Shown here: in pieces, positions 1 to 35,404 of the stretch
Layout: each line of letters starts with the position of its first letter
How positions within the stretch are numbered: position 1 is the first letter of the stretch
Assembly: GCA_016180755.1 (NCBI GenBank)
Contig: JACPAO010000122.1
Location: 1-35,404 of the forward strand
Length of the DNA: 35,404 nucleotides
DNA from: Methanobacteriota archaeon
Lineage (GTDB): Archaea; Thermoplasmatota; E2; JACPAO01
Direction: 5' to 3'
The notes under the pieces: model-generated
Databases searched by the model: none
What the model was told of the DNA's origin: nothing
Seen by the model: only the letters and a program-made list of their open reading frames with translations
Translations under genes and position numbers: made by a program

Positions 1-203
1 GCTTCGCGGTTGGTCCACGTGACGGTGGCGTTCACCTGGACGACGACGGCATCGGGGTCGAACTTGCTGCCCGACATGTCGATCTTGACGTCGGCCGGCG
101 GCGTCGGCGTCGTCTGCGCTTCGAGCCCCGACGGCAGGGCAAGAAGCACGAAAAGGCCAAGCACGGCACCAACGACGCGGCTGTTCTGGAAACGCATTCG
201 CAT
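1..203 (-). CDS. Cupredoxin/plastocyanin-like secreted protein (C-terminus beyond window start)
   Basis: Reverse strand reads MRMRFQNSRVVGAVLGLFVLLALPSGLEAQTTPTPPADVKIDMSGSKFDPDAVVVQVNATVTWTNREA...: signal peptide followed by the cupredoxin-like 'VNATVTWTN' segment. Confidence 0.7.
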   Translation of the reverse strand, partial: MRMRFQNSRVVGAVLGLFVLLALPSGLEAQTTPTPPADVKIDMSGSKFDPDAVVVQVNATVTWTNRE

Positions 204-242
204 CCCGGACCTGGGCTAGGGCGCGCAGTTGCCCTTCGTTAT

Positions 243-1091
243 TTAACCATTTGGAGTTTCCGGGGCGGCCTCGTCGGCGGGACCCGCGGCCACGTCGCCC
301 TCGGGCCCGGCCTCGGGCGTTTCTTCTTCGTCGCGCCCGCCGGATTGGTACAGTTCCTTGATGATGCTGCGTAGCACGTACGCGATGCCGATGCCGATGC
401 CGCCGAGGAGGACGATCTCCATCTTGGGGAAGAGTCCGCGCTGGGCGCCGAAGATGAGCGCGCTGAACTCGCCGATGACGCCGAGGACGGCGGCGACGAC
501 GCCGCACGCGAAGAGCAGAGGCAAGAGGCTCGCGACCATGCCGGGTCGGATGCGCGCGGCCTCTTCGGTGGGGATGCCGCGGCGTATCATGCGTCGGGTG
601 AAGTCGTCGCTCAGGATGTTGTAGTGCATCACGATCACGGCGCTGAGGAGCGCGCACGACGCGATGATCTTGAACAGGCTCACCGGGTTGCTCTCCCGCG
701 CCGTGCCTCCCACCGAGAGGAAGAGCCAGTCGATGACGCTGTGGTCGTAGTTGAGGACGAAGAGGGCCGTGAGGATGCCGTTGAAAAAGAACTGGAAGGA
801 CCGCTCCGACGGGACGAGCGCGAACAGGACCCCGATGAGGTAGGTGTACCCAAAGACGAGGACGACGATCGCGGGGAGCGGCGGGAGGTACTTGAAATCC
901 ACAAGGGGCAATTCGTCCCAGAAAAAGTCCCAGTCGTACTTGAAGTAGTCAAAGAAGAAGAGCACGACGAAGAAGAGGACGGCGATGAGCGTAAGAAGGA
1001 CGAACTGGCGCGTGACGAACGCCGACGTGAGGCGGGCCTGGAGGCTCATCCCGCTCGTTCCGGCGTCGCGGTCGGGCTGGCCCGTCGTCAC
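243..1091 (-). CDS. Multi-pass membrane protein of the MoxR-DUF58 operon
   Basis: 282 aa with several hydrophobic segments; GTG start overlaps the DUF58 stop (GTGA, 1088-1091). Confidence 0.8.
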   Translation of the reverse strand: MTTGQPDRDAGTSGMSLQARLTSAFVTRQFVLLTLIAVLFFVVLFFFDYFKYDWDFFWDELPLVDFKYLPPLPAIVVLVFGYTYLIGVLFALVPSERSFQFFFNGILTALFVLNYDHSVIDWLFLSVGGTARESNPVSLFKIIASCALLSAVIVMHYNILSDDFTRRMIRRGIPTEEAARIRPGMVASLLPLLFACGVVAAVLGVIGEFSALIFGAQRGLFPKMEIVLLGGIGIGIAYVLRSIIKELYQSGGRDEEETPEAGPEGDVAAGPADEAAPETPNG

Positions 1092-2401
1092 CGGGTCCTC
1101 ACCTGCCGTAGGAGCCGCACGCTGATGTCCTCCTTCTTCGGGTCCCAGTCGATGACGGTGACGCCCATGCGCCGAAGGAGATGGTAGCGCGAACGGTTCT
1201 CCGCCTTGAGGACGAGCATGCTCCAGTTCGCGAAGTCGTCGCTTCCCGCGACGCTCGAGTAGACGAGCGGGTTGATGACGATGATCGGCCGGATCCGCCG
1301 CGACATGGCCGTGTACTTGCGAAGGACGCGCAGGCCTTCGATGGTCTGCTCGAAGTTCACCTCCGGCCTCGTGATCACGATGCTCACCGGGCGCATGGGG
1401 ATGAGTTGGTTCTTCGTCCCCTCGACCGCCTCCGAGAAGGCCCCGGGCCGCGGCGCGCCCGCCTCGAGGGCCGCGAGCTCCTGTGCCACGCGGAAGTACT
1501 GCCGTTCGCCGAGGTCAGGGTAGAGTTGGACGTCCTTGCGGGCGTTGAAGAACGTGCCGCCGATCTTGAAGCCCTTGTCGATGAAGAACTTCGCGACGCC
1601 CGTCGTCGCCTTCACGACGTACTCGAAGGTGTTCTCGATGCTGCTTCCGGCCTGCATGTAGTTCGCGGCGTCGAGGAAGAACCAGACGGCCTTCTTGCCC
1701 TCGGGCTCGAACTTGTTGACCATCGGCTTGAGGGTGCCGCGCGTCGACATGCGGGCCGTCGCCTTCCAGTTGATGTTCTTGATGGGGTCGCCGCGCTGGT
1801 ACTCGCGGATCTCCTCGAAGTCCGTCGATTGGCTTCCCACGCGGGCGAGATCCGCGTCGACGCGCTGGGACTGGGCGAACCCCCGGACCTCCTTCATGCG
1901 CCGCAGGGCCGTGGGCTTGTGGCGGACGATGAGTGTGTCCGGTTCGCTGAACGTCTCCGGCACGGCGCGCTTGAGGCGAAGGGGGTTGATGCGGGTGACC
2001 TGGGTCGCGCGCATGTCGTAGCTTCCGCGCTTCGTGCACTTGATGCGGTAGGTGAACGCGGTCTCGCTGCGGCGCCCGAGCGCCTTCCAGAGGAGGTGCA
2101 CGTTGCTCCCCTGCGTGAGCTCGAAGATCTCGGGGAGCGCGTCGTACGTCTCGACGAAGCCGATGCCGCGGCCCACCTTGACCCGGACCGTGACGTCGAC
2201 CTCTTCGCCGACGCGGGGCGTCGTGCGGCTGTAGGTTCGCTCCACCGCGATGTCCTTCGTGTCGCCGACGTTCAGCCCAAGGAGGAAGAAGCCGAGGAAG
2301 AAGACGGCGAGGACGGCGAAGTTGAGGTTCCCGAAGACGAAGCCTAGGATGAACAGGAGCGTGAAGGCCTTGAAGTAGACGTGGGCGCTTCGGCTGATCA
2401 T
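1088..2401 (-). CDS. DUF58 domain protein
   Basis: From MISRSAHVYFKAFTLLF: two N-terminal hydrophobic segments, then 'REYQRGDPIKNINWKATARMSTRGTLKPMVNKFE', typical of DUF58. The ORF-track start (2815) runs antisense inside moxR; the real ATG at 2401 overlaps the moxR stop. Confidence 0.9.
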   Translation of the reverse strand: MISRSAHVYFKAFTLLFILGFVFGNLNFAVLAVFFLGFFLLGLNVGDTKDIAVERTYSRTTPRVGEEVDVTVRVKVGRGIGFVETYDALPEIFELTQGSNVHLLWKALGRRSETAFTYRIKCTKRGSYDMRATQVTRINPLRLKRAVPETFSEPDTLIVRHKPTALRRMKEVRGFAQSQRVDADLARVGSQSTDFEEIREYQRGDPIKNINWKATARMSTRGTLKPMVNKFEPEGKKAVWFFLDAANYMQAGSSIENTFEYVVKATTGVAKFFIDKGFKIGGTFFNARKDVQLYPDLGERQYFRVAQELAALEAGAPRPGAFSEAVEGTKNQLIPMRPVSIVITRPEVNFEQTIEGLRVLRKYTAMSRRIRPIIVINPLVYSSVAGSDDFANWSMLVLKAENRSRYHLLRRMGVTVIDWDPKKEDISVRLLRQVRTR

Positions 2402-3393
2402 CGGGCTCGGGCCTGGGCCGGCGTTTCGAGGAACCGCGTCGGGACCGGGACCGACTGGAGGACCTCGCGGACGACGTCGGGGCTCGTGAGGCCATCCAGG
2501 ACGTGCTCCACCGCAAGGAGCGTCCGGTGGCTCAGGCACTCGTACACGAACGTCTTCACGTCGTCGGGGCTCACGTAGTCGCGGCCGTTCATGAGGGCCA
2601 TCGCGCGGCTCGCCTTGAGGAGCGCCAGTCCGCCGCGGGGGCTCGGCCCCACCTGGACCTTCGGGTGCGCGCGGAGGCCGCGCACGAGCTTGCTGATGTA
2701 GAGAAGGAGTTCCTTGTGGATGAACACCTTCGTCTCCGCCATCTTCTGGAGGTCGCGGAAGGAGGCGCCGCTGATGAGGGGACGGATCTCGGTCGTGGGG
2801 TCGTCCTTCTGCCACGAGATGCGGCGGTTGAGGATCTCCGCCTCGAGCTGCTCGTTCTCGGGGTAACCGGTGCTCATCTTGAGCATGAACCGGTCGAGCT
2901 GCGCCTCGGGCAGCGGGTACGTGCCTTCCTGCTCGATCGGGTTCTGGGTCGCGAGCACGAAGAAGGGCGCCTCGAGCTTGAGGGTCTCGCCTTCGATCGT
3001 CACTTGGTGCTCCTCCATGGCCTCAAGGAGCGCGCTCTGGGTCTTCGGCGGCGATCGGTTGATCTCGTCAGCAAGGAGGATGTTCGTGAAGATGGGGCCC
3101 TTGCTGAGCTTGAAGTTCGACGCCTTCTGGTCCCAGATCCTCGTCCCGAGGATGTCGCCGGGGAGGACGTCCGGGGTGAACTGGACGCGGTTGAAGTTCA
3201 CGCCGATCGAGCGCGCGAAGGCCTTCACGAGAAGGGTCTTCCCGAGGCCGGGGTAGTCCTCGAAGAGGATGTGGCCGCTCGCGAGGGCGCCTGCCACCAT
3301 CTTGCGGATCATGGTGCGCTTGCCCACGAACGTCGTGGAGATGGTCTCGACGATCTTGTCGCACAGTTTGGCTTCGCGTTCGAGCGTCGTCAT
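2398..3393 (-). CDS. MoxR-family AAA+ ATPase
   Basis: Walker A 'EDYPGLGKTLLVKAFA', Walker B 'NILLADEINRSPPKTQSALLEAMEE', 'FVLATQNPIEQEGTYPLPEAQLDRF'. Confidence 0.95.
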   Translation of the reverse strand: MTTLEREAKLCDKIVETISTTFVGKRTMIRKMVAGALASGHILFEDYPGLGKTLLVKAFARSIGVNFNRVQFTPDVLPGDILGTRIWDQKASNFKLSKGPIFTNILLADEINRSPPKTQSALLEAMEEHQVTIEGETLKLEAPFFVLATQNPIEQEGTYPLPEAQLDRFMLKMSTGYPENEQLEAEILNRRISWQKDDPTTEIRPLISGASFRDLQKMAETKVFIHKELLLYISKLVRGLRAHPKVQVGPSPRGGLALLKASRAMALMNGRDYVSPDDVKTFVYECLSHRTLLAVEHVLDGLTSPDVVREVLQSVPVPTRFLETPAQARAR

Positions 3394-4184
3394 GCGGTTT
3401 GCTCCAATTCTTGGCTGAAACGGGTGTAGCCGGTCCGGAGGATCTGGCTGCGGCGGTCACGGCCACTGCGGCGCCGCTCGCGGCTTCGGCGCGTGAACGC
3501 CATGGACCAGCCCTCGTGGAAGTCGGAGAGGTCCTCGACGATGCTCGCCCGGCGCGCCGCGTCGACCCCGAAGGCCTCGAGAGCGGACTCGATGCGCCGC
3601 GCGAGGGTCTTCGCGCCGCGGCCCTTGTCGACGAACTCGTAGTTGAGGAAGAGCGTGCGCTGGTAGTGGGGGTCGTCGATGGGGAGGACGACCTGCTTGT
3701 GCCTTCGGTGCGCGGCGGGGGGAAGCGCCTCGAGGCTCGGGGCCACGCCCACCGAGCGCCCCACGAGCCAGTAGAGGATGAGGAGGATGCCGAGGAAGAC
3801 GAAGAACTCGACAAGCGGCGCGAACGGAATGATCTTGTCGCTGATGAACGTGAAGGGCAGGTAGATGGCGACGAAGAGGAGGAGGACGCCGATGAGGCGG
3901 TTCTGGAAGGACAGCGTCGGCTTCTTCTTTTTCTCGGCGCGGCGGAACCGTTTGGGCGTCCGGAGCGCGAAGAGGAGCGTGAGGAGGTAGAACGGAAGAA
4001 GGAGGACAAGGTAAACGGCCGGTTCCGTGCCGGCCGTGAGGAAGGCGATCATGAGCATCCATGTGCCGAGGTACGCGGCGGTCGTGATGATGAAGCGCCG
4101 CAAGCGCCAATGGGGCCCCAGCTGGAGGGCGCCTTCCTCGAGCGCGGCGGCCGATGGCTGGGCGGGTGGCTCGGGCGGCGACAC
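3390..4184 (-). CDS. Membrane protein of the MoxR operon (start uncertain)
   Basis: Hydrophobic segments 'FIITTAAYLGTWMLMIAFL', 'LIGVLLLFVAIYLPF', 'FFVFLGILLILYWLVG'. GTG at 4184 is the clearest in-frame start; the frame stays open upstream into the antisense of the next gene. ATGA overlap with moxR at 3390-3393. Confidence 0.7.
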   Translation of the reverse strand: MSPPEPPAQPSAAALEEGALQLGPHWRLRRFIITTAAYLGTWMLMIAFLTAGTEPAVYLVLLLPFYLLTLLFALRTPKRFRRAEKKKKPTLSFQNRLIGVLLLFVAIYLPFTFISDKIIPFAPLVEFFVFLGILLILYWLVGRSVGVAPSLEALPPAAHRRHKQVVLPIDDPHYQRTLFLNYEFVDKGRGAKTLARRIESALEAFGVDAARRASIVEDLSDFHEGWSMAFTRRSRERRRSGRDRRSQILRTGYTRFSQELEQTA

Positions 4185-4255
4185 CGGCTGCTCGATGGGC
4201 GTCTCCGCGAAGGCGTCCTCGGGAGGCGCCGGCGCCGGCTCGTCGGGGCTCGTGC

Positions 4256-5113
4256 CTAGCCCCCCGAGGGTTTGAGGGCGCGCAAGGCGAGGACCATCTT
4301 CTCGTACGTGGGGCGTCCGACAGGGTGGTTGGAGAACTTCGCTTCCTCGAAGCTCGACACGATCTCGCGCAGCGCGATCTGCGAGACCTTGTTGTTGACG
4401 TCCAGGATGGCGTCGTGGATCTCCCACGGCGTCGCGTCCGGCCGGAGCGGCGTGATGGTGCGCGAGACCTCGTCCTTGAACTCGGCGAAGAGGTCCGCGA
4501 TCTCCTCGCGGTAGCGGACGACGCGAAGGAGCCGCGTCGTGCGTCGGACCTGCCTCTCGCCCTTCACCTTGAGGTCGACGACGATGGGGACCTCGCGGGG
4601 CTCGGGGAAGGTGCGCTCGATCCGGGCCTCCCCCTTGTAGAAGACGAGCGGGACCTCGGCGCCGCCGATCGACGCGGTGAGCCCTTGGATCTCGCGTTGC
4701 GTCATGAGCGCGCGGTCCTCGACGCGGAAGACGACGATGGCCTTCTCCGCGACGCCCCACACGTCGGGGAACTGGGGCCTCACCATGGGGAAGACGACGG
4801 TCACGGGCGCCTTCTTGTAGACGGGGGCGGGTGCGGGGAGCGGCTGCTCGACGACGACCTCAGGGCGGATGGGCCGGAGGGTTTTCTTTGCCGGGGCGCG
4901 CTCAGGGAACCGGATGCGGGGCAGGCGCAGGGCGCCCATCGCGATGAGGACGATCGCGATGATGCCGCCGCCCGCGACGATGAGCGGGAAGATGGGGATC
5001 TCGACGCCTTCGGGCGGCGCGACCTCGTCCTGCATCGGGAGGATCTGGAGGAGCGCCGCCGAGACGGGTTGCAACATCTCGGACCCCCAAACCGCCATGA
5101 ACGGAACCGACAC
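4256..5113 (-). CDS. Single-TM anchored protein of the MoxR operon, unknown function
   Basis: 285 aa; 'FPLIVAGGGIIAIVLIAMGALRLPRIRF' TM segment followed by a soluble domain. Confidence 0.75.
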   Translation of the reverse strand: MSVPFMAVWGSEMLQPVSAALLQILPMQDEVAPPEGVEIPIFPLIVAGGGIIAIVLIAMGALRLPRIRFPERAPAKKTLRPIRPEVVVEQPLPAPAPVYKKAPVTVVFPMVRPQFPDVWGVAEKAIVVFRVEDRALMTQREIQGLTASIGGAEVPLVFYKGEARIERTFPEPREVPIVVDLKVKGERQVRRTTRLLRVVRYREEIADLFAEFKDEVSRTITPLRPDATPWEIHDAILDVNNKVSQIALREIVSSFEEAKFSNHPVGRPTYEKMVLALRALKPSGG

Positions 5114-5128
5114 TCCAACGTTTCTTTT

Positions 5129-5962
5129 CTAGGCTTCGACCAGCCCGTAGACGTTGAGGGCCCAGAGCCCCGACGTCGCCTGCTGCGGGTTGGGCCGGAA
5201 CCGGAACGTGCCATCGAGGCCCTGGTCGCCGGGCTCGATCCGGCCCTCGTAGTTGGGATAGTTCCGGGGTTGGGCGTCGAAGCCGCCCGAGGGGTTTGAC
5301 GGGCTCCAAGTCGGGGCCGGCGCGCCCACGTCGTTGCTTTGGGTCCAAGTCCAGCTAAGAGCCCGGACTTCGGTCACGTTGAGGTAGAGCAAGAGCCGTG
5401 TGTAGTTTTTCGTCGTGCGGATTTCCCGGTCGCGGCAGCTGGTGGTCACGGCGACGCCCGGGCCGCTCGCCGTGCAGTTGGAGCCGGTGCTCGAGTCGCC
5501 CGCGCGCCAAAAGATCGTGCCCAGGTAGTCGTACGCGAACGCCTTCGTCTGGTTCTCGGGGTCGACGGGCGTGAACGGGTCGATGTCCTTGCAGAACTCC
5601 TCGCCCTTCTCCTTCTCGTTGCACTTCGGGTTGGTGCCGTTCTTGACCTCGTCCTTGTTGCTCACGCCGTCTCCGTCCGCGTCCGCGTCGGGGTCGCACG
5701 CGGCCCCGCAATTCGGGTCTTTCTCCTTCGCCTCGTTCCCGTAGCGGGCCCAATAGTCCTCGATCTCCTCGTCGCCCACGTCCTCGGGCTTGAGGTCCTT
5801 GGCGATCTGGCGAAAGAGCTTCGAGAGGACCGTCGACTTCGCCTCCTTCGCCGACTCCCTCGCGTCCGCCTTGACCTGCGTGAACATGGGCAGCATCAGG
5901 AGAAAGAGGATGACGAAGAGGACCCCCAGAGCGTTGAACTTGGATTGGAGGGATTGGCGCAT
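5129..5962 (-). CDS. Secreted/anchored protein with thrombospondin-type-3-like Ca-binding motif
   Basis: N-terminal TM/signal 'LGVLFVILFLLMLPMFTQV'; 'DPDADADGDGVSNKDEVKNGTNP'. Confidence 0.75.
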   Translation of the reverse strand: MRQSLQSKFNALGVLFVILFLLMLPMFTQVKADARESAKEAKSTVLSKLFRQIAKDLKPEDVGDEEIEDYWARYGNEAKEKDPNCGAACDPDADADGDGVSNKDEVKNGTNPKCNEKEKGEEFCKDIDPFTPVDPENQTKAFAYDYLGTIFWRAGDSSTGSNCTASGPGVAVTTSCRDREIRTTKNYTRLLLYLNVTEVRALSWTWTQSNDVGAPAPTWSPSNPSGGFDAQPRNYPNYEGRIEPGDQGLDGTFRFRPNPQQATSGLWALNVYGLVEA

Positions 5963-6008
5963 TGGTTGCCCGGCCCGGCGACGCTTAAGAACCTCACGCG
6001 TCGGGGCA

Positions 6009-6022
6009 GTATAAAAGGTTTC
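6009..6022 (-). promoter_or_regulatory. Putative TATA box for the operon starting at 5962
   Basis: Reverse strand 'aaaccttttatactg' about 50 nt upstream of the ATG. Confidence 0.45.
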
Positions 6023-6071
6023 TAGATGCTTGGCTTGAAACGTCCATTTTCGAAAGCCGTCGCGGCCTGCC

Positions 6072-6443
6072 TCAAATCACGCGGACGACCTCGTCAAGGT
6101 ACCAGAAGACGCCGAAGAGCGTCATGAGGGCGAAGCCGGCGCAGGTGAGGACGATCGCGGAGACGGCCAATCCCTTTCCTTGTTCGTTGAGGCGGGCGGC
6201 TCGCCGCAACGCGGTGACGGCGACGGCGAAGCAGCCCATTTCAGCCGCCATGTGGAGAAGGAGCGGGAGGATCGCCGCCGTCGAGGCCATCTCCACGGCG
6301 ACCACCATCGTGATGGGGATGGCGGGAAGAAGCAGCATGGCGACGACGAAGGCCGCGATGTTGGCGCCCCAGAAGCCCGCGCTGACGACGACGGGCGGGG
6401 GAAGCGGCCGGAGAGTGGTTGCCGTGAACGACCCGGCTTCCAT
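6072..6443 (-). CDS. Small multi-TM membrane protein
   Basis: Start taken as ATG 6443 (MEAGSFTATT...); the longer ORF start would overlap the tRNA. Four hydrophobic segments. Confidence 0.65.
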   Translation of the reverse strand: MEAGSFTATTLRPLPPPVVVSAGFWGANIAAFVVAMLLLPAIPITMVVAVEMASTAAILPLLLHMAAEMGCFAVAVTALRRAARLNEQGKGLAVSAIVLTCAGFALMTLFGVFWYLDEVVRVI

Positions 6444-6497
6444 GCAGGCGACCCAACCCGCTGCTGCGCCTTTAGCGTTATTGGCGAAGCCGCTCAA

Positions 6498-6569
6498 TGG
6501 ACGTGTCGAGATTTGAACTCGAGGCCTCCCGCATGCCAAGCGGGCGATCTACCGCTGATCTACACGCCC
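6498..6569 (-). tRNA. tRNA-Ala(GGC)
   Basis: Cloverleaf GGGCGTG...CACGTCC-A with G3:U70 (alanine identity); anticodon loop TTGGCAT; T-arm CTCGAGTTCAAATCTCGA. Confidence 0.95.
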
Positions 6570-6628
6570 AAATTGTGGTAGCCTTCGGGATTGGCCTTCG
6601 TGCATAAATGCTTCGGTCGTTCGGGGCC

Positions 6629-7663
6629 CTACAGCACGCCCGTCTCGACCGCAAGCTCCCGCGCCCGTTCCTTCGTGAGGCCCTTCTCGCCAAGCACCGT
6701 GTACCGGTCGGGCCGGATCTTGTGCGCGCCCACGAGGGCCTCGATGAGGGTCTTCTCGGGGATGTTGAGCTGCTTCGCCGTGACGGGCGCCTTCACGTGC
6801 TCGAGGGTCTCCTTGATGAGCCGCCAGTCGCCGCCGTGGAGCTTCATCATCATGATGCTCCCGACCCCGCACTGCTCCCCATGCATCGCCTTCCCCGGCG
6901 CGAGGCGGTCGAGCATGTGGCTGAACATGTGCTCGCTCCCCGAGGCCGGCCGCGAGTCGCCGGCAATCGACATGGCGACGCCGCTACTGATGAGGCTCTT
7001 CACGACCGTCCACACCGCGTCCTCCGACTCCGGCCGTATGCGGTCGCGGTCCTCGATGACGAGCTCGGCGGAATTGACGCTGAGGCTCGCCGCGAACGTC
7101 GAGAACTCCTCGCCCTTCAACTTGTGCGCAAGCTCCCAGTCCTTCACGGCGACGAGGTTCGCCATGATGTCCCCACAGCCCGAGGCGAGCATCCGATAGG
7201 GCGCCTTGAGGATGAGGGCCGTGTCGGCGACGATGGCGTCGGGCGGCTTCGCGGCCTTCGAGACGTTCCCCTGGTTCTCCTTGATCGAGGCGCGGCCCGA
7301 GGCGATCCCGTCGTGGGCCGCCGACGTGGGCATCGAGATGAAGGGACGGTCGAGCTCGTACGCGGAGAGCTTCGTGACGTCGATGACGCTGCCGCCGCCC
7401 GCGCCGATGAGGAAGTCCGCGCGGGAGCGGAAGGCCTGCTCCTTGACCTGCTCGACGGACGCCATGGACGCGCCGCTGATGATCGCGAAGTCGGCGTGGA
7501 ACCCGGCGCCGGCGAGTGCCCGCGCCGCCGAGTCGCCCGCAATCGCTTTCGTCCGTTCGTCGGACACGATGAGGGCGCGGCGGCCCCACCCGAGCCGCTC
7601 GACCAGGTCGCCTGTCTGCTCGACCACGTCGTGCCCGATGAGCACGTAACGCGGGAACGTCAT
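6629..7663 (-). CDS. egsA: sn-glycerol-1-phosphate dehydrogenase (archaeal lipid backbone)
   Basis: 'FLIGAGGGSVIDVTKLSAYELDRPFISMPTSAAHDGIASGRASI' and 'GSEHMFSHMLDRLAPGKAMHGEQCGVGSIMMMKLHGGDW'; start at ATG 7663 (MTFPRYVLIGHD). Confidence 0.93.
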   Translation of the reverse strand: MTFPRYVLIGHDVVEQTGDLVERLGWGRRALIVSDERTKAIAGDSAARALAGAGFHADFAIISGASMASVEQVKEQAFRSRADFLIGAGGGSVIDVTKLSAYELDRPFISMPTSAAHDGIASGRASIKENQGNVSKAAKPPDAIVADTALILKAPYRMLASGCGDIMANLVAVKDWELAHKLKGEEFSTFAASLSVNSAELVIEDRDRIRPESEDAVWTVVKSLISSGVAMSIAGDSRPASGSEHMFSHMLDRLAPGKAMHGEQCGVGSIMMMKLHGGDWRLIKETLEHVKAPVTAKQLNIPEKTLIEALVGAHKIRPDRYTVLGEKGLTKERARELAVETGVL

Positions 7664-7761
7664 CAGTTTGGCTTTCTCGAACCCCGGCAAGCGACCCCTC
7701 AACCGCCCCAAGTTACTTTAATAACGCCGCGCCAATTTCAGCGGCGTCAAAAGGTTTTCTG

Positions 7762-9351
7762 ATGCCGGAGGAGCCATCATCTACGAAAGCCTCCGGGCAG
7801 AGCCTCATCGATCGGCTGCCGTCCTGGAGTTTTCTCATCGGACTGGGCGCCCTGTTGGCGCTGCTTGCGCTCGTCAACATGACGGGCCCCGGGAATTTCG
7901 TCGACGAGTACATCTGGAAGCCCATCTCAACGACGGGCAACTACAACCCCTACAACACGGTCCTCCTCATGGTCGTCCTGGGCCTCGTCCTGGGATGGAT
8001 CTACCGGCTCATGGCGGAGCTCAACGAGAAGGTCGACCTCGAGCTCACGGTCGCCGTCGTCCCCTACCTCGTCTGGGGATCCGTCTACCACGTCCTTGAG
8101 GACGCGGACCTCTTCGCGCCGTTTGCCGAGTCCATCCGTGCCGCGGGCGGGGCGCCCGCCGATTTCGACGCGTCCTGCTGGGCGACGGTGCAGGGCGGGT
8201 TCCTCCAGCAGTGCTTCGGCGTGTTCTTTCAGACGCCCATCATCTACGTGATGGTCACGTTCGTCGCCGTCTTTGTCTTCTGGCTGGGCCACGTCGCGAA
8301 GCGGATCAGCGAGCGGCAAGGCCCCGGCTACGGCCTCCGGTTCGTGACGTTCATGTTCGGCGGCCTCTTCGCGCTCTACCTCGCGCTCTGGGCGAGCGAG
8401 CCGGACTTCATCCGGTTCGTCGCGAACCCGGTCGTCGCGCTTGCGGGGTGCGGCGTAGGCTGGTTCATCGTTTGGCGCGACACGTCGAAGCGCGGGACCG
8501 TGAACCCTCGTTGGGTCATGTTCGCGTTCTCGATGGTCTTCCTCATCATCGGGCTCTACTACGTGTTCGCGTGGATGACGGGCGGCCACGACGTGTGGCG
8601 CACCGAGGAAGAGGTGAGCTGGTGGGTGCTCGGCGCCCTCATCCTCGCGCCGATCCTCGTCGCGTGGAGCTCGGGCCGGAAGGGCCGCGCCTTCTCGGGT
8701 GGCCACCCGGGCGGCCCTTACTACGGCCAGCGGCTCAAGAAGCCGGACAAGGTCGTGTGGGCGCTCATGGGCCTCGTGATCGTGGAAGGGCTCGCGCTCT
8801 TTGCGTCGATCCAGGCGTTCCATTTCCTCGAGGAGCGGGCCGACTCGGGGACGTTCTTCGACGACGTCACCGGCCTTGCCGGGCTCCTCGTCATGCTCGC
8901 GATCGGGCCCGCGGCCGTCCTCCTAGGCAACAGGCTCGCGTTCTCGTGGGCCCGTCGCAGCTTCGGCGTGCACCCCGGCATGGTGTTCTTCGCGTTCCCG
9001 GTGAACCTCATCATGGTCTACGGGCAGTCCGCCGACGGCCTCATGACGAGCGTCGGCATCGACATCTTCGGCTACGAGGAGAAACACGTCCTTCCCGCGT
9101 TCCTCATCCAGTGGGTCGACGGGCTCGACATGCCGGGCGTCCTCGACGTCCTTGAGCCCTACCCGACGACGCTCGTCATGGTGCCCCTCAAGATCCTCAT
9201 CGTGCTTGCGGTCGTTTGGCTCATCGACCTTGGCCAGCACGAAGAGTCCGCGATGCGGCAGAACCTCGTCGGGCTCGTGAAGATGGCCATCATCATGGTC
9301 GGGCTGTCGCCGGGCGTCCGCGATGCCGTCCGCCTCGCGATGGCGGTCTAG
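7762..9351 (+). CDS. DUF63 family membrane protein
   Basis: 'GNYNPYNTVLLMVVLGLVLGWIYR...YLVWGSVYHVLEDADLF'; multi-pass. Stop codon TAG lies in the CTAG target of the adjacent IS. Confidence 0.85.
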   Translation: MPEEPSSTKASGQSLIDRLPSWSFLIGLGALLALLALVNMTGPGNFVDEYIWKPISTTGNYNPYNTVLLMVVLGLVLGWIYRLMAELNEKVDLELTVAVVPYLVWGSVYHVLEDADLFAPFAESIRAAGGAPADFDASCWATVQGGFLQQCFGVFFQTPIIYVMVTFVAVFVFWLGHVAKRISERQGPGYGLRFVTFMFGGLFALYLALWASEPDFIRFVANPVVALAGCGVGWFIVWRDTSKRGTVNPRWVMFAFSMVFLIIGLYYVFAWMTGGHDVWRTEEEVSWWVLGALILAPILVAWSSGRKGRAFSGGHPGGPYYGQRLKKPDKVVWALMGLVIVEGLALFASIQAFHFLEERADSGTFFDDVTGLAGLLVMLAIGPAAVLLGNRLAFSWARRSFGVHPGMVFFAFPVNLIMVYGQSADGLMTSVGIDIFGYEEKHVLPAFLIQWVDGLDMPGVLDVLEPYPTTLVMVPLKILIVLAVVWLIDLGQHEESAMRQNLVGLVKMAIIMVGLSPGVRDAVRLAMAV

Positions 9352-10227
9352 AAGCGGTTTCATAAACTCCTCAGGCAGATCATGATTATCGCCACGTGAA
9401 GAAAGCCGGCGAAGGCGGTCAAGAGCCGGTCCCACCGCGTCGTGAGGCGGCGGCAGGCGGTGTTGAGCCAGCTGTTGGTGCGTTCGATGATCCACCGACG
9501 TTTGTAGCGTCGGAGTTTGCGTCCGTCTTGGGTGTTGTTGATGTGGGTCGGGTGTTTGGGCGCGATCAGGTCGACGCCGCGTCGGCGGAGTCGGTCTCGG
9601 AGTCCTTGGACGTCGTAGGCTTTGTCGGCCACAATCCTTTGAGGAAGCGTGCGAGGCCGGCCAGGTCCTCCTGGGCGAGGTACCCGTATAGTTCGGATCG
9701 TTTCTTCGGCGAGAGGCGCCTCGCTAGGGTTTGCAGGCGTGAGGTGGATTCCGATCGGTACACCTTGACGGTCTGCCACCACCATGAGCTTCGTTCCCTT
9801 TCCTTTACGTGTTTTACCGACCGCGTCGCCCCCCTTTTTGCGGGCATGAACGTGGCGTCCATGAAGCACTCCTCCCACCCGAGGCAGTTTTTCTCATCGA
9901 GTTGGCGAAGGTACTCGTGCCAGACCCGTTCCCACACGCCTTCGATTTCCCACCGGTTGAGGCGGCGCCAGCAGGTGGCTGGGCTGGGGTAGACGTCGGG
10001 AAGGTCGCGCCACCGGGCCCCTGTTTTCAGGATCCAGAGAATCCCTTCGAAAACCCCTCGCGAGTCGGCCCAAGGTCGACCGGCTCTCCTGTTGCGGTCC
10101 TGCTTGGGCAGCAACGGTTCGAGTTTCTTCCACTGGTCGTCCGTCAACCGAATGAGGCTGGCGCTGCGCATCCCGATCCCGGACGCTCAGACGTCCGAAC
10201 GGGTATTACCCAATTTTGAAACCGCTT
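9352..10227 (-). mobile_element. IS5-family insertion sequence, 876 bp, with TIRs and 4-bp TSD CTAG
   Basis: Perfect 11-bp TIRs aagcggtttca (9352-9362) and tgaaaccgctt (10217-10227), flanked by CTAG at 9348-9351 and 10228-10231; DDE transposase inside. Confidence 0.95.
9360..10171 (-). CDS. IS5-family DDE transposase, two overlapping frames probably joined by -1 frameshift near 9828-9841
   Basis: ORF A 'LTDDQWKKLEPLLPKQDRNRRAGRPW...FMDATFMPAK' carries the first catalytic D; ORF B 'KKGGDAVGKTRKGKGTKLMVVADRQG...RIVADKAYD...RWIIERTNSWLNTACRRL' carries the second D and the E. Frames meet at gcaaaaaggggggc. Confidence 0.88.
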
Positions 10228-10671
10228 CTAGCGCGCCGGCTTCGCGGCGGACGTCCGGATCTGCTCCGCGAGCGCCGGGAACTCGCGCTCCTGCAGAAGG
10301 GGCCGCGTTGCAAAGAGCGCGTGGATCGGGCCGCCGGGGTCGCCCTTCGTCCTCGGGACGATGTGCACGTGGACGTGCGGGACTTCCTGCCCGCTCTCGC
10401 GGCCGTTGTTGATGGCGACCGTCGAGGCCGGGGCGCCGACCGCTTGGCAGATTCGTGGAAGGAGCGTGTGCACGGCCTGGAAGAGGGCCTCGGCGTCCTT
10501 TGGCGTGAGGTCCTCGAACTTGAGCACGTGCGACTTCGGGATCACGAGCGTGTGGCCCTTTGTGAGGGGCCGGATGTCGAGGAACGCGAACGTGGTGGCG
10601 TCCTCGTGCACCTTGTGGGAGGGGATCTGCCCTTGGGCGATCCGGCAGAAGAGGCATTCGCCCGCCATCAA
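10228..10671 (-). CDS. HIT family protein
   Basis: 'CLFCRIAQGQIPSHKVHED...LTKGHTLVIPKSH...GQEVPHVHVHIVPR' (HxHxHxx). Confidence 0.93.
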   Translation of the reverse strand: MMAGECLFCRIAQGQIPSHKVHEDATTFAFLDIRPLTKGHTLVIPKSHVLKFEDLTPKDAEALFQAVHTLLPRICQAVGAPASTVAINNGRESGQEVPHVHVHIVPRTKGDPGGPIHALFATRPLLQEREFPALAEQIRTSAAKPAR

Positions 10672-10715
10672 GGATCCTGATGGGCCGCCGCGTATTTACG
10701 TCCGACCGCTCGCGG

Positions 10716-13547
10716 TCACTCCATGTAGAGCGCCGGCTTGAACGGGGCCGCGGCGCCGCGTTTCTTGCCCGGGTCCGGGGCGGCCGCGTCGTCGGCGCGG
10801 AACACCTCGACCTTCGTGACGTTGAGCGCGCCCGTGAGAAACGGCGCGGCCTCGAGGAGCACGTCGTGCTCGTCGAACCGGGGGAGGCCGTCCTCGCCCG
10901 AGGCTCGGTCGAGGGCATCCTTGAAGGCCTTCGGGACGAACGCGGCCACCTCCTTCGCGTGGACCTTGAGCTCCGGTCGCGCCATGAGGCTCTTGATGAC
11001 GTTTCCCGGGTTCCGCTCCCCTTCGCGGACCGCCGCAAGGACGTGGGAGAAGACGCTGCGCTTCCACTCGGGCGCCGTGTAGATGATGATGCGCTGCGGC
11101 GTCCGGCCGGTGACACGCGCGATCGCGCCCACGTCGTCGATGACCCCTTGGAGGAAAGTCTCCGCGGCGATCACGTCGCGCTCGGGCTTCATGCCGCCCA
11201 GAGGAAGCTGGGCGGCCGACGCGAGGCCCTTCCGGCCGAGGGCCTCCCACAGCTCCTCCGCGACGAACGGCGTGACCGGCGTTAACGCGAGCACCCATTC
11301 CCGCAGGACCTCGTCCGTCGCGTCGCTTCGTTGCCCGCCGCGCCGGAGGAACCACTGGAGGTCGTTGTAGAACTCGAAGTAGGCCTGCTGCGTCGCCGCC
11401 CGGAGGTCGAAGCGTTCGAAGGCGGCCCTCGACTTCGAGAAACGTTCCGCCCAGGTGGAGCGAAGCCACGCGTCGAGCCGGCCGGGCGAGCGGGCCTTCG
11501 GCTGCTGGGCCCAGTCCATCACGAACTGGAAGAGCCGTTCGACGTGCGAGCGGTACTTGAGGACGATCTCGGGATCCCACTCGATGTCGACGTGGGCGCT
11601 CGCGACGTTGCAGTAGTAGAAGCGCATCGCATCGACGCTGTACTTCTGGGCCGCGCCGGGGATGGGTTCGGCGCCGCCCTTCGACTTGCTGATCTTCGCG
11701 CCGGCCTTCTGGGTGACCCACCAGTTCACGAAGATCCCGCGGGGCCACTTTTCCGGCGGGAGGATGGCGACGTGGTTCATGACGTACGGGGGGAAATGGA
11801 CCGTCTTGTGTTCCTTCCCCCCGAGGTTGATGTCCACGGGGTACCAGAACTGGAAATCCTTCCGCACCTCCGCCCATACAGGCTTCTCGGGCTTGCCTTT
11901 CCCGAGGAAGACGAAGTCGAAGAACGCGTCCGTGAGCTCCTCGGGCCGCAGCCGCTTCGAGTTCACGTACGGCGACACGATGTAGTAGGCGGGGTAGAGC
12001 GTCGAGTCGCTGATGGGCTCGATGATCCACGTGGCCTTGAACGGGAACTCGGTGCCGAGCCAGCTTCCCCGGCGGATGCACGCTCGGTCGCCGAACCAGT
12101 CGAGGACGCCCGGCATGTCGCGGCGGTACTCCTCGGGGAAGATCCGCATGGAGGCCGCGTGCTCCTTGCTGCGGTCGGTGAGCGGTTGGTCCGAGTAGTG
12201 GATGAACCACTGGTCGGGCACCTGGCGGATGTGGACGGGGTTCCCGCAGCGGCAGACGACATCCTGGTCGAAGTCTTGCATCGCGCCGAGGGCCTTCTGG
12301 TTCTCGAGGAGGGCCTTCACCTTCTCCTTGGCGTCGCGGACCTTGAGGCCCGCGAGCGCGCCTGCCGCGGGGAGCATCTCGCCGTGGTGGAACTCCTCCG
12401 AATACACCTCCTCCGTCGCGGCGTCGAGCGCCGCCTTGTCCGCTTGCCCCTTCGCGCCATGGCGCTTGGCGGCCTCGGCCGCGGGCACGCCCTTTGCGTT
12501 CGGGTTCCGGATGATCACGATGGGCTGGATCTCGGGCCGGATCTCCTGCAACGCCTGCCAATCGTACGGCGCGTGGGCCGGCACGCTCATGACGACGCCC
12601 GTCGCCCGCGCCGGGTCGACGAACGAGGCGGGAAGGATGGGGACGCGCGCGCCGGTGAGCGGGTTGATGGCCTCCTCCTTGAGGAGGTCGACGGCGAGGG
12701 TCGCCGTCCATGGCGACGAGTCCTTGACGTCGTTCCGCTGCCCCGCGATCTTCTGCGCCGCGACGTCCGACAGGATCCAGTGCCCGCCCCCGACCGCGAT
12801 GCGCTTGTACGTCGCGTCGGGGTTGATCCAGAGGTTCGTGACGCCGAACGTCGTCTCGGGCCGAAGCGTCGCGCACGGCAGCGTGTCCCCGTTGGGAAGC
12901 CTGTAGAGTACGAGCGTGAAGTCCTGGATCTCGGCGCTGCCGCCCTTGCTGATGTCGGTCTCGGACGCGTCCACCGCGACGGCACCGTCGACCGGGCAGA
13001 ACGGCGCGTAGTGGGGCTTCTGGACGAGGAGCTTCCTCTCTTGAAGCTGCTTGAACTGCCATTGGATGAAACGGTTGTAACCGGGGTCGATCGTGGTGCA
13101 GAGGGTGCGCCAGTCGATGAGGTACCCGAAGCGCCGCCAATAGTCGTCGGCGTAGACCTGGCTGAAGTAACGGACGACCTCCTGCGGGTCCTTCAGTTTC
13201 GGGATCTGTTCGGGCGGGCAGCCATTGTTCTTGAGGTACTCGAGGGTCGCCGCCTCCCCGCGCTCCACGCGTCGCGCGAGGCCCACGCTCGGGATGCCGG
13301 AGGCGTGGAAGCCGGCGGGGAAGAGCACACGGTGGCCCGTCATCCGGTGGAAACGGGTGAACACATCGCTGTAGGTGAAACCCCGCATGTGGCCGACGTG
13401 GAGGAACCCGCTGATCCCGGGGTACGCGAAATGGAGGAAGAACTTCTTGTCGCCGGGCGACCCGCGCTGCGCGGCGTAGAGGTCCGCTTTGCGCCAACGC
13501 TCGAGCCACTTCCGCTCGACGTCGAGCGAATCGAACTCACGGCGCAT
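10716..13547 (-). CDS. leuS: Leucyl-tRNA synthetase (archaeal type)
   Basis: 943 aa; 'PGISGFLHVGHMRGFTYSDVFTRF' (HIGH motif) and 'AKISKSKGG' (KMSKS motif). Confidence 0.93.
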   Translation of the reverse strand: MRREFDSLDVERKWLERWRKADLYAAQRGSPGDKKFFLHFAYPGISGFLHVGHMRGFTYSDVFTRFHRMTGHRVLFPAGFHASGIPSVGLARRVERGEAATLEYLKNNGCPPEQIPKLKDPQEVVRYFSQVYADDYWRRFGYLIDWRTLCTTIDPGYNRFIQWQFKQLQERKLLVQKPHYAPFCPVDGAVAVDASETDISKGGSAEIQDFTLVLYRLPNGDTLPCATLRPETTFGVTNLWINPDATYKRIAVGGGHWILSDVAAQKIAGQRNDVKDSSPWTATLAVDLLKEEAINPLTGARVPILPASFVDPARATGVVMSVPAHAPYDWQALQEIRPEIQPIVIIRNPNAKGVPAAEAAKRHGAKGQADKAALDAATEEVYSEEFHHGEMLPAAGALAGLKVRDAKEKVKALLENQKALGAMQDFDQDVVCRCGNPVHIRQVPDQWFIHYSDQPLTDRSKEHAASMRIFPEEYRRDMPGVLDWFGDRACIRRGSWLGTEFPFKATWIIEPISDSTLYPAYYIVSPYVNSKRLRPEELTDAFFDFVFLGKGKPEKPVWAEVRKDFQFWYPVDINLGGKEHKTVHFPPYVMNHVAILPPEKWPRGIFVNWWVTQKAGAKISKSKGGAEPIPGAAQKYSVDAMRFYYCNVASAHVDIEWDPEIVLKYRSHVERLFQFVMDWAQQPKARSPGRLDAWLRSTWAERFSKSRAAFERFDLRAATQQAYFEFYNDLQWFLRRGGQRSDATDEVLREWVLALTPVTPFVAEELWEALGRKGLASAAQLPLGGMKPERDVIAAETFLQGVIDDVGAIARVTGRTPQRIIIYTAPEWKRSVFSHVLAAVREGERNPGNVIKSLMARPELKVHAKEVAAFVPKAFKDALDRASGEDGLPRFDEHDVLLEAAPFLTGALNVTKVEVFRADDAAAPDPGKKRGAAAPFKPALYME

Positions 13548-13615
13548 CCGGGGCCCGATTTGGGCCGCGTATTAAATCGATTCCTGGCCCGCGCCTGGCG
13601 GCGCTTCTCTCAAAT

Positions 13616-14131
13616 ATGTGCTCCCGCGTCGCGGACCCCGTGCTCTTGGAACGGGCCGCGGACCACTACCGCGGGCGCGGCTGGAACGTGGAAGCGTCCC
13701 CGACGCTCCGGCAAGGCGCGCTCGTGTTCAAGCCGGACCTCGTGGCCCGGCGCGGTTCCGAGGTCCGCGCGTTGCGCGTGGACGATGACCCGCTCGGGTC
13801 GTATCCGATCGGCGCCTTCGCAGCGCTCTGCAAGAAGTTCCGTCTCCAAGGCGTCGTCGTCTGCCCGGCGTCACAGGACGTCATCGACTCTTGCGAGGAC
13901 CGGGGCGTGGAGTTCCTTTCCGCCGAGGGCCTCGGCGAGGCTTGGTTCCCAGGCGTGCCCGCGCCGGCCCCAGAGCCCGCCTCGGCATCGCCCCTTGCAG
14001 CGGCACCGGTCGCGGCGCAGGAGTTGTCAAGTCGGACGGCGGTCCCTGCGTGGCGCTGGGTGGTCGTCGCCATCATCTGGCTTGCGGCAATCTACTTCTC
14101 GGTGAAGCTCGCGTTGGAGATCCTCGCCTAG
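13616..14131 (+). CDS. Restriction-endonuclease-like-fold domain protein with C-terminal TM, probably catalytically inactive
   Basis: 'HYRGRGWNVEASPTLRQGALVFKPDLVARRGSEVRALRVDD...LQGVVVCPASQDVIDSCEDRGVEFLSAEGL' resembles the Mrr/REase-like layout; C-terminal TM 'WVVVAIIWLAAIYFSVKLALEIL'. Confidence 0.5.
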   Translation: MCSRVADPVLLERAADHYRGRGWNVEASPTLRQGALVFKPDLVARRGSEVRALRVDDDPLGSYPIGAFAALCKKFRLQGVVVCPASQDVIDSCEDRGVEFLSAEGLGEAWFPGVPAPAPEPASASPLAAAPVAAQELSSRTAVPAWRWVVVAIIWLAAIYFSVKLALEILA

Positions 14132-14139
14132 GACCAGAG

Positions 14140-14736
14140 CTACTTCCGCGCTCGGCGCGCCCTCTTCGTGGCGCCCTCGGTCCGACCCTTCTTCTGAGCT
14201 CCTTCTCTTGCTTCGGGCATGGGTTCGGTCTCGGGGACCGTCTCCCATTTCGTGGGCTCGGGGGCCGGAGCGGCCGGGGCGGGGGCCGGTTCGGGTTCTG
14301 GTTCCGTCTCGAATTCCATGATGTCCTCGGGCGGGGCCTGCTCCCTCACGCCGACGAGCTCGAAGGGGACGAGCGCGGCGGCGTCCTTCTCCTTCTTCGT
14401 CTCGTCGAGTTGCCGTTGCAGGTCGCTGAGGCGCTGGGTGAGCTCGTTCTCGCGGTTCTGGAGTTTCTTGAGCCGCGTCCGGGCCTCCTGCAGCTCGAGT
14501 TCTTGCTGCTGGATCCGGTCGCGCAGGCCGCGGGCCATGTGGAAGTCTTCGGGCGCGATGACCTGGACGGCCTCGTCGCGCGCCATCGCGGTGCTCTTCA
14601 CGGTGACCTCGCGGTTGAGTTTGGAGCAGACGCCGCAAAGGTAGTCCTGCCCGGGGTCGAAGGTCTCGAGGCACGTCTCGCAGGACCAATAGTCAAGGAC
14701 TTGGCGTAGTTTCCCAACGTCCGGCACTTGCGCCAT
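14140..14736 (-). CDS. Zinc-ribbon plus coiled-coil protein
   Basis: 'SCETCLETFDPGQDYLCGVCSK' CxxC pairs followed by heptad-rich region. Confidence 0.65.
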   Translation of the reverse strand: MAQVPDVGKLRQVLDYWSCETCLETFDPGQDYLCGVCSKLNREVTVKSTAMARDEAVQVIAPEDFHMARGLRDRIQQQELELQEARTRLKKLQNRENELTQRLSDLQRQLDETKKEKDAAALVPFELVGVREQAPPEDIMEFETEPEPEPAPAPAAPAPEPTKWETVPETEPMPEAREGAQKKGRTEGATKRARRARK

Positions 14737-14815
14737 TCGTCCCCCAGGCCCCTTTATATCCGTCGCTTGGCAAGTCGAGCGTTCGACTTAAAGGATTCGG
14801 TATGGAGCGAACGAT

Positions 14816-14989
14816 TTACCACCAAAGGTCGCCGGTCGACAAGAGGTGGCTGAGCCAGATGATGCCGAAGATGATGCCGGTCGAGAGGACAATCACGACG
14901 AGGAGGATGAAGAGGGCGCTATTCTTCAGCTTGTCCCACATCGTTTTCTTCTTTTTCGGCTCGTCGTGCTTCGCCTTGGGGATCGCCAT
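14816..14989 (-). CDS. 57-aa single-TM protein (absent from ORF track, below its size cut-off)
   Basis: MAIPKAKHDEPKKKKTMWDKLKNSALFILLVVIVLSTGIIFGIIWLSHLLSTGDLWW*: basic N-terminus and one TM. Confidence 0.6.
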   Translation of the reverse strand: MAIPKAKHDEPKKKKTMWDKLKNSALFILLVVIVLSTGIIFGIIWLSHLLSTGDLWW

Positions 14990-15100
14990 GGGAGGGGTCC
15001 GGGCCGGCGGTAGTTAAAAAATCGATTTATAGATGCCGATGCTAGGGCCAGCGGAGGAGTCATTCTGGGAGCATCGAAGATCATCGGAATCGTCCTCATC

Positions 15101-15541
15101 GTGCTGTCGGTGCCCGTGTTCCTCGGGACCATCGTCTACCTGTTCAGCGACATCCGGCCGATCGAGCCGTTCGTCCAGAACGACCCCAACAAGACGGGGT
15201 ACGGGATGGGGGGCGTCGGCGTGCTGTTCCTGACCTTGGGCATCATCCTCCTTCTTGTGGGCCCGCGGGGGCCGAGGGTCCCGAAGGGGGCGGCCGTCGC
15301 GGCGGCGCAGCCGCAGCAGGTCGAGATCAAGCGCACCGAGATGAACTGGGGATCGAGCCAGGCGGCCACGCCTTCGGACCAGCTCCAGGAGGCGCTCGAC
15401 GAGGTCAACCGAAAGATCGGCCAGGCGAAGGTCCAGTACGGGATGGGCCAGTTGAGCAACGAGTCCTACAAGCTCCTCATGGCGCAGTACGAGAAGGAGC
15501 GCGGCGCTATCGAGGCCCAGATCGTGCAGCAGCGCGGATAG
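15101..15541 (+). CDS. Two-TM membrane protein with C-terminal coiled-coil/SHOCT-like segment (start uncertain, may be further upstream)
   Basis: 'LSVPVFLGTIVYLFSDI...GVLFLTLGIILLLVG...LQEALDEVNRKIGQAKVQYGMGQLSNESYKLLMAQYEKERGAIEAQI'. Confidence 0.65.
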   Translation: MLSVPVFLGTIVYLFSDIRPIEPFVQNDPNKTGYGMGGVGVLFLTLGIILLLVGPRGPRVPKGAAVAAAQPQQVEIKRTEMNWGSSQAATPSDQLQEALDEVNRKIGQAKVQYGMGQLSNESYKLLMAQYEKERGAIEAQIVQQRG

Positions 15542-16802
15542 CCGCGTCGAGGCCGGGGACGAGGCCGGTGGTCGCGAGTTCGGACTGGTCCCCGTTTGCG
15601 AGGTTCTTCACCGTGACGACGCCGCGCTGCGTCTCCTTCGCGCCCGCGAAGACGGCGAGCCGCGCGCGGACGGTGGTCGCGCGCTGGAGCGCCTTCTTGA
15701 GGGCGACGGCGCCTGACTCGAGCTCGATGCGGTGTCCGAGGCGCCGCAGCTCATGGACCGCCCGCAGGAGCGCCGGCCTGGCGTCAGCGTCGAGGGCCGC
15801 CACGTACGCGTCGACCACGTCTTCGCCGCCCGCCTTCACGCCCTTCTTCTCCAGGGCGACAAGCGTCCGGTCGAACCCGAGGGCGAAACCGACGCACGCG
15901 ACGGGGGGCTGCTGGAAGACGCCGGAGAGGTCGTACGCGCCTCCTCCCAGGAGTTGCTTCTCCGCGCCGAGAAACGGCGCGTCGAGTTCGAAGACAAGGC
16001 CGGCGTAGTACTCGAGGCCGCGAGCGATGGTGGGATCGACGCGGACCTTCGAGGCGTCGACGCCGAAGGCGGCGAGGTTGCCGAAGACGCGCGCGAGGTG
16101 GTCGTAGGCCTCCTTCGCCCTGCCCGTCCGCGCGACGTCGTGGAGCTCCTCAAGGCGCGTGTAGTCGAAGACGCGCATGAAGGCGTCGAGTTTGGCACCT
16201 TGGGCCTTCACCGAGAGGGCCTTGCGAAGGCCGTCGAGTTCCTTCTTGTCGATGAGCCTCATCAGCGGCGCCTGCTCGGCGACCGGAAAGCCTAGGTCTT
16301 CGAGGAGGGCGCGGAGGATCGAGAGGTGGCCCAGGCGCAGGTGGTAGTCTTCGAGTCCGGCGGCCTCGAAGAGGTCGAGGGCGAGTCGGACGAGTTCGGC
16401 GTGCGCCTCGGGCGTGTCGTCGCCGATGAGTTCGCAGCCCATCTGCCAGAACTCGCGGTACCGTCCCGCCTGGGGCCGGTCGTAGCGGAAGCAGGGACCG
16501 AAGTAGAAGAGCCGGATCGGTTTCGGCTGCATCTTGAGCGTCGAGAAGTAGTACCGCATGACGGGCGCGGTGAGCTCGGGCCGGAGCGCGAGTTCGCGGT
16601 CGCTCTTGTCCTTGAAGTCGTAAATCTCCTCGCGGATGCCAGGGCCGCTTTTCGCGAGGAAGAGTTCCAGATCCTCGAACGTGGGCGTCTGGACTTCGCG
16701 GTAGTTGTAGGCGCGAAAGACGGACCGAAGGCGTTCCTCGAGCGCGCGGCGGGCCGCCATCTCGTCGGGGCCGAAGTCCCGGGTTCCTCGGGGCGGCTGC
16801 AT
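15507..16802 (-). CDS. hisS: Histidyl-tRNA synthetase
   Basis: 'PPRGTRDFGPDEM...RPELTAPVMRYY...RYDRPQAGRYREFWQMGCELIG...GLEYYAGLVFEL'. Confidence 0.95.
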   Translation of the reverse strand: MQPPRGTRDFGPDEMAARRALEERLRSVFRAYNYREVQTPTFEDLELFLAKSGPGIREEIYDFKDKSDRELALRPELTAPVMRYYFSTLKMQPKPIRLFYFGPCFRYDRPQAGRYREFWQMGCELIGDDTPEAHAELVRLALDLFEAAGLEDYHLRLGHLSILRALLEDLGFPVAEQAPLMRLIDKKELDGLRKALSVKAQGAKLDAFMRVFDYTRLEELHDVARTGRAKEAYDHLARVFGNLAAFGVDASKVRVDPTIARGLEYYAGLVFELDAPFLGAEKQLLGGGAYDLSGVFQQPPVACVGFALGFDRTLVALEKKGVKAGGEDVVDAYVAALDADARPALLRAVHELRRLGHRIELESGAVALKKALQRATTVRARLAVFAGAKETQRGVVTVKNLANGDQSELATTGLVPGLDAAIRAAARSGPR

Positions 16803-16812
16803 GCGGAGACGC

Positions 16813-17028
16813 CTACGGGGAGGGGCCGGGCTCGTTCATCTTCGCCCAGCGCAGCAGGAACGTGCCGAGGCCGAGCATGAGAAGCGTGACCGTCACGGCG
16901 TACACGCCGAGGTCGTTGTAGCTTGAGGCGCCGCCGAAGAGGAGGCCGCCCACGCTAAGGGCGTAGAAGAGTACGGCCACGCCGACGAGGGCCGTCGCCG
17001 TGTAGAGGAGTCCCGGGAAACGGGGCAT
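16813..17028 (-). CDS. Small membrane protein (71 aa)
   Basis: Two hydrophobic segments, ATG at 17028, upstream of hisS on the same strand. Confidence 0.6.
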   Translation of the reverse strand: MPRFPGLLYTATALVGVAVLFYALSVGGLLFGGASSYNDLGVYAVTVTLLMLGLGTFLLRWAKMNEPGPSP

Positions 17029-17055
17029 CGGGCCGGCCCAAGAAGGCCCGACTTA

Positions 17056-17793
17056 TTAACCAAGCGGTCGACGGCGCAGGACGGCCGCGCCGACGGCGAG
17101 CGCGAGTACGACGCCGACGAAGGCCGTCGAAGGGCTCGTGCCTCCGGTCCGGACGAAGGTGACCGTCATGGTCTCGGCGGTCTGGAAGGATCCGCTGAAG
17201 CTGATCTGCTTCTTGTCCGCGCTCACCGAGGCCGCCGACGGGAGGCCCTTCGTGCCTTCGATCGCGTAGTTGCGGGGGGCCTTGAGCACGGCCTTCTCGA
17301 CGGCCGTGTTGAGCATCCCTTCGTCCGCGCTCGCGGGCTCGACGGTGAGCGTGTGGCGGGAACCAGGCTTCACCGGGAACGTGATGTCCGCGATGGCCCG
17401 CAGGCCGATCGCGGCGGTGCTCTCGACGTCGCCCGGCGCGTCCTTGAACTCGAGGACCTTGAACTGGATCTCCTCGGGGGCCTCGCCGTCGACCATGAAC
17501 GAGGCGCCAGACACCATCTCCGCGGCGGGGCCATTGAGCAGGGCGAGGGCCTTGTACGTGAAGTCGTTCACCTCTTCCGTCGTGACCTTCCCGTCGCCGT
17601 CAGCGCCGAGGTCGGGGTTGTCCATCCAGGACCGTAGGGCGCTTGCCGCCTCGCCCTCGAGCTTCGCGTCGACGGAGACCACGAGGAGGGCGGGGCTCGC
17701 GAGGTCAAAGGTCCACGAACCAGCGGCCGTCTGGGCCGTGGCGGTGGGCAGGAAAAGCAGAGGAACGAGCACAAGGACCAGCGCGCGTCGCAT
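17056..17793 (-). CDS. Secreted EF-hand-like protein with C-terminal TM plus RRR tail (CTERM-like)
   Basis: Signal 'MRRALVLVLVPLLFLPTATAQ'; 'DNPDLGADGDGKVTTEEVNDF'; C-terminus 'STAFVGVVLALAVGAAVLRRRPLG'. Paralog of the next gene. Confidence 0.7.
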   Translation of the reverse strand: MRRALVLVLVPLLFLPTATAQTAAGSWTFDLASPALLVVSVDAKLEGEAASALRSWMDNPDLGADGDGKVTTEEVNDFTYKALALLNGPAAEMVSGASFMVDGEAPEEIQFKVLEFKDAPGDVESTAAIGLRAIADITFPVKPGSRHTLTVEPASADEGMLNTAVEKAVLKAPRNYAIEGTKGLPSAASVSADKKQISFSGSFQTAETMTVTFVRTGGTSPSTAFVGVVLALAVGAAVLRRRPLG

Positions 17794-17857
17794 GGGGGGT
17801 ACCAAGGCGGACCATCGGGCGTCCCCGCTTATTATCTTCTTGGCTACCGACTTGAAT

Positions 17858-18505
17858 TCACGCGCTGCGGCGGCGCAGGAGGGCGGCGCCGGCGAGGGCG
17901 ACGGCGAGGAGGGCCGGCCCCACGGCAGGCGCGCTTCCGCCTCCCTTTACCATCGTGATGTCGACGGTGGCGGCCGCCTTGTAGGCCTGCCCGAAGTCGA
18001 CGGATTTGTCGTTGTAGGACGCGCCCGCGGGCAGCCCCATCACTTTCTCGAACCGGTACCCGCTCGGGGCAGTGATCTTGGCGCTCGAGAGCTCGAAGTC
18101 GAACGCGCCGCCCTCGCCGTCTTCGTCCTGGCCCTCGGTCTGGAAGTGGACCATGTGTTTGTCGCCGGCCGTCACCGGGAAGCTCAGGCGGACCTCCATC
18201 CGGATCCCGACGCCCGACGTGCTCGACACCGGGCCCTCGGCGTTCGTCACGTCGAACGCCGCGAACTCGAACTTGTTGGGGCCCTGGCCGTCGATGGTGA
18301 AGTCGCCGCCCGTCGACGCGGAGCCGTTGTCGTCGTCGCCCGCGAACTGCTTGAACAGTTCCAGAAACTGCGTCTCGAACTCGGCGACCTCGGCCGCCGT
18401 CACTTGGCCGTCGTTGTCGCCCGACTGGTCGATCGTGGCGGTGACCGAGGCGGGCACGACGGCGAAGGCAAGCATGACGGCCGATAGCAGAATGAGAAGT
18501 TTCAT
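17858..18505 (-). CDS. Secreted EF-hand-like protein with C-terminal TM plus RRR tail, paralog of 17056-17793
   Basis: 'MKLLILLSAVMLAFAVVPASVTATIDQSGDNDGQVTAAEVAEFE'; C-terminus 'GSAPAVGPALLAVALAGAALLRRRSA'; start ATG 18505. Confidence 0.7.
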   Translation of the reverse strand: MKLLILLSAVMLAFAVVPASVTATIDQSGDNDGQVTAAEVAEFETQFLELFKQFAGDDDNGSASTGGDFTIDGQGPNKFEFAAFDVTNAEGPVSSTSGVGIRMEVRLSFPVTAGDKHMVHFQTEGQDEDGEGGAFDFELSSAKITAPSGYRFEKVMGLPAGASYNDKSVDFGQAYKAAATVDITMVKGGGSAPAVGPALLAVALAGAALLRRRSA

Positions 18506-18631
18506 CGTGGTACCTGGGCGGGGAATCGAGGCCTCCAGCTCATAGCCTTTCGTATTTGGGTCGAAACGAGCGGCGGACCGGCCCGACGGCATCCGCCGCG
18601 CTGACTTGGCGCTCCATCCTGAACGGGACCC

Positions 18632-19355
18632 CTAGGATGAGCGACCGAACATGGTCGCCATCGAAAACGCGATGGCCAGCAACGAAGTCCAAAGACCAAC
18701 CGACGACGTCTCTGCTGGTTCCGCCTTTTCGTCGCGGTTCTCCGGGAAACCGGCCTCGAGCCCGAAAACGAAATCTCCGCTGCGTCCCTCGTCAGGGGCG
18801 CGGTCCTCGTAGACACGACTCGGTCCGACCTCGTCCCGGCTCGTGAACACCGCTCCGCGCACACCATCCCCTGGGCCCCACGTCCCGTCAGGTTGCAAGA
18901 GGTTCCGTCCGACTTCCGCATCATAATTCGATGGGAACCCCTGAAAGGTTACGGGGCCACCTTCAGTCGCGATGCCGTCAACGACAACCTGAAACAGGTC
19001 GGCGTCTGATGAATAAAGCTCCACGCGTGCTTCCGACCGATTCGTCGAATCGAACATCGTGAAACTGAGGAGGCTCGTTTGGTTCTGGCTTTCCCCCGGT
19101 GGGCCGGTGGCCGCGCGAACCTGGATTCGAAGCCGGTCCTGACGCTCCTGAAGACGGACCATGATAATGTCGATGTAGGGTGCCGCGGCGGGTCTGGAGC
19201 CATTGTCGCTGACCTCCATCACGTCGTCTCGGGCGTCGACGATGAAGTCAACCCAACGTGGATACATCGTGTCCAGCGTCGATTCCGGTGGCGTCGTGCA
19301 TAGGGAGATCAGGGTTGCGAACAGGCCAACCAGGGCGACGGATGTCCGTGACAAG
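18632..19355 (-). CDS. Secreted/anchored hypothetical protein
   Basis: TTG at 19355 gives (M)SRTSVALVGLFATLISLCTTPPES..., a signal/lipobox-like N-terminus; C-terminal hydrophobic segment. Confidence 0.5.
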
Positions 19356-19465
19356 CGGGTGACCGACCTTTGCGCGAGCTTGGTCCACCCGACATCTGGG
19401 TGCCTTAACAAGCTTCCTTCGGGCCTGGCCTCCGGTAGTCGAACGGTGGGCTGACCCGGGTGAAC

Positions 19466-19557
19466 CCACGACTCTCGTGGCCTCACCAGAGAGACGATGT
19501 CTCTCGGTGAAGGTCAGCGCTCCAGTCACTCGTCATCGAGCGGACTCTCGGCTGACC
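19466..19557. ncRNA. Candidate structured RNA or regulatory element: three consecutive stem-loops in a long intergenic region, strand unknown
   Basis: H1 ccacga-ctc-tcgtgg (19466-19480); H2 tcacc(a)gagagac-gat-gtctctcggtga, 12 bp with one bulge (19483-19510); H3 ggtcagc/agtc/ctcg-tcat-cgag/gact/gctgacc (19512-19557). Confidence 0.35.
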
Positions 19558-19887
19558 CTCTTGTCATCATCCCTTAACTGGAGCCCGCAGTGCTACCTGG
19601 TTGCACCATGCCCCCTTGAGAAGGTGGGCCCAGCTTGGGTGCGAAGTTCGCCCCGGTTAAACCCTTTTCTGCGGGCGGCCGTCGATCCGCATGGTGCGTT
19701 ACTTTTGCGCGGCCGACGGGCGCCGCGCCAAACGCCGCCCGGCGGGCGTCTCCTGGTTTACTGCGGTGAAGCGCCGCATCGGACTTGCGGCCCGCCGTTT
19801 ACCACGGCGCGGCCCGCGAGCAAACGCGACGACGCGAAACAAAAAAACTATAGTCGCGACCGGCCCCTGCCGCCGCCTTACCGCGGG

Positions 19888-20610
19888 ATGCACGAAGAGC
19901 GACAGGCCCCCATCACGGTAAGCGTAGCCGAGGACGCGAAGCTCGAGGCGGGCGAGCCCACCCCGAATTCGCCCGCGGGCATGCTGACGCGCATCCAGAC
20001 GCACCTGCTTTCCCTCGAGAACCGACGACGCATCCTCCAACGGATCCACGACCTACCCGGCATCCACCTGCGACGCCTCGGGCGCGAACTCGGGCTCGCG
20101 ATCGGGACCGTGGAGCCCCACCTCCACCTCCTCGAGCAGTACGGGCTCGTCCTCTCCCACCTTGAAGGGAAGCGACGTTCCTACTATGCCAAGGAGCAGG
20201 TGCGGCCCGAGGACCTGCCGCTGCTCCACCACCTCCGCCACCGGACCTGGCGGAAACTCCTCGTCGACCTCCTTGCCGAACCCGGGCTCACCTTCTCGGC
20301 GCTGTCGAAGCGGCTGCCGTGCCGGCCATCGACCGTCGCCTACCACCTGGAGCGCCTCGTCCGCGCCGGGCTCGTCGCCCGGACCGCCGTGGGCCGCAAC
20401 GCCTTCTACGAGGTCGCCGACACCGCACGGATGGAACGGCTGCTCTCGCTGTACGGGTCCACGTTCCGCGGCCTCGTGGGCCGACAGCAGGACCTCGTAC
20501 CCCCGGACCGACCCTCCCTCGCGGCCTCCGAGGCGGACGACGCCGTGTTCTCGTCGCTGCTCTCGCGCCTCCCCTCGCGACGCGGCCCCCGCCCGCACGC
20601 GGCGCCCTAA
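19888..20610 (+). CDS. Transcriptional regulator with two winged-helix (ArsR-like) domains
   Basis: 'NRRRILQRIHDLPGIHLRRLGRELGLAIGTVEPHLHLLEQYGLVLSHLEGKRRSYYAKE' and 'WRKLLVDLLAEPGLTFSALSKRLPCRPSTVAYHLERLVRAGLVARTAVGRNAFYEV'; start ATG 19888. Confidence 0.85.
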   Translation: MHEERQAPITVSVAEDAKLEAGEPTPNSPAGMLTRIQTHLLSLENRRRILQRIHDLPGIHLRRLGRELGLAIGTVEPHLHLLEQYGLVLSHLEGKRRSYYAKEQVRPEDLPLLHHLRHRTWRKLLVDLLAEPGLTFSALSKRLPCRPSTVAYHLERLVRAGLVARTAVGRNAFYEVADTARMERLLSLYGSTFRGLVGRQQDLVPPDRPSLAASEADDAVFSSLLSRLPSRRGPRPHAAP

Positions 20611-20843
20611 TCGACGCTTGTCCCGGACGTTCTCCGAATTGTACGCCGCGCCTTCGACGCTCGCCGGTGCGTGGCTCGACCCGTGTTCCCGAACGCATTA
20701 GCCGCCCGGACGCCTGCCTGCTGTCATGGGGGCGTTGGGCCTCCGGGAGCAAACCTAGGATGGGACACAACACGTGGAACGCGAACGCTTGGCATCGGGC
20801 CCACCAGCGAACTTGGCTTGGGGCCGACCGAAGCCGAAGACAG

Positions 20844-22223
20844 ATGAAAATGGTGACCGCCGCGACGATGCTCGTCGTGCTCGGCATCGCGGGCGGCGCC
20901 GTCGCCGTCGCCCACGGGGCCGAGTTCGAACCCGAGAAGGTGGGCGTCTGCCACGCGACGGGCGCCGAAGAGCATCCGTACGTCTACATCGTCGTGGATG
21001 CGAGCGCCGTCACGACGGGCCATGAAGGCGACGTCGTCGGCGTCTCGAGCCCCGACGAGTGTCCCGGACCGTCGGCGCAATCCATGGAAAGCCCCGAGGG
21101 AAGCTGCGTGGGCGACATGTCCGCCGAACAGGAGGAGAGCGCCGGAGTGCCGGCCGCGGCCGAACCCGCCGCGGCGGAGGCCGAGGACGCCGAGTCATCG
21201 GACGCGCCCGATTCGACGGACGCGGAAGACGAAGCCGCGCCCACCGACGAGGACGAAACCGAGTCCACCGACGAGGCCTCCGAGGACGCGAACGCCAGCG
21301 TGCCGGAGGCGACGTCGACGGAATCGGACAACGCGACCGACGCGACGCTCTGCGCCGCGGACCTCTCGATCGTCTCCGCGGGTGCCCTGCAGGGCGCGGT
21401 CTTGAGCTTCGACTTCCTCGTGACGAGCCTCGGACCCGAGGAAGTCAACGAGGCGTGGCTCAACGTGAGCCTCCCCGACGTCGGCAAGGACTGGACCATG
21501 ACCTCCTCCGACCCGCAGGCCTGCGCCCTCGACGGCCGCACGATCCTGTGCGACTTCGACGACCTCATCATCGGGGAGACCCGGACCGTCCAGGCTACGG
21601 CGCCGCGCTGCCCCGAAGACTGCGGCGAGGACATCGACGCGACCGGCCTCGCGGGAGCCTTCAACGACGGCGACGCCTCGAACAACGAGGCCCCCGTGAC
21701 CGTCGTCATCCCGGACTGCGGCGTGACGGCCCCGGCTCCGTCGGAGGAGCCCGCGAACGAGACCTCGGAGCCCGAGGAGAACGCCACCGAGCCTCCCGCG
21801 AACGACACCGAGGCCAACGGGACCCAGGAGGCCGCGCCTCCCGTCGCGCCCGAGACGGCCGACGTGCGACTCGTCCAGCTGAGCCAGCAGGACGACGAGC
21901 AGGTCACCCTCGTGCTTCGGGTCGTCAACCGTGGACCCGGCCTCGCGGAGGACGTCGTCCTCTCGGACGCCCTTCCGGACGTGCGGCGTGCCTGGTTCCT
22001 CGGCGGCGATGACGCCTCGGACTGCACGCTCGACGGCCGCGAACTCGCGTGCGACTTTGGCGACCTCGAGGACGGGGCGGAGCGTCTGGTGATGCTTCGC
22101 GCCTACACGGACCGGCTGCCGTGCGGGGAGCACAAGGTCAACACCGCGACCCTCGAAACCGCCAACGACGACGTCGAGGGGAACAACCGTTCGAGCGCCG
22201 GCATCACCGCCCGCGCCTGCTGA
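20844..22223 (+). CDS. Secreted protein: N-terminal CHATG-type domain, acidic linker, two DUF11/CARDB-like repeats
   Basis: 'VGVCHATGAEEHPYVYIVVDASAVTTGHEGD'; two parallel domains with shared 'CALDGRTILCDFDDL' / 'CTLDGRELACDFGDLEDG'; start ATG 20844. Confidence 0.75.
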   Translation: MKMVTAATMLVVLGIAGGAVAVAHGAEFEPEKVGVCHATGAEEHPYVYIVVDASAVTTGHEGDVVGVSSPDECPGPSAQSMESPEGSCVGDMSAEQEESAGVPAAAEPAAAEAEDAESSDAPDSTDAEDEAAPTDEDETESTDEASEDANASVPEATSTESDNATDATLCAADLSIVSAGALQGAVLSFDFLVTSLGPEEVNEAWLNVSLPDVGKDWTMTSSDPQACALDGRTILCDFDDLIIGETRTVQATAPRCPEDCGEDIDATGLAGAFNDGDASNNEAPVTVVIPDCGVTAPAPSEEPANETSEPEENATEPPANDTEANGTQEAAPPVAPETADVRLVQLSQQDDEQVTLVLRVVNRGPGLAEDVVLSDALPDVRRAWFLGGDDASDCTLDGRELACDFGDLEDGAERLVMLRAYTDRLPCGEHKVNTATLETANDDVEGNNRSSAGITARAC

Positions 22224-22287
22224 ACGCGTCGGGGCGGAGGCGTCCCCCTCCGCCCCTTCTCTTTCCCTTTCCCTGGAGGCTTCGGCC

Positions 22288-22653
22288 TTGAAGGTCCACG
22301 AAACCACGATCCTCATTCTCCTTGCCGCGATCCTCGGCGCAAGCGGATGCCTCGGCGCCGAGGACCCGGGCGGCGCCCTGCCCTTGGAAGTCGCGAACCG
22401 GCTCGGCGCGCCCGTCACGGTCGCGCTCGAAGTCCGCGAACCCTACGGCAACACGATCCTCTTCGAATCCGCCCGCGAGGTCGCCCCGGGCGCCCGCGAG
22501 CGCATCGAGACGCCCCGCATCCCGTTCGGCTCGTACATCGTCGCGGCCACCGACGGGCGGCTCGAGCGCGAAATCGAGACCGACTTCGAGCCGTCCACCC
22601 GGTTCCAACGCTTCGTCGTGCACGACCAGGTCATCGCGTTCCAGTCGGGTTGA
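22288..22653 (+). CDS. Small lipoprotein
   Basis: TTG start, 'TTILILLAAILGASGCLGAEDPGG' lipobox. Confidence 0.65.
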   Translation: MKVHETTILILLAAILGASGCLGAEDPGGALPLEVANRLGAPVTVALEVREPYGNTILFESAREVAPGARERIETPRIPFGSYIVAATDGRLEREIETDFEPSTRFQRFVVHDQVIAFQSG

Positions 22654-22655
22654 CC

Positions 22656-23408
22656 ATGGCCGCGACGCTGCAGGCCCGTCTCTTTCGCGGGTTGCTGGCG
22701 TGGGCCTTGCTGTTCGGCGCGTTGAGCGTCCACTTCTACACGTCGTCGGGAAGCGTCCGGGGCACGGCCTTCGCCCAGGCGTTCGTGCTCTTTGCCGCGT
22801 TCACGGTCCTCCTCGGGTTGGTGGCCTTCGTGCCGGCCTGGGCGGACGTGGCGCGACGCGCCTCGGCGCCCCCGCCGCCGCCTTTGGAGCGGTGGCGGCC
22901 GATCGGCCTGGGACAGGTGAAGGTGCGGACGGAACGGACGCAGGGCCTACGGGTCCCGGCGTCGGCGAAGCGCCAGCATCCCGACCGCGGCGACGACGAG
23001 CGTCGCCTCGAAGCCGGGGATGCCGCCTTCGTCGGCCGCGGCGGGCGAGGCGGATTCCGTGGTGGCGTTGGCGGTGGCGTTGGCGCCGGGGTCGTCGGGG
23101 ACCGCGCTCGGGATGGGGGGTCCCACGACCACGGCGAGCGTCACGCTCACGGACGCACCGCTCGCGTCGGTCGCCGCGATCGTGACGTTCGTGGTGTTGC
23201 CGGCCCCGAGCGACGAGGAAACGGTGACGTTCACGGTGACGTTCGCCCCGCCCCCGACGCTGACGGAGGCCGGCTCGATGACCACGTCGTAGCCTTCCGT
23301 CGCGTTAGCGGTGAGGTTGAGATCCGCCCCGGCGGCTCCCGCATTCACGACCTCAACCTGGGCGGTCGCTTGGCCGCCCTGCGGGAACTCGAGGCTCGGC
23401 GTCGATAG
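22656..23408 (+). CDS. Two-TM membrane protein whose frame runs about 460 bp antisense into the next gene
   Basis: MAATLQARLFRGLLAWALLFGALSVHFYTSSGSVRGTAFAQAFVLFAAFTVLLGLVAFVPAWADV... then low-complexity antisense-type sequence after about 22947. Confidence 0.45.
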   Translation: MAATLQARLFRGLLAWALLFGALSVHFYTSSGSVRGTAFAQAFVLFAAFTVLLGLVAFVPAWADVARRASAPPPPPLERWRPIGLGQVKVRTERTQGLRVPASAKRQHPDRGDDERRLEAGDAAFVGRGGRGGFRGGVGGGVGAGVVGDRARDGGSHDHGERHAHGRTARVGRRDRDVRGVAGPERRGNGDVHGDVRPAPDADGGRLDDHVVAFRRVSGEVEIRPGGSRIHDLNLGGRLAALRELEARRR

Positions 23409-24071
23409 GTTCAGGGCAAAGGTCGGACCGGGGGCCAAGGTGAAGAAGTTCCGGCCGAAGCCCGTGTTGGGCGCGCGGTCGTAGGTGGTCACGATGACGT
23501 TCGTGTCCGGGTTGCCGGCGCCCCCGAGGGGGCCCTTCGAGACGAGGACCCAGTTGGCGTAGGGGTCCTTGAGGCCGTCGACGCCATGGACGAACCCGGG
23601 AAGCCGCGTGAGGGGGAGCTTGAGCGTGATCACTTTCCCTGCGACGCTCCCGCCGATGGCGACCTCGTCGTTGAGGTTGCCGAACGTGCCTGCCGTCGCG
23701 GTGAAGCCGAACCGAGAGTTGCCGAGCGTGAAGGCCCCGGTGCTCTGGGTGGGGGACGTCGTGACGTACAGGACCGGTTTCCCGGCGGGCGTTCCGGCCG
23801 TCGGCTTGGACCAGAACGTGATGCGCTCGGAAAGGGCGAAGGCCGTCGTCGGGTAAAAGGTGGGGGCCCCCGTGAACTCGACGCTGAAGGTGAGGTTCCC
23901 GGGGTCCGGGTCCGTGACCCAGGCCTTGATGAGGTCGCGGGCGAGCTGGCCCCCGTCGCCGGAGGGATCCGTGACCTCCGGATCCTCGGCGCTTCCGGCG
24001 TGGACGGTCGACACGGCGAACATTCCAGCGACGAGCGTGGCTCCAAGCGCCACGCTACCCCAACGGCCCAT
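22947..24071 (-). CDS. Secreted protein with PGF-CTERM-type C-terminal signal and NEW3-like/Ig-like segment
   Basis: Signal peptide 'WGSVALGATLVAGMFAVSTVHA'; Thr/Asn-rich 'NVTVNVTVSSSLGAGNTTNVTIAATDASG'; C-terminus 'GGIPGFEATLVVAAVGMLALRRRRDP'. Confidence 0.8.
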   Translation of the reverse strand: MGRWGSVALGATLVAGMFAVSTVHAGSAEDPEVTDPSGDGGQLARDLIKAWVTDPDPGNLTFSVEFTGAPTFYPTTAFALSERITFWSKPTAGTPAGKPVLYVTTSPTQSTGAFTLGNSRFGFTATAGTFGNLNDEVAIGGSVAGKVITLKLPLTRLPGFVHGVDGLKDPYANWVLVSKGPLGGAGNPDTNVIVTTYDRAPNTGFGRNFFTLAPGPTFALNLSTPSLEFPQGGQATAQVEVVNAGAAGADLNLTANATEGYDVVIEPASVSVGGGANVTVNVTVSSSLGAGNTTNVTIAATDASGASVSVTLAVVVGPPIPSAVPDDPGANATANATTESASPAAADEGGIPGFEATLVVAAVGMLALRRRRDP

Positions 24072-24120
24072 GGGCCGCGAGGGTGGCCTGCGGACTCAAA
24101 AGCCTTCCGCCGGTCGCGTC

Positions 24121-24228
24121 CTACTTGTTGCGCATCTTCTGGGCCCGCTTTCGGCGGCGCATCTTCTTCTTGTGCCACTTCCAGCGCTGTTGGCCGCGCT
24201 TCTTCCAGGCCCGTGAACCGCGTTTCAA
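24121..24228 (-). CDS. rpl41e: Probable ribosomal protein eL41 (35 aa; absent from ORF track)
   Basis: Reverse strand TTG-start frame: (M)KRGSRAWKKRGQQRWKWHKKKMRRRKRAQKMRNK*, matching the W-K-W...KKMRRxKR...KMR character of archaeal L41e. Confidence 0.6.
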   Translation of the reverse strand: MKRGSRAWKKRGQQRWKWHKKKMRRRKRAQKMRNK

Positions 24229-24271
24229 GTGAGGAGTACCCCGGCGAGGTTGGGGCGGCCCAAATCAGCCC

Positions 24272-24284
24272 CCCTATAAAAACC
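24272..24284 (-). promoter_or_regulatory. Putative TATA box for the eL41-like gene
   Basis: Reverse strand 'ggttcggtttttataggg' about 45 nt upstream of the TTG. Confidence 0.4.
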
Positions 24285-24507
24285 GAACCGGTTGCCGACG
24301 CGGCCGACTTCGATTATTTCTAGGTTCGGGGGGTGCATCAAATACGTCGAGCCTTCGAGGGGCCGTTTGGAAGGTCCAACGTGGAGCCGAGAATCGGGGG
24401 GCAAGCGCGCACGAGTTTCGAAGAAGAGCAACTCATGACCGCGCTCACACTCATGGACCTCACGCAACGCCTGCGCGTCGCTTCCCGCGGGCGCCGCAGA
24501 CCCTGAG

Positions 24508-25125
24508 TCACCCGAGACGTTCGATCTCGACGTCGCGGTACTCGAAGTGCTTGTACAGTTCGCCGCGGCTCGTGTAAAGTAGGACGACCGCCTGCGAGCC
24601 GATCCGGTTGATCGTGGATGCGGTCGGCTTCGTGGGATCATAGGGCTGGCCCGGTTGTCCCCCGTAGACCATGAGGGTCTCGCCGTCGCGGTAGACGCCC
24701 TGCGTGACGAACGCGTATGCCGGGAACGCGTCGGCGAGGTTCGTGGGGTCGCGCTGGTGTCGGCCGCCCACGAGGAGCTCCGCGTGGCCGAAGGCCGCCG
24801 CGTAGACGAAGACCTTCGGGAAGGCCGTCGAGCCGTTTCCGCTATCCCCCCAGAGGTGGAGCTTGGTGGCGACGCCGCCCGACTGGTACGGCAGGCGCCC
24901 GGTGAAGTTGACGAACCGGACCTCGTAGGTCTCGACCACGTCCTGGATGACGGCGGCGACCGTCCCCGTGTTGTCGCGGTCGCTCAGCTTCAGGCTGATC
25001 TCACCGGGCGCGTGGCGGATGTTCTGGCCGTCGTACCCGTAGCCGGGGACGATGAGGGCGTTCTCGGCCGTCGCTTCGAACCAGTGCGAGGAGAGGCAAC
25101 CGGAAAAGAGGACGGCAAGGAGTAA
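24508..25125 (-). CDS. Lipoprotein whose reading frame lacks a standard start codon
   Basis: The listed GTG (24939) lies inside the domain; the frame extends upstream as PRALLLAVLFSGCLSSHWFEATAENALIVPGYGYDGQNIRHAPGEISLKLSDRDNTGTV... with a lipobox, abutting the tRNA-Arg 3' end. Confidence 0.55.
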   Translation of the reverse strand, partial: LLLAVLFSGCLSSHWFEATAENALIVPGYGYDGQNIRHAPGEISLKLSDRDNTGTVAAVIQDVVETYEVRFVNFTGRLPYQSGGVATKLHLWGDSGNGSTAFPKVFVYAAAFGHAELLVGGRHQRDPTNLADAFPAYAFVTQGVYRDGETLMVYGGQPGQPYDPTKPTASTINRIGSQAVVLLYTSRGELYKHFEYRDVEIERLG

Positions 25126-25127
25126 GG

Positions 25128-25202
25128 CGCGCGGGGCGGGATTCGAACCCGCGACCCCCGGCTTAGAAGGCCGGTGCTCTGTCCAAGCTGAGCCACCCGC
25201 GC
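25128..25202 (-). tRNA. tRNA-Arg(TCT)
   Basis: GCGCGGG...CCCGCGC acceptor; anticodon stem-loop CCGGC-CTTCTAA-GCCGG; T-arm GCGGGTTCGAATCCCGC. Confidence 0.95.
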
Positions 25203-25331
25203 ATCGCCCACCACGACCTCGTCCGATCGTCTAGGCCCCCCTAGGGGCTCTTCTTGCGTGGGCGCGGGGCGGCGCGAGCATGGTCGGATTGTGGATGGGA
25301 CGCACGCCGATAAAGGCCTGCCGCTTCCGCG

Positions 25332-26201
25332 TCAGACGGGAGCTGCGTGGTAGTCGGGGGGCATGTCGAGCCGGTAGAAGTGGGCGACGTACACGAAGAA
25401 GCGCTGGTCGAGCATGATGCCGAGGTCGACGACCTGGTTCGTCACCTTCGTGGCCGGCGCGGCTTCCCACTGGAACCGGCACGGCTCCTTCACGCAGACG
25501 CTCTTTCGGAGGTCCCAGACCTCCTCGATCCGGGCCCGGTCGGCGCTGCCGGACAACGGGTTCTTGCCCTCGAGTGTGAAGAACAGGGACTTCGTCGCGG
25601 AGCCGCCGAGGCCGAAGTCGACCTTGATCCCGCCCGACAGGCCGGACCCCTGGTTCCACACGACGTCCATCTGCAGGGCGCGCAAGACCTTCGGGTCGTC
25701 GGCGGTGCGCCACTGCGGCGAGACCGACTTGTTGTAGGTGGTACCGGTCGGGTCGATGCGCGCGGCGCGCTCGAACCAGCCGGAGAGCGGTTTGATGTCG
25801 ATCCACGGTTCCTCGACCGGGAGGACGGGCAGGATGAACTGGACCTCCGTGGTCTGCCCCTCGACGAGCGTGATCCGTTTTCCCGCCGACTTGTGCCCGA
25901 GATGGATCACGTAGAGGTTGCGTTCGCCCGGCTTCAGCATGCCTATCTCGAAGTAGCCGAACTCGTCGGTCTTGGTCGCCTGGTAGGGGTCGATGAAGCC
26001 GACCACGGCATCCCTGAGGGGGAAGAATTCCTCGTCCACGACGACGCCGCTCACGGACCCGCTTACTTCGTCGAAGCCCTTGGGTTGGATGAACGGGTCG
26101 GGCGGCGGTGACTTGGCTTTCGCGCTCGAACATCCAGCAAAAAGCAACGACGCCGCGACCACGACGGCTAGGTGAACCCCAAGCTGGTGGCGTTTTGCCA
26201 T
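25332..26201 (-). CDS. Lipoprotein with carboxypeptidase-regulatory-like domain
   Basis: 'LAVVVAASLLFAGCSSAKAK' lipobox; 'VSGSVSGVVVDEEFFPLRDAVVGFIDPYQATKTDEFGYFEIGMLKPGERNLYVIHLGHKS'. Confidence 0.75.
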   Translation of the reverse strand: MAKRHQLGVHLAVVVAASLLFAGCSSAKAKSPPPDPFIQPKGFDEVSGSVSGVVVDEEFFPLRDAVVGFIDPYQATKTDEFGYFEIGMLKPGERNLYVIHLGHKSAGKRITLVEGQTTEVQFILPVLPVEEPWIDIKPLSGWFERAARIDPTGTTYNKSVSPQWRTADDPKVLRALQMDVVWNQGSGLSGGIKVDFGLGGSATKSLFFTLEGKNPLSGSADRARIEEVWDLRKSVCVKEPCRFQWEAAPATKVTNQVVDLGIMLDQRFFVYVAHFYRLDMPPDYHAAPV

Positions 26202-26274
26202 CCCGAGCCTGCCCACAGCACGGAGCCTTAAGGCCAGTAAATAACCTTGTCGTCCCAGCGTGAAACCGGAAAAG

Positions 26275-26346
26275 TGGACGCGTCGGGATTTGAACCCGAG
26301 GCCTTCCGCTTGCGAAGCGGACGATCTACCGCTGATCTACGCGCCC
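26275..26346 (-). tRNA. tRNA-Ala(CGC)
   Basis: GGGCGCG...CGCGTCC-A with G3:U70; anticodon loop TTCGCAA; T-arm CTCGGGTTCAAATCCCGA. Same length as the GGC isoacceptor with compensatory stem changes. Confidence 0.95.
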
Positions 26347-26421
26347 TAGAGGAATGTTTTGTCGCCCGCCACGCAAGCGGACGGCCACACCTGGGGCGCA
26401 AACCCCGGAGGTAGATAAACC

Positions 26422-27702
26422 ATGAGAAGCCCAGAAGGAGAAACCCGTCACCAGAACCACAAGAACGACGCCCGGGACCGCCGCCGCCAAGCGACCCGCG
26501 ACGCCCGCCTCCACGAAGCGGGCACCGCGGGCCTACCCTACGGACTCCTACCTGGCCGCGCCGGCCGACCCCCCACCGGACAGGTGTGGCAACGACATAG
26601 CCAGGAACGCGAATTCCGCGACGCCAAGGACGAGGCGGCCGTCGTCTCGGCCATCGCAGGCCTCTCCCCGGAATGCCGTCCGGATGTCGAGGCCTTCCTG
26701 CGCCTCCGGCGGCGCCGATCGCAGGTCGGCCAGATCCGACGCTACGCCGAGACCCTTGCCGACCTCCACCGCTTCACCCACGCGACCCCTTGGGACGACG
26801 TGACCCCGGACCAGTGCGGCGCCTGGACGGAGCGGCTCCTCGGCCGCGTCAGCCCGGAAACTGCCGGATCCTACGCCCTGCTCGTGCAAGGCTTCCTCCG
26901 GCACCGGCTTGCCCTCCGCGACCGACTCCTGCCCCACGCCTTCCGCGTCGCCTTCGACACCGGCGAAAACGAGGACGAGAAGAAGGCACGCCGGGTCCCC
27001 GACAACCACTTCCTCGCGATGGTCGCCAGGAACAAGAACCGGCCCTGTTTCCAAGCCCTGTTCTGGGTGCTCTTCGACACCGGGTTCCGCATCAACGAGG
27101 CCCTAAGCCTCAACGTCGGCCACGTCCGGTTCGAGGAAGGCGGCGTCACCCTCAGCATCCCACCCCGCAGCCAGGCCCGCTTCCGACTCAAGAACAAACG
27201 AGCCTCCCGCGAGGTGTGGGTCCTCCAGTGCCGCGCCGCCCTCGAGGCCTGGCTCGAAGAGCACCCCTTCCGGGATACGCCAGACGCGCCCCTGTTCCTG
27301 ACGCGCGACAACCAGCACGCGACGTCGGCGTGGCTCCCCATGGGACGCGACGCCGGCCTGCGACGCCTCAAAGCGTCGTGCACCGAGGCCGGCGTCCCCG
27401 CGTACACGTGCCACGACTTCCGCCATAACAAGGCGTTCACGATGAAGATGTTCGGAAACGTCACGGACTCCGACATGTGCGCCTTCTTCGGGTGGGCCGA
27501 CGGGAGCAGCAAGCCGCGGTATTACGGCCGCATCGTCGCCGCCGACCTCCGCGCAAAAACCCGCGCCCAAGCCGGCATCAACAACGTCGGCCAGCACATC
27601 GTCATCAAAGAGGGCGAAGCCGAGGCGAAGCTGCGGATCCTCCAGGACGCGCTCCGCCTGATCACGGACCCCGGCGCGCGGCCCAACCCCCCACCGTCCT
27701 AG
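26422..27702 (+). CDS. Tyrosine recombinase / phage-type integrase
   Basis: 'LFDTGFRINEALSL' (Arg I), 'YTCHDFRHNKAFTM' (HxxR), 'GWADGSSKPRYYGR' (W/H and Tyr); N-terminal SAM-like region. SD-like ggaggt at 26408. Confidence 0.88.
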   Translation: MRSPEGETRHQNHKNDARDRRRQATRDARLHEAGTAGLPYGLLPGRAGRPPTGQVWQRHSQEREFRDAKDEAAVVSAIAGLSPECRPDVEAFLRLRRRRSQVGQIRRYAETLADLHRFTHATPWDDVTPDQCGAWTERLLGRVSPETAGSYALLVQGFLRHRLALRDRLLPHAFRVAFDTGENEDEKKARRVPDNHFLAMVARNKNRPCFQALFWVLFDTGFRINEALSLNVGHVRFEEGGVTLSIPPRSQARFRLKNKRASREVWVLQCRAALEAWLEEHPFRDTPDAPLFLTRDNQHATSAWLPMGRDAGLRRLKASCTEAGVPAYTCHDFRHNKAFTMKMFGNVTDSDMCAFFGWADGSSKPRYYGRIVAADLRAKTRAQAGINNVGQHIVIKEGEAEAKLRILQDALRLITDPGARPNPPPS

Positions 27703-28162
27703 CCGGACCGAAAGCCAGACCGCGAACTCGAGCCCAAGGGCTGCGCACCCAAGCGCCGCACGCGTGGCACGCGCACCCCGGGCCGTGCCCGCCCTCCACG
27801 CCCGGCACCGCCCGGACGCGCTTCGCGACCCGGGGGGGCCGCGTAGCCAAAGCGGCATTGGAGGCGCCCACGGGAACAACGCGAACGAGGTCCGCCTCGC
27901 AGCTCCCCGGGTTGGACCCCACTTCCTCCATGATCGTCTTGCGCGGCCCGCTCTTGAGGACGTCATCTTGTGCAATTCGCCCGTATAGATGGGCCGCCAT
28001 CAGGCCGAAGTGCCCGTATGACAGGGCGGCGAGGACAATCAGACGCCCCAGATAGGAACTGATTGCCTGCGCCAAGGCAGGCGCCACAAGAATCAGTATA
28101 CCGTATGCCCCGATGCTTGCAAGCCACGTCCACCCGACGGGCGAAAAGTCCCGCAAAGCCAT
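27662..28162 (-). CDS. Membrane protein with partial winged-helix motif, abnormal C-terminus
   Basis: MALRDFSPVGWTWLASIGAYGILILVAPALAQ...LYGRIAQDDVLKSGPRKTIMEEVGSNPGSCEADLVR, then Pro/Arg/Gly-rich sequence into the integrase 3' end. Confidence 0.5.
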   Translation of the reverse strand: MALRDFSPVGWTWLASIGAYGILILVAPALAQAISSYLGRLIVLAALSYGHFGLMAAHLYGRIAQDDVLKSGPRKTIMEEVGSNPGSCEADLVRVVPVGASNAALATRPPRVAKRVRAVPGVEGGHGPGCACHACGAWVRSPWARVRGLAFGPARTVGGWAARRGP

Positions 28163-28768
28163 CCCCACCGTCTCCCTGGCTCGTCGTGCGGGGTACTCCC
28201 TTCTAGACCCTGCTGATGCAAACACGGCGCTCGCCGACAAATGGCGGGACATCAGCTACGTCAGGGCCGTCCACGCCCTCTGAGTCGGAGTGGCGGCGCG
28301 GCGGGAATCCGCGCTTCCCTTCTTGCCTATCGCGAGCAAGCCAGGGGTCGGACATTCCTCCGACGGCACTCGCGGTGCGACATGCCAACGACCCGCGACC
28401 CGGCGCATGCCTACAAGCCCTATACTAGGGAACTCGCTGGGGTCAATGGGGGGTCGGCAAGCTCCGCGCCAACGTCGATTCCAGCGCGGCACAAGGATAC
28501 TTCCTCCACGGCTGCCTCGTATTCGCGGCCCTGGTCAAGGCTGCGACGTCGCACGCTCTTGGCTGGCGGCCGTGGCCAAGCGTCCCGTGCGGCGCACGTC
28601 GCTTTCCGTGTTGCCTGAGCTCCACGCCGACGACCTTCCAGACACGGAGACCGCGCGGCCGCTGAACCCTCCGTGTCCAACATGTGGGTGCTGAGGGCCC
28701 AACACCTCGCCATCTCTTTCCCGATTGCGCCTTTCGCCGTTGCGCAGCTATCCTCCTACCCCCTCGCG

Positions 28769-28776
28769 AACTCTTT
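28769..28776 (+). promoter_or_regulatory. Putative TATA box for the lipoprotein gene at 28806
   Basis: 'ctctttatacatc' about 30-37 nt before the ATG, consistent with a short or absent leader. Confidence 0.45.
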
Positions 28777-28805
28777 ATACATCGTCCGACTAGGAAACAG
28801 CACCA

Positions 28806-30026
28806 ATGTTTCGCGGGCAGCCGGGCTGGACCCTTGCGACATGCACCCTCGCAGTCATGCTCGTTGCAGGATGCGCCGAGGGCCCCCAGCGGAGAGACGC
28901 CCCCGGGGGCTCCGGGACCCCGGGCCCTTCTGAAAAAGAAGCCGCACCGTTCCACGATCTGGTCCGCGCCACGGACCCAGGCAACGTGCCGACGTCGACG
29001 GGGCCAGTTGCCGACGGGACAAACATGTCGATGCAGACTTACGCTGTCCTCGAAAGCCATCCGCGCAGCGGAGCCGTGCTAGTTCGAATCTCCGATGCAA
29101 AGCCCATGTCCCCCGCCGGTCGCTCCAACCTGATCGTGGTGGGGGCCTTTCTCAACGAGAGCCGGATTGTCTCCACGCCAAGGGACGGGTGGTTCTTCGC
29201 GCGATCGCTGCTCCTCGGATTGGATCGCGTCGCCTACGGCGACAAGGACCAGGTCCACATTGGAAACGTAATGGTGGCGCTCCACGAGTCATCGTTTGCA
29301 GCCACAATAACCACGCGCGCGAACGGCTACACGACTCCGGCTGCCGCCCAGGGACTCGACGCAAAGAATCTGCTCGTGCTTGCCGCCTACCGCCTACCCC
29401 CGGACGCAACCAGCCTCGCCCTCGCCTTCGGATGGGACGAGGACGCGGGCGGCAACGACGCTTGGGTGCCCTTCGAATCGGCGCGCGGCCAGCTCGCCAA
29501 GCGCGGCCAGTCCCGTCAACTCGTCCCTTTGGCCTCGGCGCCTGAGGCTTCGCTTTCTTTCTGGGACACCAACGGAAGCTGGCTTAGCATGCGCGTTCCC
29601 AATGGACTTTTGGACACCAAGATTACGGATTCGGCGACCGCGGGAGGGGCCTCATCTCCCATCTCGGCCAAACGCAACATTTCCGTGACCCCCCTCACAT
29701 CCGGCCCCTCGGGAGGATGGCAGGAGCTCCACTACCTCGTCGTCGACAACTCCACCGGCCAGTGGTGCCACTCGGTCCCCCTGAATGGGTCGACAAAGAA
29801 GGGTTGCGAGCAGCATGCTGGCCGTGCGTACACGGGCCTCAATTTCCCATACCTGATGGCGGCAACGGATTCTGGGACCGCCCTCGACCAAGCATGGGTG
29901 TCGCGGGAGTCCGTGGCCGAAGGGGGCCCCGTCGGGGTGACGTTTTGGGCCCTGTCAACGTCGCTAAAGGTCTCCCAAACCGTCCACCTTCCCGTGTCCG
30001 ACTACTTCTTCGTCAACCGCTCGTGA
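28806..30026 (+). CDS. Large lipoprotein of unknown function
   Basis: 'WTLATCTLAVMLVAGCAEGPQ' lipobox; 406 aa without a recognised domain. Confidence 0.75.
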   Translation: MFRGQPGWTLATCTLAVMLVAGCAEGPQRRDAPGGSGTPGPSEKEAAPFHDLVRATDPGNVPTSTGPVADGTNMSMQTYAVLESHPRSGAVLVRISDAKPMSPAGRSNLIVVGAFLNESRIVSTPRDGWFFARSLLLGLDRVAYGDKDQVHIGNVMVALHESSFAATITTRANGYTTPAAAQGLDAKNLLVLAAYRLPPDATSLALAFGWDEDAGGNDAWVPFESARGQLAKRGQSRQLVPLASAPEASLSFWDTNGSWLSMRVPNGLLDTKITDSATAGGASSPISAKRNISVTPLTSGPSGGWQELHYLVVDNSTGQWCHSVPLNGSTKKGCEQHAGRAYTGLNFPYLMAATDSGTALDQAWVSRESVAEGGPVGVTFWALSTSLKVSQTVHLPVSDYFFVNRS

Positions 30027-30729
30027 CGGCGGCAGCGTCCGCCGCGTCCTGACCGTTGGTTGCCAGATGCTGGGCACGGCCCAACGTGGCGAGTGTTGCG
30101 AACAAGAAGGCGGCGCCCAATACGAGTTCGGCGGTCGTCTCCAGGAGGATTTGCGGCGTCACCAGTTGCGTCGGGAAGGCCGCCAGAGCAATGCTCTCAA
30201 GGCCCGTCGCGCTCCAGCGCAGAGCCTGTGCGAAGGCAGTCATTGGGACCAGCCAAGCCTGGGCGCGGAACCATCGCCGTTCCGCTAGGAAGCCGAGGGC
30301 GAATGCGGCGTTGGATAGTTCGGTCGTGACGCGGAAGAACCCGCGCCACGGCACAAGCGGATGAGCAAGATGGTACGCGGTCGGCAGGACGCCGAGAACG
30401 ACCACGACGGCCAAGCAGAACCCGGTGCGACGCCAAGCGCGGCTCGGGTCCTGGCGGGCAAAACCCCACGCGGCCGCGAGCCACAGGCACGCGAGGGCGG
30501 CTTCCAGGGCGATGTCGAACCAGCGCCACCACGCTTCGACGCCCAAACCATCCTGGGGAATCGAAAAAAGGACCCGAGGCGAGGATTCGAACCCGCGTTC
30601 CCACAGGACCCGCGACCCCACGTGGAGGATCAGGCCGACCGCGATAGCAACCGCAGCCGCGGCTTCGCTCGAGGGCGTGCGACGTCCCGATGGGCCGGTG
30701 TCCGTTGGGGTCTTGTTGTCCATCTCCAA
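30013..30729 (-). CDS. Multi-pass membrane protein
   Basis: 238 aa with several hydrophobic segments; converges with and slightly overlaps the preceding lipoprotein gene. Confidence 0.65.
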   Translation of the reverse strand: MEMDNKTPTDTGPSGRRTPSSEAAAAVAIAVGLILHVGSRVLWERGFESSPRVLFSIPQDGLGVEAWWRWFDIALEAALACLWLAAAWGFARQDPSRAWRRTGFCLAVVVVLGVLPTAYHLAHPLVPWRGFFRVTTELSNAAFALGFLAERRWFRAQAWLVPMTAFAQALRWSATGLESIALAAFPTQLVTPQILLETTAELVLGAAFLFATLATLGRAQHLATNGQDAADAAAVTSG

Positions 30730-30778
30730 TCCATGTATCCTGGGGCCTCACCCGGCGGCGAGCCCCCTGGGGGCGGGC

Positions 30779-31222
30779 TTACCCGCCCCAGGGAGTAGCG
30801 GCGAACGTCCAAGTCCCTTTCGCCGAGGATGGCATGAACTGGACGGTCCATGTCCCGGCGACGCCGGCGTACGTTAGGGCGCCCTCTGCATGCGTCGGGG
30901 GGCTGGTGCCAAATGTCGTGTCGTAGACGTTGGCGGCGGGGCTGGCCGCGTCGAAGACCTTGATCCGCATGCTGCCCGCCTCAACCTTGCCGTTGAGCGT
31001 GATGCGGGCAGCTTCGCTGGGGTTTGTCCACGTAAAGGAGCGGTCGTCGGTGCAGGTTTGCGCGTCGCCAAACACGACCTGGAAGGTTTCGGGCGATTCC
31101 TTGATCGTGCCATGGCGCAGGCCCGTACAGGTCGACACGCATCCGGAAACCAGGACCAGCGCGAGGGTGACCAGAGCGGGCGTCATGAGCGAGAGCGGGG
31201 TCTTGAAGCGGTTCGATTTCAT
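30779..31222 (-). CDS. Small lipoprotein
   Basis: 'LMTPALVTLALVLVSGCVSTCTG' lipobox; start ATG 31222, just downstream of the giant glycine-rich gene. Confidence 0.7.
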   Translation of the reverse strand: MKSNRFKTPLSLMTPALVTLALVLVSGCVSTCTGLRHGTIKESPETFQVVFGDAQTCTDDRSFTWTNPSEAARITLNGKVEAGSMRIKVFDAASPAANVYDTTFGTSPPTHAEGALTYAGVAGTWTVQFMPSSAKGTWTFAATPWGG

Positions 31223-31235
31223 GTCTTCGATTCTC

Positions 31236-34200
31236 CTACTGTGCAAGGACGGTGTCACGCGCCTCCGTGGCGGTTTCCACGAGGAACTGCATGGCGGCGG
31301 CGGGGCAACTCGTCGTGGAGACGCCCATGGGCCCCGCCGACCCTGTTAGGCCCGCGTCCGCCGACGGGACGCTGTGGCCGTCCATCGCGTACGCGAAGAG
31401 TGCACTCGGGGCGGCGCTTCCGCCGCGTCCGTCGGCCAGTTGGAAATATTCTCGGCGACGAGTGTCCGCGTTCGACGTGCGGCCGCCATCCTGGTCGCCG
31501 TTTCCTCCCGCGCCGCCGGTTCCACCGCAGAAGCCGTCTCCCCCGGCGCCGCCCTGACCGCCACGGAAGCCGACAACAAACCATCCAACACCTTTGCCGG
31601 CCACGGGGGTGGCCACCGCGGATGGGGAGAGACCGGGGTCGCCGCCCTTGGCGGAGGCTTTCGGGCCATGGTGCCCGGTAGATCCGCCGGTGCCTCCCTG
31701 CCCGGGGAGGCAGGTTTGGTCGTTCGCGTTGAGGCAGGTGGAGCCTTTCCCGCCTGGCCCGCCGCGGCCGGCGGGCGCCAACTCTACCGCCGCCGTTCCG
31801 CCATCCGTGGGTCGCTCGGGGTGACGCGCGCCACCCCCATTGGCTCCCGTATTGGCGTGGCCGCCGTGGCCGGCCGTGGCGGTGTTCTCGCCGCCGTCTC
31901 CGCCGCGCCCGCCAGCGCCGCCAACCGTGCACGCGACGGTTCCGAAGCACTTGCCAGAGTCGCCTCCACGGCCGCCCTTGCCGCCGGCTCCGCCGCCGGC
32001 CGCCGTGGCCAATCCGGCCTTGCCGGCATAGGCCGGGCACCCGTGCTGGGCGATGCATGTCGCGTCGCCAGCATTGCCGCCGGTCGCGGCGGCGTCGCCG
32101 CCGCGGCCGCCGGAACCACCTGCCCCGCCGTGTGCGCCCGGGCAGACGCCGGACGATGGGCAATCGTAGCCGGCGCCGCCGAGGCCGCCCGGACCTCCTC
32201 GTCCGCCGATGGCGTTCGCGGACCCGCCGTCTCCGCCTTCCGCGCTTCCGGCAACAAGGTCCGTCCAGTGGCAGACCTTTGCTTCATCGTCGCACGATCT
32301 GCCCCAATTGTGTTGTCCGCTGGTCCTGGCGTCGCCTCCAGCTCCGCCCGCAGCCGTGGCTTTGCCGCCGTTGCCGCCGTTACCGCCGGGGCCTCCATCT
32401 TGGCATTTGCTCGCGGTGGCAATGCACCCGATTCCATCGTGGCCGTTCCCGCCGGGTCCGCCGCGCCCGCCGACGGCGAGGGCGACGCCCCCGTCTTCGC
32501 CGCGGAAAGCCGCCCTCTCGCCGCAGCTGCCGTACGAATTACATTCATCGGCCTCGCCGGGATCTCCCGCGACGGCGTCTGCATCGCCGCCGTCGCCGCC
32601 CTTCCCGGCGCCACTGGGTGGACAACCGTTTTCGACGGCGCAAGGAACGGGGTCGCCGTTGGCGCCTGCCCCGCCGGGGCCCGCGAGTGCCGTGGCGTCG
32701 CCGCCGTCCCCGCTTATGGGGCCGTTTCCGCCCGAACCGCCGACGGCCCTGGCCGAGATGCCTCGAATGCCTGAAACGGGTCCCGTCGTGACGCTGCACT
32801 GGTAGCAGGAGGGTAGCCCCTTGGTACCATCGGCGGTCGCGTTTCCTCCCCATCCGCCATTCGAATCCGCAACTCCTATGTTGGTCAGAAGGAAGCCGCC
32901 GCTGGGTAGGAAGGCGCCGCCGGAGTCGCCGCCATTGCCGCCGATGGCCGTCAGAAGGGGGGCAAGGGGCTGGAAGATTGCACCGCTGGTCCCATCGATG
33001 GTTGCGGCGTAGCCCTCCTCGGCGTGGACGGATCCGCCCCCGCCGCCGCTTCCCGGTTGCAGGACGCCACTAAAGGGAGGCGGGGAGGCGACGAAGGGGC
33101 TTGCGCACCAACCCAGGGCCGCGCCGAGCGTGACGTCGGCGCCGCGTCCGCCCAAACCGCCAACAAGCGTGCGAGTGCCCAGGGTCGGGTCGGACCCCGA
33201 GACCGTGTTGGTGAAGGTTAGACCCTCTCCTTGTCCGCCCTTGCCGCCCGTCAGACGGCCCGTCGGGAACGTGAATCGACCCGACGGGGCTGCCGACGCG
33301 AGGACGGCTTCGCCGTTGCAGGTGACTTGGTCGACGACGACGGGCGAAAGGAGGATGGCGCTTACGCGCCCTCCGTCGCCGCCGTTGCCTCCAGCCGGGT
33401 CCGCGACGCCGGTGACGCTGCGGGTTCCGTACGAGTGGCCATTGCCTCCAACGACTTGGCCGTTGAGGGTCAAGGAACTGGTCGCGATGAGGACGATACC
33501 GGCGCCCGTCTTCGCGGACAAGGACCCGCTGGCACCCACGACGCGGCCTTGGATGTCAATCTCGTTGGCGATGACGGTCAGGCCGGTTGGAGCGGTGACC
33601 GTGCTGCCGGAGGCGACCGCGAACTTGTTGAAGAACTTCGTTCCGTCAAGCGTGGTATCGGAGGTGATGCTTTCGTCCTCGGCGTCAAGCACAAGGTTCG
33701 GATCGAAACAGTCGCCGTCGACGCCCGCGTCGGGCAAGGTGCATGCCTGGGGCGCGATAAAACAGGCGTACACACCCACGCCGCCGGACGGGATCAAGCC
33801 TTCGCAGTAGCCGGCCGTGGTGCCACCGGTCCAGATTCCCGCGTCAGCACAAGCGAAGGCCGTGGCGGAAGTCGAACACGAGGCCACCAGGGTGGTTCCG
33901 CAATATGCGCGGGCCGTGCCGGGACCCGACCCGGTCACGAGGTGGTAGTAGGTGCCGATCTCCGCGTTGGCGTCGCATTGGAACGAGCAGGAGGGGCTGG
34001 ACGGGTTCTCGCCCCCGCACGCGGTCGATGTTGCGATGACGGCGCCCGGGTCTTCCGTGCAGTCGTCCAGGTTCTCCTCGCCGTCGCCGTTGATGTCTCC
34101 GCAGATCCCCAACAATATCCCCGTGCAGTCGTCGAGGGTCTCCTGCCCGTCGCCGTTAGCGTCGCCGCAGAGGCCCACGTCGGGTTCGGTGCAGTCGTTG

Positions 34201-34385
34201 AGGTCCTCCACGCCGTCCCCGTTCGCGTCGCCGCACAAGTCGGTCCAGGGGTCCGTGCAGTCATTCAGGTCTTCCACCCCGTCCCCGTTGGTGTCGCCGC
34301 AGACTCCCACTGCCACCACGGGCCGAGGAAGAAGTACCAACGCCATTGCGGCCGTGATCGCAACACAAACGATTTGCTTCCACAT
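31236..34385 (-). CDS. Secreted ~1050-aa glycine-rich (GGxGG) cysteine-loop surface protein with four N-terminal Ca-binding-type repeats
   Basis: Signal peptide MWKQIVCVAITAAMALVLLPRPVVA (ATG 34385); four CGDxNGDGxExLxDCT repeats; long GGxGGxGG tracts separated by CxnC loops. Confidence 0.85.
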   Translation of the reverse strand: MWKQIVCVAITAAMALVLLPRPVVAVGVCGDTNGDGVEDLNDCTDPWTDLCGDANGDGVEDLNDCTEPDVGLCGDANGDGQETLDDCTGILLGICGDINGDGEENLDDCTEDPGAVIATSTACGGENPSSPSCSFQCDANAEIGTYYHLVTGSGPGTARAYCGTTLVASCSTSATAFACADAGIWTGGTTAGYCEGLIPSGGVGVYACFIAPQACTLPDAGVDGDCFDPNLVLDAEDESITSDTTLDGTKFFNKFAVASGSTVTAPTGLTVIANEIDIQGRVVGASGSLSAKTGAGIVLIATSSLTLNGQVVGGNGHSYGTRSVTGVADPAGGNGGDGGRVSAILLSPVVVDQVTCNGEAVLASAAPSGRFTFPTGRLTGGKGGQGEGLTFTNTVSGSDPTLGTRTLVGGLGGRGADVTLGAALGWCASPFVASPPPFSGVLQPGSGGGGGSVHAEEGYAATIDGTSGAIFQPLAPLLTAIGGNGGDSGGAFLPSGGFLLTNIGVADSNGGWGGNATADGTKGLPSCYQCSVTTGPVSGIRGISARAVGGSGGNGPISGDGGDATALAGPGGAGANGDPVPCAVENGCPPSGAGKGGDGGDADAVAGDPGEADECNSYGSCGERAAFRGEDGGVALAVGGRGGPGGNGHDGIGCIATASKCQDGGPGGNGGNGGKATAAGGAGGDARTSGQHNWGRSCDDEAKVCHWTDLVAGSAEGGDGGSANAIGGRGGPGGLGGAGYDCPSSGVCPGAHGGAGGSGGRGGDAAATGGNAGDATCIAQHGCPAYAGKAGLATAAGGGAGGKGGRGGDSGKCFGTVACTVGGAGGRGGDGGENTATAGHGGHANTGANGGGARHPERPTDGGTAAVELAPAGRGGPGGKGSTCLNANDQTCLPGQGGTGGSTGHHGPKASAKGGDPGLSPSAVATPVAGKGVGWFVVGFRGGQGGAGGDGFCGGTGGAGGNGDQDGGRTSNADTRRREYFQLADGRGGSAAPSALFAYAMDGHSVPSADAGLTGSAGPMGVSTTSCPAAAMQFLVETATEARDTVLAQ
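34038..34301 (-). repeat. Four tandem 66-bp repeats (22 aa each) encoding CGD(T/A/I)NGDG-type Ca-binding/disulfide modules
   Basis: CGDTNGDGVEDLNDCTDPWTDL / CGDANGDGVEDLNDCTEPDVGL / CGDANGDGQETLDDCTGILLGI / CGDINGDGEENLDDCTEDPGAV. Confidence 0.9.
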
Positions 34386-34565
34386 TGGAGCCACCGCTGT
34401 CGCCAAGCAAGGGGCGTCCGGGATTAACGACGTTGACCACGTTCGCAACGTGCCAAGAATCCGAGGCCCCAATTCATGAGGCCACGGCGACGGACTCCCC
34501 TAGATATGGGTATGTTGTCGGCGCGGCTAGAATCTGTAAGAGCGTCGCCGGGGCTTCGCGCGAAT

Positions 34566-35404
34566 ATGCAGCTACGACTCTTTGGCCTGGGAACGCCCCT
34601 TCTCGCATTGCTCGTGTTAGCGGCGCCGCCCGCATCCGCGGCCCATTGGTGCACCGACCTGCGGATTGCGACCGGCCCCGCCGTCGCCAGCGCCGGCGAA
34701 CCGGTGAACTTCACCATCGCCGTTTCCAACGGCGGAAATGCCACGGTCACGACTTCCATACGTGTTCGTTTTGATTGGGAAACGGGGACGCTTCCGTGGG
34801 AGACGGTTACCTTGGCCCCCGGGGCCATGACGAACTCATCCCAGGCTAAGATCGTCGGGCAAGAGCTCGGCGACCGCCTCGTGACGATTCTCGTCCAGGG
34901 CGGCTCTCACGGCTCCCCTGATGAACCTCTGACGGGCTGCCCCGCCGTGGTACGTGTGCTTAGGGTTCAACGCGGGCTCGAGTCTCCCCGGGCGATCGTG
35001 CAGGCTGACGTCAACTCCGGCGCCGTTCCCCTACGAGTGACCTTTTCCCTCGAGGTGGCCGGGGGCGCCGCGCCCTTCTCGTACGCGTGGTCGTTCGGCG
35101 ACAACACCTTCTCCAACGCCTCGGCGCCGGTCCACGTGTACGAGACTCCAGGAACCTACATGGCTCAAGTCGTCATCCGCGATGCCCGCGGCCAACTCGC
35201 CGTCGACCGCGCGATGATCTCCCCAATCCCCCCTTCAAAGGTGTCGACGGATGATTTCGAGTGGCTGTCCGCGAGCTCCTGGCTGGCGGTCAGGGATCCG
35301 CCGCTGCTTCTGCTCGTGGCCTTTTGCCTTCTGGCATCGGCGTGGGCGGCCCTCCGTCCAGCCTCTCGAGTTGTCCGCATTGATTCGTCCGGAGACCCAG
35401 GGCC
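34566..35404 (+). CDS. Secreted PKD-domain protein with TM near its C-terminus (runs off window end)
   Basis: Signal MQLRLFGLGTPLLALLVLAAPPASA; 'VPLRVTFSLEVAGGAAPFSYAWSFGDNTFSNASAPVHVYETPGTYMAQVVIRDARG'; TM 'PPLLLLVAFCLLASAWAAL'. Confidence 0.8.
   Translation, partial: MQLRLFGLGTPLLALLVLAAPPASAAHWCTDLRIATGPAVASAGEPVNFTIAVSNGGNATVTTSIRVRFDWETGTLPWETVTLAPGAMTNSSQAKIVGQELGDRLVTILVQGGSHGSPDEPLTGCPAVVRVLRVQRGLESPRAIVQADVNSGAVPLRVTFSLEVAGGAAPFSYAWSFGDNTFSNASAPVHVYETPGTYMAQVVIRDARGQLAVDRAMISPIPPSKVSTDDFEWLSASSWLAVRDPPLLLLVAFCLLASAWAALRPASRVVRIDSSGDPG

What the first reader, a model, noticed from the sequence alone, without database searches (positions are those of the whole stretch)
19356..19887. 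Roughly 530-bp intergenic region with three back-to-back hairpins and a possible pseudoknot: candidate unannotated structured RNA
Between the likely start of the (-) gene (TTG 19355) and the (+) wHTH gene (ATG 19888) lie H1 (6 bp, loop ctc), H2 (12 bp with one bulge, loop gat) and H3 (7+4+4 bp, loop tcat), separated by 1-2 nt. A further 7-bp pairing gctccag (19519-19525) with ctggagc (19578-19584) crosses H3 and could form a pseudoknot or switch. On the reverse strand, 'ggccaggcccgaaggaagc' near 19420-19438 vaguely recalls the SRP h8 apex, but it lies too near the end of the structure for a clean SRP RNA assignment. A reverse-strand TATA-like 'gggtttaacc' sits near 19660.
Basis: partly seen in the sequence, partly recalled or inferred. 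Interest (0 to 1): 0.6.

Follow-up and report, generated by a model that had tools for sequence, protein, structure and literature searches.

The report
tRNA-Trp gene missing its second half
The hairpins mark the front half of an archaeal tryptophan tRNA gene, on the other strand, with an intron that doubles as a methylation-guide RNA; the back half that every relative examined has is missing here, so the tRNA is split, replaced elsewhere, or lost in assembly.

Summary
On the minus strand, 19615-19578 is the complete 5' exon of tRNA-Trp(CCA), followed from 19577 by an intron that is a box C/D methylation-guide sRNA (Rfam sR3, 36.8 bits, just under its cut-off of 41). The "pseudoknot" pair gctccag/ctggagc is the D guide facing its target, the anticodon loop, placing C34 at the guide position. 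The D' guide is a 10-nt perfect complement of 23S rRNA helix 69 (E. coli C1920), not only of tRNA position 39 as in known tRNA-Trp introns. Relatives share this intron. The odd feature is that the 3' exon is absent. All 49 relatives with enough contig have it; here similarity stops at the 3' splice site and hairpins H2/H1 follow. No matching 3' half was found in the window or the assembled genome (75% complete). Conserved neighbours (L41e-like gene upstream, small membrane protein downstream) show this is the original Trp locus, not a stray copy. Most likely the locus still makes the guide RNA while the tRNA is completed in trans or supplied by another copy in the unassembled quarter. A split tRNA-Trp is open but unproven; misassembly is not excluded.

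The parts
19656..19661 (-). TATA-like TTTAAC, candidate promoter element about 43 nt upstream of the tRNA 5' end
   Evidence: Position; consensus only, not tested. Within the 30-49 nt range reported for tRNA promoters of one other archaeon (PMC3218864).
19578..19615 (-). 5' exon of tRNA-Trp(CCA), nucleotides 1-37; anticodon CCA at 19581-19579
   Evidence: Alignment with relatives; coordinates.
19501..19577 (-). Intron at position 37/38 = box C/D guide sRNA (3' end inferred from the relatives' splice site)
   Evidence: Rfam sR3 36.8 bits, E 1.1e-7; alignment.
19564..19570 (-). Box C, ATGATGA
19552..19563 (-). D' guide CAAGAGGGTCAG; AAGAGGGTCA is a 10-nt complement of 23S rRNA TGACCCTCTT (helix 69, target C1920 in E. 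coli numbering)
19548..19551 (-). Box D', CCGA (variant also found in relatives)
19530..19536 (-). Box C', ATGACGA
19518..19529 (-). D guide GTGACTGGAGCG; CTGGAGC pairs with GCTCCAG 19584-19578, C34 at position 5
   Evidence: Sequence; same guide in relatives.
19514..19517 (-). Box D, CTGA
19499..19506 (-). Remnant of the 3' splice site, CGAG-AGA-C, where similarity to relatives ends and the 3' exon should begin
   Evidence: Alignment.
19484..19509 (-). Hairpin H2 (7 bp + 4 bp with one bulge), spanning the end of the intron, where relatives have the 3' exon
   Evidence: z = -4.3.
19466..19480 (-). Hairpin H1 (6 bp), in the trailer
   Evidence: not significant alone.
24121..24228 (-). Small basic L41e-like gene; its relative lies directly upstream of tRNA-Trp in most genomes of the class examined
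   Evidence: named from its sequence by the author, not by a database hit.
16813..17028 (-). Small membrane protein gene whose relatives follow tRNA-Trp in G001 and G002
   Evidence: tblastn E 9e-11.

Best explanation
This is the original tRNA-Trp locus of an archaeon (its named relatives are Thermoplasmata / Thermoplasmatota), read on the minus strand. Its 5' exon and box C/D intron are intact, but the 3' exon is no longer in cis. The locus most likely still yields a two-guide box C/D RNA: the D guide directs 2'-O-methylation of C34 of tRNA-Trp, and the D' guide directs it at helix 69 of 23S rRNA (C1920), perhaps with residual pairing to tRNA position 39. The ribosomal target gives a reason for the intron to be kept even after the tRNA broke in cis. 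The working tRNA-Trp must be completed in trans or come from another gene in the unassembled quarter of the genome. Shown: gene identity, box elements, complementarities, absence of the 3' exon in cis, synteny. Inferred: transcription, methylation, how the tRNA is completed.
For: Homology to complete tRNA-Trp genes with the same intron. Rfam sR3 hit on the minus strand. Canonical boxes with 12-nt guide spaces. D guide puts C34 at the fifth nucleotide from box D. D' guide is a 10-nt complement of 23S helix 69, and the same D' guide occurs in free-standing C/D sRNAs on two other MAG contigs (L079, L082). 3' exon in 49 of 49 usable relatives, not here; none in the window in any orientation; none in the assembled genome by T-loop plus acceptor at up to 1 mismatch or anticodon-stem strand plus T-loop. 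Synteny with an L41e-like gene and a small membrane protein. The D-arm has become fully paired (13-22 T.T to C-G, 10-25 G.T to G-C relative to most relatives), as in a tRNA under constraint.
Against: sR3 scores below its gathering cut-off here, and the relatives' loci scanned also gave no sR3 hit at the cut-off. The 23S target string was found in only 5 of 59 genomes with strict patterns; in the others it is absent, variant or unassembled, and G000 itself has no rRNA gene assembled. The D' guide's core also fits tRNA position 39, so the rRNA role is inferred. The D-arm changes may predate loss of the 3' exon. No expression data.
Confidence: 0.72

Rival explanations
1. Split tRNA-Trp: this locus makes a 5' half carrying the guide RNA, and a separate 3' half elsewhere is joined to it by trans-splicing. 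(A special case of the best explanation, listed apart because it is the novel one.)
For: The orthologous locus keeps a whole 5' exon, a well-paired D-arm, the inner intron helix (AAGG/CCTT) and a near-complete splice-site remnant CGAG-AGA-C, and loses only the 3' exon, at the usual split position 37/38. No second tRNA-Trp 5' exon was found in the genome.
Against: No 3' half in the assembled 75%. The trailer is self-complementary (H2, H1), and a search with it found no partner in the genome. The split tRNAs named in the papers read are in Nanoarchaeum and Crenarchaeota.
Confidence: 0.27
2. Relic: the tRNA was broken by rearrangement, a complete tRNA-Trp gene elsewhere took over, and the exon and intron are kept only for the guide RNA or are not yet decayed.
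For: About 4.5 kb and 2.5 kb of other genes now separate the tRNA from its conserved neighbours on both sides, so the locus was rearranged. The 23S guide would explain selective retention; free-standing C/D RNAs with this D' guide exist. A quarter of the genome is unassembled.
Against: The 5' exon, needed by no guide RNA beyond its anticodon target, is undamaged and its D-arm better paired than in relatives. No second tRNA-Trp seen.
Confidence: 0.42
3. Assembly fault: the 3' exon exists in the organism but was lost or mis-joined in this metagenome assembly.
For: The genome is a fragmented draft (163 contigs, 75% complete). Contigs of several relatives end inside this tRNA, so the locus is a difficult point for assemblers.
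Against: Both syntenic neighbours are on the contig in the right order and strand. A mis-join through shared tRNA sequence should still leave a 3' exon. The break coincides with the intron-exon border.
Confidence: 0.22
4. A new kind of structured RNA unrelated to tRNA.
For: H2 folds better than shuffles.
Against: Homology of 19511-19615 to tRNA-Trp genes in about 50 genomes.
Confidence: 0.02

Closest known systems
Archaeal tRNA-Trp(CCA) with intron-encoded box C/D guide (Haloferax volcanii; Pyrococcus sR50; Rfam sR3 RF01133)
   Same: Same tRNA, same intron position 37/38, boxes C/D'/C'/D, D guide to C34.
   Different: No 3' exon in cis. D' guide is a 10-nt complement of 23S helix 69, whereas the published second target is U39 of the same tRNA (PMC7994747, PMC4090602).
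Split (trans-spliced) archaeal tRNA genes, e.g. Nanoarchaeum equitans tRNA-His, Aeropyrum tRNA-Asp
   Same: A 5' tRNA half ending at position 37 with its own candidate promoter and a structured trailer.
   Different: No 3' half found; trailer self-complementary rather than complementary to a partner leader; carries a complete box C/D RNA.
Free-standing archaeal box C/D sRNAs guiding rRNA methylation
   Same: Box arrangement, 12-nt guide spaces, an rRNA target in helix 69, a region dense in predicted sites in hyperthermophiles (PMC4644070).
   Different: Embedded in a tRNA-Trp intron with a tRNA as the other target.

Membership tests
Box C/D guide sRNA in tRNA-Trp intron | Boxes C, D', C', D with about 12-nt guide spaces | tested here: met
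   box D' is CCGA, also seen in relatives.
Box C/D guide sRNA in tRNA-Trp intron | D guide complementary to the anticodon region with C34 at N+5 | tested here: met
   CTGGAGC 19525-19519 with GCTCCAG 19584-19578.
Box C/D guide sRNA in tRNA-Trp intron | D' guide to tRNA position 39 | tested here: inconclusive
   Only the core GGGTC fits the relatives' exon GACCC; the longer match is to 23S rRNA.
Rfam sR3 (RF01133) | Score at or above gathering cut-off | tested here: not met
   36.8 against 41 bits; the relatives scanned also miss it.
Functional tRNA-Trp gene in cis | 3' exon with T-arm and acceptor strand pairing GGGGGCA | tested here: not met
Split tRNA | Matching 3' half elsewhere in the genome | tested here: not met
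   None in the assembled 75%; the unassembled part cannot be searched.
Split tRNA | Trailer complementary to the partner's leader, forming a bulge-helix-bulge | tested here: inconclusive
   Trailer has no partner in the assembled genome; half of a bulge-helix-bulge remains in cis.
Any of these | Transcription, splicing and methylation | not testable with these tools
   Needs RNA data.

The most novel reading that the evidence does not exclude
A split tRNA-Trp outside the groups where split tRNAs are published, whose 5' half carries a complete box C/D RNA with two targets, the tRNA wobble base and helix 69 of the large rRNA, so that one transcript links tRNA assembly with ribosome modification.
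Probability: 0.22. Interest if true: 0.75.

Novelty: new variant of a known kind. Interest (0 to 1): 0.5.

Why it matters
tRNA-Trp is essential and normally has one gene, so an original locus with an intact 5' exon and intron but no 3' exon means a split tRNA, a replacement elsewhere, or an assembly fault. Separately, the D' guide shared by most relatives suggests that a tRNA intron modifies ribosomal RNA as well as its own tRNA, which would help explain why such introns persist although the intron is reported not to be essential in Haloferax (Joardar et al. 2008, title cited in PMC4090602).

Tried and rejected
SRP RNA, RNase P RNA, riboswitch: no Rfam support. Very long intron: ARAGORN with introns up to 400 nt and a custom 3'-half scan of the whole window, both strands and any order, find nothing. 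Permuted tRNA: same scan, negative. T-arm-like strings at 19122 and 30582 do not make a matching 3' half. Orphan 3' fragments elsewhere in the genome (C147:1807, C91:8746) do not pair with acceptor GGGGGCA. Candidates L130 and L131 lack a tRNA context. D-guide strings in rRNA: one 8-nt hit, which lies in DNA flanking the 16S gene. The one genome-contig scan, aimed at closer relatives, returned only the two order members already known and two contigs with free-standing sRNAs. My first E. coli numbering of the rRNA target (1936) was wrong; it is 1920. The first neighbourhood comparison, with reading frames of 80 aa or more, missed the downstream gene; short frames found it.

Full report
What was claimed. 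The stems are where stated. Folding of the minus strand of 19440-19680 is clearly better than shuffles (z = -4.3), the plus strand less so (z = -2.5). H2 alone stands out and H1 alone does not. Hairpins of this size are no more common in the window than in shuffles (18 against 16.6), so they needed outside evidence.

What it is. No Rfam family reaches its cut-off in the region, but below the cut-off the archaeal box C/D RNA sR3 matches the minus strand of 19574-19512 with 36.8 bits, E 1.1e-7. A search of 59 genomes (own and relatives) with the whole region found a conserved core in 52, at about window 19511-19615. ARAGORN with introns allowed reads that core in relatives as an intron-bearing tRNA, mostly called tRNA-Trp(CCA), with an intron of 66-104 nt (a few are labelled tRNA-Arg(cct), which I take to be a one-base shift of the intron boundary). 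Alignment shows that window 19615-19578 (minus) is the full 5' exon GGGGGCA-TG-GTGC-AACCAGGTA-GCAC-T-GCGGG-CTCCAG, and that the intron follows from 19577.

The guide RNA. In the intron I find box C ATGATGA 19570-19564, D' CCGA 19551-19548, C' ATGACGA 19536-19530 and D CTGA 19517-19514, with 12-nt guide spaces. H3 is the D' guide paired with the intron's end in the predicted fold.

The second target. The known second target is U39 of the same tRNA. Here the D' guide AAGAGGGTCAG matches the expected tRNA only in its core, but its first ten bases are a perfect complement of TGACCCTCTT in 23S rRNA, and most relatives' guide AAGAGGGTCAT gives eleven. By the N+5 rule the target is E. coli C1920 in helix 69 (numbered on rrlB). 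Only 41 of 20,000 shuffled guides had a perfect 10-nt match in 16S plus 23S. The 23S string was confirmed in five relatives; the others gave no match to two strict patterns, and this genome has no rRNA gene assembled, so conservation of guide and target together is shown only in part. Two further MAG contigs carry a free-standing C/D RNA with the same D' guide and a different D guide (L079, L082), as expected if the rRNA target matters in its own right.

The anomaly. In relatives the 3' exon ACCCGC...GGTTCRAATCCC...TGCCCCCA follows at once. It is present in 49 of 49 relatives whose contig reaches far enough; three further matches lie at contig ends. In the window, similarity runs through the inner intron helix (AAGG/CCTT) and the splice-site remnant CGAG-AGA-C (19506-19499) and then stops; H2 spans this border and H1 follows. 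A scan of the whole window, both strands and any order, for a T-arm followed by an acceptor strand that pairs with GGGGGCA finds none, while it finds the 3' half in four control loci. Whole-genome pattern searches and a BLAST search with a relative's gene find no 3' half and no second 5' exon. The assembly is 75% complete, and other expected tRNAs are also missing from the list (for example Asn and Tyr), in keeping with that figure.

Is it the original locus? In most relatives a small basic L41e-like gene lies directly upstream, and in G001 and G002 a small membrane protein lies directly downstream. In the window both are present on the same strand in the same order, at 24228-24121 and 17028-16813, with about 4.5 kb and 2.5 kb of other genes between them and the tRNA. 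tRNA-Arg(TCT) and tRNA-Ala(CGC), neighbours of Trp in G001, are also nearby. So this is the orthologous Trp locus, expanded on both sides, not a stray duplicate.

How it most likely works. The 5' exon is undamaged, and its D-arm has become fully paired compared with most relatives. The most economical reading is that transcription still produces the exon plus the guide RNA, which modifies C34 of tRNA-Trp and helix 69 of 23S. The working tRNA-Trp then comes from a separate 3' half (split tRNA) or from another gene, in either case in the unassembled quarter. I cannot choose between these with the data at hand. A mis-join through shared tRNA sequence should still leave a 3' exon, so a simple assembly chimera is less likely, but loss of about 40 bases in assembly is not excluded.

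Novelty. The intron and its C34 guide are known. The apparent rRNA target of D' is a new variant as far as the papers held here go; the founding 2001 paper was not available to read. A tRNA-Trp locus with guide intron but without 3' exon is, if real, new.

Noticed in passing
L079 5854-5874 (-), L082 3054-3074 (+): Free-standing box C/D sRNA with the same D' guide to 23S helix 69 and another D guide, on two MAG contigs; one MAG is labelled a bacterium and the contig may be misbinned.
   Followed up: partly
L051 2042-1863 (-), genome G001: tRNA-Trp intron of 104 nt with an extra outer helix and a D' guide (AAGAGGGTCTG) that fits both tRNA position 39 (7 nt) and 23S helix 69 (9 nt): a possible intermediate between the two targets.
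   Followed up: partly
L063 about 1470-1530 (+), genome G000 contig C147: Orphan 3' half of a tRNA with a long variable arm, beside a reading frame that looks by eye like the start of an integrase; probably an attachment site of an integrated element.
   Followed up: partly
L071 (G000 contig C91:8746-8842): Weak tRNA-like match (16.3 bits) with a good T-arm and acceptor strand CAATCCC but no matching 5' strand.
   Followed up: no
window 26422-27702 (+) and 30582-30594 (-): Phage-integrase family gene beside tRNA-Ala(CGC), and a T-arm-like string GGGTTCGAATCCT about 3 kb further on, perhaps the remains of an integrated element.
   Followed up: partly
Genomes G009, G031, G037, G045: Contigs end within or a few bases from the tRNA-Trp gene in several related genomes, G045 twice, suggesting an assembly fork at this conserved gene.
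   Followed up: no
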